A DNA stretch of 58,641 bases, from assembly GCA_018065415.1 (NCBI GenBank), contig JAGHTI010000018.1, positions 1 through 58,641 of the forward strand, read 5' to 3'. The notes beneath the pieces were generated by a model, which saw only the letters and a program-made list of their open reading frames with translations, made no database searches and was not told where the DNA came from. The DNA is from Candidatus Equicola stercoris (GTDB lineage: Bacteria > Bacteroidota > Bacteroidia > Bacteroidales > Bacteroidaceae). Shown here in pieces: positions 1 through 58,641 of this stretch (positions are counted from its first letter, which is position 1; the number at the start of each line of letters is the position of its first letter). The position numbers and the translations under genes were made by a program.

Positions 1-602
1 GCAATAACTATTGATACGATGATGACGAATACTCCACCACCGATACTGCCTTCCCAGCTCTTATTAGGAGATATGCGCGGAAACAGCTTGTGTTTGCCCA
101 TGAGACTTCCTGTACAGTATGCACCAGTATCGTTCATCCATATCATTATGAATATGCTCAACGGCAAGACGAAAGAAAACGTGGTGTAATAATCCTGTGC
201 CACGTATGAGATGACACTTACCATAGCAAAGCCTACGGCAATCCACATTTGTGCAAACATGGTGTATGCCCATGTAACTATAGGCTGCGTATTTTTCGTA
301 TATAACTCTGCTACGAGCAGATAGATGAGTGTCACAATATAAGGTATGAACACTGCTCCAGTAGGAATGAAATCGCTACAAAAGGCAGTTATAGAAATGA
401 ATAGATAAATACCGGCAATGGTGGTAATGAAACGATTTACATTCGCATTCACCTTATTGTTTATCAATCCAGTAAATTCCCATATAGTCATACCCGTCAC
501 CAGGGCAAACAGTCCTATCATCGCGATAGGTTTTAGAAACGATGCAACTACTATAGCAACGTACAGGATACCTGTCACAGATCTGATGATTAGATTTTTC
601 AT
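1..602 (-). CDS. cdsA: Phosphatidate cytidylyltransferase (CDP-diglyceride synthase), C-terminus cut by window edge
   Basis: Makes CDP-diacylglycerol from phosphatidate and CTP at the inner membrane, the branch point of phospholipid synthesis. I translated this frame by hand: it starts [11 protein letters not shown], continues through several hydrophobic membrane segments, and near the window edge carries [12 protein letters not shown], matching the SPKKTWEGFIGG-type signature of CdsA. About 200 residues are present; the rest lies beyond base 1. The start ATG (602-600) overlaps the ftsH stop as ATGA and is preceded by a GAGGAGG sequence seven bases upstream, so it is translationally coupled to ftsH. 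Gene order rsfS-ftsH-cdsA is usual in Bacteroidales. Confidence 0.9.
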
Positions 603-2617
603 GTTTGTGCCTCCTCTTTTGGTTTACTGTTTCTCTTTCTCGTCTTTGTCTCCGACTTCTGTGGTGCTTCCAACAGTTCTTCTGTACGAGAAGCAAAAGG
701 TCGTTTACCGAAGATGTTTTCCACGTCTTCTGCAAATATTACTTCTCTGTCGATGAGTAGCTGTGCCAACTGGTTGTGTCCTTCTGCATGTTCCTTCAGT
801 AGTTCTTTTGCCCTTGCATACTGTTGCGCGATGAGGCTCTTTGCCTCCTGGTCGATGAGTTCTGCCGTTGCCTCGGAATATGGTTTTTGGAATTGATATT
901 CCTGATTATTGTAATAGCAGAGATTTGGCAACTTGTCGCTCATGCCTACGTATGCTACCATCGCATACACTTGTTTCGTGGCACGTTCAAGGTCGTTCAT
1001 TGCTCCTGTGGAGATATGACCTGTAAACAATTCTTCTGCTGCACGTCCTCCCAGCAAGGCACATACCTCATCCTGCATCTGTTCCTTGGTGGTAATCTGT
1101 CGTTCTTCTGGCAGATACCATGCAGCACCGAGTGCGTTGCCACGTGGTACTATTGTCACCTTTATCAAAGGGTCAGCATATTCGAGGAACCATGACAGAG
1201 TGGCGTGTCCTGCCTCATGGAGTGCTATGGCGCGTTTCTCGTCAGCAGTCATAACCTTTGTCTTTTTCTCAAGACCTCCTATGATACGGTCAACAGCATC
1301 AAGGAAATCCTGTTTCCCTACTTTCTTTTTGTTATGACGCGCAGCGATGAGGGCAGCCTCGTTGCAGACGTTGGCGATGTCTGCACCAGAGAATCCCGGA
1401 GTCTGTCGAGCCAACAAATCCACATCGATAGTTTTATCCAGTTTTATCGGTTTCAAATGTACCAAGAATACTTCCTTTCGCTCGTTGAGGTCAGGCAAGT
1501 CAACATGTATCTGACGGTCGAAACGACCTGCACGCAACAATGCCTTGTCGAGCATGTCGGCACGGTTTGTGGCTGCCAGTATGATGACACCAGAGTTGGT
1601 GCCGAATCCGTCCATCTCTGTCAGCAGTTGGTTGAGGGTGTTCTCTCTTTCATCATTGCCTCCCATGGAAGGATTTTTGCTTCTGGCCCTACCAACAGCA
1701 TCTATTTCATCGATAAAGATGATACATGGAGATTTTTCTTTTGCCTGACGGAAAAGGTCGCGCACCCTGCTTGCACCGACACCTACGAACATCTCCACGA
1801 AGTCAGAGCCACTCATAGAGAAAAACGGTACACCAGCCTCACCAGCAACAGCCTTTGCCAACAAAGTCTTACCTGTTCCAGGAGGACCTACGAGCAATGC
1901 TCCCTTTGGAATCTTACCACCGAGTTCGGTGTATTTTTTCGGGTTCTTCAAGAAATCAACAATCTCCTGCACCTCTTGTTTTGCTTCAGCCTGTCCTGCA
2001 ACATCCTTGAATGTGACTTCTATCTTGTTATCACCATTCTTGTCGTACATCTTCGCCTTGCTTTTGCCAACACTGAAGATGCCACCACCCATGCCACCAC
2101 CAGAGCCTATCTTACGGAATATGAATATCCAGATGGCAAAGAACAGTATTATAGGCAGTGCCTGTAAGAATATCGTCCAGAGTATTCCTCCTTCTTTCTT
2201 CTCGTAGGTTATCTTGCCTGTAAAATGGCCTTTTTTTGCTGATGCATCAAGAAATTCTTCCACCTTATCCACAGAACCATAGTTCACCGTCACGTAAGAG
2301 TTCTCGCCCAACTGCTGTGCAGTCTTATTGAATACCTTACGATAAAATTCACCTTTCACGTACATATGAATTTCTTTTTCATCGGTGTTGATGGCTATTT
2401 TATCTGCATATCCATTCAAAATCATCTTCTTGAATTCCGAATAGTCGGCAGTCTTGTGTATGCCAGCTTCTTCATGGTTGCTGCTCATCCATAGGCCTAT
2501 GAGGACAGCTATCAAGATGGTGTAAATCCACATCGGGTTGAACTTCGGCATTTTCGGACGTTGCTGATTGTCCTGTTGAGGGAAGTTTCCCTGTCTTTTC
2601 TTATAGTCTTGTTCCAT
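599..2617 (-). CDS. ftsH: ATP-dependent zinc metalloprotease FtsH
   Basis: Membrane-bound AAA+ protease that degrades misassembled membrane proteins and some soluble regulators. The 672-residue product has a membrane segment at about 28-46, a periplasmic domain, a second membrane segment at about 150-167, then the AAA domain with Walker A GPPGTGKT at 244-251 and Walker B IIFIDEID, and the M41 peptidase domain with zinc motif HEAGH at 467-471. The N-terminus ([15 protein letters not shown]) and the Lys/Arg-rich C-terminal tail are typical of the Bacteroidetes form. It follows rsfS after 4 bases and overlaps cdsA by four bases, so the three probably form one transcript from the promoter at 2989-3019. 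Confidence 0.97.
610..616 (-). promoter_or_regulatory. Shine-Dalgarno-like ribosome binding site of cdsA
   Basis: The minus strand reads GAGGAGG here, seven bases before the cdsA ATG. Purine-rich SD sequences are uncommon in Bacteroidetes; this one lies inside the end of ftsH and supports reinitiation at the ATGA overlap. Confidence 0.6.
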
Positions 2618-2621
2618 GTTG

Positions 2622-2969
2622 TCAATTATTTGGAATGGTTTTTATTTTTGCATCTTCCCATAGATGCTCAATGTCGTAGTAACTGCGATATTCAGGCAAG
2701 AAGATGTGTACCATCACATCGGTATAGTCAATGGCAACCCATTGACAGTTCTCAAGACCTATTGTATGAGTAGGCTTTTCCTTCTCCTTTGTTGTGAAGT
2801 CTATCACAGAATCTGCGATTGCCTCCACCTGCGTAGGCGAGTTTCCTTGAGCAATAACGAAATAGTTGCATATAGCACCCTCAATCTTGCGCAAGTCGAT
2901 GATTACAATGTCTTCTCCTTTTTTTTCCTGAATTCCAGCAGTAATAATCTTAACTAAATCTTTCTTCAT
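2622..2969 (-). CDS. rsfS: Ribosomal silencing factor RsfS
   Basis: Binds ribosomal protein L14 (uL14) and blocks joining of the ribosomal subunits, lowering translation under starvation. The 115-residue product has the family core: the IDLRKIEGAICNYFVIAQG segment, the SPTQVEAIAD helix, and the WVAIDYTDVMVHIF segment that corresponds to the D(Y/F)xDV(V/M)VH signature. Length is normal. It is the first gene of the rsfS-ftsH-cdsA operon and is divergently transcribed from the beta-helix gene at 3117. Confidence 0.95.
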   Translation of the reverse strand: MKKDLVKIITAGIQEKKGEDIVIIDLRKIEGAICNYFVIAQGNSPTQVEAIADSVIDFTTKEKEKPTHTIGLENCQWVAIDYTDVMVHIFLPEYRSYYDIEHLWEDAKIKTIPNN

Positions 2970-2988
2970 TTATATTATATTTGCGTTG

Positions 2989-3019
2989 CAAAGATACAAA
3001 AAAACAAAAAGCCTACAAA
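2989..3019 (-). promoter_or_regulatory. Promoter of rsfS-ftsH-cdsA
   Basis: On the minus strand TTTG (3019-3016), 19 bases, then TATCTTTG (2996-2989). This matches the Bacteroidetes primary sigma consensus TTTG-N19-21-TAnnTTTG. The element ends about 20 bases before the rsfS ATG. Confidence 0.75.
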
Positions 3020-3104
3020 TAATTGAATGTATAGAAATGAAGACTCTTCTTTTTTTTATGCAGAAATAAAAAACATTTGTAAGGGATAAATTGCAAATGT
3101 TTAT

Positions 3105-3112
3105 TACCTTTG
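3105..3112 (+). promoter_or_regulatory. -7 element of the 3117-8330 operon, very close to the start codon
   Basis: TACCTTTG at 3105-3112 matches TAnnTTTG. Only four bases separate it from the ATG at 3117, so the transcript would begin at or next to the start codon. No convincing -33 TTTG was found at 19-21 bases; one lies at 3076-3079, 25 bases away. Confidence 0.5.
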
Positions 3113-3116
3113 TAGC

Positions 3117-4808
3117 ATGAAGAAAAAGATTATCGTAATCAGTTTGTTGCTGTTTGTATGCAGTGTCACGTCTGCGGCTGTCATCTATGTGACTAAAGAT
3201 GGAGATATTGCAAGTGCTGTACGGACGGCTCGTGAGATGCACAGGCTCGCCGAAGTGGGGGCACAGGAAAACATTGACATCATGCTTGAGGGAAATGAAT
3301 ATGTGTTGCATCAACCATTGTATCTGCGTCAGGAGGATAGTTATATCACGTTGAAAGGTAATAATGCCCGAATAAGCGGCAAGGTTGGCATATCATCTTG
3401 GACAAAAGAAGGAAAGTTGTGGGTGGCAGATGCTCCACGACTGGATGGCAGACCTTTGATGATAAGGCAATTGTGGGTAAACGGTAAGAAGGCTTTGCGT
3501 TCAACGCAGTTTGGTGAGTATAAGTTGGAACGTATGCTTGACTTCAACAAGACAGCATGCAGCATAACAATACCGACTCCACAAAATCTGAAAAGGTTGC
3601 AACAAGAACCAGTTTTGGAGATGCTCGTTCACCAGAGATGGGCAATAGCAATACTGCGTGTGAAGAGTATCGAACAGGATAAGATGGACAAGGATAGGAC
3701 GGTGGTGAAGTTTGCTGAGCCAGAGTCTTATCTAGAGTTTTCGCACCCATGGCCACAACCCGTGATAGGCGGTGAGAAGGGAAACTCTTCATTCTGTCTG
3801 CAAAATGCTTTGTGCCTTGTTGATGAACCAGGAGAATGGTATGAAAGTCCTGAAGGTAAGATATATTATTATCCAAAAGCCGATGAAACCATGAAAAATA
3901 CTGATATTGTGGCTGCACAGACAGAACAATTACTGATGATTCAAGGTACGCGTTTCGGTAAGGTAAAAAATATAAATATTGAGGGAATAAATTTTGAATA
4001 TGCAGCATGGAACAGACCTTCAGATTTTGGCCATGTGACATTGCAGGGAGGTTTCCCATTGATAGATGCTTACAAACTGGAAAAGGAAGGACTTCCTTGG
4101 GATAAAGATTTGGAAAATCAGGCGTGGATAGAACGTCCTGTAGCTGCCGTATGTGTTGAATGGGGAGAAAATATCAATATCAACAAGTGTTATTTCTCGC
4201 ATCTTGGAGCAACGGCTCTCGATTTGAAATACGCTGTAACCGACTGTACGATACAAGGTAGTAGGTTTGAAGATATAGGTGGTACTGCCATTCTTGCAGG
4301 ATGGTTCGGCGAAGGTACTGAAGTGCACATCCCATATAAACAGAGAGATGAAGAGTTTACATCAAAGATAAATATCCAAAGTAACAAAATCAATGATGCA
4401 ACGAATGAAGACTGGGGTACTGTGGGCATAGGACTTGGCTATGTGCGTGACTGTAATGTGAACGGAAATCGTGTCAGTCGTGTAAACTATTCTGGGATAT
4501 GCGTCGGTTGGGGATGGACATCGCAGGATACTGGTATGAGAAATAACTGTATCTTGGGAAATGAGGTGTCGGACTTTGCACGTATGCTTTACGATGCTGG
4601 CGGTATCTACACCCTCAGCAATCAACCAGGGTCGGAGATATCAAACAACAACATTGACAAACTGGGTGTTGCTCCGTATGCAACTAATGATCGTGGTTTT
4701 TACATCTATCTTGATGCGAAGACAGATGGATTTACTATTGAAAACAACTGGTGCCCGGAACCGAAGTTCGGTGATAACCATCCGGGTCCTAATATAATTT
4801 GGAAATGA
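3117..4808 (+). CDS. Secreted right-handed parallel beta-helix protein, GH141-like
   Basis: Probable carbohydrate-active enzyme exported to the periplasm or surface. The 563-residue product begins with a signal peptide (MKKKIIVISLLLFVCSVTSA, cleaved near residue 20). The rest has the layout of GH141-type beta-helix glycosidases: an N-terminal stretch with LEGNEYVLHQPLYL and ISGKVGISSW, the RQLWVNGKKALRS segment, then repeated short beta-helix coils (for example NININKCYFSHLGATALDL and EDIGGTAILAG). Known GH141 members act on alpha-L-fucose or xylan linkages; the substrate here is not readable from sequence. It overlaps the next gene by ATGA, and that partner is a GH31 alpha-xylosidase-like enzyme, which suggests a shared plant-glycan substrate. 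Confidence 0.7.
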   Translation: MKKKIIVISLLLFVCSVTSAAVIYVTKDGDIASAVRTAREMHRLAEVGAQENIDIMLEGNEYVLHQPLYLRQEDSYITLKGNNARISGKVGISSWTKEGKLWVADAPRLDGRPLMIRQLWVNGKKALRSTQFGEYKLERMLDFNKTACSITIPTPQNLKRLQQEPVLEMLVHQRWAIAILRVKSIEQDKMDKDRTVVKFAEPESYLEFSHPWPQPVIGGEKGNSSFCLQNALCLVDEPGEWYESPEGKIYYYPKADETMKNTDIVAAQTEQLLMIQGTRFGKVKNINIEGINFEYAAWNRPSDFGHVTLQGGFPLIDAYKLEKEGLPWDKDLENQAWIERPVAAVCVEWGENININKCYFSHLGATALDLKYAVTDCTIQGSRFEDIGGTAILAGWFGEGTEVHIPYKQRDEEFTSKINIQSNKINDATNEDWGTVGIGLGYVRDCNVNGNRVSRVNYSGICVGWGWTSQDTGMRNNCILGNEVSDFARMLYDAGGIYTLSNQPGSEISNNNIDKLGVAPYATNDRGFYIYLDAKTDGFTIENNWCPEPKFGDNHPGPNIIWK

Positions 4809-7084
4809 AAATAACAAACTATCATCTGTTCGATTTCCTCGATTTTGATCCAGACTATGGACGCGAGGAATCACTATGGAAGGCTTATAAGCCAACAAAG
4901 GTATATGAGAAAAATGGAGATATTTGCATAGACGTGCCGTTCCAGAAACAGAAACAGTCTAATGAGATGGAAGCAGACTTCCAGTATAAGCAGGAAGTCT
5001 ATACATTGATATTACGTCAGTATGGTGATAAGATTATTCGCCTTTTCATCGACTTTATGGATGATGATAACAATACCACTCCGAGTGAAGAAAGTGCGAT
5101 GTTGCAGATGAATAAGTCATTGTGCAAACAACCACTGACACTAATGCAGTTAGGGGCTGCAGAAAATGGCAAGTCGGATGGATGGATAGTATATTCCAAA
5201 GATGGAAAGCAACGTGCAATAATAAATATTCGCGAAGTAACTATTGACCACTGGAGCGACCTACAACCAGCACCACAGGAGACACTTGACATACGGTTGT
5301 TCCCAGATGGTAAAAAGGAAATACGTCTTGCAGCTTATGACCATTTCTCCCCGCCACGTTATGATGCTCTGCCATTGGCTTTCTGTAAGTTGGGAAATGA
5401 TAATGAGAGAGCTACAATATCATTTGAGTCAAAGCCTGATGAGTGTTTTGTCGGTACTGGTGAACGTTTTATGAAGATGGACTTGAGCGGTCAGACATTC
5501 TATCTGAAGAACCAAGATGGACAAGGCGTGAATAACAGACGTACATATAAGAATATACCTTTTTACATATCAAGCAGGATGTATGGCTGTTTTTATCATA
5601 CAAGTTCCAAATCAAAACTCTCATTGGCAGGACACAGTACACGTTCTGTTCAGTTCCTGAGCAACTATGCATCTTTGGATGTCTTCCTTATTGGTGGTGA
5701 TAATGTAGAAGAGATAATACGCGGATATAGAGATTTGACAGGTTATCCAACGATGCCACCTCTGTGGAGTTTTGGTGTGTGGATGAGTCGCATGTCATAT
5801 TTTGAAGCAAAAGAGATTATGGAAATATGTAATCAGTTGCGAACAGAACATTACCCTTGTGATGTGATTCATATTGATACAGGGTGGTTCAAGACAGACT
5901 GGTTATGCGAATGGAAATTCAACGAGACACGTTTCCCTAATCCTCAACAATTCATACATGACCTATACGAAATGGGATTCAAAACCTCATTATGGCAGTT
6001 GCCTTATGTCGCAGAAAACGCAGAACAGATAGATGAGGCACGTGAAAATGATTATATCGCCCCATTGACACATAAGGTCGTATCAAATGGATCTAATTTT
6101 TCAAATCTTGATTATGCGGGAACTATCGACTTTACATATCCAGAGGCAACGGCATGGTATAAGGGGTTGTTGCGTGAACTTCTTTCGATGGGGGTAAAAT
6201 GTATCAAGGCAGATTTTGGAGAAAACATACATACGGATGCGTCGTATAAAGGATTGGATTCAGAAAGACTGCAGAATTTATATGCTTTGTTGTATCAAAA
6301 GGCAGTCTTTGAGGTTACCAAAGATGTAGCAGGAGAAGGTATCGCTTGGTCGCGTGCAGCATGGGCAGGATGTCAGCGTTATCCTCTACATTGGGGTGGT
6401 GACAGTGCTTCAACTTGGGATGGAATGGCAGGCTCATTAAAAGGAGGTTTGCATTTTAATCTGTCGGGATTTGCTTTTTGGAGTCATGATGTTCCAGGGT
6501 TCCATACATTGCCAAACTTCATGAATTCCATCGTTGATGATGATGTATATGTGAGATGGACACAGTTTGGGGTGTTTACCTCACACATTAGATACCATGG
6601 TACGAATAAACGTGAACCATGGCATTATCCGAATGTTGCGGATATAGTGAAACGTTGGTGGAAGTTGCGTTATGCCTTGATACCTTATATATTACGTGAA
6701 AGCAAAAAGGCAACACGAAGTGGCTCTACACTTATGCAGGCACTAATATACCAATATCCAGAAGACAAGATGTGTTGGCATATTGATGATGAATATTTCT
6801 TCGGCAATGACTTCCTTGTTGCACCAGTGATGAATTCAGAAAATAAGCGTGACATCTATTTGCCGAAGGGTGAATGGATTGATTTCTTCAATGGGGAACT
6901 TATCGTCTCTGATGGAATGTGGATAAAGAAGGAAAACATTGCTTTGGAAGCAATGCCGGTATATGTGAGAAAGGGTGCAGAAATACCTATATATCCTTTG
7001 CCTGTAGATTGCACAGATCAGATGGATATGGATAAAACGGAAATTCTTAAAATAGATGATGAATTCAGTGGATATAGATTATGA
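4805..7084 (+). CDS. GH31 family glycosidase, alpha-xylosidase-like (YicI type)
   Basis: Retaining alpha-glycosidase. The 759-residue product has an N-terminal beta-sandwich, the GH31 barrel and C-terminal beta domains. The nucleophile motif KADFGE (Asp470) resembles KTDFGE of E. coli alpha-xylosidase YicI, and the acid/base is Asp533 in HWGGDSAS, matching HWGGD in YicI; LSGFAFWSHDVPGF is also shared with that branch. There is no signal peptide, so it is probably cytoplasmic and acts on imported oligosaccharides. The chosen ATG at 4805 gives a four-base ATGA overlap with the upstream gene; an in-frame TTG at 4799 would add two residues. Alpha-glucosidase activity cannot be excluded. Confidence 0.88.
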   Translation: MKITNYHLFDFLDFDPDYGREESLWKAYKPTKVYEKNGDICIDVPFQKQKQSNEMEADFQYKQEVYTLILRQYGDKIIRLFIDFMDDDNNTTPSEESAMLQMNKSLCKQPLTLMQLGAAENGKSDGWIVYSKDGKQRAIINIREVTIDHWSDLQPAPQETLDIRLFPDGKKEIRLAAYDHFSPPRYDALPLAFCKLGNDNERATISFESKPDECFVGTGERFMKMDLSGQTFYLKNQDGQGVNNRRTYKNIPFYISSRMYGCFYHTSSKSKLSLAGHSTRSVQFLSNYASLDVFLIGGDNVEEIIRGYRDLTGYPTMPPLWSFGVWMSRMSYFEAKEIMEICNQLRTEHYPCDVIHIDTGWFKTDWLCEWKFNETRFPNPQQFIHDLYEMGFKTSLWQLPYVAENAEQIDEARENDYIAPLTHKVVSNGSNFSNLDYAGTIDFTYPEATAWYKGLLRELLSMGVKCIKADFGENIHTDASYKGLDSERLQNLYALLYQKAVFEVTKDVAGEGIAWSRAAWAGCQRYPLHWGGDSASTWDGMAGSLKGGLHFNLSGFAFWSHDVPGFHTLPNFMNSIVDDDVYVRWTQFGVFTSHIRYHGTNKREPWHYPNVADIVKRWWKLRYALIPYILRESKKATRSGSTLMQALIYQYPEDKMCWHIDDEYFFGNDFLVAPVMNSENKRDIYLPKGEWIDFFNGELIVSDGMWIKKENIALEAMPVYVRKGAEIPIYPLPVDCTDQMDMDKTEILKIDDEFSGYRL

Positions 7085-7644
7085 TTATCCCTTCTGCATA
7101 CTTCGCACCAATACATTATTATCATATTCTTAGCACTAATGCAGAGGTTATGATAGAGCAATATGACAACTATCAGAAACAAACTTTCCGTAATCGTTGT
7201 CAGATTGCTGGTGCTAATGGTGTGCAGATGTTGACGGTGCCGATACAGAAATATGATGGAGAAAAATGCCTGATGAAGGATGTTAAAATTAGTGACCATA
7301 ATAATTGGCAACATAATCATTGGATGGCAATAGTCTCAGCTTATGGAAATTCTCCTTTCTTTGAGTTTTATGCGGATGATATACTACGATTTTTTACGAA
7401 GAAATGGGAGTATTTGTATGATTTTAATATGGAGATTACTATTGCTTTATGTAGGTTGCTTGATATTGATTGCCGTCTGTTAGCTTCATCATGTTTCCAT
7501 AATGACTTTGAACAGGCTGTTGAGGAGACTGTGATATCAAAACCGTATTATCAGGTATATAAGGAAAAGTATGGTTTTATCGCAAATCTCAGTATTCTTG
7601 ATTTACTGTTCAATATGGGAAACGAAAGTGCTTTTTATCTATGA
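7081..7644 (+). CDS. WbqC-family protein
   Basis: The 187-residue product matches the WbqC-like family: it starts IIPSAYFAPIHYYHIL, followed by the IEQYDNYQKQTFRNRC segment, the TVPIQK strand and the HWMAIVSAYGNSPFF stretch that is diagnostic of the family. WbqC-like proteins occur in O-antigen or glycan gene clusters and as orphan genes in Bacteroidetes; the biochemical role is unknown to me. Both ends overlap the neighbours by ATGA, so it is translated as part of the 3117-8330 operon. Confidence 0.85.
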   Translation: MIIPSAYFAPIHYYHILSTNAEVMIEQYDNYQKQTFRNRCQIAGANGVQMLTVPIQKYDGEKCLMKDVKISDHNNWQHNHWMAIVSAYGNSPFFEFYADDILRFFTKKWEYLYDFNMEITIALCRLLDIDCRLLASSCFHNDFEQAVEETVISKPYYQVYKEKYGFIANLSILDLLFNMGNESAFYL

Positions 7645-8330
7645 TATATAAAGAATTGAAATATGACGATCTCCATATTACTTTGAAGGAGGTATATGAG
7701 TCGATGCAATATGGAGATAATGTCCCAGATGAGTCGGTACGTACGGAGACAGATGCAGTCATTGCTGAAATTAGTACTTTTCTGAGACCGCGATTTTGTG
7801 TCATCAATGTTGAAGGTGTACTAAATACAGAAACGAATACTTTGAATGTTGTGGGCAGTGATGGTTTATCTAATATCACTTTTGATATCGGAAAGATAAT
7901 TGCCAGACAATTGAAAGGGTCAGAAAGTTATGCTCTCTTCATTGCCACTAGCGGAATGGAATTTCAAAACTATCAGGATAAGTTGAAAAGGGAGGGTGAT
8001 ATTGTCCGTATGTTTATTGCGGATTCAATAGGCAGTCTTTTGGCTGAGAAATGTGCGGATCAGATGGAGCTTGTACTTGAAGGAAACCATACGAATCGAT
8101 TCTCTCCAGGGTATTGTGGATGGCATGTTTGTCAACAGCAAATCTTGTTCCCTTTATTTCAAGGTAACACATGTGGAGTGACACTTACCCCAAGTAGCCT
8201 TATGGTACCGATAAAATCCGTCAGTGGGATAATAGGAATAGGCGATAACGTGCGCAAGCTTGAATATACTTGCGGACTATGCGATTTTGATAAGTGCTAT
8301 AAAAAGAAATTTGTGAAAAAAATTAATTGA
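7641..8330 (+). CDS. Stand-alone MetH activation-domain-like protein
   Basis: The 229-residue product resembles the C-terminal activation domain of cobalamin-dependent methionine synthase, which binds S-adenosylmethionine and helps reductive remethylation of B12. The key stretch is RFSPGYCGWHVCQQQILFPLF, corresponding to the R-x-(S/A)PGY motif, followed by TPSSLMVPIKSVSGIIGIG. A Cys-rich tail (CGLCDFDKC, that is C-x2-C-x4-C) follows and could bind metal. In full-length MetH this domain is fused to the catalytic part; here it stands alone, so it may serve a MetH encoded elsewhere that lacks it. It overlaps the convergent dnaA by eight bases at its 3' end. Confidence 0.8.
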   Translation: MIYKELKYDDLHITLKEVYESMQYGDNVPDESVRTETDAVIAEISTFLRPRFCVINVEGVLNTETNTLNVVGSDGLSNITFDIGKIIARQLKGSESYALFIATSGMEFQNYQDKLKREGDIVRMFIADSIGSLLAEKCADQMELVLEGNHTNRFSPGYCGWHVCQQQILFPLFQGNTCGVTLTPSSLMVPIKSVSGIIGIGDNVRKLEYTCGLCDFDKCYKKKFVKKIN

Positions 8331-9660
8331 GAATAGTTTCCATTTGCTCTATCTCTGCAGCAAAGACTTTGTTCTCCTTAATCAATGTCCGTATTTTGTC
8401 ACAGCTATGCAAGACTGTGGTATGATCGCGATTTGCAATACGGCGTCCTATCTGTGATTTTGATAATGATGTGTAACGATCGGCGAGGAACATAGAAACC
8501 TGTCTTGCTTGTACTAATTCCTGCTTGCGACTCTTTCCACTAATTTCATCAATAGAGACTTTATAATGATTACATACAGTGTTAAGAATGTCGTCAATAG
8601 TGGTTTCTTTCTTCTCTGTGCGGACATACGTCTTTACTAAATTTTTTACAGTACTTAACGTGATGTCTTCTTTGTAAACTAATGACATTGCAATGAGAGA
8701 ATTTAATATTCCTTCAATGTCACGTACACTACCATTGGCTGTGTTGGCTACAAAGTCAATGACTTCTTCAGATATTTTTAATTTTGATGTTTGAGACTTG
8801 CTTGTAAGGATGTCTTTGCATAACTGAACATCTGGTTTTTCCAGTTCTGCAACGAGTCCGCATTTCAAACGCGTAAGCAGTCGGTCGGTCATCCCTTTTA
8901 GATCAACAGGTGGACGATCGCTTGCGAGGATTATCCTCTTTCCATTTAAGAATAGATGATTGAATATGTGGAAAAATATTTCCTGTGTTTTAACAGCAGA
9001 AAGCCATTCTTGAATGTCATCAATGATGAGTACATCTATAGTCTGATAGAAGTGGATAAAGTCATTTGTGGTGTTATGCAATACCGCATCGGTATATTGT
9101 ACTTGGAAAATGCGAGCACTGACATATAATATTCTCAAATTTGAGTCCATCTCATGCATTTTCATACCTATGGCATTGATGAGATGTGTCTTGCCACATC
9201 CTGATGGACCGAATATGAAGAATGGATTGAACTGTGTTTTACTTGTGTTTTCTGCTATAGACATGCCAATAGCACGTGGCATTCTGTTACAACGACCAGC
9301 AATGAAATTATCGAATGTCCTTGTCTTATCAAGATAAGAGGTAAAGGTTGTTTTATCTTCAGCAACTTTTTTTGCTTTTTTGTCTTCTTGAATTGTATCA
9401 ATGGATGCCTTTGTATGATACATTAGGCGTATGCCTTTACCAAAATGATTTGTGAGAACTTTGCGCAACAACTCCAAATAATGTTCCTCTATATAATCCT
9501 TTATATATATATTTTGAACATTGAGGCACAGAACATTTGTCTCTTGGTTATAAGAGTTGAATGTCAGAGAAGTGAACCATGATTGGTATTTATCTTCTCC
9601 GATTTGTCTCTTGATTAAATCAAGACAATTATTCCATAATTTCTGTGCGTTGTTTATCAT
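8323..9660 (-). CDS. dnaA: Chromosomal replication initiator protein DnaA
   Basis: AAA+ initiator that binds DnaA boxes and melts the replication origin. Domain I begins MINNAQKLWNNCLDLIKRQ; the AAA domain has Walker A GPSGCGKT at 151-158 and Walker B VLIIDDIQ; the C-terminal DNA-binding domain IV has the signature RQVSMFLADRYTSLSKSQIGR and RDHTTVLHSC. I placed the start at 9660 (445 residues), not at the in-frame ATG at 9762, because the alignment with other DnaA N-termini begins here and the promoter lies inside the extension. The gene is alone, tail to tail with the operon to its left; no origin could be recognised next to it. Confidence 0.95.
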   Translation of the reverse strand: MINNAQKLWNNCLDLIKRQIGEDKYQSWFTSLTFNSYNQETNVLCLNVQNIYIKDYIEEHYLELLRKVLTNHFGKGIRLMYHTKASIDTIQEDKKAKKVAEDKTTFTSYLDKTRTFDNFIAGRCNRMPRAIGMSIAENTSKTQFNPFFIFGPSGCGKTHLINAIGMKMHEMDSNLRILYVSARIFQVQYTDAVLHNTTNDFIHFYQTIDVLIIDDIQEWLSAVKTQEIFFHIFNHLFLNGKRIILASDRPPVDLKGMTDRLLTRLKCGLVAELEKPDVQLCKDILTSKSQTSKLKISEEVIDFVANTANGSVRDIEGILNSLIAMSLVYKEDITLSTVKNLVKTYVRTEKKETTIDDILNTVCNHYKVSIDEISGKSRKQELVQARQVSMFLADRYTSLSKSQIGRRIANRDHTTVLHSCDKIRTLIKENKVFAAEIEQMETILN

Positions 9661-9680
9661 TTTTTTTCGCAAAAGTTTTG

Positions 9681-9712
9681 CAAAGTTATTGCATTTTTTT
9701 ATCTCATGCAAA
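9681..9712 (-). promoter_or_regulatory. Promoter of dnaA
   Basis: Minus strand TTTG (9712-9709), 20 bases, TAACTTTG (9688-9681), about 20 bases before the ATG at 9660. The good fit to the Bacteroidetes consensus decides the dnaA start: a transcript from here could not encode the 34-residue upstream extension. Confidence 0.75.
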
Positions 9713-9879
9713 TGGTGTTTTTTTTTATGAAAATCAAATGAAACTAACTGCTTAAAATCCATGTAGTTAAGAATTATGTGTTTTTTGTGGCTTTAGAAAG
9801 GTGTGGTGTTGGTGTAATTGTTTGATTATTATTGTGTTATGGTGAGAATAGAATCGTCAAAAAAAATATTTAAAAAATA

Positions 9880-9915
9880 AAAATGGCAGAATGTCGCTAT
9901 TATTTCTGCCATTTT
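9880..9915 (-). terminator. Intrinsic terminator of the nrdJ-folB-amidase-MCE operon
   Basis: Perfect 12-base inverted repeat AAAATGGCAGAA (9880-9891) and TTCTGCCATTTT (9904-9915) with a 12-base loop. On the minus strand it is followed by a T-rich tract (9859-9879), and it sits about 55 bases after the stop of the MCE gene. Confidence 0.8.
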
Positions 9916-9969
9916 ATGTGATTCTAATTAAAGTGTTTTAGGGTATTTGTTATTTAGACAAATAAAAAA

Positions 9970-10902
9970 TTATTTTTTTCTTTTGTCTTTTCTTCCAAAC
10001 AAAGAGAAATGAACATAATCTTTTGGATGTTCTTTCAAGTCTTTAACCAATGCTTCCGTTGACTTTAATGTGGAGTCCAATGCAACAACAGAATGGTTTA
10101 GGTTATCATATAGAGATTTGTCGTTTACTAGAGCTCCGATTGTTCCATATCCTTTGTTTATCTTACTTGTAATATCTCTCACATCTTTTACTGCATGGTC
10201 AACGCGTGCTAATGTTTTATCAATGTTTGCATCATCAATCTTTTTTGTTACTGATGACAAGTGTGTCATTGTAGCATCAGCTTTCTGCATCATGCCAGGC
10301 AATGAGTTGTTTACTTCACCAAGAATACCATTCAGTTCCTCTGTTGATGTCTTAAGTTGACTAGTTATATATTCAATATTATGAATTGTTCCACTAGTGG
10401 ATGGATCGGATAGTAATGCGTTGACGTTCATTAGAATTGAATCGAGTTTTGGTAGCATTTTTTCAATTGATGGAATCATTTCTGTTGCCTTTTCTAGTGC
10501 TCCTAATGATGAATTGCCCATAAGAGTGTCGCCAGCAGAATAGAACTGTGTGTTGTCGGTGAGAGAAAGATTTAGTTTGGTTCCACCTAACATTTCAGTA
10601 GCGAGTTCCGCATGACTCCCTACGGGTATTTGAAGATGCTTGTCTATCCTCAGCTCAACGACAATCTCACCATTGTTATCATAGTCGTATGCAATATCTT
10701 TTACGGTACCAATCTGATAACCGCTTGCAAGAATAGGGCTTCCTGCGGCGAGGCCTTTGATGTTCTCAAACTTGGCATAATATATGCGACTTGAAGAAAA
10801 GATATTTAATCCTTTTAGAAATTGAAGTCCGAAAAATAAAATTACAATTGCTATGATAGCGATTATCGCTATTTTAACTTCATGTGAAAAGAACGTTTTC
10901 AT
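9970..10902 (-). CDS. MCE/MlaD-family lipid-transport substrate-binding protein
   Basis: Periplasmic lipid-binding subunit, anchored in the inner membrane, of an Mla-type ABC transporter that moves phospholipids between the membranes. The 310-residue product has an N-terminal membrane anchor (about residues 9-27), a single MCE domain with AKFENIKGLAAGSPILASGYQIGTV at about 42-66 and the GGTKLNLSL stretch, then a long helical region with repeated hydrophobic spacing up to a basic C-terminal tail (GRKDKRKK). It follows the amidase gene by 14 bases. The permease and ATPase subunits are not in the window. Confidence 0.88.
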   Translation of the reverse strand: MKTFFSHEVKIAIIAIIAIVILFFGLQFLKGLNIFSSSRIYYAKFENIKGLAAGSPILASGYQIGTVKDIAYDYDNNGEIVVELRIDKHLQIPVGSHAELATEMLGGTKLNLSLTDNTQFYSAGDTLMGNSSLGALEKATEMIPSIEKMLPKLDSILMNVNALLSDPSTSGTIHNIEYITSQLKTSTEELNGILGEVNNSLPGMMQKADATMTHLSSVTKKIDDANIDKTLARVDHAVKDVRDITSKINKGYGTIGALVNDKSLYDNLNHSVVALDSTLKSTEALVKDLKEHPKDYVHFSLFGRKDKRKK

Positions 10903-10916
10903 ATATATTATTCTAT

Positions 10917-12146
10917 TTATTGTCTCTTTCCGTCTTTGACAGTAATAACGAAAGCTTCGGGAAATTTTGATCTAAGTTTTTTACAAAGTGTACTTGCTTC
11001 TGAGATATTTTCAGAGATTCCTGTAATATATTTCAACCATTCACCATCTTGATAATAAACGGCTTCTTCTCCTTGAAGTTGTGCGTCTCCAGAATTGAGT
11101 TGACGTTTTGATGCAAAGATCTGTACGGCATAGTATTTCCCCGATGTCGGAAATAGTTCTGCAAGTGTCTTCTTTTTAGTTGTGTTTTCTTTTTGTGTTT
11201 CCTTTTGAGGGGTAACAGTAGGTTCTGTCTTTTTAGTTATGTTTTCTTTTTGTGTTTCCTTTTGAGGGGTAACAGTAGGAGCTGTCTTTTTAGCCGTATT
11301 TTCTTTTTGTGTTTCTTTTTGAGGAGCAACAGTAGGTACGGACATTTGTGTTGCAGCTTTTGGTGCAATATAAGGTGTAACTATGTGCTTGTCATATTTG
11401 TTTCTATATTCAACAAACGCATTGAATAATCCATGTGCAAGTTGACTTATGCCTATGTCAGAATTAAGATATTGTTCTTCGTCTGGTGTTGAGATAAAGC
11501 CAAGCTCCACTAGACAACTAGGCATTGATGTTTTGCGTAAGACTAGGAATCCAGCTTGATGTACTCCTTTATCAATGCGGTCTGCAGTATGTATTACATT
11601 ACGTTGTATTCCTTTTGCCAGTTCAACACTTTGTGCCATGTTCTTATCTTGCATAAATTCGAACATGATATAGCTTTCTGCAGAATTGGGATTGAAACCT
11701 TCATATTTCTCCTCGTAGCCTTGTTCGTAGGTTATTACAGCATTTTCTCGTTTTGCTACATTTAGATTTTCTGCTGCTCGTGCCATACCTAACGTATAAG
11801 TTTCAAAACCTTCGGCTAACCTACCTTTTGGAACGGAATTGGTGTGTATTGATATAAAAAGGTTTGCTTTGTTGCGGTTGGCAATGTTTGCACGTTCATT
11901 CAACTCAACAAATTCATCCGTTGTTCTAGTATATACAACTTTTACTCCTGGACAATTTTGATCAACAAGTCGTCCAAAAGTGAGTGCTACTGTTAAATTT
12001 ATGTTTTTTTCTTGAGAATATTCTCCTATTGCACCTGGGTCATGCCCTCCATGCCCAGCATCAATGACCAGAGTAAATGGAGTTGTGGCAGCAAAACTAT
12101 AAAATGCCACCAAACAAACACCGAAAAAAAGTATTGTTTTTTTCAT
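10917..12146 (-). CDS. N-acetylmuramoyl-L-alanine amidase with SPOR-like domain
   Basis: Periplasmic zinc amidase that removes stem peptides from peptidoglycan, usually for cell separation. The 409-residue product has a signal peptide (about 1-19), an Amidase_3 domain with VIDAGHGGHDPGAIG near residue 27, the NLFISIHTNS and CLVELGFIST segments, a low-complexity linker at about 270-325 made of a 19-residue repeat, and a C-terminal domain (KYYAVQIFASKRQ onward, about 335-405) that looks like a SPOR peptidoglycan-binding domain. SPOR domains target proteins to denuded glycan at division sites. A -7 element precedes it at 12156-12163, so it can be expressed apart from nrdJ-folB. Confidence 0.9.
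   Translation of the reverse strand: MKKTILFFGVCLVAFYSFAATTPFTLVIDAGHGGHDPGAIGEYSQEKNINLTVALTFGRLVDQNCPGVKVVYTRTTDEFVELNERANIANRNKANLFISIHTNSVPKGRLAEGFETYTLGMARAAENLNVAKRENAVITYEQGYEEKYEGFNPNSAESYIMFEFMQDKNMAQSVELAKGIQRNVIHTADRIDKGVHQAGFLVLRKTSMPSCLVELGFISTPDEEQYLNSDIGISQLAHGLFNAFVEYRNKYDKHIVTPYIAPKAATQMSVPTVAPQKETQKENTAKKTAPTVTPQKETQKENITKKTEPTVTPQKETQKENTTKKKTLAELFPTSGKYYAVQIFASKRQLNSGDAQLQGEEAVYYQDGEWLKYITGISENISEASTLCKKLRSKFPEAFVITVKDGKRQ
11170..11335 (-). repeat. 57-base in-frame tandem repeat in the amidase linker
   Basis: Nearly three copies of a 57-base unit encoding PQKETQKENTxKKTxPTVT (19 residues). The units are almost identical at DNA level, which points to recent duplication and possible length variation between strains. 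The encoded linker joins the catalytic and SPOR-like domains. Confidence 0.85.
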
Positions 12147-12155
12147 AGATGTTTA

Positions 12156-12163
12156 CAAAGGTA
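12156..12163 (-). promoter_or_regulatory. -7 element upstream of the amidase gene
   Basis: TACCTTTG on the minus strand, ten bases before the amidase ATG, in the short gap after folB. No clear -33 partner is visible. Confidence 0.5.
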
Positions 12164-12178
12164 ATAAAAGTTTCTTAG

Positions 12179-12571
12179 TTAGAACTTTTTAGTTATGTTT
12201 TTTTTGAAAATCAGGCTTTTGTATAGCTCGATACCTGCGTCACTACATCCTGGCGGATTAGTTTTTACGATATTTATTCTGATCGACAATAGGTGCTTTT
12301 TGCATTCTTTTATTATGCGATTCATAATACGTCCAGCCACATGTTCTATGAGATTTGACGGTATGGCCATTTCTTCTTGAACCACCTTATATATATATGC
12401 GTAACTGATAGTGTCATTAATGTTGTCGGATTTAATAGCCTTATCTACATCAACACCACATTTGATATTTACGATATAGTCGGTACCAATTTGGCGTTCT
12501 TCTGGAAAAACGCCATGAAAAGCATGTACCTTTATGTCTTTCAGTAGAATATATTGCTCGTCTATCCGCAT
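12179..12571 (-). CDS. folB: Dihydroneopterin aldolase
   Basis: Splits dihydroneopterin to 6-hydroxymethyl-dihydropterin and glycolaldehyde in folate synthesis. The 130-residue product shows the family pattern: LKDIKVHAFHGVFPEERQIGTDY near the N-terminus with the conserved Glu of GVFPEE, the DTISYAYIYKVV segment, the LIEHVAGRI helix and the KTNPPGCSDAGIEL strand. It overlaps the end of nrdJ by ten bases, so it is co-transcribed with it. folE, the first enzyme of the pathway, lies about 6 kb away at 18455. Confidence 0.93.
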   Translation of the reverse strand: MRIDEQYILLKDIKVHAFHGVFPEERQIGTDYIVNIKCGVDVDKAIKSDNINDTISYAYIYKVVQEEMAIPSNLIEHVAGRIMNRIIKECKKHLLSIRINIVKTNPPGCSDAGIELYKSLIFKKNITKKF

Positions 12572-15135
12572 CTAGAAGCACCGCAGTTTTTACAAATCAG
12601 ACATCCTTCTTGATATACTAATGCTTCTTCTCCGCATACAGGACATTTCTTACCTTTTGCAGCAGTTCCATCTTGTATGTATTTTTTTAATGCTCGCTCA
12701 ACTCCATTTTTCCAGGTGTTGATACTTTCTGATACAAGTGAGAGGGAGCCGACAAGTTTGATGACATTTGTCAGTGGCATGCGATAACGCAATACACCGG
12801 AAATAAGTTTTGCATAGTTCCAATATTCTGGATTAAACTTTTCACTCAGTCCTTCTACTGTTGTCTTATAGCCACGTTTGTTTTCAAATTGGAAGTCATA
12901 GCGATGTGTGCCATCTTCATTTTTTTGTTTCAGTATCTTTCCGTGTGTTACCGTTTTTGGTAATGCGATACCTTCATCATCATCCTGTAAACCTGTGAAT
13001 ATTTCGTATGGATAACCATCTAACAATCCCACGAAAGCAACCCATTTCTCTTTATTATTTTGAAAACGTACAACATCGCATTCCAGTACATCTGGGCGGT
13101 GTTCGGTTACCTCTGGAGATTCACATGGCGGTAACGGCTCTTTATCATCTTTTTTCTTTTCGTCTGTCTTAATCAAAACTCCAGAACGACAACCATCACG
13201 ATATACGGTACACCCTTTACACCCACACTTCCATGCTTGTATGTATAATTCGTTTACTAATGCCTCGTCAACATCTGCAGGTAGATTTATTGTAACGGAT
13301 ATAGAATGGTCAACCCATTTCTGTATTGCTCCCTGCATCGTAACCTTCTCCATCCAATCGACATCATTTGCAGTAGCCTTGTAATATGGAGAACGTGCTA
13401 CAAGATCGTCCATTTCTTCCTGAGAATAGTTCTTGTTAGTGTCTATCCCATTGATCTCCATCCATTTGAGGAATTTTGGATGGTAAACGATGTATTCTTC
13501 GAAACAATCTCCAACTTCATCGGTATAATCCACATGAATATTTGTGTCATTAGGGTTTACCTTTCTCCTACGTTTATAGACAGGCATAAAAACAGGCTCG
13601 ATGCCACTTGTTGTTTGAGTCATGAGAGAAGTGGTGCCGGTAGGTGCTATCGTTAGACATGCAATGTTTCGTCTTCCGTATTTTACCATATCATTATATA
13701 AGTCATTGTCGGCTTCTTTTAGTCTTAATACGAAAGGATTGTTTTCTTCTCTCTTAGCATCGAATACTTCGAATGCACCGCGTTCTTTTGCCATCTCAAC
13801 GGATGAACGGTATGCGGCAAGAGCAAGGGTCTTGTGTACTTTCACAGAAAAATCAGTTGCTTCTTTAGTTCCATAGCGAAGGCCCATGGCGGCAATCATG
13901 TCACCTTCGGCGGTGATACCGACACCTGTACGGCGTCCCATACCACTTTTTTTAGCAATCTTCTTCCATAAATTTAACTCGCAATGTTTGACGTCTTCTG
14001 ATTCGGGGTCTCCTTGTACTTTTGCCAATATTTGGTCTATTTTTTCCAATTCCAAATCCACGATGTCGTCCATGATTCTCTGTGCCAATCCAACGTGTTT
14101 CTTAAACAAGTCAAAATCGAATTCTGCTTGTGGAGTAAATGGATTTTTTACGTATGAATATAGATTTATAGAAAGCAGGCGGCATGAATCATAAGGACAT
14201 AATGGAATCTCACCACAAGGGTTTGTTGAAACGGTTTCAAATCCGAGATCTGCGTAACAGTCAGGGATGCTTTCACGCTTTATAGTATCCCAAAAAAGTA
14301 CGCCAGGCTCTGCGCTCTTCCATGCATTGTGCACGATTTTCTTCCATAACTCAGATGCATCAATGTCCTTTTCAAACGTTGGATTATCGCTATAAATAGG
14401 AAAGTTTTGCTTATAAGGTGTGTTATTGATGGCAGCCTGCATAAACTCATCATCAATTTTTACACTTACATTTGCTCCTGTTATCTTTCCTTCTGTCATT
14501 TTTGCATCAATGAAAGCCTCGGAGTCAGGATGTTTAATACTTACAGACAACATAAGGGCCCCACGTCTTCCATCTTGAGCCACTTCGCGAGTTGAATTTG
14601 AATAACGTTCCATGAAAGGGACAAGTCCTGTTGACGTCAAAGCAGAGTTTTTGACAGGGCTACCAGCTGGTCGCACTTGAGATAAATCGTGCCCGACACC
14701 ACCACGACGTTTCATCAATTGTACTTGCTCTTCATCCTGTAACATAATTGCACCATAGGAGTCAGCTTCTCCATCAACACCGATAACAAAACAATTGCTT
14801 AATGATGCTACTTGATTGTTGTTACCTATTCCTGTCATTGGACTTCCTGCTGGAATTACATAGCGGAAATGGTCTAACAATTGGAAAATTTCTTCTGCAG
14901 ATTTTGGATTATTGTATTTCTTTTCTATTCTTGCGACTTCATTTGCTATACGCCAATGCATATCTTCTGGACTCTTTTCATAAATCTTTCCGAAACTGTC
15001 CTTCATTGCATACTTGTTTACCCATACGCGAGCAGCAAGTTCGTCACCATTAAAATACTGTAGGGATGCTTCAAAAGCCTCTTCATACGTGTAGTCGCGT
15101 GTTTCGTTAACGTCAAAAAAATCTTTCTCTGTCAT
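12562..15135 (-). CDS. nrdJ: Adenosylcobalamin-dependent ribonucleoside-diphosphate reductase (class II)
   Basis: Reduces ribonucleotides to deoxyribonucleotides using a B12-derived radical, independently of oxygen. The 857-residue product has the class II core: the MKRRGGVGHDLSQVRPAGS and ALTSTGLVPFMERYSNSTREV segments, the NPCGEIPL loop holding an active-site Cys, the IAPTGTTSLMT motif of the nucleotide-binding end, a Cys pair cluster CGCKGCTVYRDGC and a C-terminal zinc ribbon (CPVCGEE...CKNCGASRCG). The C-terminal Cys residues probably re-reduce the active site. A -7 element lies at 15205-15212. I saw no cobalamin riboswitch in the upstream 435 bases. Confidence 0.95.
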   Translation of the reverse strand: MTEKDFFDVNETRDYTYEEAFEASLQYFNGDELAARVWVNKYAMKDSFGKIYEKSPEDMHWRIANEVARIEKKYNNPKSAEEIFQLLDHFRYVIPAGSPMTGIGNNNQVASLSNCFVIGVDGEADSYGAIMLQDEEQVQLMKRRGGVGHDLSQVRPAGSPVKNSALTSTGLVPFMERYSNSTREVAQDGRRGALMLSVSIKHPDSEAFIDAKMTEGKITGANVSVKIDDEFMQAAINNTPYKQNFPIYSDNPTFEKDIDASELWKKIVHNAWKSAEPGVLFWDTIKRESIPDCYADLGFETVSTNPCGEIPLCPYDSCRLLSINLYSYVKNPFTPQAEFDFDLFKKHVGLAQRIMDDIVDLELEKIDQILAKVQGDPESEDVKHCELNLWKKIAKKSGMGRRTGVGITAEGDMIAAMGLRYGTKEATDFSVKVHKTLALAAYRSSVEMAKERGAFEVFDAKREENNPFVLRLKEADNDLYNDMVKYGRRNIACLTIAPTGTTSLMTQTTSGIEPVFMPVYKRRRKVNPNDTNIHVDYTDEVGDCFEEYIVYHPKFLKWMEINGIDTNKNYSQEEMDDLVARSPYYKATANDVDWMEKVTMQGAIQKWVDHSISVTINLPADVDEALVNELYIQAWKCGCKGCTVYRDGCRSGVLIKTDEKKKDDKEPLPPCESPEVTEHRPDVLECDVVRFQNNKEKWVAFVGLLDGYPYEIFTGLQDDDEGIALPKTVTHGKILKQKNEDGTHRYDFQFENKRGYKTTVEGLSEKFNPEYWNYAKLISGVLRYRMPLTNVIKLVGSLSLVSESINTWKNGVERALKKYIQDGTAAKGKKCPVCGEEALVYQEGCLICKNCGASRCG

Positions 15136-15180
15136 GTGTTTCCAATTGCTTTAACCAAGTTGTCTGTATGTTTATAAAAA

Positions 15181-15199
15181 ACTTTTTTAGTAAAAAAGT
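15181..15199 (-). other. Perfect hairpin in the nrdJ leader
   Basis: ACTTTTTT and AAAAAAGT separated by three bases form a perfect eight-base stem, just downstream of the nrdJ -7 element and about 45 bases before the ATG. It could shape the nrdJ leader or mark an operator; function unknown. Confidence 0.4.
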
Positions 15200-15204
15200 G
15201 TCTG

Positions 15205-15212
15205 CAAAGGTA
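15205..15212 (-). promoter_or_regulatory. -7 element of nrdJ
   Basis: TACCTTTG on the minus strand, about 70 bases before the nrdJ ATG. No TTTG is seen at the usual distance upstream. Confidence 0.5.
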
Positions 15213-15540
15213 AGAAAAATCAAATGAATAAATTTTCTTTTTTGGAAATTTTTTTTTGAAAAAATAAAAGAAAGTTTTCCCAAAAGGATAACTTTTTTAT
15301 CATGTGTCTCGTTAGAAATATTCAGAAATGGGGTTGGTAATCGAAAATGATGGCCGAAGAAATAAAAAATAGATACCCTAAATTTAGAAGTGGGTGGATG
15401 TTTTTCCAAATGTATGGATAAAAATATGTATAAAAGTTTTGTACATGCTATTTTTTTATGTTGGGGGATAAAATAAAAAAATGCAACGATTAGAAATCGT
15501 TAATTTTGTACTGAATAAGTGTGGTCTCAGAATTTTTATT

Positions 15541-15548
15541 TATCTTTG
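15541..15548 (+). promoter_or_regulatory. -7 element of the DUF1599-tpiA-folE-dnaG operon
   Basis: TATCTTTG ends 22 bases before the ATG at 15571. The -33 region is poor. It is the only promoter-like element seen before a run of tightly packed genes reaching at least dnaG. Confidence 0.55.
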
Positions 15549-15570
15549 CAGTCAGATATAAAATGGCATA

Positions 15571-16113
15571 ATGGAAACAAATGAACAGTTTGAAATAGTG
15601 ATGAATGAGTGCAGAACATTATTTGCACAGAAATTGCATGATTATAGAGCTTCGTGGAGAATATTACGTCCAACTTCCCTTACTGACCAGATTTTCATCA
15701 AAGCAAAACGGATACGTACTCTTGAAATGAGTGATGGAAAGGGATTGGTGGATGAGGGAATCCGTCCAGAATTTATTGGCATTATCAATTATGGTATAGT
15801 GGGGCTTATACAACTGAGTCTGCCGTACGTTGATGCAGTTGATATTACCAATGAGAAGGCTTTGGAACTGTACGATAAATATTCCAAACAGTCATTGGAG
15901 TTGATGAAACGTAAAAATCATGATTATAATGAGGCGTGGAGAGGTATGCGTATAAGTAGTTATACCGACCTCATACTTACAAAAATAGAGCGCACTAAGG
16001 AGATCGAGAATCTTCATGGAAACACTCTTGTGTCTGAAGGTGTTGATGCCAATTATATGGATATGATTAACTATGCCGTATTTGGGGTTATAAAATTGGA
16101 CGAAGAAGCTTGA
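15571..16113 (+). CDS. DUF1599 (nucleotide-modification-associated domain 1) protein
   Basis: Function not established; the domain has been named for its association with DNA base modification in phages, but Bacteroidetes carry it as a housekeeping-located gene. The 180-residue product is an internal duplication: each half has a K-x-x-DY-x-x-(A/S)W motif (KLHDYRASW near residue 22, KNHDYNEAW near 117), a T-D-x-I-x-x-K-x-x-R stretch and a conserved (L)VxEGxxxxxxxxINY end. The duplicate motifs suggest a two-site or pseudo-dimeric fold. It is the first gene of a conserved Bacteroidetes run with the DoxX-like gene, tpiA, a SPOR protein and folE. Confidence 0.85.
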   Translation: METNEQFEIVMNECRTLFAQKLHDYRASWRILRPTSLTDQIFIKAKRIRTLEMSDGKGLVDEGIRPEFIGIINYGIVGLIQLSLPYVDAVDITNEKALELYDKYSKQSLELMKRKNHDYNEAWRGMRISSYTDLILTKIERTKEIENLHGNTLVSEGVDANYMDMINYAVFGVIKLDEEA

Positions 16114-16115
16114 AG

Positions 16116-17072
16116 ATGAAAGTCGTAAAAATTCTTTCCCGCTGTATATTGGCTTTTACGTTCCTTTTATCAGGACTTATCAAAGCTAATGATCCGTTAG
16201 GCATGGTGTACAAAATGCGGGAATATTTTGTCGTGTGGGGGTGTGATGATGTGTCTTACTCCCTTTTGACAATATTTACGATAGTATTGGCATCATTCGA
16301 ATTTTGTTTAGGAATGGCTTTGGTTATTGGTGACAAGAGGGTTTTGGCGAATGCTGTCAAAATAGCGATTGTCTTTATATCCCTAATGTCGTTATTTACA
16401 TTATGGTTGGCATTAACGGATGCCGTTAGTGATTGTGGATGTTTTGGCGATTTGATAGTCCTTACGAATTGGCAGACGTTTTTCAAAAATATAATATTAT
16501 TGTCTATATGTGTTTTATTATGGTGGAAAATGGATAATGAGCCATGTATTGAAAATGTCACTATATTCAAAGTTGCCGATTCGATAATGTGCGGATTCAT
16601 TGTGGCATTGTCTATTATATCTCTTCATCATTTGCCGAGAGTAGAAACATCCTCATATAAGGTCGGTACACGTCTGAATCAAATAGAAACATTCTTTGTA
16701 GAAAAAGATGGTGAGGATGTGACAGAAGATATTGCTAGTAAAAAGGGTAGAACATATTTACTTGTGGCACCTTACCTACAGGATTCAGATGAGGGTGGTA
16801 TGAGTGAATACAATGCCATATATAAAATGTGTCATAAAAAAGGATATGGTTTCTATTGCCTTACAGCTAGTGATGAGGCTGAAATGGACAAATGGAAACA
16901 TAATACAGCGGCTGAATACCAGTTTCTGTATTCTGATGATGCTGAATTGAAAACGATGGTACGAAGTAATCCAGGAATATTGTTTTTAGAGAATGGTATT
17001 ATAAAAGGAAAATATAGTAAAAATGATTTAATAAAAATAATAAAAAATGAGAAAAAAGATTGTAGCAGGTAA
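16116..17072 (+). CDS. DoxX/MauE-like membrane protein of the BT_3928 family
   Basis: Integral membrane protein of unknown role. The 318-residue product begins with a hydrophobic region containing [22 protein letters not shown], a DoxX/MauE-type start, followed by three more membrane segments with a SDCGCFGD loop, then another segment near 150 and a soluble C-terminal part of about 140 residues that could be thioredoxin-like but lacks a CxxC pair. I chose the ATG at 16116; an in-frame TTG at 16110 is possible. Its 3' end overlaps tpiA by 26 bases, indicating coupled translation. Confidence 0.8.
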
Positions 17073-17808
17073 TTGGAAGATGAACATGAACCTGCAAGAC
17101 GGAATTTCTTTGGCAAAAGAATTGAATGATACGTTGAGTAATGAAAAACCAAACTGTGGCGTGGTAATCTGCACGCCATTCATACATTTGGCAAGTATTG
17201 CTCAGTTTCTTGATCAAAGTGTTATTGGGCTTGGTGCAGAGAATTGTGCAGACAAGGAAAAAGGTGCTTTTACTGGTGAGGTAAGTGCAGAGATGATAAA
17301 AAGTACTGGAGCACAGTATGTGATTATTGGTCATTCAGAACGCCGTGAATACTATAAGGAGACACCAGAGATATTGAAAGAGAAGGTTCTGTTGGCTCAG
17401 GCAAATGACTTGAAGGTAATATTCTGTATTGGTGAAAGTCTGCAAGAACGTGAACAGGGCAGACAGAATGAAGTGGTAAAGGCAGAATTGGAAGGTAGTG
17501 TGTTCAACCTAAGTGCAGAAGATTTTGGTAAGATAATAATTGCTTACGAACCAATATGGGCAATAGGTACAGGTAAGACCGCGACAGCAGAACAGGCGGA
17601 AGAGATACATGCTTATATCCGTAGTGTCATAGCAGAAAAGTATGGTGATGAAATAGCAGAAAACACTACTATCCTTTATGGTGGAAGCTGTAAAGCAAGT
17701 AATGCTTCAGAATTGTTTGCAAAGCCTGATATTGATGGAGGACTTATTGGTGGTGCATCGTTGAAGGCATCCGATTTTAAGGGAATCATTGATGCTTGGA
17801 AGAAATAG
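17047..17808 (+). CDS. tpiA: Triose-phosphate isomerase
   Basis: Interconverts dihydroxyacetone phosphate and glyceraldehyde 3-phosphate in glycolysis. The 253-residue TIM barrel has all catalytic residues: Lys11 in GNWKMN, His96 in IIGHSERRE and Glu168 in [11 protein letters not shown], plus the phosphate-binding YGGSC and GGLIGGASL loops. Length is normal. The start ATG lies 26 bases inside the preceding gene, and the stop directly abuts the next ATG. Confidence 0.98.
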
Positions 17809-18465
17809 ATGAATTGTATGATGAATAGAATTGTTGCGATTACCGTGATGTTTATTGTAGGCAGTTTGCTGTGTGGCATCAAGACAGATGCCCAGAGTTT
17901 TCTGTGGCACCTAAAGAAGACAGAAAATGGTAAGGGTACGATTACCATTCATCAAGACAAATCACTTGATTATATCATTGATAATCGTGAACCAGTTAAG
18001 GATATAGTAAAGGCCGATACGGTTGCCCGCACACATAAAGATGTAATGAAGCCAAAAGTCGATACCATACGTGTTAGACCGAAGGCCCCAGATATTGTGG
18101 TAAAACGTAAGATGATATCAAAAGGCGATTCTACTCATGCCATCGTACCTACGAAAAAAATAATCACCAACGGCAGGAAAATCCCAGGCTATCGCATACA
18201 GCTGTATGCTGGTGGTAATACACGTCAAGATCGTCAGAAAGCCGAGATGATAGGTAGAAAGATGAAACTATATTTCCCATCAGAACCTATATACACTCAT
18301 TTCTATTCCCCACGTTGGATTTGTCGTATGGGAAATTATGAGAGTATGGACAAGGCTACACAGGTGTTGAATAGGGTTCACAAACTCGGTGTACCAGGTG
18401 CATGTATCGTGAAAGGGATGATAACAGTAAGGAAAGTTAAAGAGACAACAGAAGATGATGAATGA
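17809..18465 (+). CDS. SPOR domain-containing secreted protein
   Basis: The 218-residue product has an N-terminal signal or membrane segment (about 5-28), a basic, low-complexity middle rich in Lys/Asp/Val (for example [19 protein letters not shown]), and a C-terminal SPOR-like domain from about residue 125 ([26 protein letters not shown] onward). SPOR domains bind peptidoglycan lacking stem peptides, so it probably acts in the envelope. It starts immediately after the tpiA stop; the second Met at 17821 could be used instead. It overlaps folE by 11 bases. Confidence 0.82.
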
Positions 18466-19018
18466 AGAAAAGTTGAACATGTTGGCATGCCATTGTAATG
18501 ACATTCTTGGTCTTGTTGGCGAAGATGTTTCCAGGGAGGGACTACAGAAGACTCCAATGCGTGTGGCAAAAGCAATGGCAAAGTTGACAGAGGGTTATGA
18601 TATGGACCCTATAGCAACATTGCAGAGTGCCATGTTCAAAGAGGATTATTCGCAGATGGTAATTGTCAAAAATATCGACTTTTTTTCTTTATGTGAACAT
18701 CATATGATGCCATTCTATGGTAAGGTTCATGTGGCATATATTCCTAATGGGTATATTACTGGATTAAGTAAAATCGCGCGCGTAGTAGATATTTTTTCTC
18801 ATCGTCTGCAAGTACAGGAGCGTATGACATTGCAAATCAAGGAGAGTATTGAAGAAGCTTTGAAACCTCTTGGCGTGATGGTTGTTGTTGAGGCTCATCA
18901 CATGTGCATGCAAATGCGCGGTGTGGAAAAAGTCGATTCCGTAACCACTACGAGTGAGATAAGTGGAGCGTTCAAAAACCCAACTACGCGTGTGGAATTT
19001 ATGAATTTACTTAAATGA
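18455..19018 (+). CDS. folE: GTP cyclohydrolase I
   Basis: Converts GTP to 7,8-dihydroneopterin triphosphate, the first step of tetrahydrofolate synthesis. The 187-residue product has the zinc and catalytic motifs: [20 protein letters not shown], the [13 protein letters not shown] segment, the RLQVQERMT segment and the [15 protein letters not shown] segment that supplies the second zinc Cys. Length is normal for type IA. It overlaps both neighbours (11 bases before, four after), so it is in the DUF1599-dnaG operon. Confidence 0.97.
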
Positions 19019-20979
19019 TAGATCGTCAGACCATAAACAGAATAATGGATGCAGCCAATATCGTTGATGTTGTTGGTGAGTTCGTTACTTTGCGTAAGGC
19101 TGGCTCAAATTATAAAGGTCTCTGTCCGTTTCATGATGAGAAGACACCTTCTTTCGTTGTGTCTCCAGCAAGGAACATGTGTCACTGTTTTGGATGTGGT
19201 AAAGGTGGTACTCCAGTAGGATTTATCATGGAACATGAGCAGATGACCTATCCAGAGGCATTGCGGTGGTTGGCAAAAAAATATCATATAGAGATTGTTG
19301 AAAAGGAACTGACGGAGGACGAGAAGGAAGAACAGACGAACCGTGAGAGTATGTTCATTGTCAATGAATGGGCAATGAAATATTATGAAGATATGCTTTA
19401 CAACACAGTAGATGGTAAGGCAATAGGAATGACATATTTCCGTTCTCGAGGTTTTCGTGATGATATAATTCAGAAATTCCATCTGGGATATGCTCCCAAT
19501 ACGAAAGATGCTCTTGCAAAGAAGGCAAAGGAAGATGGATACAAAGAAAAATATCTTCTAGCCACAGGATTGTGCTTCCAAAAAGAAAATGGAAAGGTAT
19601 TTGATAGATATTATGGTCGTGTCATCTTTCCATGGTTGAGTGTAAGTGGTAAGGTGTGTGCATTTGGTGGTCGTGTATTGGATTCTCGCACCAAAGGAGT
19701 AAATCAGAAATATGTCAATTCGCCTGACTCTGAGATTTATCATAAGAGCAATGAACTATATGGTCTGTTTCAGGCAAAAAAAGCCATCATTCGTAATGAT
19801 ATGGTGTATATGGTAGAAGGATATACGGATGTGGTGTCCATGCATCAATGTGGTGTGGAGAATGTTGTTGCCAATTCCGGTACAGCTCTTTCTATGGCAC
19901 AGATAAGGTTGTTGCACCGTTTTACCTCAAATATAACTCTTCTTTATGATGGTGACAATGCTGGCATACATGCAGCATTGCGAGGTACAGATATGTTGTT
20001 GTCCGAGAGCATGAATGTAAAGATTGTACTTCTTCCTGATGGTGATGACCCTGATAGTTTTGCACGAAAGCACACAGCAGAGGAATACCAACAATATATT
20101 GATGGCAATGCACAGGATTTTATTCTATTCAAGATAAAAGTCTTGTTGGAAGGTGTTACTGATCCTATAAAGAAATCAGAAGCGATAAACGATATCGTAA
20201 AAAGTATTTCGGAGATTCCTGACCAGATAAAACGTGCTACATACGTACGTGAGTTTGCTCAACGTATAGGTATGGATGAGAAGACGATAATATATTCCAT
20301 GAATGAGTTTATCCGTACTGAACACGAGGAAAAAGTAAAACGTCAAAATAACGAACAGAATAGAACGCTAGTTGCAAATGGCGATTTACAATCTCAATCT
20401 GAGTCGCATACGACTGTTGCAAATGACAAGAAAAATAGTCGTTTAGATGTTGAAGATCTCCTTATAAGAGAGGTTGTAAGATATGGCGATGTTGTCATAT
20501 ATAAAGATGTTCCTGTAAGTGATGGAACGACATTATCATTTAATGTGGCACAGTTTATACGTTATGATCTTGAACAGGATGGAATGCAGTTCAGTAATAC
20601 GCTATACAATATGATTTTAGATATTGCTGTGAGATATACTGAACAGAAGGGAAAAACATTGTCCTTGACGGATTATCTTATTAAATATCCCGATATTGAT
20701 ATAAGTCGTATTGCAGCAAGAATGTCAATGAATAGATATCATCTAAGTAAGAGTCTAGAGTACTCTGAAAAGGAGGAAGAAGTCCGTGATCATGTACATC
20801 ACATGCTGATGGATTTTAAAATAAAACGGTTTGAAATAAGAATTAAAGAACTCAATGCTGCATTGAAAAAACAGGGAATACAGATATCCGAAATGAAAGA
20901 TATAATGAACGAACTGAAACAATGTCAGGAAAACCGTAATCTGTTGGCAAAAGAATTAGGATTTAATATACGAAATTAA
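19015..20979 (+). CDS. dnaG: DNA primase
   Basis: Makes RNA primers at the replication fork. The 654-residue product has an N-terminal zinc-binding CHC2 domain ([11 protein letters not shown] and [10 protein letters not shown]), the catalytic core with YYGRVIFPW and a TOPRIM domain ([17 protein letters not shown] and LLYDGDNAG), then a C-terminal region of about 200 residues expected to bind the replicative helicase. Length is typical of Bacteroidetes. The start overlaps folE by ATGA. Confidence 0.97.
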
Positions 20980-20982
20980 AAT

Positions 20983-21786
20983 ATGAAATTGAAAATTATC
21001 GTTCTCGCAAAACAAGTTCCTGATACACGCTATGTAGGAAAGGATGCGATGACAGAAGAAGGAACAATAAACCGCAGTGCTCTGCCTGCAATTTTTAATC
21101 CTGAAGATCTCAATGCCCTGGAACAGGCTTTGTGTATAAAGGAGCAGAATCCGGGCTCAATAGTTGGCGTGCTCACTATGGGGCCACCGCGTGCAGAAGA
21201 AGTGGTGCGTGAAGGACTTTTCCGCGGAACAGATACAGGATGGTTACTTACAGATCGTCTGTTTGCGGGTGCTGATACGTTAGCAACATCTTATGCTCTT
21301 GCCACAGCAATAAAGAAGATAGGAGTTCCTGACATAATCATCGGTGGACGACAAGCTATTGACGGAGATACTGCACAGGTTGGACCACAGGTGGCGGAAA
21401 AGTTATGTTTGCCACAGGTGACGTATGCAGAAGAGATAACCGTTAACGGAGAAAAAAACACTCTTAATGTATTGCGACATGTTGATGGCGGTACAGAGAG
21501 TGTTGAAGTACCTATGCCATGTTTGATTACCGTCAATAGTAGTGCTGCCACATGTCGTCCGCGTAATGCTAAAATGACCATGGCAAACAAACATAAGGAG
21601 GTTATTAATTGGAGTGTTGCAGATATTGATGGTGAACCAGAACAATGTGGTCTCAGTGGCTCGCCTACTAAGGTAAAAGCTGTGCAAAATATCATATTCC
21701 AGGCAAAGGAAACAAAGACTCTTACAGCATCAGATGATGATATCAAAGATTTGATATTTGAATTAAAATGCAATAAAATTATTTAG
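20983..21786 (+). CDS. etfB: Electron transfer flavoprotein subunit beta
   Basis: Small subunit of the flavoprotein that exchanges electrons with acyl-CoA dehydrogenase. The 267-residue product has the ETF-beta fold features: VLAKQVPDTRYVG at the start, NPEDLNALEQAL, the IIGGRQAIDGDTAQVGPQVAE nucleotide-binding stretch and the CLITVNSS segment. It begins four bases after the dnaG stop and is followed by etfA and an acyl-CoA dehydrogenase, forming one functional set. Confidence 0.95.
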   Translation: MKLKIIVLAKQVPDTRYVGKDAMTEEGTINRSALPAIFNPEDLNALEQALCIKEQNPGSIVGVLTMGPPRAEEVVREGLFRGTDTGWLLTDRLFAGADTLATSYALATAIKKIGVPDIIIGGRQAIDGDTAQVGPQVAEKLCLPQVTYAEEITVNGEKNTLNVLRHVDGGTESVEVPMPCLITVNSSAATCRPRNAKMTMANKHKEVINWSVADIDGEPEQCGLSGSPTKVKAVQNIIFQAKETKTLTASDDDIKDLIFELKCNKII

Positions 21787-21822
21787 TAAATAGTTAGAGT
21801 TAGATAACGTTAGAAATTATAT

Positions 21823-22845
21823 ATGGATTCAGTATATGTTTATTGCGAAATAGAGAAGACACAGGTTGCAGAGGTCTCACAGGAACTGCTTACCAAAGGA
21901 CGTGAACTTGCGGATATTCTTGGGGTGAAGCTCGAGGCTGTTGTGGCTGGTACGGATATAAAAAATAAGGTAGAAGAACAGATCCTTCCTTATGGTGTTG
22001 ATATACTCCATGTCTTCGATGGAAAGGGACTTTTTCCTTATACTACACTTCCTCATACCGATATCCTTGTCAATCTTTTTGGCAAGGAAAAACCTCAAAT
22101 ATGTTTGATGGGTGCTACCGTGATAGGGCGTGATTTAGGACCGCGAGTATCATCTGCTCTAAAGAGTGGACTAACAGCCGATTGTACATCTCTAGAGATA
22201 GGAGAACATGATGACAAGAAATCTGGCAAGCATTATGATAATCTTTTGTATCAGATACGTCCTGCTTTCGGAGGTAACATTATTGCTACCATTGTCAATC
22301 CTGACAACCGTCCACAGATGGCAACCGTACGTCCTGGAGTGATGAAGAAGGCATTGTGTAGCAATGATGCCGATGGAGTTGTGGTCTATGAGAATGTGTC
22401 CGATTTTGTTTCTCAGGAATCATATGTTGTAAACGTGTTGAGCCGTGAGGTGCAGCAGGCAAAAAACAATCTTAAGGGTGCATCAATAGTCGTAGCTGGT
22501 GGCTACGGAGTAGGATGTAAAGAAAATTTTCAATTGCTATATGACTTGGCGAACACTCTTCACGGAGAGGTAGGTGCCAGTCGTGCAGCCGTTGATGCTG
22601 GGTTCTGTGACCACGATATGCAGATAGGACAGACAGGTGTTTCCGTACATCCAAAGGTTTATATTGCCTGTGGTATCAGCGGACAGATTCAGCATATTGC
22701 CGGTATGCAGGATTCAAAGATAATAATATCAATAAATACCGATGAAAACGCACCTATTAACACTATTGCTGATTATGTTATCACAGGTGATGTGGAAGAA
22801 GTGATTCCTAAAATGATTAAGTATTACAAAGAAAACAACAAATAA
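21823..22845 (+). CDS. etfA: Electron transfer flavoprotein subunit alpha
   Basis: FAD-binding large subunit of ETF. The 340-residue product has the ETF-alpha C-terminal FAD domain: VVAGGYGVGCKENF, VGASRAAVDAG, QIGQTGVSVHPKVYIACGISGQIQH and IISINTDENAPI. The N-terminal domain is of normal length. It follows etfB after 36 bases and its last base is the first base of the next gene's start codon. Whether this ETF is of the electron-bifurcating type cannot be settled by eye. Confidence 0.95.
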   Translation: MDSVYVYCEIEKTQVAEVSQELLTKGRELADILGVKLEAVVAGTDIKNKVEEQILPYGVDILHVFDGKGLFPYTTLPHTDILVNLFGKEKPQICLMGATVIGRDLGPRVSSALKSGLTADCTSLEIGEHDDKKSGKHYDNLLYQIRPAFGGNIIATIVNPDNRPQMATVRPGVMKKALCSNDADGVVVYENVSDFVSQESYVVNVLSREVQQAKNNLKGASIVVAGGYGVGCKENFQLLYDLANTLHGEVGASRAAVDAGFCDHDMQIGQTGVSVHPKVYIACGISGQIQHIAGMQDSKIIISINTDENAPINTIADYVITGDVEEVIPKMIKYYKENNK

Positions 22846-24518
22846 TGGCAAATTATTATAATAACAACCCTGAACTGAAGTTTCATCTAGAACATCCTAT
22901 GATGAAACGTATCGTTGAACTCAAAGAAGTGGGGTACAGGGATAAGGATACATATCCAGAAGCACCGAAAGACTTTGAGGATGCATTGGAAAACTATAAT
23001 ATGGTACTTGAGATTGCCGGCGATGTAGCGGCAAATATTATTGAGCCAAATTCGGAATCCGTAGATATAGAAGGTCCACATCTTGAAAATGGACGAATGA
23101 TATATGCTTCGAAGACATACGAGAATTTGGACGTTATGAATAAGGCGGGACTGAATGGTATCAGTATGCCCCGTCGTTACGGAGGTCTCAACTTCCCTGT
23201 GGTAGCCTTTTCTATGCTAAGCGAGATAATTGCTGCCGCTGATGCTGGTTTCCAAAATATATGGTCCTTACAGTCATGTATTGATACTCTTTATGAGTTC
23301 GGTAATGAAGAACAACGCCAGAAATATATTCCTCTTGTATGTGCAGGTGCAACCATGTCTATGGATCTTACAGAACCAGACGCTGGTTCAGACCTTCAAC
23401 GTGTTATGTTGAAAGCAACATATTCCGAAGAAGAAAAGTGTTGGTATCTTAACGGTGTAAAACGTTTTATCACCAATGGTGATTCAGATATTCATCTTGT
23501 TTTGGCACGTTCTGAAGAAGGTACTCATGATGGACGTGGTTTATCTATGTTTATCTATGACAAGAGGACAGGTGGTGTAGATGTACGACACATAGAACAT
23601 AAACTTGGTATCCATGGTTCTCCTACGTGTGAACTAGTGTTTAAGAATGCGCGTGCAGAGTTGTGTGGTGATACACGTCTAGGCTTGATAAAATATGTTA
23701 TGTCTTTAATGAACGGAGCCCGTTTGGGTATCGCTGCACAGAGTGTTGGCGTATGTCAAGAGGCATATAACGAAGCAGTTAAATATGCGGCAGAACGCAA
23801 ACAATTTGATACCATCATCAATCAGTTCCCAGCTGTTTATGATATGTTAGCACGGATGAAAGCAAAATTGGATGCAGGGCGTTCCGTTCTCTATATGACA
23901 GCACGTTATGTTGATATATACAAAAATCTTGAAGACATATCTCATGAGCGTAAGTTGGAACCAGAAGAGCGACAGGAGATGAAAAAGTTCTCCCGTCTGG
24001 CAGATGCACTCACTCCGATAGCAAAAGGTATGACTTCAGAATATGCCAACCAATGTTCTTATGATGCGATACAGATACATGGTGGTTCTGGTTTTATTAT
24101 GGAATACAAGTCACAGCGGCTATATCGAGATGCACGTATCTTCTCAATCTATGAGGGAACGACTCAGTTGCAGGTTGTTGCTGCATTACGTTATATCATT
24201 AATGGCACCTATCTCGCCATGATGAAAGAGAATGACTACCGACAGATTATGACTGATTTAATCGCGAAATATGAGGAATCTATCGCTATTGTTAAAGGTT
24301 TCGAAAATCAAGAGATTCTTGACTTCCTTGGTCGCAGTCTTTATGATATGACGGGTAACATCATCCTAGCACAAAGCATTGACGAAGATGCTCAGCGTTC
24401 ACCAGAACTCTTTGAAAAGAGCAGCCGTGTGTTCCGTCGTCATGCTGTCAGTGAGGTAGAACGTTGTTACGCTTTCATAAAGAACTTCAAACCAGAAGAC
24501 CTTGAAGATTATAGATAA
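22845..24518 (+). CDS. Acyl-CoA dehydrogenase, long form
   Basis: FAD enzyme that oxidises acyl-CoA to enoyl-CoA (or the reverse), using the adjacent ETF as partner. The 557-residue product has the family pattern: MDLTEPDAGSDLQ, the WYLNGVKRFITNGD strand, the RLGIAAQSVGVCQEAYNEAVKYA helix and IHGGSGF near 410. The candidate catalytic base is Glu437 in IYEGTTQ. It is about 170 residues longer than classical members, the extra being a C-terminal domain seen in the long bacterial subfamily. With etfBA it suggests anaerobic short-chain acyl-CoA metabolism; the substrate is unknown. Confidence 0.92.
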   Translation: MANYYNNNPELKFHLEHPMMKRIVELKEVGYRDKDTYPEAPKDFEDALENYNMVLEIAGDVAANIIEPNSESVDIEGPHLENGRMIYASKTYENLDVMNKAGLNGISMPRRYGGLNFPVVAFSMLSEIIAAADAGFQNIWSLQSCIDTLYEFGNEEQRQKYIPLVCAGATMSMDLTEPDAGSDLQRVMLKATYSEEEKCWYLNGVKRFITNGDSDIHLVLARSEEGTHDGRGLSMFIYDKRTGGVDVRHIEHKLGIHGSPTCELVFKNARAELCGDTRLGLIKYVMSLMNGARLGIAAQSVGVCQEAYNEAVKYAAERKQFDTIINQFPAVYDMLARMKAKLDAGRSVLYMTARYVDIYKNLEDISHERKLEPEERQEMKKFSRLADALTPIAKGMTSEYANQCSYDAIQIHGGSGFIMEYKSQRLYRDARIFSIYEGTTQLQVVAALRYIINGTYLAMMKENDYRQIMTDLIAKYEESIAIVKGFENQEILDFLGRSLYDMTGNIILAQSIDEDAQRSPELFEKSSRVFRRHAVSEVERCYAFIKNFKPEDLEDYR

Positions 24519-24520
24519 CA

Positions 24521-24627
24521 CTTAAACCTTTAAACTACAAAATAATTGATAAAAAACTCTAAACTCTAATCTTTAAACTCTAATCTTTAAACTCTTAAAC
24601 TCTTAACTCTTAAACTTTTATCTTAAC
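24521..24627. repeat. AT-rich direct repeats before the aldo/keto reductase
   Basis: Short tandem motifs of the form AAACTCTAATCTTT (two 14-base copies near 24560-24588) followed by shortened copies AAACTCTT and AACTCTT. They fill almost the entire gap between the acyl-CoA dehydrogenase and the next gene. Looks like a slippage-prone region; any regulatory role is unknown. Confidence 0.65.
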
Positions 24628-24628
24628 T

Positions 24629-25660
24629 ATGGAATATCGTAAATTAGCAGGAACAGATTTAGAGGTGCCAGTGTTGACACTTGGTACAGGGACATTCGGA
24701 GGTTCTCATGGATTTGAGAGATGGGGACATACAGATGTTGCAGAAGCTACACGTATGGTTGATATGGCAATGGATGCAGGGTTGTGTATGTTTGATACTG
24801 CTGACATGTATTCCAGAGGATTGAGTGAAGAGATTCTTGGTAAGGCCGTAGCACATCATCGTCGTGATAAGTTTTTGATATCCACGAAAGGGTGTTTTGA
24901 GATGAGCGATAACCCCAAAGACCGTGGGGCATCGCGTGCCCATCTAATCTCAGCATGTGAAGACAGCTTGCGTCGATTAGGTACAGACTATGTGGATTTG
25001 TATTATGTGCATGGTTTCGATGCTACAGTAGAGGTGGAGGAGACGATGCGGGCTTTAGACGACCTTGTGCAGTCTGGAAAGGTACGTCATATTGGGTGTT
25101 CTAACTATTCTGGTTGGCACTTGATGAAATCAGAGGCAACAGCCGAATCGAAAGGCTGGACACGTTTCTGTGCTCATCAGGTATATTATTCCCTATTGCA
25201 TCGTGACTTTGAATGGGAATTGATGCCGTTGGGATTAGATCAGAATATAAGTACTTTTGTTTGGAGCCCTTTGGCTGCAGGTCGTCTCGGAGGACGTTAT
25301 CGTCGTGGAATGGCAGTACCTAATGACAGCAGGGTGGCAACAAAAGGACTCCCTGTATATGAATATCTTGTTGACTACGATTTTCTATATGACATAATAG
25401 ATGTTCTTGATGAATTAGCAGAAGAGACTGGACATACTGTGCCACAGATTGCCCTTAATTGGTTGTTACAGAGGCCTACAGTCACGAGCCTTGTAATAGG
25501 TGCACGTACAGAAGAACATCTTCGTCAGAACCTTGGTGCAACAGATTGGAATCTAACTGCAGAGCAGGTGGCTCGTCTTGAGACTGTAAGCAAACGAAAC
25601 AAGGCTTATCCATATTGGCATCAGGATAATAACCCATGGCTTAAATCGCAGATTTTCTAA
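24629..25660 (+). CDS. Aldo/keto reductase
   Basis: NAD(P)H-dependent oxidoreductase of the aldo/keto reductase superfamily. The 343-residue product has the TIM-barrel landmarks: TLGTGTFGG near the start, FDTADMYSRGLSEEILGKAV with the catalytic Asp and Tyr, KFLISTKG with the catalytic Lys, DLYYVHGFD with His, then the GKVRHIGCSNYSGW and SLVIGARTEEHLRQNL segments that bind the cofactor. The closest style is the YajO/general-stress group; the substrate cannot be predicted. It is separated from the acyl-CoA dehydrogenase by a repetitive 110-base gap. Confidence 0.9.
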   Translation: MEYRKLAGTDLEVPVLTLGTGTFGGSHGFERWGHTDVAEATRMVDMAMDAGLCMFDTADMYSRGLSEEILGKAVAHHRRDKFLISTKGCFEMSDNPKDRGASRAHLISACEDSLRRLGTDYVDLYYVHGFDATVEVEETMRALDDLVQSGKVRHIGCSNYSGWHLMKSEATAESKGWTRFCAHQVYYSLLHRDFEWELMPLGLDQNISTFVWSPLAAGRLGGRYRRGMAVPNDSRVATKGLPVYEYLVDYDFLYDIIDVLDELAEETGHTVPQIALNWLLQRPTVTSLVIGARTEEHLRQNLGATDWNLTAEQVARLETVSKRNKAYPYWHQDNNPWLKSQIF

Positions 25661-25734
25661 TCAACTTATATTTTTATATCTTTTCAATATCTTTCCCGTA
25701 AATTCGCAAAATCATAGTGAGTTTATAGCAATTT

Positions 25735-26433
25735 TTATGGTTTCCTTCCTATGTACAATTGGCAAAGTCCAAAGGTGAAGGAAAGTGATTTTGTGTTGGT
25801 GAAACCAGCGTTTTTCATCATCTGTAAGAAGATAGGTGGTTTCGGGAAGTTTATTACGGATATTGGAAGATAGCGATATGCCTCTCTATTACCAGAGATA
25901 AGGCCACCAAAGAAAGGTAGTATATGCAGAAAGTATATTTTATATAAGGAGCGGATTATAGGGTTGCTAGGTATGGATAGTTCCAATACACATAGCTTCC
26001 CTCCTGAACGCAGTATGCGATACATTTCTTCAAGTCCTTTCTCTTTATGCTCAAAGTTGCGTATTCCGAATGCCACACTAACGGCATCTGCACTATTATC
26101 AGCAAGTGGTAGGTCTTCGGAATCACCGAGTTCGAGTGTTAATGTATGGTCGTAGAGTGGTGTTTTTGCCACTTTCGCTCTGCCTATCTTCAGCATTTCT
26201 TCTGAAATGTCAAAGCCCTTGACATGAGGAACGCCTGACTTGGCAAGTGCTATGGCGAAATCGCCAGTGCCACACGCAAGGTCGATGACCATCTGGGGAC
26301 TGTCGGTCATAATCTCTGCTACAGCCTTCCGCCTCCACGACTTGTCGATATCTAACGACAACAGATGATTTAATATGTCGTAGGTAGGAGCGATGCTATC
26401 AAACATTCGGTTTACAAATTCTTTCTTTGCCAT
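25735..26433 (-). CDS. ubiE: Demethylmenaquinone methyltransferase (UbiE/MenG)
   Basis: SAM-dependent methyltransferase for the last step of menaquinone synthesis. The 232-residue product has the UbiE pattern: VNRMFDSIAPTYDILNHLLS, the SAM-binding DLACGTGDFAIALA, the VAFGIRNFEHKEKGLEEMYR signature and the GGKLCVLELSIP strand. It stands alone, convergent with the aldo/keto reductase and divergent from rpoN, with a -7 element at 26455-26462. Confidence 0.95.
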   Translation of the reverse strand: MAKKEFVNRMFDSIAPTYDILNHLLSLDIDKSWRRKAVAEIMTDSPQMVIDLACGTGDFAIALAKSGVPHVKGFDISEEMLKIGRAKVAKTPLYDHTLTLELGDSEDLPLADNSADAVSVAFGIRNFEHKEKGLEEMYRILRSGGKLCVLELSIPSNPIIRSLYKIYFLHILPFFGGLISGNREAYRYLPISVINFPKPPIFLQMMKNAGFTNTKSLSFTFGLCQLYIGRKP

Positions 26434-26454
26434 ATCTCTTTTCTTTCGCTAAAG

Positions 26455-26462
26455 CAAAGGTA
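26455..26462 (-). promoter_or_regulatory. -7 element of ubiE
   Basis: TACCTTTG on the minus strand, about 21 bases before the ubiE ATG. No clear -33 element. Confidence 0.5.
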
Positions 26463-26490
26463 CAACAATTTTTGTTTTTTGTGGCAGTAG

Positions 26491-26523
26491 TTTGATGAAT
26501 ATACAAGATTTTCTGTAATTTTG
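26491..26523 (+). promoter_or_regulatory. Promoter of rpoN
   Basis: TTTG (26491-26494), 21 bases, TAATTTTG (26516-26523), ending 13 bases before the rpoN ATG. It fits the Bacteroidetes primary sigma consensus. Confidence 0.7.
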
Positions 26524-26536
26524 CATTCAATTCGTT

Positions 26537-28087
26537 ATGGCACAAAAGTTAGTACATACTCAAGTTCAAACGCAACAGCAGACACTTGCACAAGTGCTCT
26601 CCCCGCAACAGTTATTGCAGGTGAAGGTGTTGGAATTGTCTATTACTGAACTGGAGGAACGTGTTAGACTGGAGTTGGATGAAAATCCTGCCTTGACGCA
26701 AGACTTCAGCGGTGAAGAGTCGGAGGGGACGATGATGGAGAATGATGAAGCCGTTGATGCTGTTGATAGAGAGCCTGACGACTTGGTAAGCAAGGAGGAA
26801 CGCCAAGATGCTCTTGATGATGCCTTGAGGAGCATTGCACAGGATGATGATTTTGATTTTTCTCCTCGTGGCGGACAGAGTGACAATGAACCTCAGGTGT
26901 TCTCATTCGGTGAGTCGAAAAGTTTCTATGACGAACTGACAAACCAGATTTACGAACACGACCTGACGGACAAACAGACGGAAATAATAAATTATCTTAT
27001 CGGCACGTTGGATGATGATGGCTATTTGCGTATCAGTGTTGATGCTATCTGTGAAGAACTGGCCATTTATTATGGTATTGACGCTGATGCCGATGAGATA
27101 GAGGAGGTGATAAAAATTCTTCAGCATTTCGACCCTGCTGGTATTGGGGCGAGAGATTTGCAGGAGTGTTTGTTGTTACAGATAGAGCGTATTGCTACAG
27201 ACGATGTCGGAGTATGTCAGACCAATGAGGAACAGCGAATCATATTCTTGATGAAAGAGGTAATAAAAAATCATTTCCGTAATTTCACTCTTAAACATTG
27301 GTCAGAGATTCAAAAGGAGTTGCAGATTAGTTCTTCTGAAGCAGAAATGCTTTTTTCTGCATTGACTCGGTTAAATCCAAAACCAGGGCAGTCGATGGGT
27401 GATGTGATGAGTAAAAGTACGGAGCAGATAACCCCTGACTTCATCGCTGAGACTCACGACAACGGGTCAGTGTCTTTTTCACTTAACAATGGAAATATGC
27501 CAGAGTTGATGGTGGAACCTTCGTTTGAAAAGTTGGCAGAAGAGGTCAATGACAATGACAATGACGATGACAAAAAAGGTCAGAGTCAAAAGTCCAAAGA
27601 AGCACAAGCGTATGCAAAGGCAAAGGTGACTGAAGCGAGAGGCTTCATTACTGCTCTTCAGGCACGCCGACAGACAATGTACAGGACGATGAAGGCTATT
27701 ATTGAAAAACAACACGCATTCTTTGAGGATGGCGATGAAATGTTGTTGAAACCGATGATACTGAAAGATATTGCTAACAAAACAGGACTGGATATTAGCA
27801 CCATCTCAAGAGTGTGCAATAGCAAATATGTTCAGACAAGATGGGGAGTGTATCCTTTGAAATTCTTCTTTACAGATGGTTACAAGAACAAAGAAGGTGA
27901 AGATGTGTCTGTAGTTGCAATAAAGCAGATACTGAAAGATATAATAGAATCTGAAAAAGGCAAGAAACCTTTTTCGGATGATATGTTGGCAAAAAAGATG
28001 AAAGAAAAAGGATATCCCATAGCGAGACGTACAGTGTCAAAGTATCGTGAACAAATGGGAATACCTGTTGCAAGATTGAGAAAATGA
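26537..28087 (+). CDS. rpoN: RNA polymerase sigma-54 factor
   Basis: Alternative sigma factor that recognises -24/-12 promoters and needs AAA+ activators. The 516-residue product has the Gln-rich activator-interacting region I at the N-terminus (QVQTQQQTLAQVLSPQQLLQ), an acidic region II, the core-binding domain, and near the C-terminus the helix-turn-helix (LDISTISRVCNSKYVQTRWG) and the RpoN box ARRTVSKYRE at about 496-505, which reads the -24 element. An unusual Asp/Asn-rich insert (DNDNDDDKKGQ) lies near residue 340. It overlaps the next gene by ATGA. No sigma-54 activator is in the window. Confidence 0.96.
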   Translation: MAQKLVHTQVQTQQQTLAQVLSPQQLLQVKVLELSITELEERVRLELDENPALTQDFSGEESEGTMMENDEAVDAVDREPDDLVSKEERQDALDDALRSIAQDDDFDFSPRGGQSDNEPQVFSFGESKSFYDELTNQIYEHDLTDKQTEIINYLIGTLDDDGYLRISVDAICEELAIYYGIDADADEIEEVIKILQHFDPAGIGARDLQECLLLQIERIATDDVGVCQTNEEQRIIFLMKEVIKNHFRNFTLKHWSEIQKELQISSSEAEMLFSALTRLNPKPGQSMGDVMSKSTEQITPDFIAETHDNGSVSFSLNNGNMPELMVEPSFEKLAEEVNDNDNDDDKKGQSQKSKEAQAYAKAKVTEARGFITALQARRQTMYRTMKAIIEKQHAFFEDGDEMLLKPMILKDIANKTGLDISTISRVCNSKYVQTRWGVYPLKFFFTDGYKNKEGEDVSVVAIKQILKDIIESEKGKKPFSDDMLAKKMKEKGYPIARRTVSKYREQMGIPVARLRK

Positions 28088-28710
28088 GAAAGATTAAGGC
28101 GAAAGATATTATATGGTGTGCAAAGGTGTTGAGCATGATATTTACACCTTTCTATCTCTCGGTACTTGGTGTCGTGTTATTATTGTTCTGCAGTTATCTG
28201 AACATATTGCCGTTGATATACAAATTGTTTCTTACGCTCACCACACTTGTCTTTACTGTCATAATCCCTACAACACTCATTACATATTATCGAAAGCATC
28301 AGGGGTTGACGCACATACAATTGAGTGCCAGACCTCGGCGTATGATTCCTTACCTGATATCATTAGCCAACTATCTGGCGTGCATCTATATAATGGGAGC
28401 ACTTCATGCTCCGCATTTGGTAGCAACATCTCTGCTTGCAGCATTGTTCATACAGTTGCTGTGTGCATTCATCAACATGTGGTGGAAGATATCTACCCAC
28501 ATGGCTGCTACCGGCGGAATAACAGGAGGGCTGATGGCTGTCGCCATTGAGTTCGCCTATAACCCTATATGGTGGGTATGTCTATTGTTCTTTATCTCTG
28601 GATTAGTGGGGACAAGCAGGATAATACTAAAGCAACATACTGTTTCGCAGGTGAGCGGAGGCTTTATGATAGGAATGATTGTATCGTTTGTAACAATATT
28701 ATTTTTCTAA
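28084..28710 (+). CDS. PAP2-like membrane protein with a degenerate phosphatase signature
   Basis: The 208-residue product is very hydrophobic with about six membrane segments. It keeps parts of the PAP2 signature: SARPRR in place of the first motif, ISTHMAA where PSGH is expected, and SRIILKQH with the third-motif SR-x5-H, but the final Asp is Gln (HTVSQ). It may therefore be an altered lipid phosphatase or a non-catalytic relative. It is coupled to rpoN by an ATGA overlap and is followed one base later by ispG, so expression is probably shared. Compare the intact PAP2 enzyme at 39427. Confidence 0.7.
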   Translation: MRKIKAKDIIWCAKVLSMIFTPFYLSVLGVVLLLFCSYLNILPLIYKLFLTLTTLVFTVIIPTTLITYYRKHQGLTHIQLSARPRRMIPYLISLANYLACIYIMGALHAPHLVATSLLAALFIQLLCAFINMWWKISTHMAATGGITGGLMAVAIEFAYNPIWWVCLLFFISGLVGTSRIILKQHTVSQVSGGFMIGMIVSFVTILFF

Positions 28711-28711
28711 G

Positions 28712-29872
28712 ATGAGACGAAAGACAAATGAGGTAATGGTGGGTAATTTGCCTATGGGCGGCAACAATCCTATAAGGGTGCAGAGCATGACGACATGCAG
28801 TACTATGGATACCGAAGGTTGTGTGGCACAGATTAAACGTATCGTAGATGCTGGTGGCGAGTATGTGCGTCTTACTACACAGGGAATTTCTGAAGCTGAA
28901 AATCTTAAAAACATAAAGGAACGGTTGCGTAGTGACGGCTATTCCGTACCTATCATTGCAGATGTACATTTCAATGCTCATGTGGCAGACGTGGCTGCAC
29001 TTTATGCAGACAAGGTGCGTATCAATCCTGGAAATTATGTGGACCCTGCAAGAAAATTCAAACATCTAGAATATAGCGATGAGGAATACGCAGACGAGAT
29101 AAAGAAGATAGAAGAACGTTTTGTTCCATTTTTGAACATATGCAAGGAACATAATACTGCAATAAGGATAGGTGTAAACCATGGCTCCCTAAGCGATAGG
29201 ATAATGAGTCGTTACGGTGACACTCCTGCAGGTATGGTAGAGAGTTGTATGGAGTTCCTACGTATCTGTGTGAAGGAACAATTCTTCAACGTGGTAATAT
29301 CAATAAAGGCAAGTAATACCGTTGTAATGGTGCAGACAGTACGGCTTCTTGTGCAGGAGATGGATAAAGAAGATATGCACTTCCCAATACATCTTGGAGT
29401 TACAGAAGCAGGCGAGGGCGAAGATGGCAGATTGAAATCTGCAGTGGGCATAGGCTCATTATTGTTAGATGGAATCGGCGATACTATTCGTGTGAGCCTT
29501 AGCGAAGAACCTGAAAACGAAATCCCAGTTGCGTATAATATCTTGCAGGCAACTCTTGCCAGAATTACGAAGACAGAGTTTATCTCATGTCCAGGTTGTG
29601 GTAGGACCTTATATGATTTGCAGGGTACCATATCACGGATAAAATCGGCAATAAACAGCAATAAAGATATTTCTGCAAAATCGTTAAAGATAGGCATCAT
29701 GGGGTGCATTGTCAATGGACCTGGCGAGATGGCAGATGCCGACTATGGTTATGTGGGTGCTGGAAGAAACAAGATATCTCTTTATAGGAAAAAGGAATGT
29801 GTCATGAAGAATATACCAGAAGAGGAGGCAGTGGAAAAATTATTTGAACTTATAAATGGAGATATTAAATAA
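28712..29872 (+). CDS. ispG: 4-hydroxy-3-methylbut-2-en-1-yl diphosphate synthase, short form
   Basis: Iron-sulphur enzyme of the non-mevalonate isoprenoid pathway, making HMBPP from MEcPP. The N-terminal TIM-barrel part (for example NPIRVQSMTTCSTMDTEGCV, VRINPGNYVDP and RIGVNHGSLSDRIM) and the C-terminal cluster-binding part both look Bacteroidetes-like. Cluster ligands are Cys293 and Cys296 (CPGC), Cys332 (MGCIVNGPGE) and probably Glu339. At 386 residues it is close to the E. coli form; Bacteroidetes homologues I know are about 600 residues because of a central extra domain, absent here between about 270 and 285. Follows the PAP2-like gene by one base. Confidence 0.94.
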   Translation: MRRKTNEVMVGNLPMGGNNPIRVQSMTTCSTMDTEGCVAQIKRIVDAGGEYVRLTTQGISEAENLKNIKERLRSDGYSVPIIADVHFNAHVADVAALYADKVRINPGNYVDPARKFKHLEYSDEEYADEIKKIEERFVPFLNICKEHNTAIRIGVNHGSLSDRIMSRYGDTPAGMVESCMEFLRICVKEQFFNVVISIKASNTVVMVQTVRLLVQEMDKEDMHFPIHLGVTEAGEGEDGRLKSAVGIGSLLLDGIGDTIRVSLSEEPENEIPVAYNILQATLARITKTEFISCPGCGRTLYDLQGTISRIKSAINSNKDISAKSLKIGIMGCIVNGPGEMADADYGYVGAGRNKISLYRKKECVMKNIPEEEAVEKLFELINGDIK

Positions 29873-29900
29873 TTGACAAAAACCGCAAAACCATATTAGG

Positions 29901-30509
29901 ATGCTGAAACCATTTTTCCATAAAGAATATATAGAAGCAGGATGCGATGAGGCTGGCAGGGGATGTCTGGCAGGAAGTGTGTATGCTGCAGCAGTAATTC
30001 TTCCGCGAGATTATAAAAATGAAATGCTCAATGACTCAAAACAACTGTCTGAAAAAAAACGTTATCTATTGCGTGAAGTAATACAGAAAGACGCTCTTGC
30101 ATGGGCTCTCGGCATAGTGACGGCGGAAGAAATCGATAAGATGAATATCCTCAATGCCAGCATAGAGGCTATGCATAGGGCATTGGCTGCTTTGAAGATG
30201 TGTCCTGAAGCAGTCATTGTTGATGGTAACAGATTCAAACCTTATAAGAATCTTCCTTACAAGACCATTGTGAAAGGTGATGGCAAATATCTTTCGATAG
30301 CAGCGGCCAGCATATTGGCAAAGACATATAGGGATGATTACATGAATGAGATGGCGGAAAAATATCCGTATTATGACTGGGAAAATAATAAAGGGTATCC
30401 TACGCAAAAGCATAGGGATGCTATAAAAAAATATGGTATCTCCCCATTTCATCGCAAAACATTTACTCTTCTGCCTATAGAAGAACTGGAATTGAAGTTT
30501 AATGAATAA
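29901..30509 (+). CDS. rnhB: Ribonuclease HII
   Basis: Cuts the RNA strand of RNA-DNA hybrids and removes misincorporated ribonucleotides from DNA. The 202-residue product has the active-site motif GCDEAGRGCLAG with Asp16 and Glu17, the VIVDGNRF strand with a third acidic residue, and AAASILAKTYRDD with the fourth. The C-terminal PYYDWENNKGYPTQKH segment is characteristic. Normal length. Confidence 0.97.
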   Translation: MLKPFFHKEYIEAGCDEAGRGCLAGSVYAAAVILPRDYKNEMLNDSKQLSEKKRYLLREVIQKDALAWALGIVTAEEIDKMNILNASIEAMHRALAALKMCPEAVIVDGNRFKPYKNLPYKTIVKGDGKYLSIAAASILAKTYRDDYMNEMAEKYPYYDWENNKGYPTQKHRDAIKKYGISPFHRKTFTLLPIEELELKFNE

Positions 30510-30560
30510 TGAATAATTAATAACTATACAATTAGGAAACTAAACAACAAAAATATTATT

Positions 30561-32078
30561 ATGGCAAAAAAAGCATTGTTGATGATCCTCGATGGTTGGG
30601 GAATAGGTAAAAAGGGTGCAGGTGATGTGATCTATAACACGCCGACACCATATCTTGATTATTTATATGCTGTCAGTGCTCATTCTCAGTTGATGGCTTG
30701 TGGAGAAGATGTCGGTCTGCCTGATGGGCAGATGGGAAACTCGGAAGTGGGACATCTCAACATTGGTGCAGGGAGAATAGTGTATCAGGATCTTGTAAAG
30801 ATAAACCGTGCTATCAAAGATGGTAGCATAATGGAGAATCCTGAGATAGTACAGGCTTTCTCTTATGCCAAGGATAACGATAAGTCGGTACATTTCATGG
30901 GACTCACTTCAGATGGTGGTGTACACTCTTCTTTGGAACATCTGTATAAGTTATGTGAGATAAGCAAGAGCTATGGTTTGCACAAAACTTTTATTCATTG
31001 TTTCATGGATGGCCGTGATACGGATCCAAAGAGTGGAAAGGGTTTTATCGAAGACTTGCAGAAGCATGCTAGTGCTAATGATTGCTGTATTGCAAGTATA
31101 GTGGGACGTTTCTATGCTATGGATAGAGACAAGAGATGGGAAAGGATAAAAGAGGCTTATGACCTGCTGGTAAATGGTATTGGTAAGCCGGCTACAGATA
31201 TGGTAAAGGCAGTAGAAGAGAGTTATGCTGATGATGTGACGGATGAATTTATCAAACCTATCAAAAACAGTAGTGTTGATGGTACTATAAAGGAGGGTGA
31301 CGTGATAATATTCTTCAATTATCGCAATGACCGTGCGAAAGAGTTGACGATAGTGCTGACACAGCAGGATATGTTGGAGCAGGGCATGCACACAATAAAA
31401 AATCTTCAGTACTATTGCATGACTCCTTACGATGCTTCCTTTACAGGTGTTCATATACTGTTCCCGAAGAAAGATGTCGAGAATACCCTTGGTGAATATC
31501 TTTCAAGACAAGGTAAGACGCAACTGCATACTGCTGAAACGGAAAAATATGCACACGTAACATTCTTCTTCAATGGTGGACGTGAGGAACCATTCAAGGC
31601 TGAAGACAGAATCCTTGTCCCTTCTCCGAAAGTTGCCACTTATGACCTCAAACCAGAGATGAGTGCATACGAGGTGAAGGATAAACTCGTTGCCGAGATT
31701 AAGAAGGAGAAGTATGATTTCATTGTGGTAAACTTTGCTAATGGTGACATGGTGGGACATACAGGAGTGTATAACGCTATAGCCAAGGCTGTACATGCTG
31801 TTGATAATTGTGTTAAGGAAGTCGTTGAAACTGCAAAGTCGGCTGATTATGAGATTATCATCATTGCCGACCATGGCAATGCAGACAATGCGATAAACGC
31901 TGATGGAACGCCTAATACGGCTCACTCTCTCAACCCTGTACCATTCATATATGTTACTGATAACAATAGTGCAACAGTAAAAGACGGACGTCTGGCAGAT
32001 GTCGCTCCGTCCATACTTCATATAATGGGGCTTCCACAGCCAGAGGATATGACTGGAGAGTGTCTGATATGTCAGTAA
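30561..32078 (+). CDS. gpmI: 2,3-bisphosphoglycerate-independent phosphoglycerate mutase
   Basis: Interconverts 3- and 2-phosphoglycerate in glycolysis using two metal ions. The 505-residue product has the alkaline-phosphatase-like core: LMILDGWG with metal ligand Asp11, the phosphorylated Ser61 in [15 protein letters not shown], the [14 protein letters not shown] loop, and the second metal cluster in [14 protein letters not shown] and [11 protein letters not shown]. Length is normal. Its 3' end overlaps ung. Confidence 0.98.
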
Positions 32079-32731
32079 AGATTGAACAGAGTTGGAAAGA
32101 ATATTTAGGAGAGGAGTTTGAAAAACCGTATTTCAAACTCTTGACGGATTTTGTTCGTGATGAATACAAACACCATGTGTGTTATCCACCAGCAAAACTC
32201 ATCTTTAATGCTTTCGACTTATGTCCTTTCAATGAGGTCAAGGTGGTCATCATTGGGCAGGACCCATATCATGAACCGGGGCAGGCACATGGGTTGTGTT
32301 TCTCTGTCAACGACGGAGTTGCCTATCCTCCATCGCTCGTGAACATCTTCAAGGAAATAGAAGACGATATGGGGACGCCTCCGCATAAGACGGGTAACCT
32401 CATCTGTTGGGTGCAGCAGGGAGTACTGTTGTTAAATGCAACCCTAACGGTAAGGGCACACATGGCTGGCAGTCATCAGAGGAAAGGATGGGAGGAGTTT
32501 ACTGATGCTGTCATAAAAAAAATCTCCAAGGAACGTGAACATGTTGTCTTTCTTCTTTGGGGTAGTTATGCTCAGAGCAAGTCCGTCTATATAGATACGG
32601 AGAAACATCTTGTGTTAAAGTCAGCACACCCATCACCATTGTCGGCTTACAGGGGTTTCTTTGGTAATAAGCATTTTTCCAAGACAAATGATTATCTCCG
32701 TCAACACGGACAACAACCGATAGAGTGGTAA
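32069..32731 (+). CDS. ung: Uracil-DNA glycosylase
   Basis: Removes uracil from DNA in base-excision repair. The 220-residue product has the catalytic motif [14 protein letters not shown] with Asp65, the uracil-binding [11 protein letters not shown] and the His motif [14 protein letters not shown] chose the ATG at 32069, which overlaps gpmI by ten bases; a GTG at 32060 would add three residues. The next gene starts two bases after the stop. Confidence 0.97.
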
Positions 32732-32732
32732 T

Positions 32733-33329
32733 ATGACATATCCTTCATTTATAGAAGTTGGTGACGTCCTGGTATCTATGGATTGTATCACGGAAGAGTT
32801 CTGTTGCGATTTGGATGTCTGCAAGGGGGCTTGTTGCGTCGAAGGCGATGCCGGAGCACCTGTCACCATGGATGAGATAGCAGAGATTGAAGACGCTCTG
32901 GATACGACGTGGAATAACCTGTCCGTTCAGGCACAGTCTGTTATTGACAAACAAGGGGTTGCCTATATAGACCAAACGGGCGAACTCGTTACGAGCATCG
33001 TAAATGGCAAAAATTGTGTTTTTACATGCCACGATAAAGGGTGTTGTCTTTGCATCTTCGATAGCCTGTATCGTCAAGGTAGGTGTGACTTTCAGAAACC
33101 AATCAGTTGTGCCTTGTACCCCATACGGGAAAAGAAACTGCGGAATGGCATCATCGCCTTGAACTACGACCGTTGGGACATCTGCAGATGTGGCAGAGAA
33201 AAAGGTAAAGAAATGCATCTACCATTATATCGGTTCCTGAAAGAACCATTGATAAGGAGATTTGGCAGAGACTGGTATGCAGAACTTGAACTAACCATTG
33301 AAGAGTTAAAGAAACAAGATATGGTATGA
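32733..33329 (+). CDS. DUF3109 family Cys-rich protein
   Basis: Conserved Bacteroidetes protein of unknown function. The 198-residue product has many paired Cys residues: CCDLDVCKGACC near residue 24, CHDKGCCLC near 100, the FQKPISCALYPIR segment and DICRCGREKG. Several of these resemble the Cys pattern of the larger zinc/iron-chelating family of proteins (YkgJ-like), so metal binding is likely. It follows ung by one base. Confidence 0.85.
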   Translation: MTYPSFIEVGDVLVSMDCITEEFCCDLDVCKGACCVEGDAGAPVTMDEIAEIEDALDTTWNNLSVQAQSVIDKQGVAYIDQTGELVTSIVNGKNCVFTCHDKGCCLCIFDSLYRQGRCDFQKPISCALYPIREKKLRNGIIALNYDRWDICRCGREKGKEMHLPLYRFLKEPLIRRFGRDWYAELELTIEELKKQDMV

Positions 33330-33342
33330 AAGGTTAGAAAGA

Positions 33343-33423
33343 GCCTCTCCCCAGCCCTCCCCTCAAGGGAGGGGGCAGAAAGTCTCCCCTTGTGGGGGAG
33401 ATTTAGAGGAGGCCACCCCTTAG
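33343..33423. repeat. GC-rich palindromic intergenic element
   Basis: Two adjacent hairpins: CCCTCCC-CTCAA-GGGAGGG near 33356-33374 and TCTCCCC-TTGT-GGGGGAGA near 33384-33402, followed by AGGAGGCCACCCC. The composition is sharply unlike the AT-rich surroundings. Elements of this type recur between genes in Prevotella/Bacteroidetes genomes; only one copy is in this window. Confidence 0.65.
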
Positions 33424-33446
33424 ACCCTAAAAAACGTAAAATAGTT

Positions 33447-34688
33447 ATGGAAATACTTCTTCAATATGTCTGGAAACACAAGATTCTGCCTTTGCATGAG
33501 TTGCGGACGACAGATGGCAGAATTGTAGAGGTCCTTGATCCGGGATTGCAGAATATCAATGCTGGACCGGATTTTATAAATGCTAAGGTGAAAATTGACG
33601 GTATCCTCTGGGCGGGAAATATTGAAGTGCATGAGCGTTCTTCGCAATGGTACCAACATGGTCATGACAAGGATCCGAAATATGATAATGTGATTCTTCA
33701 TGTTGTGGAACGGGCAGATTGTGATGTACTTATACACAACGCTGACACCCTGACTCAATTGGAATTAAAAGTTCCGGAGAAAATAAAAGCTGATTATGAC
33801 ACTCTTCTGTTGACGGATAAGTTTCCTCCATGTTATGAAAAAATACCATCTCTGTCTGACATTATGATGCATAGTTGGCTTGCCGCTTTGCAGACGGAAC
33901 GATTGGAACAAAAGACATCTCACATTCTTAAAACAGCCGAAAGATGCATCTTCGATTGGGAAAAAACATATTTTGTCACATTAGCACGAAACTTTGGATT
34001 TGGCATCAATGGTGATGTCTTTGAGGAGTGGGCATCAAATATCAACCTATCCACACTTGCTCATCAAAAAGACAATCTTATGCAGATAGAGGCAATGTTC
34101 TTCGGACAGGCAGGGTTGTTGGAGAAAGGTTCTTGCGGACATGATGAAGGGTATGTGGAGAAATTAAAACAAGAGTATAAATATCTGTCGGAAAAATGGG
34201 GACTTTTACAGATAGATGGCAATAAATGGAATTTCATGAGAACGCATCCTCAGAATTTCCCTAATATACGTATCTCACAGTTGGCAAACTTATATTGTGA
34301 TGATAAGATAAGTATTGTAAGATTAATGGAATGCACTGATGCAAATGATCTAAAAAATCTATTCAATACTCATATCACTGCCCAATGGGGTACTCCATGT
34401 TATAATCTTTCTTCATCGTCTATAAATCTTCTTGCTATCAATACTGCTGTGCCAATAATGTTTGCATATGGAAGATATAGAGGCGATGAGTTTTTGTGTG
34501 ACAAAGCATTAGCTTTACTTGAGACATTGAAATCGGAAGATAATCATATTACAAGGATGTGGAAACTGGCTGGAATAGAATCTAAAACAGCAGGTGATTC
34601 ACAGGCATTGATACAATTGAAAAAAGAATATTGTGATAAAAAAGATTGTCTCCGTTGTAGAATAGGATATGAATACTTAAAAATATGA
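33447..34688 (+). CDS. DUF2851 family protein
   Basis: Conserved Bacteroidetes protein of unknown function. I chose the ATG at 33447 (MEILLQYVWKHK), which matches the usual start; the open frame extends upstream to 33390 only through the GC-rich repeat. The 413-residue product has VLDPGLQNINAGPDFINAKV, then GNIEVHERSSQWYQHGHDKDPKYDNVILHVV, a stretch rich in acidic residues and His that could form a nuclease-like or metal site, and a C-terminal CLRCRIGYEYLK segment. It precedes dprA by three bases. Confidence 0.85.
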   Translation: MEILLQYVWKHKILPLHELRTTDGRIVEVLDPGLQNINAGPDFINAKVKIDGILWAGNIEVHERSSQWYQHGHDKDPKYDNVILHVVERADCDVLIHNADTLTQLELKVPEKIKADYDTLLLTDKFPPCYEKIPSLSDIMMHSWLAALQTERLEQKTSHILKTAERCIFDWEKTYFVTLARNFGFGINGDVFEEWASNINLSTLAHQKDNLMQIEAMFFGQAGLLEKGSCGHDEGYVEKLKQEYKYLSEKWGLLQIDGNKWNFMRTHPQNFPNIRISQLANLYCDDKISIVRLMECTDANDLKNLFNTHITAQWGTPCYNLSSSSINLLAINTAVPIMFAYGRYRGDEFLCDKALALLETLKSEDNHITRMWKLAGIESKTAGDSQALIQLKKEYCDKKDCLRCRIGYEYLKI

Positions 34689-34691
34689 CGT

Positions 34692-35813
34692 ATGAAAGAA
34701 ATTATCTGTACCATAGCATTGACAAGATTATACGGAGTTAGTGCTGCCCAAGTCTTGGAACTATATCGCATCGTTGGTAGTGCATGCCCTATCTTTGAAC
34801 ATAAAGACGATCTTCGCTCTCTTGTTCCTGAAGTGTCTGAACGTATGGCAATGGCAGTGAAGATGAGCAATGAGGCTTTGAAACGTGCGGAAGTGGAATA
34901 TGAGTTTGCAACAAGACACGGCATACAGTGCCTGACATATAACGACACATCTTATCCTTCACGTCTCAGGGAGTGTGCTGATGCCCCGTTGGTTTTATAC
35001 TACAAGGGAACGGCGGAACTCAATCAGTTGAAGGTTGTCAGCATTGTCGGCACTCGTCAGAACACGCAATACGGAAAGGATATCTGTTCCAAATTCATAA
35101 GTACCTTCAAAGATTATCTCTCGAATGTTCTCATCATCAGCGGACTGGCATACGGCACAGATATATGTGCTCACCGTAATGCCATGCGGAATGGCTATGA
35201 TACAGTCGGAGTACTTGCACACGGATTAGATACATTGTATCCTGCTACTCACAGAAAGGAGGCGGATGAAATGTTGCTACATGGCGGATTGATAACGGAA
35301 TATATGTCTGGAATACATGCGGAAAAACCGAACTTCATCGCCAGAAACAGGATCATCGCTGGTATGAGCGATGCAACGGTCGTTATTGAGAGTGCAGCTT
35401 TTGGCGGTAGTCTCGTCACCGCAAGTCTTGCTCAAGGATATAATCGTGATGTATTTGCTTTTCCGGGGGCTGTAGATGCACAGTATTCACAAGGGTGCAA
35501 CAATCTTATACGTGATAATGGTGCAATGCTGATAACAAATGCGGAGGACTTTATTCATGCGATGAAATGGGATGATATTAAGGTACTTGAAAAGAAAAAA
35601 ACATTAGGAATAGAACGTTCCTTCTTTCAAGAATTTACACCAGAAGAACAAAGCATTGTTGACATCCTTTCCAAAGAAAATGATATGCAGATCAATGTTC
35701 TCTCTGTAACCAGTACAATGCCAATCGGAAAGTTGACAGCTGTGCTCTTTGAATTAGAGATGAAGGGTGTCATAAAACAGTTGCCTGGAGGCGTTTGTCA
35801 TCTGCTGTCGTAA
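34692..35813 (+). CDS. dprA: DNA-processing protein DprA
   Basis: Binds incoming single-stranded DNA and loads RecA during natural transformation. The 373-residue product has the Rossmann-type core: VSIVGTRQNTQYGKD, NVLIISGLAYGTDICAHRNAM, GVLAHGLDTLYPATHRKEA, FIARNRIIAGMSDATVVIESA and the VFAFPGAVDAQYSQGCNNLI segment, with a C-terminal winged-helix-like domain. It shares a base with the start codon of the next gene, comF, another competence-associated gene. Confidence 0.96.
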   Translation: MKEIICTIALTRLYGVSAAQVLELYRIVGSACPIFEHKDDLRSLVPEVSERMAMAVKMSNEALKRAEVEYEFATRHGIQCLTYNDTSYPSRLRECADAPLVLYYKGTAELNQLKVVSIVGTRQNTQYGKDICSKFISTFKDYLSNVLIISGLAYGTDICAHRNAMRNGYDTVGVLAHGLDTLYPATHRKEADEMLLHGGLITEYMSGIHAEKPNFIARNRIIAGMSDATVVIESAAFGGSLVTASLAQGYNRDVFAFPGAVDAQYSQGCNNLIRDNGAMLITNAEDFIHAMKWDDIKVLEKKKTLGIERSFFQEFTPEEQSIVDILSKENDMQINVLSVTSTMPIGKLTAVLFELEMKGVIKQLPGGVCHLLS

Positions 35814-36547
35814 TGAATATGCTTGAAATATGGGGACGTATTAAAGACATACTGGCACCTCGCCTGTGTGTTGTCTGTGGCAATCGTCTCGATTTTGTGG
35901 AGCATAGTGTGTGTAGTCATTGTTTACACGAACTTCCATACACCTATTATCATCAAAATCCTTATGAGAATCCTCTTGCAAAGCTGTTTTGGAAGAGGAT
36001 AGATATTGAAAAAGCTACATCTTTGTTTTTCTATTATCCCAAAGCGGAGTATGCACAAATCATCTATGATCTCAAATACCATTTCCAACCAGACATAGGT
36101 TATGATATGGGACGTTTTGCAGCAGAATGGATAGGACGTCATCATTTCTTTGATGATATAGATGCAATCATTCCAGTCCCACTGACAAAAGAGCGAATCC
36201 GCAAACGTGGGTATAATCAAAGTGAATTTATTGCAGAAGGAATATCTTCCGTTTGTGCCATACCCGTATGGACTGATTGTGTGGAGAGAATAACATTTAA
36301 CGAAAGCCAAACACGCTTACATCGGGAAAAACGATTTGATAATGTGGAACATGCATTTCGTATTAAAGAAAATTTTCGTGAAACTCATTGTAATTATTTT
36401 TTAGAAGATGGTTCTCGTAAGATTCATGTTCTTCTTGTAGATGATGTTATTACCACTGGTGCTACAATAATCTCTCTTGCATCGGCTATTTCTCATGTTG
36501 GTAATTGTAAGTTTTCGGTCTTTTCTCTTGGTTATACACGGGAATAA
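35813..36547 (+). CDS. ComF family phosphoribosyltransferase-like protein
   Basis: Member of the ComFC family, required for DNA uptake in transformable bacteria. The 244-residue product has an N-terminal four-Cys zinc site (CVVCGNRLDFVEHSVCSHC at about 18-36) and a C-terminal phosphoribosyltransferase fold with VPLTKERIRKRGYNQSE and the PRPP loop HVLLVDDVITTGATI. The start at ATG 35813 overlaps the dprA stop as TAATG; a TTG further upstream is less likely. It pairs with dprA as the two competence-related genes here. Confidence 0.93.
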   Translation: MNMLEIWGRIKDILAPRLCVVCGNRLDFVEHSVCSHCLHELPYTYYHQNPYENPLAKLFWKRIDIEKATSLFFYYPKAEYAQIIYDLKYHFQPDIGYDMGRFAAEWIGRHHFFDDIDAIIPVPLTKERIRKRGYNQSEFIAEGISSVCAIPVWTDCVERITFNESQTRLHREKRFDNVEHAFRIKENFRETHCNYFLEDGSRKIHVLLVDDVITTGATIISLASAISHVGNCKFSVFSLGYTRE

Positions 36548-36591
36548 TACTAACTTCGCACAGTTTTTAATTTTTAATTAAAAAATATATC

Positions 36592-38427
36592 ATGAAAATA
36601 AAAGATTTAGAGCAGGTGGTGGTACGGTTTTCTGGAGATTCCGGTGATGGTATGCAATTGGCGGGTAATATCTTCTCTACTGTATCTGCTACTGTGGGAA
36701 ATGGTATCTCGACCTTTCCTGACTATCCTGCAGATATCCGTGCTCCGCAAGGGTCTCTGACAGGTGTCAGTGGTTTCCAGGTACATATCGGTGAGAGTAG
36801 TGTCTATACTCCGGGTGACGAATGTGACGTGTTGGTGGCTATGAATGCTGCTGCATTGAAAACTCAGTATCGCTATGCGAAACGTGGTGCGTGCATAATC
36901 ATCGATACCGATTGCTTCGGTCCTAAGGACTTGGAAAAGGCTGAGTTCAAGACTGACGACTATCTGGGTGAGATGGGTATTGATGCAGACCGTGTTATCG
37001 CTGCTCCTATCACACAGATGGTTAAGGATTGTCTGGCAGATAGTGGTATGGACAACAAGGCAGTGCTGAAATGCCGCAATATGTTCGCTCTGGGACTGGT
37101 GTGCTGGCTCTTCAATCGCGACCTCAGCATAGCGGAGAACTTTCTAAGGGATAAGTTTGCGAAGAAACCGGAGGTGGCTGAAAACAACATAAAGGTTATC
37201 CATGCTGGATATGATTATGGACATAATACCCACAGCAGTGTTGCCAACACTTATCGTATTGAATCGAAGAACAAGGTTAAAGGTCGTTATATGGACATCA
37301 CTGGTAACAAGGCTACTGCATACGGACTTATGGCTGCTGCAGAAAAGGCTGGTCTGAAACTATATCTCGGTTCTTATCCAATCACTCCAGCTACGGATAT
37401 ATTACATGAGTTGTCGAAACACAAGAGTCTGGGCGTTACCACTGTCCAGTGTGAGGATGAGATTGCCGGCTGTTCGTCTGCTGTGGGCGCTTCTTTCGCC
37501 GGTGCTCTGGCTGTAACATCGACATCTGGCCCGGGCATATGCCTGAAGAGTGAAGCTATGAACCTTGCTGTCATCATGGAACTTCCTCTTGTGGTCATCG
37601 ACGTGCAACGCGGTGGTCCTGCTACGGGATTGCCGACGAAATCAGAACAGACGGATTTGCTACAGGTGCTCTTCGGGCGTAATGGTGAAAGTCCTATGCC
37701 AGTGATTGCGGCTACCAGTCCTGTGGATTGTTTCGATGCAGCATACGATGCTTGTAAGATGGCTCTTGAACACATGACTCCAGTGGTGCTGTTGACAGAT
37801 GGGTATGTAGCTAACGGAAGTGGTGCGTTCAGATTGCCAGACTTGTCAGAATATCCAACGATAACTCCTCCATACGTACCAGAAGAACTCAAGGGACAAT
37901 GGACTCCGTATATGCGTAATGCCGATGGCTCACGCTATTGGGCTGTACCGGGACGTGATGGTTTTGAACATATCCTCGGTGGATTGGAGAAAGATGATAA
38001 GACTGGTGCTATATCTACAGACCCAGACAATCATGATTTGATGACTCGCAAGCGTCAGCAAAAGATTGAAAACATCAGTGTGCCAGATGTGGAGGTACTC
38101 GGCGACAAGGATGATGCTGATCTGCTCATCGTTGGTTTCGGTGGTACATACGGACATCTGCATGCAGCGATGGACGAATTGTTAGCACAAGGCAAGAAGG
38201 TTGCTCTGGCCCATTTCAAATATATCAATCCTCTGCCAAAGAATACAGCGGAGGTGCTGAATAGATACAAGAAGGTGGTTGTGGCAGAGCAGAATATGGG
38301 ACAGTTTGCTGCCTACCTGCGTATGAAGGTGGATGGTTTTGTTCCTTATCAATTCAATCAGGTAAAAGGACAGCCGTTTGTAGTTGCTGAACTTGTTGAC
38401 AATTTTAAAAAATTAATAGAAAAGTAA
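36592..38427 (+). CDS. korA: 2-oxoacid (2-oxoglutarate):ferredoxin oxidoreductase, fused gamma-alpha subunit
   Basis: With korB it converts a 2-oxoacid, CoA and oxidised ferredoxin to acyl-CoA and CO2. The 611-residue product begins with a gamma-type domain (VVVRFSGDSGDGMQLAGN, residues 9-26) followed from about residue 240 by the alpha domain with LYLGSYPITPATDILHELS and the SGPGICLKSEAMNLAVIMELP segment; the C-terminal part carries the LIVGFGGTYGHLHAAM segment. The gamma-alpha fusion is the usual form in Bacteroidetes. Specificity for 2-oxoglutarate is likely by family but not proven by residues I can read. Confidence 0.93.
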   Translation: MKIKDLEQVVVRFSGDSGDGMQLAGNIFSTVSATVGNGISTFPDYPADIRAPQGSLTGVSGFQVHIGESSVYTPGDECDVLVAMNAAALKTQYRYAKRGACIIIDTDCFGPKDLEKAEFKTDDYLGEMGIDADRVIAAPITQMVKDCLADSGMDNKAVLKCRNMFALGLVCWLFNRDLSIAENFLRDKFAKKPEVAENNIKVIHAGYDYGHNTHSSVANTYRIESKNKVKGRYMDITGNKATAYGLMAAAEKAGLKLYLGSYPITPATDILHELSKHKSLGVTTVQCEDEIAGCSSAVGASFAGALAVTSTSGPGICLKSEAMNLAVIMELPLVVIDVQRGGPATGLPTKSEQTDLLQVLFGRNGESPMPVIAATSPVDCFDAAYDACKMALEHMTPVVLLTDGYVANGSGAFRLPDLSEYPTITPPYVPEELKGQWTPYMRNADGSRYWAVPGRDGFEHILGGLEKDDKTGAISTDPDNHDLMTRKRQQKIENISVPDVEVLGDKDDADLLIVGFGGTYGHLHAAMDELLAQGKKVALAHFKYINPLPKNTAEVLNRYKKVVVAEQNMGQFAAYLRMKVDGFVPYQFNQVKGQPFVVAELVDNFKKLIEK

Positions 38428-38433
38428 GTTATT

Positions 38434-39423
38434 ATGGAATATATAGCTAAAGATTATTCTAAAGGAAAACCTCGTTGGTGTCCGGGATGCGGTGACCATT
38501 TCTTTCTTGCCAGTCTGCACAAGGCTATGGCGGAAATAGGTGTTGCCCCACATGATGTGGCTGTTATCAGTGGTATTGGATGCTCTTCCCGTCTTCCTCA
38601 TTACATGGCTACGTATGGTATGAACACTATTCACGGTCGTGCCGCAGCAATAGCAACAGGTGTGAAGGTTGCAAATCCAACTCTTGCCGTATGGCAGATA
38701 AGTGGTGACGGCGATGGACTGGCTATCGGAGGAAACCACTTCATACATGCCAACAGACGTAACATAGATATAAACATGATACTGCTCAACAACCGCATAT
38801 ATGGTCTTACCAAAGGACAGTATTCGCCTACTTCTCCGCGAGGATTCGTGAGCAAGTCTTCTCCGTATGGAACCGTTGAAGATCCTTTCCGCCCGGCAGA
38901 ACTGTGTTTCGGTGCACGTGGACATTTCTTTGCCCGTGCCGTGGCTACGGATGCTCCTGCCACCATTGAGGTGTTGAAGGCGGCATATGGCCATAAGGGT
39001 GCGTCCGTGTGTGAGATACTGCAGAACTGTGTCATCTTCAACAATGGAACGCATGACTCAGTATATACCAAGGAGGGAAGGGCAAAGAATGCTATATACC
39101 TGGAACATGGGAAGAAGATGGTTTTTGGTGAAAATGGGCAGTTCGGTATTGCACAGGAAGGTTTCGGACTGAAGATAGTGAGTGCTGATGACCCTTCAGT
39201 GCTTGTCCATGATGCACATTGTCAGGACAATACGTTGCAGTTGAAACTGGCACTTATGGGAAATGATGATGGTTTTCCTGTCGCACTCGGTGTGATAAGA
39301 GACGTTGATGTCCCTACATATAACGATGCTGTAGAAGCGCAGATAGAGGAAGTGAAACAAAAGAAACACTATCATAACTTTGCTGAACTGCTTGAAACGA
39401 ATGATATCTGGGAAGTAAAATAA
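38434..39423 (+). CDS. korB: 2-oxoacid (2-oxoglutarate):ferredoxin oxidoreductase, beta subunit
   Basis: Thiamine-diphosphate-binding subunit that partners the gene just upstream (six-base gap). The 329-residue product has RWCPGCGDHFFLASL with Cys residues that, with a later Cys, may hold a [4Fe-4S] cluster, the TPP motif SGDGDGLAIGGNHFIHANRR with INMILLNNRIYGLTKGQYSPTS, and the CEILQNCVIFN segment. Length is normal. The next gene starts four bases after the stop. Confidence 0.94.
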   Translation: MEYIAKDYSKGKPRWCPGCGDHFFLASLHKAMAEIGVAPHDVAVISGIGCSSRLPHYMATYGMNTIHGRAAAIATGVKVANPTLAVWQISGDGDGLAIGGNHFIHANRRNIDINMILLNNRIYGLTKGQYSPTSPRGFVSKSSPYGTVEDPFRPAELCFGARGHFFARAVATDAPATIEVLKAAYGHKGASVCEILQNCVIFNNGTHDSVYTKEGRAKNAIYLEHGKKMVFGENGQFGIAQEGFGLKIVSADDPSVLVHDAHCQDNTLQLKLALMGNDDGFPVALGVIRDVDVPTYNDAVEAQIEEVKQKKHYHNFAELLETNDIWEVK

Positions 39424-39426
39424 GAC

Positions 39427-40116
39427 ATGGACTGGATTCAAAATATAGACAACGAACTCATCCTTGCCTTTAATTCCAACGGAAATCCGGTATGGGACGT
39501 CTTCTGGTGGATATATACAAGTGCCTATGCGTGGATACCGTTGGCATTCGTTCTGCTGTTTTACATTTGCTACTTTCAGATACGTAACAGCGTCAAGTCT
39601 AACCAGAAAGAGGCATGGAAGCAGGTTGCCTTTGCAACACTTGCCTTCGCCTTCATGTTTTTGCTGTGTGACCAGATACCGGCATCCGTGATAAAACCAT
39701 TGGTGGCACGTCTGCGTCCGTCACATAATCCTGACCTTATGGGTAGGCTGACACTCATAAATGGATACACAGGTGGCTTGTTCGGCTTTCCTTCAAATCA
39801 TGCCTGCAATGACTTCGGCTGTGCCATGCTGTTGACACTCTTTTTCAGAAGATGGAAGACATCTTGTGTGACATTCCTATGGGCAGTGGGCTCTTGCTAT
39901 TCAAGGATGTATCTTGGTGTACATTATCCTACAGATATATTAGTAGGAGCATTGTTGGGCGTTTTGCTTGCATTCATAGTATATCGTCTGTATCGCAAGA
40001 TGGGCGGTAATCCTACTGAATACAGACACGATGAGCCTTGGTGGATAACTATAGTATTTTTACTGACGATTATAACTATTTTAATAATATCGATATTTTA
40101 TGAAAATTTTATCTAA
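39427..40116 (+). CDS. PAP2-family membrane phosphatase
   Basis: Membrane phosphatase acting on phosphatidate or undecaprenyl-diphosphate-type lipids. The 229-residue product has about five membrane segments and an intact catalytic signature: K-x6-RPSH (KPLVARLRPSH), PSNHACNDFG for the second motif, and SRMYLGVHYPTDILVG for SR-x5-H-x3-D. It overlaps the following RND adaptor gene by 17 bases, so it sits at the head of that operon or links it to korAB. Confidence 0.92.
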   Translation: MDWIQNIDNELILAFNSNGNPVWDVFWWIYTSAYAWIPLAFVLLFYICYFQIRNSVKSNQKEAWKQVAFATLAFAFMFLLCDQIPASVIKPLVARLRPSHNPDLMGRLTLINGYTGGLFGFPSNHACNDFGCAMLLTLFFRRWKTSCVTFLWAVGSCYSRMYLGVHYPTDILVGALLGVLLAFIVYRLYRKMGGNPTEYRHDEPWWITIVFLLTIITILIISIFYENFI

Positions 40117-41215
40117 ACTTCTTGCAGTGGTGACAGTAATGTCGCTTGTTGCATGTGTTGATGTTCCTAAAGCAGAGGAAACATCGTATGAGACAATGAT
40201 GGTCAAAAGGGTAAATGAGAAAATTGAATATGTCTATCCTGCCAAATTGAAGGGAAAGCAAGACGTAAGCATTCTTCCTCAAGTAACGGGAACTATTACC
40301 AGCATTGTTACCGTAGAAGGTAGGATGGTACGTAAAGGTGATCTGCTGTTTGTCATCGATCAGGAACCATTCCGATTGGAAGTACAGACAGCTGCTGCAA
40401 ATACGGCTGCCGCAAAAGCAACGATGGAGTCGGCAAAATTGAATTACGAAAGTAGTTTGCAACTCTATGAAAAAGGAATTGTCAGTGCTTATGTCATGGA
40501 AACTGCAAGAAATGAGTACAAGACGGCTCAGGCAGCAGTGGCTCAAGCTCAGGCTCAGGAGTCACAGGCAAGAGTAGATCTCAACCGTTGTTCTGTAAAG
40601 AGTCCTGTAGATGGCATTGTCGGTACTATAAACTATCGTATCGGTGATTTGGTTTCTTCTATGATGGTTGAACCTCTCACGATCATCAGTGACAACAGTG
40701 TGATAGAAGCTTATTTCTCGCTTACGGAAGCGGATTTTACCGCTTTGACTCGCGGATATGAAGATAAGATAACAAACGATATAATAGAACAGTATTTATC
40801 AGAGTTGACACCAATAAAACTGAGACTTAAAGATGGCTCTATGTATGAGTATGAGGGTAAAATGAAGAGTGTTGCTGGTCTTGTTGACATAGGTACGGGC
40901 TCTGTACCATGTAAGGTGGATTTCCCAAATCCAAAGGCTTCGTTACGCTCTGGCATATCTGGTTCTGTGATATTTCAAGAGATGCTTCCTGATATCATGA
41001 CTGTTCCTCAGACAGCCATCAATCGTCTGCAAGACAAATCTCTCGTATATGTTGTGCAGAAAGACTCAACGGTCAAAGCGACAATAGTTGAGATAGAAGA
41101 AATAAACAATGGCAAGATATATGCCGTGACATCAGGATTGAAACCCGGTGACGAAATTGTGACGGTAGGTGCAAACAACCTTGTTGACGGTCAGAAGATA
41201 AAAATTGGTAAATGA
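40100..41215 (+). CDS. RND efflux periplasmic adaptor (membrane fusion) lipoprotein
   Basis: Connects the inner-membrane pump to the outer-membrane channel. The 371-residue product has a lipoprotein signal ending at LVACVD (Cys about residue 14), the biotinyl-lipoyl-like halves (KQDVSILPQVTGTITSIV and CSVKSPVDGIVGTINYRIGD), a coiled-coil hairpin rich in Ala/Gln (about 95-155), and a beta-barrel domain with ITVG-like GDEIVTVGANNLVDGQK at the end. It overlaps the pump gene by ATGA. Confidence 0.95.
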   Translation: MKILSKLLAVVTVMSLVACVDVPKAEETSYETMMVKRVNEKIEYVYPAKLKGKQDVSILPQVTGTITSIVTVEGRMVRKGDLLFVIDQEPFRLEVQTAAANTAAAKATMESAKLNYESSLQLYEKGIVSAYVMETARNEYKTAQAAVAQAQAQESQARVDLNRCSVKSPVDGIVGTINYRIGDLVSSMMVEPLTIISDNSVIEAYFSLTEADFTALTRGYEDKITNDIIEQYLSELTPIKLRLKDGSMYEYEGKMKSVAGLVDIGTGSVPCKVDFPNPKASLRSGISGSVIFQEMLPDIMTVPQTAINRLQDKSLVYVVQKDSTVKATIVEIEEINNGKIYAVTSGLKPGDEIVTVGANNLVDGQKIKIGK

Positions 41216-44200
41216 TGAAAAACAAAGGATATTTCTTTACAAAAAAGCAGGTGATGGCAGGGTCGATAGCCATTGTCACTCTGCTCGCAGGATATCTGTC
41301 GCTGACATCATTGCCAGTGGAACAATATCCTGACATTGCTCCTCCTACGGTAATTGTGGAGACGTCATATACAGGTGCTGATGCAGGTTCTGTAATGAAT
41401 TCTGTCATCATACCTCTCGAAGAATCAATAAATGGTGTCGAGAATATGATGTATATGACATCATCGGCTTCTTCTACTGGTGATGTGGCAATAAATATAT
41501 ATTTCAAGCAGGGTACAAACCCTGACATGGCTACTGTCAACGTTCAAAACCGCGTGTCCAAAGCTCTTGGAATGTTGCCAGCTGAGGTGACACGTGTTGG
41601 CGTGCAGGTTTACAAAAGTCAGAATAGTATCCTTCAGGTAACAGGACTTGTCAGTGAAGATGATAAATTTGACATCAACTTCATTGCGAACTATCTTGAT
41701 ATAAACGTGCTTCCTCGTATTCAGCGTGTCAGCGGTGTCGGAAAGGTGCAAAGTTTCGGTAACAAATATGCGCTGCGTATCTGGATGAAACCAGACATGA
41801 TGGCACAATATAATTTAGTGCCGAATGATGTCTTTGCCGCCATCGGTTCACAAAACTTGGTCGCACCTGCTGGTTCTTTTGGAGAGAGTTCCGGTAATAC
41901 GTATCAATATACGATGGAATATCGTGGACGACTGAAAAAAGAACAGGAGTTTAGGGACATCGTTATAAAAGCAAACACTGACGGAAGCATATTGCGTCTG
42001 TCTGATGTTGCCGAGGTAGAACTTGGAGCAGTGAACTATACATTCATGTCTGATATCAATCGCCACCCTGGTGTACCGTTTATGATAAATCAAACATCAG
42101 GAGCAAATGCAACGAAAGTCAATGCGGAGATAAAAGATTTGTACAGCAAGTTGGAAAGCGAGATGCCACCGGGATTGAAATTCCATATCATCATGTGCTC
42201 TGACGACTTTTTGGATGCCGCAATGCATAATGTGATAGAAACACTGATTATCGCCATCATCCTTGTTGTGTTGGTTGTATATATCTTCCTGCAGAGTTTT
42301 AAGGCAACGGTGATTCCGACTATTTCTATTATCGTATCTTTGATAGGTACATTTGCCATTGTCAAGTTGGCAGGGTTCTCATTGAACATATTGACGCTCT
42401 TTGCTCTGGTGCTTGCTATCGGTACTGTGGTGGATGATGCCATCGTCGTCGTCGAGGCTGTGATGGCAAAGTTTGAAGGTGGAGAAAAAGACCCTGTAAA
42501 AGCAACAGACAGTGCTATGCATGATGTGTTCTCTGCAGTATTGTCTTGTACATTCGTTTTCATGGCTGTGTTCATCCCTGTGACGTTCATGCCAGGAACA
42601 TCAGGTACATTCTTTACACAATTCGGTGTTACGCTTGCAGCAGCAGTAGGTTTGTCAGGGCTGAATGCTACTACACTATGTCCTGCACTTTGTGCCATGA
42701 TGTTGAAACCAACAAATGAAGATGGCACAAAGAAAAACATCAACTACTATACGAAAAAAGCCTTTGATGCTGCTTACGGAAGTCTGCTCGGGAAATATAA
42801 AAAGAGTGTGCAGCGTTTCATGAAGAAACCTAAGTGGACATGGATGTTACTTGTCATTGCTGCAGTATTGATGGTATTCACCATGCGCAGTATCCCTACA
42901 GACCTTGTACCACAGGAAGACCAGGGGGTTGTATTCATCAATGTTTCAACATCTCCAGGATATACTCTGAAACAAACTGGTGAGATTCTTGACAAGGTAG
43001 TGGCAAAGATTGAAAAATATGATGAGGTGGAACATGTTGCTCGTATTACAGGCTATGGTATGCTTTCAGGTACAGATGCCAGTGCCGGTACGATATTTGC
43101 CCGTCTTAAGAACTGGGAAGAGAGAAAGGGTATCGAGCATTCCATTGATATGGTGATGTATAAGATCTATACAGACTGTCAGTCCATAAAAGAGGCGACG
43201 GTTGTTCCTTTCCAAATGCCTCAGATTCCTGGTTATGGTACTGGTAACTCCATAGAATTGCAAATCCAGGATAGGGAAGGTGGCAATATGGAAAAGTTTG
43301 CAGATCATGTAAAGGCTTTCAGGGCAGAACTTCTGCAACGCCCTGAGATTGGTTCTGTATTCAATTCTTACAATAATACTTATCCTAAATATAAGGTCGA
43401 CATAGATGCTGCCATCTGTGAACAGTCTGGTGTATCTACAAAAGATGTACTCGATGTATTGGGAGCTTATTGTGGTGGTGTATATATTTCTAACTATAAT
43501 AACTTCAATAAGGTTTACTATGTCATGGCAGAGGCTCAGCCTGAATACAGGCTTAACCCTCAGTCATTAAGCAATATCTTTGTTCGTACAAGTACAGGAA
43601 AGATGAGCCCTATTTCGCAGTTCATTTCATTGAAATCTACCGTAGGCTCCTCTGTAGAGAAACGTTTTAACCTTTATCCATCTATCACGCTGAATGTAGA
43701 TGCCGCTTCAGGATATTCTTCTGGTCAGGCAATGGCTGCTATCAGTGAGGTATTTAAGAAGACAATGCCTACTACCTGTGGTTATGAGTACGGCGGTCTG
43801 TCACGTGAAGCAGAGAAAACAGCAAATAGCAATGATACGATATTCATTTATATAATCTGTATCCTTTGCATTTATCTCATCATGGCATGTTTGTACGACT
43901 CTTGGTTTGTGCCATTTGCAGTCCTTCTTTCCATACCGTTTGGTTTGTTGGGAGCCTTTGCTGTTACAGCACCATTGTCTTCGTTTGGCTTTACGAACAA
44001 CATCTACTTGCAGACGGGTGTGATCATGCTTATAGGTTTGTTGGCAAAGACAGCAATCCTCATCACAGAGTTTGCATCTGAAAAACGCCGTCAGGGAATG
44101 GGTATCTACGATGCGGCCTTCAATGCTTGTAAGGAACGTCTGCGTCCTATTCTCATGACAGTTGCATGTATGGTGATAGGTATGATACCACTTGTTGTCA

Positions 44201-44379
44201 GTGGTGGTGCAGGTGCAGTCGGTAACCGTTCCTTGGCATTGGGTGTCATCGGTGGTATGACAGTAGGTACAATAGCACTGATATTTGTCGTTCCGGTATT
44301 CTTCATATTCTTCCAAAAGATACAGGAAAAGGTTGTCGGTGTGAGAATAAATGAACAAAAGACCGTTGAAAATCAATAG
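41212..44379 (+). CDS. RND multidrug efflux permease (HAE1/AcrB type)
   Basis: Proton-driven trimeric exporter. The 1055-residue product has the twelve-segment RND layout with two large periplasmic loops. Recognisable motifs are LPVEQYPDIAPPTVIVETSYTGA after the first membrane segment, the ALVLAIGTVVDDAIVVVEAVMAKFE segment in membrane helix 4 with the paired Asp residues of the proton relay, and GVIMLIGLLAKTAILITEFASEKRR near helix 11. The drug or substrate range cannot be read from the sequence. It lies between its adaptor and its outer-membrane channel. Confidence 0.96.
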   Translation: MMKNKGYFFTKKQVMAGSIAIVTLLAGYLSLTSLPVEQYPDIAPPTVIVETSYTGADAGSVMNSVIIPLEESINGVENMMYMTSSASSTGDVAINIYFKQGTNPDMATVNVQNRVSKALGMLPAEVTRVGVQVYKSQNSILQVTGLVSEDDKFDINFIANYLDINVLPRIQRVSGVGKVQSFGNKYALRIWMKPDMMAQYNLVPNDVFAAIGSQNLVAPAGSFGESSGNTYQYTMEYRGRLKKEQEFRDIVIKANTDGSILRLSDVAEVELGAVNYTFMSDINRHPGVPFMINQTSGANATKVNAEIKDLYSKLESEMPPGLKFHIIMCSDDFLDAAMHNVIETLIIAIILVVLVVYIFLQSFKATVIPTISIIVSLIGTFAIVKLAGFSLNILTLFALVLAIGTVVDDAIVVVEAVMAKFEGGEKDPVKATDSAMHDVFSAVLSCTFVFMAVFIPVTFMPGTSGTFFTQFGVTLAAAVGLSGLNATTLCPALCAMMLKPTNEDGTKKNINYYTKKAFDAAYGSLLGKYKKSVQRFMKKPKWTWMLLVIAAVLMVFTMRSIPTDLVPQEDQGVVFINVSTSPGYTLKQTGEILDKVVAKIEKYDEVEHVARITGYGMLSGTDASAGTIFARLKNWEERKGIEHSIDMVMYKIYTDCQSIKEATVVPFQMPQIPGYGTGNSIELQIQDREGGNMEKFADHVKAFRAELLQRPEIGSVFNSYNNTYPKYKVDIDAAICEQSGVSTKDVLDVLGAYCGGVYISNYNNFNKVYYVMAEAQPEYRLNPQSLSNIFVRTSTGKMSPISQFISLKSTVGSSVEKRFNLYPSITLNVDAASGYSSGQAMAAISEVFKKTMPTTCGYEYGGLSREAEKTANSNDTIFIYIICILCIYLIMACLYDSWFVPFAVLLSIPFGLLGAFAVTAPLSSFGFTNNIYLQTGVIMLIGLLAKTAILITEFASEKRRQGMGIYDAAFNACKERLRPILMTVACMVIGMIPLVVSGGAGAVGNRSLALGVIGGMTVGTIALIFVVPVFFIFFQKIQEKVVGVRINEQKTVENQ

Positions 44380-44382
44380 AAA

Positions 44383-45774
44383 ATGAAAAAGTTATATAAT
44401 TTGGTATTTGTTGTCATGGTGTCAGCGGTATTGCTGACATCGTGTTCGGCAATGAAAGAGGTAGAGAGAGATTATCAGAATGCACGGAATCCTCAACTTC
44501 CATCCGATATTATTGGTGCTGAAAAACTTCTGACGGGTGTAAATACGTCCTCCAACCTTGGTGACGTTTCGTGGCGTGTACTTTTCAATGACCCTTGTTT
44601 CCATGCAATCGTTGACAGTGCATTGGCAAATAACCTGGATATGGAAATTTGCCGTAAACGTATTCAGGAAGTAGAACTGAGCCTCAGTGTGGCAAGGAAG
44701 GCATTATTCCCTACCGTTACCATATCTCCTAATGGTTCTGTCTCAAATTTTAATAGTAGAACAACGAAACTGTACGATATGCCTTTGACGGTACAATGGC
44801 AAGCAGACATCTTCGGTAGTTTGAAAAATGCGAAGAAATCGCAGAAAGTACTTCTTGAGAAATCTCAAGATGTTATCCAAACCGTACAGTGTCAGCTTAT
44901 TTCAAATCTTGCTTCTCTCTATTATCAGTTGCTGATGCTTGACAAGCAGGACGCAATTATGGTACAGACGGAGATTTTATGGGCAAAGAGTGTTGAAACT
45001 CAAAAGGCTCTCATGCAGGCTGGTGTTACAAATCGTGCTGCTGTTGACCGTATGTCTGCATCATATTATAGCATCAAAGCGCAGATTATCGATACGAAGA
45101 AAGAAATCGTTGTCTTGGAAAATGCTATATGCAAACTTCTTGGTGAGGCTCCTCATCATATCACACGTGGTTCATTTGATGATTTCACCATGCCGTCGCA
45201 GATTGGTGTTGGAATCCCAATGCAAGCATTACAGAACAGACCTGATGTTCGTGCAGCTCAGAAGACGATAGAATCTGCTTTTTATAATACTAAAATGGCA
45301 TTTGCAGATATGTTCCCTAAACTCACTCTCGGTGGCTCAATAGGATGGAGCAATGGTTCTGATGGTTCGGTCAATCCGGGACTTTTACTTTCCAACGCAT
45401 TGGCTTCTCTTACAGCACCTTTGTTCGCACAGGGAAAACTAAGTGCAAACTTCAAACTGTCAAAGATAGAGATGGATATTGCTCATAAAGAACTGGTGCA
45501 GACAATCATCAATGCTGGTAATGATGTCAATAATGCACTTATCGAGTGTGAAGCTTCTAAGGAGAAAGGCGTCTTCCTTAAGAAAGAATCGGAATCCCTC
45601 AAAGCTGCATACGATGCAACGGAAGAACTTATGAACAGAGGTAAGGCAACGTATCTCGAAGTGCTTACTGCTCAAGAGTCATTACTTTCTGCACAACTGA
45701 CAGAGGTGACGAATGACTATGCTAAGATAAATGCTCTTATAAACCTCTACATTGCACTTGGAGGCGGTAGATAA
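44383..45774 (+). CDS. TolC/NodT-family outer-membrane efflux lipoprotein
   Basis: Outer-membrane channel of the tripartite pump. The 463-residue product has a lipoprotein signal (VLLTSCSAMKEVE, Cys about residue 21), and two copies of the OEP repeat with long amphipathic helices, for example VDSALANNLDMEICRKRIQEVEL and NRPDVRAAQKTIESAFYN. It starts three bases after the permease stop, completing the adaptor-pump-channel operon. Confidence 0.95.
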   Translation: MKKLYNLVFVVMVSAVLLTSCSAMKEVERDYQNARNPQLPSDIIGAEKLLTGVNTSSNLGDVSWRVLFNDPCFHAIVDSALANNLDMEICRKRIQEVELSLSVARKALFPTVTISPNGSVSNFNSRTTKLYDMPLTVQWQADIFGSLKNAKKSQKVLLEKSQDVIQTVQCQLISNLASLYYQLLMLDKQDAIMVQTEILWAKSVETQKALMQAGVTNRAAVDRMSASYYSIKAQIIDTKKEIVVLENAICKLLGEAPHHITRGSFDDFTMPSQIGVGIPMQALQNRPDVRAAQKTIESAFYNTKMAFADMFPKLTLGGSIGWSNGSDGSVNPGLLLSNALASLTAPLFAQGKLSANFKLSKIEMDIAHKELVQTIINAGNDVNNALIECEASKEKGVFLKKESESLKAAYDATEELMNRGKATYLEVLTAQESLLSAQLTEVTNDYAKINALINLYIALGGGR

Positions 45775-45777
45775 CGT

Positions 45778-47628
45778 ATGGGGAAATCAAAACAGGCTGC
45801 AAATAGTCAGTCTCGAAAAAAGGCTGGCAAAAGATTGACGCGAAAAGAGTTAATAAGGTTACTACAGGATTTCTTTTGCCAGCATCCCCATAATAGCTAT
45901 TCTTATAAGGAAATCTTTAGAATGCTGCGTTTTAATACGCATCCACTAAAGATGCTTGCTATTGATGTCCTTGAAGACCTTGTTTTTGACGATTTCATCC
46001 GTAGAGAAGGAAATAAGGTGAAATTGTCTGATACGTACGTGTGGTCACAAGAATCGCAGAATTATGTCCGCAGGATGCATTTTAGAGTTGTTGGCAGAAA
46101 GAAAGATGATGATACTGTCATGCATGAAATTCTTGAGGAGTTCGACCTTCCGTATGAATATCCGAAAGAGGCGGAAGAAGCGGCAAAACATATTGATGCA
46201 ACGATTACAGAACAGGATTTACGGGAAAGGGAGGACTTCCGTGACGTACTGACTTTTACCATAGACCCTGCTGATGCCAAAGACTTTGATGATGCCTTGT
46301 CGTTTCGCCGAAAAGGCACAATGTATGAAGTTGGTGTGCACATCGCGGATGTGTCTCATTATGTGCTCCCTGATTCTGTCATAGACAGGGAGGCTCGTAA
46401 GCGTGCAACGAGTGTATATCTCGTTGATAGGACAATACCGATGTTGCCAGAACGTCTATGCAACTTCATTTGTTCTCTGCGTCCTGATGAGGAAAAACTA
46501 TGCTACAGTGTTATCTTTGATATCGATGATGATGCTGTTGTTCACGCGTGGCGACTTGTTCATACAGTCATCAAGAGTAACCGTCGTTACGCTTATGAGG
46601 AGGTGCAAGAGATAATAGATGACATTCCATCTTCCCCAACATCACAAGAAAATACATGTGAGGAGGCTATAACCATACTTAATAGTTTGGCACAAAAGTT
46701 ACGTGAACAGCGTTTTGCTGGTGGCTCTGTAAATCTTGAAACGGAGGAAATGAAATTCCGTCTTGACGACAAAGGGCGTCCTGTGTCGGTCTATTATAAA
46801 CAGTCAACAGAAGCAACACAGCTCATAGAGGAGTTCATGCTGTTGGCGAATCGTACAGTTGCTGAAAGTATCGGAAACCCAAAGAAACGTACCGATGGGA
46901 AACGTTCTTCCTCAAGGGTGTTACCATATCGTATCCATGAAAAACCAAACGAAGAAAAGATGGATAATTTAAACAATTTCATCGAGAAATTTGGTTATAA
47001 AATCAAAACATCTGGAACACAGTTGCAGACTTCGCGTAGCCTCAATAAACTTATGAATAGCATACATGGCAAGCGGGAGCAGAAACTCATTCAAATGCTC
47101 ACTCTCCGTTCCATGATGAAAGCGAAATATTCTACCGATAACATCGGACATTTCGGACTTGCGTACAAGTATTACACACACTTCACATCTCCTATCCGCC
47201 GTTATCCGGATACTATGGTACATCGTCTGCTCACACTCTATCAACAAGGTGGCAAGTGTGGCGACAAAGACTATTATGAGGCATTGTGTGAACATTGCAG
47301 CGATATGGAGGTGTTGGCAACGAATGCGGAACGTGCATCTATCAAATATAAGGAGGTGGAATTTCTTTCTGGCAAGATAGGACAGGAGTTTGATGCTCAC
47401 ATAAGTGGCGTTACGGATTTTGGCTTCTATTGTGAAATAGATGAAAATCATTGCGAAGGACTTGTCTCAAGACGTGAGTTGCGTGACGATTATTATGAAT
47501 TTGATGAGAAAAATCTTTGCTTGCGTGGAAAGAAATATAATAACGTCTATTCACTTGGAGATCCTGTCCGTATTGTTGTTGCCAAGACCAACTTCAACAG
47601 ACGCCTCATTGACTTTACTTTAGCATGA
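45778..47628 (+). CDS. rnr: Ribonuclease R-family exoribonuclease lacking recognisable cold-shock domains
   Basis: Processive 3'-5' exoribonuclease of the RNB family. The 616-residue product has a basic N-terminus, a winged-helix region (about 20-75, LIRLLQDFFCQHP onward), then only about 75 residues before the RNB domain. Catalytic Asp163, Asp169, Asp171 and Asp172 (TIDPADAKDFDDALSF) have the same spacing as in E. coli RNase II. A C-terminal S1 domain follows (GQEFDAHISGVTDFGFYCEID). Bacteroidetes RNase R I know is about 715 residues with two cold-shock domains in that gap. The frame is open throughout, with no sign of a frameshift. It follows the efflux operon by three bases. Confidence 0.93.
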   Translation: MGKSKQAANSQSRKKAGKRLTRKELIRLLQDFFCQHPHNSYSYKEIFRMLRFNTHPLKMLAIDVLEDLVFDDFIRREGNKVKLSDTYVWSQESQNYVRRMHFRVVGRKKDDDTVMHEILEEFDLPYEYPKEAEEAAKHIDATITEQDLREREDFRDVLTFTIDPADAKDFDDALSFRRKGTMYEVGVHIADVSHYVLPDSVIDREARKRATSVYLVDRTIPMLPERLCNFICSLRPDEEKLCYSVIFDIDDDAVVHAWRLVHTVIKSNRRYAYEEVQEIIDDIPSSPTSQENTCEEAITILNSLAQKLREQRFAGGSVNLETEEMKFRLDDKGRPVSVYYKQSTEATQLIEEFMLLANRTVAESIGNPKKRTDGKRSSSRVLPYRIHEKPNEEKMDNLNNFIEKFGYKIKTSGTQLQTSRSLNKLMNSIHGKREQKLIQMLTLRSMMKAKYSTDNIGHFGLAYKYYTHFTSPIRRYPDTMVHRLLTLYQQGGKCGDKDYYEALCEHCSDMEVLATNAERASIKYKEVEFLSGKIGQEFDAHISGVTDFGFYCEIDENHCEGLVSRRELRDDYYEFDEKNLCLRGKKYNNVYSLGDPVRIVVAKTNFNRRLIDFTLA

Positions 47629-47699
47629 AGATTGAAGAATATGAATGATCAAAATTTATAAAAAATACACAAGTGAGATTATGTTTTTTTTAAAATGTT

Positions 47700-47707
47700 T
47701 ATCTTTG
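47700..47707 (+). promoter_or_regulatory. -7 element of the pectate lyase gene
   Basis: TATCTTTG ends 26 bases before the ATG at 47734. No good -33 TTTG is visible, so this promoter may depend on an activator. Confidence 0.5.
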
Positions 47708-47733
47708 CAGTTGTAACCTAAACAAAACATACT

Positions 47734-49824
47734 ATGAACAAAAAATTTACACTTTTGACACTGATGGCAATCTTTGTTGCCTCAGCACAGGTATTACATG
47801 CACAAGGACCAGTAGGATTTTGCAACTACTATGATGGAATCAATGGTATCACTGGTGGTATGAATGGTCCTACCGTCCATGTAACTACAATCGAAGATCT
47901 TCAGACTTATCTAAAGTCGAACGATCCTTATACTGTTATCCTTGATGCCGACCTTACTGGTAGAGGACTCACACGAGGAAGAGAACTCGTTTCAGTAGGA
48001 AGTAACAAAACTCTCATTGGTGGTGGTTCGGGAGCCGCACTTCACGGCATTGGTCTTGACATCAATAACCAGCAGAACATCATTATCCGAAACCTCACAA
48101 TTCATCATGCAAACCCTGATGCAATAGCCGGACGTAATACTCATCATGTGTGGGTTGACCACTGCGATATATACAGTACCGACGAGCCTGATAAGGAGGA
48201 TTGGGACGGACTTATCGACATGACTGTTGGTTCGTCATATATAACTGTATCCTATTGCTACATTCATGACCATCATAAATGTTGTCTGTTGAGTTCTGGT
48301 ACACAGCATTTTGAGGACTACGGCAAGAACCGTACTACTTATCATCATAATGCGTTCCGTCTCACCGACCAACGTAACCCTCGTATCGGATATGGTTTGG
48401 GACATGTCTTTAACAACTTCTATGAGAATATTGGTAGTTATTGCATTGGTGGCTTCACACAGGCACGTATCGTGGCTGAAAGCAATTATTTTAGTGAAAC
48501 GGCTAACAGCCCATTGAGCCAAATGTATGCAACGGAAGGTCCTGATGACTATAGCTTTGCCTTCTTTGAGAATCGCAAAAACTATAGTGTTGTACCTATC
48601 AAAGAGATTACCTACGATAAACTTGATTTCGAACCATCTGACTGGTATGATTATTCCTTCATTCTTGATGAAGCTTCTACTGTGAATAGCATTTATCCTT
48701 CAAAAGTGGGACCTCAGCCAAATATTGACAAAGAGGTCATCCTGTGGCCGGGTAATGGTGCTAAGGATCAGCCAATACTAATCTCATTGCTGTGGAGCAA
48801 GTTGGAGAATGAAACAGAGAGTTGGTTCATCATAGGTACTTCGGAGGATAATATGGAAAGGCGTACTATTGACGAGAACAACCTTCTCACTCCTGCTACT
48901 ACATATCTATGGCGCGTTTGTACCAAGATAGGAGATGATGTTATCAATTCACCTATTTATCGTTTTACTACCGCTGATGTAAAACCTGCAACACCTTATC
49001 CTGCTGATGGCGACACAAATGCTAAACTAAGAGAGGCGAAAAAGCAGACTGCAATGGCAGACCCAATGACTCTAAGATGGCAACCAGCATGCGACGTTGA
49101 TCATTACGAGGTAACAGTATGGGATGAGACGGGCAATGCGATAGTTGACCATGTTATTACTAATACCAATTCTTATAATCCTGGTACACTTAACTATGGC
49201 GAACGTTATACATGGCAAGTAAATACTGTTCGTGCTCTGACGAAAGAGACAGCAGAAGGCGACATCTGGAGCTTCTCTAGTCCAAGAGTTGATATAAAAG
49301 AGGGACGTACTGAATTCGAACATCTTAGCCGTAGTGGAATATCATACATACAACCTATGAATGAGAGCATTTGGTTTGCTGCTTCTAACGACTCTATTTC
49401 TCTCGGTGACCGTGGACCAGGCTCTCTCTCTGGTGTGTTCAATGGTACGCCAGGTGTATACTCTATCGCTGTGACTTACCTCGAAGGTTCTAGAGGCTCA
49501 GATAGATATAGGGTTTCTGTCAACGATGTGACAGTTGAAGAATGGAAGAGCAACTCATCAACAACGGCACTCGCAACTCGAAAACTCGCTAAAACTGTTG
49601 ATTTAATTGAGGGAGCCCAGATACGTATAGACTTCTACACTACCAGTGGACAGCGAGCACGCATGGACTGTATGGATTTAACTTATGAAGCACCTTCTGG
49701 AATCAGACAGGTTTCTGTTGAGTCTTCTGCTGAAACGCTCTACGATCTTCTCGGTCGCAAGATTACTGCTCCAAAGGCAGGTCAGATATACATCATCAAG
49801 GGCAAGAAGTTCATGTGCAGATAA
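47734..49824 (+). CDS. Secreted pectate lyase (PL1 family) with accessory domains
   Basis: Cuts homogalacturonan by beta-elimination. The 696-residue product has a signal peptide (about 1-23), a PL1 beta-helix (about 24-330) with VWVDHCDIYSTDEPDKEDWDG and LIDMTVGSSYITVSYC, and the catalytic region YHHNAFRLTDQRNPRIGYG. Two fibronectin-III-like domains follow (about 330-415 and 420-515), then a beta-sandwich like a carbohydrate-binding module (about 520-655), and a C-terminal tail YDLLGRKITAPKAGQIYIIKGKK of the type shared by three neighbouring proteins. It is the only plus-strand gene of the glycan region and ends at a bidirectional terminator. Confidence 0.9.
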   Translation: MNKKFTLLTLMAIFVASAQVLHAQGPVGFCNYYDGINGITGGMNGPTVHVTTIEDLQTYLKSNDPYTVILDADLTGRGLTRGRELVSVGSNKTLIGGGSGAALHGIGLDINNQQNIIIRNLTIHHANPDAIAGRNTHHVWVDHCDIYSTDEPDKEDWDGLIDMTVGSSYITVSYCYIHDHHKCCLLSSGTQHFEDYGKNRTTYHHNAFRLTDQRNPRIGYGLGHVFNNFYENIGSYCIGGFTQARIVAESNYFSETANSPLSQMYATEGPDDYSFAFFENRKNYSVVPIKEITYDKLDFEPSDWYDYSFILDEASTVNSIYPSKVGPQPNIDKEVILWPGNGAKDQPILISLLWSKLENETESWFIIGTSEDNMERRTIDENNLLTPATTYLWRVCTKIGDDVINSPIYRFTTADVKPATPYPADGDTNAKLREAKKQTAMADPMTLRWQPACDVDHYEVTVWDETGNAIVDHVITNTNSYNPGTLNYGERYTWQVNTVRALTKETAEGDIWSFSSPRVDIKEGRTEFEHLSRSGISYIQPMNESIWFAASNDSISLGDRGPGSLSGVFNGTPGVYSIAVTYLEGSRGSDRYRVSVNDVTVEEWKSNSSTTALATRKLAKTVDLIEGAQIRIDFYTTSGQRARMDCMDLTYEAPSGIRQVSVESSAETLYDLLGRKITAPKAGQIYIIKGKKFMCR

Positions 49825-49864
49825 TCAAGGTGTGAGTTCAAAACGAACTAACCATTCTACACAC

Positions 49865-49894
49865 AAAGAAGCCACCAAATTCGGTGGCTTCTTT
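49865..49894. terminator. Bidirectional intrinsic terminator
   Basis: AAAGAAGCCACC (49865-49876) and GGTGGCTTCTTT (49883-49894) form a perfect 12-base stem with a six-base loop. T-rich tails exist in both directions. It lies between the convergent pectate lyase gene and the 49920 gene, so it can end both transcripts. Confidence 0.9.
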
Positions 49895-49919
49895 ATTATA
49901 TATGATAAAGGGGGGAGAC

Positions 49920-50714
49920 TTAATGTCTTATATACTTGCGACCATTCTTAATAGTAATGCCACGATAGTTTTTATCGATAACCTGACCATTGAGATTGTA
50001 AAGGTTGCGATCAATAAAGTTTGATTTTTCTTCTTTAATTACCTGAAGGCCAGATGCTGTGTTTGTCCAGCAGCGAAGACCGAGACAGATAACATTATTG
50101 CCACTTATAACAAAAGAAAACTCCTTCTCATAAGGATGGCTACTGAAGTCAAGAGAAGCAAATGTGTAACCTGCTTCATGACAAGCTAATGTCTGAGCTT
50201 CACAACCAGCTTCGTTGCAACCACATGGGTCAACAGGATAAACTGCGTTCTCCTTGATGTATGGATTTGTTGTAAAAGGCTCTGGGTCATCATCATGGTT
50301 TCTTATACCAGGACCAATTGGGTCAGCCCACTCTGGATCACCCCATTCATCTTCTCCGTAAGAATAAAGATAATCCCACTTACTACCATTTACGAAACCA
50401 AACATTTCAATCTTAGTAAGAAAAAGTCCTTCAGGAATAGACAAACGTACCTTATCATTCTTTGATACCTTCCATCCGTCAAGCCATACCACGTTGTTAT
50501 ACCAAGAGACACGATTTGAGCCATCAACAATTTGGTCGCCACTACCCGTCTCAAGCTTTAACCCAGTATTGGTAAATGTGAGCCAGTAATCACCCCCATC
50601 TTGCTTGAGTTCTTTGTAGTTTTTGCGAGTAAGCTCAACACCGTTATCAGGAGTTTGAGCGTATGCACATGTAAGTGTGGCAGAAATGAATAAAAGAGTA
50701 AAAAGTTTTTTCAT
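49920..50714 (-). CDS. Secreted protein of unknown function, paralogue of the 57084 gene
   Basis: I do not recognise a family. The 264-residue product has a signal peptide (about 1-19, ending AYA-Q). It shares a conserved core with the 57084-57824 product: TGSGDQ, a Trp-rich strand, KVSKNDK, YSYGEDEWGDPEWADPIG, YPVDPCG, FVISGNN and LRCW, suggesting a secreted beta-sandwich that could bind glycan. Unlike its paralogue it has an extra Cys-containing segment (CGCNEAGCEAQTLACHEAG). It ends YNLNGQVIDKNYRGITIKNG, the tail type shared with the neighbours. It lies past the susD terminator and shows no TAnnTTTG before it, so it may depend on read-through. Confidence 0.75.
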   Translation of the reverse strand: MKKLFTLLFISATLTCAYAQTPDNGVELTRKNYKELKQDGGDYWLTFTNTGLKLETGSGDQIVDGSNRVSWYNNVVWLDGWKVSKNDKVRLSIPEGLFLTKIEMFGFVNGSKWDYLYSYGEDEWGDPEWADPIGPGIRNHDDDPEPFTTNPYIKENAVYPVDPCGCNEAGCEAQTLACHEAGYTFASLDFSSHPYEKEFSFVISGNNVICLGLRCWTNTASGLQVIKEEKSNFIDRNLYNLNGQVIDKNYRGITIKNGRKYIRH

Positions 50715-50756
50715 AATTTATGTGTTATAATAGTTAATAAGAATTATAAGTTGATA

Positions 50757-50787
50757 AAAAAGGAAGGTTCAGAAAACCTTCCTTTTT
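50757..50787 (-). terminator. Intrinsic terminator after the SusD gene
   Basis: AAAAAGGAAGGTT (50757-50769) and AACCTTCCTTTTT (50775-50787) form a 13-base stem with a five-base loop, immediately after the SusD stop on the minus strand. It may attenuate rather than fully block transcription into the 49920 gene. Confidence 0.85.
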
Positions 50788-50802
50788 ATGTTAGGTCAAG
50801 GA

Positions 50803-52647
50803 TTAATATCCTGGATTCTGGTATCCTGAACCATTCTCAAGAGATTCGATCTCTGAAGAGTTGATAGGTCTCAGATAATACTCATCCTTGAATGTTGTAA
50901 TCTGTGGATTGAATTTAGCAATACGCTCAGCTAATGCGCGGAAACGTTTCAACGTCGTCCAACGGTTCCACTCTCCACACATCTCAAGAGCATATTCGTC
51001 AAGAAGCACGTCTGCGTCAATAGCAGTCAGATCCATGCTGTGATTGTGCCCGATACAAGCGCGGTTACGAATAGCATTGAGCATCTTCAACGCATCTCCA
51101 GTCTGATTAAGACGCCATGCTGCTTCGGCTGCCAACAGGTAAGTCTCTCCTAAACGATAGATGATACAATCTGCATACGAATAAGGCTTTGATGCGTTAG
51201 AACCAGCATAGTATTTAGGAGTGTTCATCTTCTTGAGAGAAGGGAAGAAACGCAGAGGCTGAGTCTTATCTGCATAATTGTCGTCAATATTATATGTAGC
51301 ATAACGACGAGAATTTCTATCAGCTTCTGTCAACTTCTTCTTTGAGATATATACACAAGTGTCGTTCAATGGAATATAGAACTGGTCGTTGTCAACGCGA
51401 GTAAGGTCAAGGCCATAACGATTTGCATCGGCTGGCGTCCACACATAAACCTGCTGACCAGCATAAGGACCTGTTGTTGCCTTCTTCTTTCTGCGGTTTG
51501 CATAATAAGTGTCGCGGAAGAATGCTTTGTAACGCCCATCGTTATCTTTGAACAAATCAAGGAAATCCTTCGAAGGACACAGACGGCAACTACCATTAGC
51601 AATAGGAGTGATAGGATAACCATTCAAAGATGTGCTATAGTCAGGTGTCAAGCACTCCATATATATACCTTCAGAATTGTTGTTGTAAGCCTCAAACTGC
51701 TTCCATACTCGATTGAAGTAAGCCTGACGAGGGTTGTACTCCATAATAGAGGAGTGGGTAACAACAAATAAAGCCTCTGCATTAGCCTTGTTGTTGTTTT
51801 CGTCAAACACATTTTCAATCTCAGGATATAATTTTACGTTGAAGCTGCTTGCATTATTTATCAAATAGTTGGCTGCATTAAAAGCTTCTTTGTAGAGCTC
51901 TTTTGCCTCTTCCTGAGTAAGTGGAGTTGCACCACATTTGCCATCTGTATATGAAGCATAAGTCAAACAAGCCTTTGCATACAGGTGATAAGCTGCAGCT
52001 TTAATGATGTGACCTGTTACATTTTGCTTTACAGGAAGGTCTTCCATAGCAATTGCAAGGTCGGAAAGAATAACATCATAGAACTCGTTGATGCTGCTGC
52101 AAGGAAGAGTTGTCAAAGCTTCTTCTGTAGGAGCAGTTGGGAGATATTTCCCTCCGTAATACTCTACAATGTTAAACAAGCTGTGTGCACGAAGGAAACG
52201 AGCTTCAGCAGTCAATTCTGCAATCCTCTCTTTGCTCAAGCCTTGAACTTTCTCAGCATAAGCAATAACGGCATTACAGCTGTTCAAGGTTGCATAGAAT
52301 CCTTGATATGCTTCATAGAACATATACACTTCAGGACCCATATCTTGGTAACGAATACACTTACTGAAGTTTCCATTTGAGCCACCCTTTACAGGGTCTT
52401 GCCAAATGTCTGTACCTGATTCCGATCCAAAAATATATGTATCTTCACCCTGTCCATAAACAAGACGAACTAGTGGGACATAGCAAGAATTTACCAGCTT
52501 TTCAAATCCTTCTGCTGTTGTCCATTCTTTATCTGTAGATATTGCAGAAAGATTCTCTTCATCGAGTGAACAACTACCAAACATTATGATAGTGCAAAGG
52601 ATGCATATTATACCATTAATTTTGTTCATAACATTATATTTTTTCAT
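50803..52647 (-). CDS. RagB/SusD-family surface glycan-binding lipoprotein
   Basis: Cell-surface lipoprotein that captures a polysaccharide or peptide and hands it to its SusC partner. The 614-residue product has a lipoprotein signal with Cys26 in FGSC, followed by SLDEEN, an acidic stretch like the surface-export signal of Bacteroidetes lipoproteins. SusD landmarks follow: LNSCNAVIAYAEK, ELTAEARFLRAHSLFNIVEYYGG (the SusD helix), and near the C-terminus YRLGETYLLAAEAAWRLNQ and LNAIRNRA. I chose the Met at 52647 because an AGGGAGG lies eight bases upstream; a second Met follows at 52629. It starts 18 bases after the SusC stop. Confidence 0.94.
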   Translation of the reverse strand: MKKYNVMNKINGIICILCTIIMFGSCSLDEENLSAISTDKEWTTAEGFEKLVNSCYVPLVRLVYGQGEDTYIFGSESGTDIWQDPVKGGSNGNFSKCIRYQDMGPEVYMFYEAYQGFYATLNSCNAVIAYAEKVQGLSKERIAELTAEARFLRAHSLFNIVEYYGGKYLPTAPTEEALTTLPCSSINEFYDVILSDLAIAMEDLPVKQNVTGHIIKAAAYHLYAKACLTYASYTDGKCGATPLTQEEAKELYKEAFNAANYLINNASSFNVKLYPEIENVFDENNNKANAEALFVVTHSSIMEYNPRQAYFNRVWKQFEAYNNNSEGIYMECLTPDYSTSLNGYPITPIANGSCRLCPSKDFLDLFKDNDGRYKAFFRDTYYANRRKKKATTGPYAGQQVYVWTPADANRYGLDLTRVDNDQFYIPLNDTCVYISKKKLTEADRNSRRYATYNIDDNYADKTQPLRFFPSLKKMNTPKYYAGSNASKPYSYADCIIYRLGETYLLAAEAAWRLNQTGDALKMLNAIRNRACIGHNHSMDLTAIDADVLLDEYALEMCGEWNRWTTLKRFRALAERIAKFNPQITTFKDEYYLRPINSSEIESLENGSGYQNPGY

Positions 52648-52655
52648 GTTAATTG

Positions 52656-52661
52656 CCTCCC
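52656..52661 (-). promoter_or_regulatory. Shine-Dalgarno-like site of the SusD gene
   Basis: Minus strand GGGAGG, eight bases before the ATG at 52647. It favours that Met over the one six codons later. Confidence 0.55.
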
Positions 52662-52665
52662 TATA

Positions 52666-55600
52666 TTAGAATGTTAAGTTAACACCGAATACAAACTGCT
52701 TTGACAATGGTGCATCATCGTCATTGCCACCCTTTTCAGGGTCATAATTTTTAACATATTCGTTCTTAGTCCAAATGAAAGGATTAGAAGTTGTAAAATA
52801 GACACGAGCCTTTTCGATGTTAAGCGAACGCAAAACATTCTTTGGCAAAGTGTAACCAAAAGTCAAATTCTTCAATTTAATGTAAGAACCATCAAAGTAA
52901 TTTATAGAACTGCTACCCTGATATGTATCTTGTGAAGATCCAGAATCTGGACGTGGATAGCGAGCATCTTGATTCTCTGGTGTGTAGTAGTCACAAACAG
53001 CTGGAGTTGGGTTGATACCATCGTTTCTATACCAACCTGTTATACCATATTGTAAAGTATAATCCCAACGAGCAATGAGTTGGAAACTCAAATCAAACCA
53101 TTTATATGTGAAGAAGTTTGACAATGAACCTATCCACTTTGGTGAACCATTACCAATAATCTGATAGTCATCGGCATTATAAACACCATCGTCGTTAGCA
53201 TCAAGAATATGAATTGTACCTGGCTTCTGGTTGTATCTTGCAGCTGCTTCTGCCTGATCTTCCTTCCAAATACCTTCGTATTTATACATATAGTATGTAT
53301 GTACAGGCTGACCCTCAATCAGATAATAGTCGTTGAACTGCAATGGGTTTGCAGATGTTGTTTCAATAACCTCTTCCTTATTGGTTGAGAAAGACAAAGA
53401 CGTTGACCATGTGAAATTCTTTGTAAGAATGTTACGACTGTTGATAGCCAACTCAAGACCGGTGTTGCGTGTCTTACCGATATTCTGCCAAATAGAGAAT
53501 GTGGTGAAATCAACTCCGTTCATAGTACCACCTGTTGCTGCAGGCAATGCTCTCTGATAAAGCAAATCTTTTGTATCTGTACGGTACCAGTCAATAGCAA
53601 AGTCAATGCGGTTGTTGAGAACAGCAGCATCAAGACCGATATCCCAAGAATAAGATTTTTCCCATCCAAGACCAAGGTTTGCAATACTTGTTGAATATGT
53701 ACTATATGGCTGACCTATCTCTTGGAAACCAAGCATACCTGCTTGAGAATATGCCAATGTACCGTATGCACCAAGACCATCATTACCTGTTACACCATAA
53801 CTTACACGGAGTTTCAAGTTGTCGAGCCAATTTCTTGTTGATGCCATAAATGGTTCATCAGAAATACGCCAGCCTACTGCAACAGCAGGGAAGCTATCCC
53901 ACTTGTGTCCATCTGAAAGTTTAGAACTTCCATCCCAACGATTTGAGAGAGTCAACAGATAACGGCTCTTGTAACTATACATAGCACGAATGATGTATGA
54001 CATCATTTGTGTTTGAGTATATGAAGATGCTACAGAAGGAGTTCCTGTACCAGCACCAAGATTATGATATGCGTAGTCGTCAGTGTCAAATCCATGACCA
54101 ATTGCATTTGAGCCTTCAGTACGTCCCTTAGACCATTCTGTTACACCAGTAAACGTAAGATGATGGTCGTTCTTTATATCCAGATTATATGTCAAAATAT
54201 TCTGCCACTTGTAGTTATAAGTGAAGGTATTTGGAGTCTCTGCCGTAGATTGTCCGTCTTGCAAACCAGTCCATGAGTGAATGCCCTGATAAATACCTTG
54301 TTTCATATTGCGGAAATAACCACCAAGAACTGTCTTGTAAGAGAATCCTTTGAATGGATTTAATTCCAGATATCCTTGAGGAGCAATACTGAGTGTCTTA
54401 ATGTTGTTGACATACTGACCCTGTCCCATATCAGTAAGAGGGGTAGGGATAGTGCCGTCACCTTCAATTGGATAATAGTTGATGCTTCCATCCTCATTGT
54501 ATGGTATTCCTACAGGAGGTGTACACATCATACGATTCCATATACGTGAGTTGCGTTTGTCATTATCTCCATACATTGCATAGAGGTTGAACCCGTATTT
54601 TACAATCTTATTAGGGGTGAAATCTAAACGTGTACGTAAAGAATAGCGTTTCAGTTCGTCGCCTTTCAATGTTCCCTGAGTGTCAGTATAGTTCAATGAA
54701 GCAAAGGCATTAACCTTGTCGTTTGCGTAAGATGTAGAAAGATCGTATTCTTGCATAACGCCTGTTCTTGAACCTTCCTCAAACCAATTTACCCAATTAC
54801 CATTATCTATGAGTGTCTGATAATGAGCTGGGAAAAGAGTTGCATCATCTTCAGGACTTTTCCAGTTGCCTGATGTTCTCATGGCTTCTCTGCGGAAGTT
54901 GATATAGTCTTCTCCTGTGCGAACTTCTGGGAAAGATGTCTCCTTGTTGAAACCTACATATGCATTGAGATTTATTTCAAACTTGTCTTTCTTTGCATTT
55001 TTTGTAGTGACGAGGATGACACCATTTGCACCAGCAGCACCATAGATAGCAGTAGAAGAAGCATCCTTCAAAACTTCGATGCTCTCGATATCATTAGGGT
55101 TGAGTTCATCGTATGAACCTTCCATGCCATCGATGATGAACAAAGGAGCATTGTTACCATAAATAGAACGGTTACCACGCAATACAAGGTTCATCTTAGC
55201 ACCAACCTCACCATTAGAACGGGTGATGTCAAAACCTGCTACCTGACCTTGAATGGCTTCCATAATGTTTGTTGTAGGAGTGCGGACAATGTCTTCTGCC
55301 TTAACAGAAGAAACGGCACCAGTAAGGTCACGCTTCTTTATTGAACCATAACCGATTACCACAACATCGTCAAGATCATAACCCTGATTCTTCAAAACAA
55401 TGTTCAAATTGTTTTTACCAATTGGATTAACTTCTTGACTTTCCATTCCAACATAAGAAACAACAATGTTCTTCTTGTTGGAAATTTTTAGTGTAAAATT
55501 ACCGTCAAAGTCTGTAACTGTACCATTAGAAGTGCCTTTTTCCAAAATAGAAGCACCAATAATTGGCTCACCATTACTATCCTTAACAGTACCACTAATA

Positions 55601-55671
55601 GACTGCGCTGAAATGCCATTTGCAACAAAGACAAATGCTACTATCAGCAAGATTCGAACTGTTTTTAGCAT
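52666..55671 (-). CDS. SusC/RagA-family TonB-linked outer-membrane transporter
   Basis: Imports oligosaccharides through the outer membrane with TonB energy, under the lid formed by SusD. The 1001-residue product has a signal peptide (about 1-22), a carboxypeptidase-D-regulatory-like beta domain (SISGTVKDSNGEPIIGASILEKG onward, about 24-95), the SusC signature DVVVIGYGSIKKRDLTGAVSSV, the plug with SIYGNNAPLFIIDGMEG and VLKDASSTAIYGAAGANGVILVTTK, and a 22-strand-type barrel ending in KQFVFGVNLTF. There is no N-terminal STN domain, so it is not of the kind that signals to an anti-sigma factor. Length is normal. Confidence 0.96.
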   Translation of the reverse strand: MLKTVRILLIVAFVFVANGISAQSISGTVKDSNGEPIIGASILEKGTSNGTVTDFDGNFTLKISNKKNIVVSYVGMESQEVNPIGKNNLNIVLKNQGYDLDDVVVIGYGSIKKRDLTGAVSSVKAEDIVRTPTTNIMEAIQGQVAGFDITRSNGEVGAKMNLVLRGNRSIYGNNAPLFIIDGMEGSYDELNPNDIESIEVLKDASSTAIYGAAGANGVILVTTKNAKKDKFEINLNAYVGFNKETSFPEVRTGEDYINFRREAMRTSGNWKSPEDDATLFPAHYQTLIDNGNWVNWFEEGSRTGVMQEYDLSTSYANDKVNAFASLNYTDTQGTLKGDELKRYSLRTRLDFTPNKIVKYGFNLYAMYGDNDKRNSRIWNRMMCTPPVGIPYNEDGSINYYPIEGDGTIPTPLTDMGQGQYVNNIKTLSIAPQGYLELNPFKGFSYKTVLGGYFRNMKQGIYQGIHSWTGLQDGQSTAETPNTFTYNYKWQNILTYNLDIKNDHHLTFTGVTEWSKGRTEGSNAIGHGFDTDDYAYHNLGAGTGTPSVASSYTQTQMMSYIIRAMYSYKSRYLLTLSNRWDGSSKLSDGHKWDSFPAVAVGWRISDEPFMASTRNWLDNLKLRVSYGVTGNDGLGAYGTLAYSQAGMLGFQEIGQPYSTYSTSIANLGLGWEKSYSWDIGLDAAVLNNRIDFAIDWYRTDTKDLLYQRALPAATGGTMNGVDFTTFSIWQNIGKTRNTGLELAINSRNILTKNFTWSTSLSFSTNKEEVIETTSANPLQFNDYYLIEGQPVHTYYMYKYEGIWKEDQAEAAARYNQKPGTIHILDANDDGVYNADDYQIIGNGSPKWIGSLSNFFTYKWFDLSFQLIARWDYTLQYGITGWYRNDGINPTPAVCDYYTPENQDARYPRPDSGSSQDTYQGSSSINYFDGSYIKLKNLTFGYTLPKNVLRSLNIEKARVYFTTSNPFIWTKNEYVKNYDPEKGGNDDDAPLSKQFVFGVNLTF

Positions 55672-55701
55672 AATTTTTTAGTGTTTGTAGATTAAAAATA
55701 T

Positions 55702-57045
55702 TTATTTGGTTAAAATGTATTTTTTATTATTTTTCACAACGATTCCTTTAAAACCATTAGGGATTGAGTTATTTGTGTTTAATCTTTGTCCGTTAAGATT
55801 ATAAAAAGAATCATTATTGTTGCTAATATGGGATGACGTATGAATATCTTCAATGCTGGATGTTAACATTAATGATTGCAAAGGCACTCGTGTGAACATT
55901 ACATCTTCTTTGTTTTGTGAGTATCCTACATAAAGCCAATCTCCATCTATCATTGCTTTCGGATATGCATATCCAACACCTTTACAATCTGTATATTTCT
56001 TTGTTGGTAGTTCATTCGTTGAGCGCAACATGAATGCTTTTGTAAAAGTTGTACCATCTTTGCTTAAAGAAATAGCAAGAGGAAAGCGATTACTACTATT
56101 GACAGGATTGTTTACGATGAAGCATGTTCCATCTGGCAGATTTCCGGCACATTGTTTGGATTTTGAGTCTGGCATATTACTAAGATAGGCTTTTGTCCAA
56201 TTCTCACCATTATCGGTACTGGATGCTCCCATTTTATAATATGTGCCTTTTTGGTCACGGAATATCATTACTAATGTACCATCGTTTTTTACATATACAC
56301 TAGGTTCTAATTCTCGTGATTGTCCACCATTAGTCGTTGGAATAAAGTTGCCTCTTTTCCACCCTCTTACTCCAGATGGGTCATCTGTATAAATGGGCTG
56401 AATATAAATGCCTTTTTGTCCTGTTACTGGGCCATAATGAAAATGTGCTGCTCCTATAATTCTTCCATCTGCCAATTTGTGCGGGTCTTGTTCAAATATA
56501 CCTTCAAGTCTATTGCCATCAGCCATCATAACATCTTGGGGCTCTGTCCAATGTTCACCATCTGTGCTTTCGACATAACGAGTATATCCCCATTTTGATT
56601 CGTTTTTAGGAGTTGGCCATGTGTTGATATAGCCTACAAGTTTATCTTGTGTGACTAGCCATCCTCCAGAACTGCAATAGCCATCGTCAATAGTAGGACA
56701 TAGCACTTTCGGCTTTGACCATGTTATTCCATCGTCTTCACTTACAGCATATGCCACCCAAGTGTCAGGTGTGTCTTCTGTTATTGCTGAACTTTGCCAA
56801 GTGCAATATAGTTTGCCTTTGAATGAAGCCATTACAACTCCATTGACAAAGTGGTCGGTCGTGTCGCTAGGTGAAAAAACATAGATGTTTTCTAAACCTG
56901 GCGCATATTCCAAACCGAGCATGTTTTTGTCATTTTGGTTAAAAAGCCCGTCAATAATCTTAAAAGGTGCAGATTGTGAATAAACAAGAGTATTGCTAGC
57001 ACAAAATAGTGCAAGCAATACTCTGGATATTCTTTTTGTATTCAT
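55702..57045 (-). CDS. Secreted BNR/Asp-box beta-propeller protein, possible glycosidase
   Basis: Probable secreted beta-propeller. The 447-residue product has a signal peptide (about 1-23) and several Asp-box repeats of the S-x-D-x-G-x-x-W type (SEDDGITW near 103, STDGEHW near 165, STDNGENW near 275, and a weaker SKDGTTF). Such folds occur in sialidases and in several other glycoside hydrolase families. The N-terminal F/Y-R-I-P motif of true sialidases is not visible, so I do not call the activity. The tail YNLNGQRLNTNNSIPNGFKG is of the same type as in three neighbours. It lies 38 bases after the 57084 gene and 30 bases before SusC. Confidence 0.75.
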   Translation of the reverse strand: MNTKRISRVLLALFCASNTLVYSQSAPFKIIDGLFNQNDKNMLGLEYAPGLENIYVFSPSDTTDHFVNGVVMASFKGKLYCTWQSSAITEDTPDTWVAYAVSEDDGITWSKPKVLCPTIDDGYCSSGGWLVTQDKLVGYINTWPTPKNESKWGYTRYVESTDGEHWTEPQDVMMADGNRLEGIFEQDPHKLADGRIIGAAHFHYGPVTGQKGIYIQPIYTDDPSGVRGWKRGNFIPTTNGGQSRELEPSVYVKNDGTLVMIFRDQKGTYYKMGASSTDNGENWTKAYLSNMPDSKSKQCAGNLPDGTCFIVNNPVNSSNRFPLAISLSKDGTTFTKAFMLRSTNELPTKKYTDCKGVGYAYPKAMIDGDWLYVGYSQNKEDVMFTRVPLQSLMLTSSIEDIHTSSHISNNNDSFYNLNGQRLNTNNSIPNGFKGIVVKNNKKYILTK

Positions 57046-57083
57046 ACTTCGAATATATTGTACTCAAAATATGATTCTCTAAT

Positions 57084-57824
57084 TTACTTTACAATGTATT
57101 TTCTATTACCCTTCAGTACTACTCCCTTATAGTTGCTCTTAACAACTTGTCCAGCAACGTTGTAGCATTCAGAATTATTTGCATTTACGTCTGCTTTAGT
57201 CTCATTAATTCCAGAAGGCTCTTGTAGCCAACAGCGAAGTTTGAATGCACAAGTGTTATTACCACTTATGACAAATGTAAACTTGCCTTCATAAGGAGTG
57301 CCAAAAGTCTTAGTAAAGAAAGTATAACCAGCGTTTTCTTTTGTCCATTCTGTCTTTGCACCATCAGTAACGTATCCACAAGGATCTACTGGAAATACTG
57401 CATTTTGGATTGTAGCATTATCTTTTACTTCGCCACCGATTGGATCTACCCACTCTGGATCTCCCCACTCATCTTCACCGTAACTCAATACGTAATCCCA
57501 ATTGTCTCCATTTGAAAAACCAAATGCTTCAATTCTGTAAAGCTTTGCTCCATCAGGCAAATAAATGTTGATCTTGTCATTCTTTGAAACCTTGTAGCCA
57601 AGGAAGGTTACATCATTATTCCAATGACGTGCAGTTACATCCGTACTTCCTGCTGTTTGGTCACCACTACCAGTGTCAAGAGTCAAATCACAGTTTGTGA
57701 AAGAAAGAAGACCATCTGGTGTAACTTCTTTTTGTGTTTCTGGAGCTAAAAGAACGAACTCATCTTGAGCATACATACCACCACAGAATGCAATGGCAAA
57801 CAAAAAAGTAAAAATTTTTTTCAT
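57084..57824 (-). CDS. Secreted protein of unknown function, paralogue of the 49920 gene
   Basis: First gene of the locus. I chose the ATG at 57824 (MKKIFTFLFAIAFCGGMYAQ, a clean signal peptide); the frame extends upstream but the promoter lies there. The 246-residue product shares with the 49920 product the segments TGSGDQ, KVSKNDKI, YGEDEWGDPEWVDPIG, AVFPVDPCG, FVISGNN and LRCW, and lacks the Cys-rich insert. It ends YNVAGQVVKSNYKGVVLKG, the tail shared with neighbours. The conserved acidic/Trp motif suggests ligand or calcium binding, but this is inference. The promoter at 57878-57908 probably drives this gene, the BNR gene, SusC and SusD together. Confidence 0.78.
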   Translation of the reverse strand: MKKIFTFLFAIAFCGGMYAQDEFVLLAPETQKEVTPDGLLSFTNCDLTLDTGSGDQTAGSTDVTARHWNNDVTFLGYKVSKNDKINIYLPDGAKLYRIEAFGFSNGDNWDYVLSYGEDEWGDPEWVDPIGGEVKDNATIQNAVFPVDPCGYVTDGAKTEWTKENAGYTFFTKTFGTPYEGKFTFVISGNNTCAFKLRCWLQEPSGINETKADVNANNSECYNVAGQVVKSNYKGVVLKGNRKYIVK

Positions 57825-57877
57825 AACGTTAAGTTTTATAGGGTTAACAAAATTTTTCAATAATATAAGTATGGGTG

Positions 57878-57908
57878 CAAATTTAGTATAAAAATAAAAA
57901 AAAACAAA
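57878..57908 (-). promoter_or_regulatory. Promoter of the SusC/SusD locus
   Basis: Minus strand TTTG (57908-57905), 19 bases, TAAATTTG (57885-57878), 53 bases before the ATG at 57824. It matches the primary sigma consensus well and is the only such element found in the minus-strand locus. Confidence 0.75.
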
Positions 57909-58127
57909 AAAACACAATATTTTTTAGAGTATTTGAAACATTTAACCACATTGATATCTGCGATATCTGCGAGAAGTTTAAACAAAATGACAATGTTACA
58001 CCTTATTGTTATATTCAGTGGCAAAATTTTTACAGCAAAATATTTCCCAATCTTTCGGCAATTTATACCTTATAATACAACCCCCACCTTCGTGTCGTGC
58101 AAAACACAAGACCGCACCATGCGACCC

Positions 58128-58294
58128 ACCTGACGTGGGGATGCGTGCAACCTGACGTGGAGATGCGTGCAACCTGATGTGGCGATGTGTGCAACCTGAT
58201 GTGGCGATGTATGCAACCTGATGTGGGGATGTATGACACCTGACGTGGGGTTAAGACCTATCTGACCTATCGTTAAGACCTATCTGACTTGTCG
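58128..58294. repeat. Tandem array A, 22-base period
   Basis: Five consecutive 22-base units of the form ACCTGAYGTGGNGATGYRTG plus two variable bases, at 58128, 58150, 58172, 58194 and 58216, a 13-base partial unit at 58238, then two copies of a different 22-base unit starting TTAAGACCTATCTGAC at 58251 and 58273. Because 22 is not a multiple of three, the array is very unlikely to be coding. Confidence 0.9.
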
Positions 58295-58390
58295 CGTAGA
58301 ATCACCATTGTTGTCGGGCAGACCTACCATCTGGGCAAGTTAGAATCAAACTCTGTGAGCCGTAGATGTGACTTGCCTTTATGTCGGATG

Positions 58391-58588
58391 TACACATCGC
58401 ATAGTTTGGTTGTACTCGTCAAAGAGATTGTTTGTGCGCGTCAAAAAGAAGTGACAAACTCTTCATAAAGAAATGGTCAACTCTTCATAAAGAAATGCCC
58501 AACACTTCATAAAGAAATGCCCAACACTTCATAAAGAATTACCCACATCTTCATAAAGAATTTCATAACGCGTCATTTCAACAACATC
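58391..58588. repeat. Tandem array B, 22-base period, degenerate at both ends
   Basis: Nine 22-base steps. The five central units (58457-58566) share CTTCATAAAGAA, whose copies begin at 58461, 58483, 58505, 58527 and 58549, exactly 22 apart. Flanking units at 58391, 58413, 58435 and 58567 keep the period but have drifted (for example TACTCGTCAAAGAGATTGTTTG). Each core has a short dyad TTC-N5-GAA. Every frame meets a stop within about three units on the strand read as TTCTTTATGAAG, so it is non-coding. Confidence 0.88.
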
Positions 58589-58641
58589 TTCACGTGGTTT
58601 TGACAAAAACTATATGAAGTATTGAAATCGAAATCTGCTCG

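Follow-up and report, generated by a model that had tools for sequence, protein, structure and literature searches.

Two members of an unnamed secreted protein family at a SusC/SusD locus of Candidatus Equicola stercoris: candidate pectin-binding modules with type IX-like tails

What do two related secreted proteins of no recognised family do at the two ends of a SusC/SusD (SusCD) locus? The question arises from a 58,641-nt stretch of Candidatus Equicola stercoris DNA (the window), in which an earlier note, made from the letters alone, had placed two paralogues, here called X1 and X2, at both ends of a minus-strand locus with a BNR propeller and SusCD; the open reading frames and their strands confirmed this layout (Table 1). 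The run X1-BNR-SusC-SusD-X2 is operon-like, with gaps of 38, 30, 18 and 88 bases. The mechanical reading frame of X1 starts at a TTG further upstream than the ATG used here. Against PDB sequences, the BNR protein gave a part match to 5mqr, whose chain is a beta-L-arabinobiosidase (8.6e-12), and the neighbouring pectate lyase (PL1) matched PDB pectate lyases, with 7bbv as the best (4.3e-37). The BNR protein also resembles part of the BT_1020 propeller, with PF24067 just under the cut-off. The window SusC shares 32-33% identity with the SusC proteins of other X loci. The reading that we favour, with a probability of roughly 0.6, is that X1 and X2 are non-catalytic pectin-binding modules that would be exported by type IX secretion and would pass pectin fragments to SusCD.

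Table 1 Positions of the features in the window and at loci with related genes
Feature	Locus	Position	Strand	Description
X1	window	57084-57824	-	246 aa from ATG; opens the run; core between signal peptide (by eye) and C-terminal tail
X1 core domain	window	57213-57767	-	residues 20-204; predicted beta-sandwich
X1 putative short type IX secretion tail	window	57087-57212	-	42 residues from PS/GI
BNR_2 beta-propeller protein	window	55702-57045	-	447 aa; PF13088, 1.9e-48
BNR protein tail	window	55711-55821	-	same kind as in X1
SusC-type TonB-dependent transporter	window	52666-55671	-	1001 aa; Plug and CarbopepD_reg_2
SusD-type protein	window	50803-52647	-	614 aa; PF07980, PF14322; lipobox FGSC by eye
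X2	window	49920-50714	-	264 aa; closes the run; core with Cys-rich loop between signal peptide (by eye) and tail
X2 core domain	window	50052-50654	-	residues 21-221
X2 putative short type IX secretion tail	window	49923-50051	-	43 residues from AS/GL
Pectate lyase (PL1-type)	window	47734-49824	+	696 aa; PF00544, 3.1e-35; convergent neighbour of X2
PL1 tail	window	49699-49821	+	41 residues from PS/GI
Post-SusD putative lipoprotein	L024	15971-16453
Post-SusD putative lipoprotein	L025	16031-16522
Post-SusD putative lipoprotein	L026	12025-12480
Post-SusD putative lipoprotein	L029	15822-16274
Post-SusD putative lipoprotein	L030	6353-6829
Post-SusD putative lipoprotein	L032	10463-10936
Post-SusD putative lipoprotein	L059	14399-14878
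Post-SusD putative lipoprotein	L068	1139-1630
SusD over two adjoining frames	L023	4395-6238		mutation or assembly error
Three tandem X domains with type IX-like tail	L068	6898-8886		662 aa; other genus, same family
Recurrent protein of 589-735 aa	L021	1530-3584		pectate lyase 9buj, E 5.8e-62; no Pfam match
Recurrent protein of 589-735 aa	L020	12762-14531		no Pfam match
Recurrent protein of 589-735 aa	L054	10045-12252

The paralogy of X1 and X2 is far beyond chance: BLASTP aligned them at 47% identity over 265 columns (E 2e-69), and the motifs on which it was first proposed, YGEDEWGDPEW, FPVDPCG/YPVDPCG, FVISGNN and LRCW, are present in both translations. The Cys-rich insert ascribed to X2 had to be redrawn. 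The segment concerned, DPCGCNEAGCEAQTLACHEAGY, replaces a loop of X1 that is one residue shorter, and the true insert of X2 lies upstream of this loop and consists of about 11 residues (DDDPEPFTTNP) without Cys. By eye, neither N-terminus (MKKIFTFLFAIAFCGGMYAQDEF and MKKLFTLLFISATLTCAYAQTPD) has a lipobox Cys where cleavage is likely, after AQ, though a Cys lies within each of the two signal peptides.

That the core belongs to no recognised family held in Pfam, NCBIfam and PDB sequence searches, which returned no confident core match. X1 had no Pfam match above the cut-off and no NCBIfam match, and no Pfam CBM model matched any of the 47 family members at E 0.01. Several candidates were rejected: an RTX-type Pfam match of X1 fell below the cut-off (E 0.061), its PDB sequence matches at E 0.16-0.91 were taken as chance, and the only PDB sequence match of the 47-row profile, 7jvi (E 1.6e-05), covers residues 795-844 of 847, near the C-terminus of that chain, and was taken to reflect the shared tail, not the core. 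NCBIfam matches over the 47 members were located by position in 30 of them. CelK (best E 2.7e-07) and Omp28_seleno both lie on the dockerin, and the matches of T9SS_DNase_Rie (best 0.00037), the PorU long form and the BT4411 hyaluronan-binding family (best 0.0071) are confined to the N-terminal 36-111 residues, which are largely signal peptide; one BT4411 match, in P0021, reaches residue 111, into the core, and at E 0.016 was judged too weak. No description of the family was found in the titles and abstract openings that the literature searches listed. Judged by their sequences, X1 and X2 both belong to a small protein family without a name.

A single-protein search returned 14 relatives and a profile search 47, and the few that carry an organism name come from metagenome-assembled genomes of Prevotella or Prevotellaceae; the 11 loci from the genome collection bear the labels Prevotella, Prevotellaceae, Bacteroidales or Bacteroidaceae. 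P0012-P0014 were kept out of the family because they share little beyond signal peptide and tail (P0012 was in the first tail and cut-site scan and is absent from the later 47-row recount), and the short P0049-P0051 were left out of the alignment. The family is rare, with members in 14 of 398 same-genus genomes and 5 of 399 same-family genomes, both counts including the own genome and two doubtful partial matches and covering many incomplete genomes. G432, G269, G588 and G601, in which only the first 106-125 profile positions matched, were not counted, and the genome matches L003-L008, L011-L017 and L019 fall mostly on the tail and reach at most the last part of the core. In a tree of 56 domain rows, the X1 group and the X2 group form separate clades (100/96 and 100/98), and the two copies of L023 are divided between them. 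Because each clade holds one L023 copy, the duplication probably preceded the divergence of the window species and the L023 species. The earlier note had taken the two diverged copies to suggest different ligands; the separate clades fit different roles for X1 and X2 and do not show different ligands.

How X1 and X2 might reach the cell surface is suggested by their C-termini. X1, X2, the BNR protein and PL1 share one common kind of tail, which occurs at 40 places in the own genome (E 0.01). Among the 47 family rows, 38 carry the tail, 7 a dockerin in its place and 2 neither (P0017 and P0023). A G-I/L motif stands 40-43 residues from the end in 30 of the 38 tailed rows, with T before it in 15 rows, S in 5, A in 4 and another residue in 6; this cut-site motif is absent from the other 8 and from the BNR protein. 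As far as the passages on short type IX signals in a 2025 paper go, those of Prevotella intermedia are 40-51 residues long and cut at PT/GI, carry a conserved Tyr and a conserved Gly in motif B as well as basic residues in motif E, and mark cargo that mass spectrometry found to be cut and glycosylated (PMC11969387). Set against these passages, the X proteins are alike in tail length, in the cut-site-like G-I/L, in the motif B Tyr and Gly and basic C-terminus seen in the aligned tails, and in the machinery, with SprA, PorU and PorV over the cut-off in the own genome and present in 6 of 6 genomes searched, this one among them. They differ in motif D of that paper (PMC11969387), where GxY or GxN occurs in only 8 of the 38 tailed rows and in neither X1 nor X2, and in their cargo, an unnamed domain in an uptake locus. 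The Pfam and NCBIfam tail models gave no match at E 1 for X1, X2, the BNR protein or PL1. With its G-I/L motif at what looks like a cut site, the X C-terminus is similar to a short type IX secretion tail, and export of X1 and X2 to the cell surface is predicted to take this route. In G273, the L023 genome (about 78% complete), we counted 38 dockerin and 26 tail matches and found no cohesin match.

The neighbourhoods of the relatives were surveyed at 15 loci in which no enzyme is fused to the member (the window, L022-L032, L059, L067 and L068), counting duplicates once (L020 with L024, L021 with L029 and L060 with L028, as well as G433, G273, G325 and probably G218 with L022, L023, L026 and L027, respectively). 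Homologues do not lie mostly away from SusCD, in keeping with the SusCD context on which the first functional guess leaned: SusC and SusD adjoin the X gene on the same strand in 13 of the 15 loci. SusC directly follows the X gene in 11 of these 13, and the BNR gene stands between the two in the window and L022. L027 ends inside the X gene, and L031 shows no SusCD in 20 kb and has an X gene apparently broken into two frames. Of the 15 loci, 11 have a BNR homologue. L022 almost duplicates the window, and L026 and L030 are close; the loci are therefore not all independent. In L023, SusD is split over two frames (Table 1).

Eight X loci carry a gene for a 150-163 aa putative lipoprotein (lipobox by eye) directly after SusD, which in those loci occupies the place of X2 in the window. 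These lipoproteins share 25-58% identity, those of L026 and L030 being identical over 151 residues, and the two that were scanned had no Pfam match.

Pectin-type enzymes were recognised in 7 of the 15 loci, from a scan of part of the open reading frames on contigs of which some are short: PL1 in the window and L022, CE8 with a pectate-lyase-like gene in L024, a GH88 family member in L025, two PL11-type genes and CE8 in L028, CE8 twice with a pectate lyase in L029, and CE8 in L059. Rhamnogalacturonan lyase, pectate lyase or pectinesterase genes lie near several members. Related proteins of 589-735 aa recur at three loci (Table 1).

The domain also occurs in long proteins. L055 encodes a 1444-aa protein with a distant X-type domain at residues 169-337 and a CE8 pectinesterase at 1034-1319, and L054 and L056, with CE8-like genes alongside, hold the domain in proteins of 867 and 892 aa; no SusCD was seen within 12-16 kb of these three loci, whose domain is of the more distant, fused type. 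We found 17 long relatives, 3 of them with PF01095, and the long proteins other than that of L055 span 852-1113 aa. The hmmsearch domain E-values range from 1.5e-15 to 2e-25 across 20 long proteins, and hhalign gave 99.8% for the long-protein domain against X and 0.1% for a control region. A carbohydrate-binding module (CBM) is a discrete non-catalytic domain attached to a carbohydrate-active enzyme, an arrangement found in L055 and 3 of the 17 long relatives; X1 and X2 themselves stand alone. Tandem domain pairs occur in L026, L029 and L060, and one L068 protein has three X domains in a row (Table 1). These arrangements bear on the idea that X1 and X2 are accessory parts of SusCD with a lid, assembly or other protein-protein role and no glycan binding, which the position directly upstream of SusC and the operon-like spacing would suit. 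We consider it quite improbable: the related domain sits in a pectinesterase and in other long proteins, those of L054 and L056 have no SusCD in sight, and two- and three-fold tandems are as in binding modules.

The predicted structures of X1 and X2 are both all-beta, and the best-ranked solved structure for each core is the carbohydrate-binding domain of a putative pectate lyase, at modest Z scores of 7.7 and 7.8. By these PDB titles, 8x8h and 8wc1 are among the closest known systems. The earlier note had left the choice between a glycan-binding and an enzymatic role, and its two halves fared differently: the SusCD context, the fusion of a related domain to pectinesterase and the CBM-like predicted fold argue for surface glycan binding, while a core of about 185 residues, all-beta and of no recognised catalytic family, argues against a lyase. 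Secretion from a degradation locus and the conserved polar and aromatic residues N82, W109, Y111, D147, Y167, N189 and N190 might still suggest a small lyase, esterase or similar enzyme. The DPC motif (D147-P148-C149), however, is absent from all 20 long-protein domains, some of which sit in proteins that already carry a catalytic domain, and we regard an enzyme as highly improbable; GNNQ or GNVQ is kept in 19 of the 20.

As to the ligand, X1 and X2 would possibly bind glycans other than the pectin backbone, such as neutral side chains (galactan or arabinan) or another polymer of the locus. The acidic cores (pI 4.3 and 4.5) speak against simple charge-driven polygalacturonate binding; CBM22, CBM32, CBM35, CBM6 and others score alike against the predicted structures, among the matches listed; the BNR neighbour has its part match to an arabinobiosidase; and at L027 and L031 the glycosidases are of other kinds, with no pectin enzyme recognised. 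The CE8 fusion and the CE8, PL1 and PL11 neighbours nevertheless point to the backbone, and we hold the non-backbone alternative to be rather unlikely.

In the pectin-binding reading, a predicted beta-sandwich core resembling carbohydrate-binding modules would be exported, cut at S/GI or S/GL and attached to the surface. The core would bind the pectic glycan on which PL1 and the CE8-type enzymes of X loci act, and the surface module would concentrate pectin products for SusCD, so that the X1/X2 pair may take over, as surface glycan-binding protein, from the lipoprotein that usually partners SusD. One described counterpart is BT0996-C of Bacteroides thetaiotaomicron, in the passages on this module a polygalacturonate binder at work in the pectin breakdown of this species, like the role proposed for X (PMC9843283). 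The likeness is one of description: BT0996-C is basic (pI 9.43) and part of an enzyme (PMC9843283), whereas the X cores are acidic and stand-alone, a contrast that puts Ca2+-mediated or neutral side-chain binding first among the candidates. SusE/SusF-type lipoproteins are alike in locus position, predicted secretion and lack of a catalytic family, and the X proteins differ from them in having no lipobox by eye, a type IX-like tail instead and no family match.

Neither the type IX-like tail nor the link to pectin was part of the earlier reading. How rumen and gut Prevotella use pectin matters, and surface pectin capture is mostly inferred from Bacteroides, where lipoproteins perform it. A wider proposal, to which we give somewhat less than even odds, is that Prevotella-like bacteria have a CBM-like pectin-capture family with a constant core and swapped attachment (type IX tail, dockerin or pectinesterase fusion) that replaces the lipoprotein glycan-binding partner of SusD in the uptake operon; SusCD would therefore be fed by cargo of a different secretion route. 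If true, the X proteins would constitute a new family of glycan-binding domains for which a substrate can be guessed by name, and type IX secretion would be linked to SusCD uptake in one operon.
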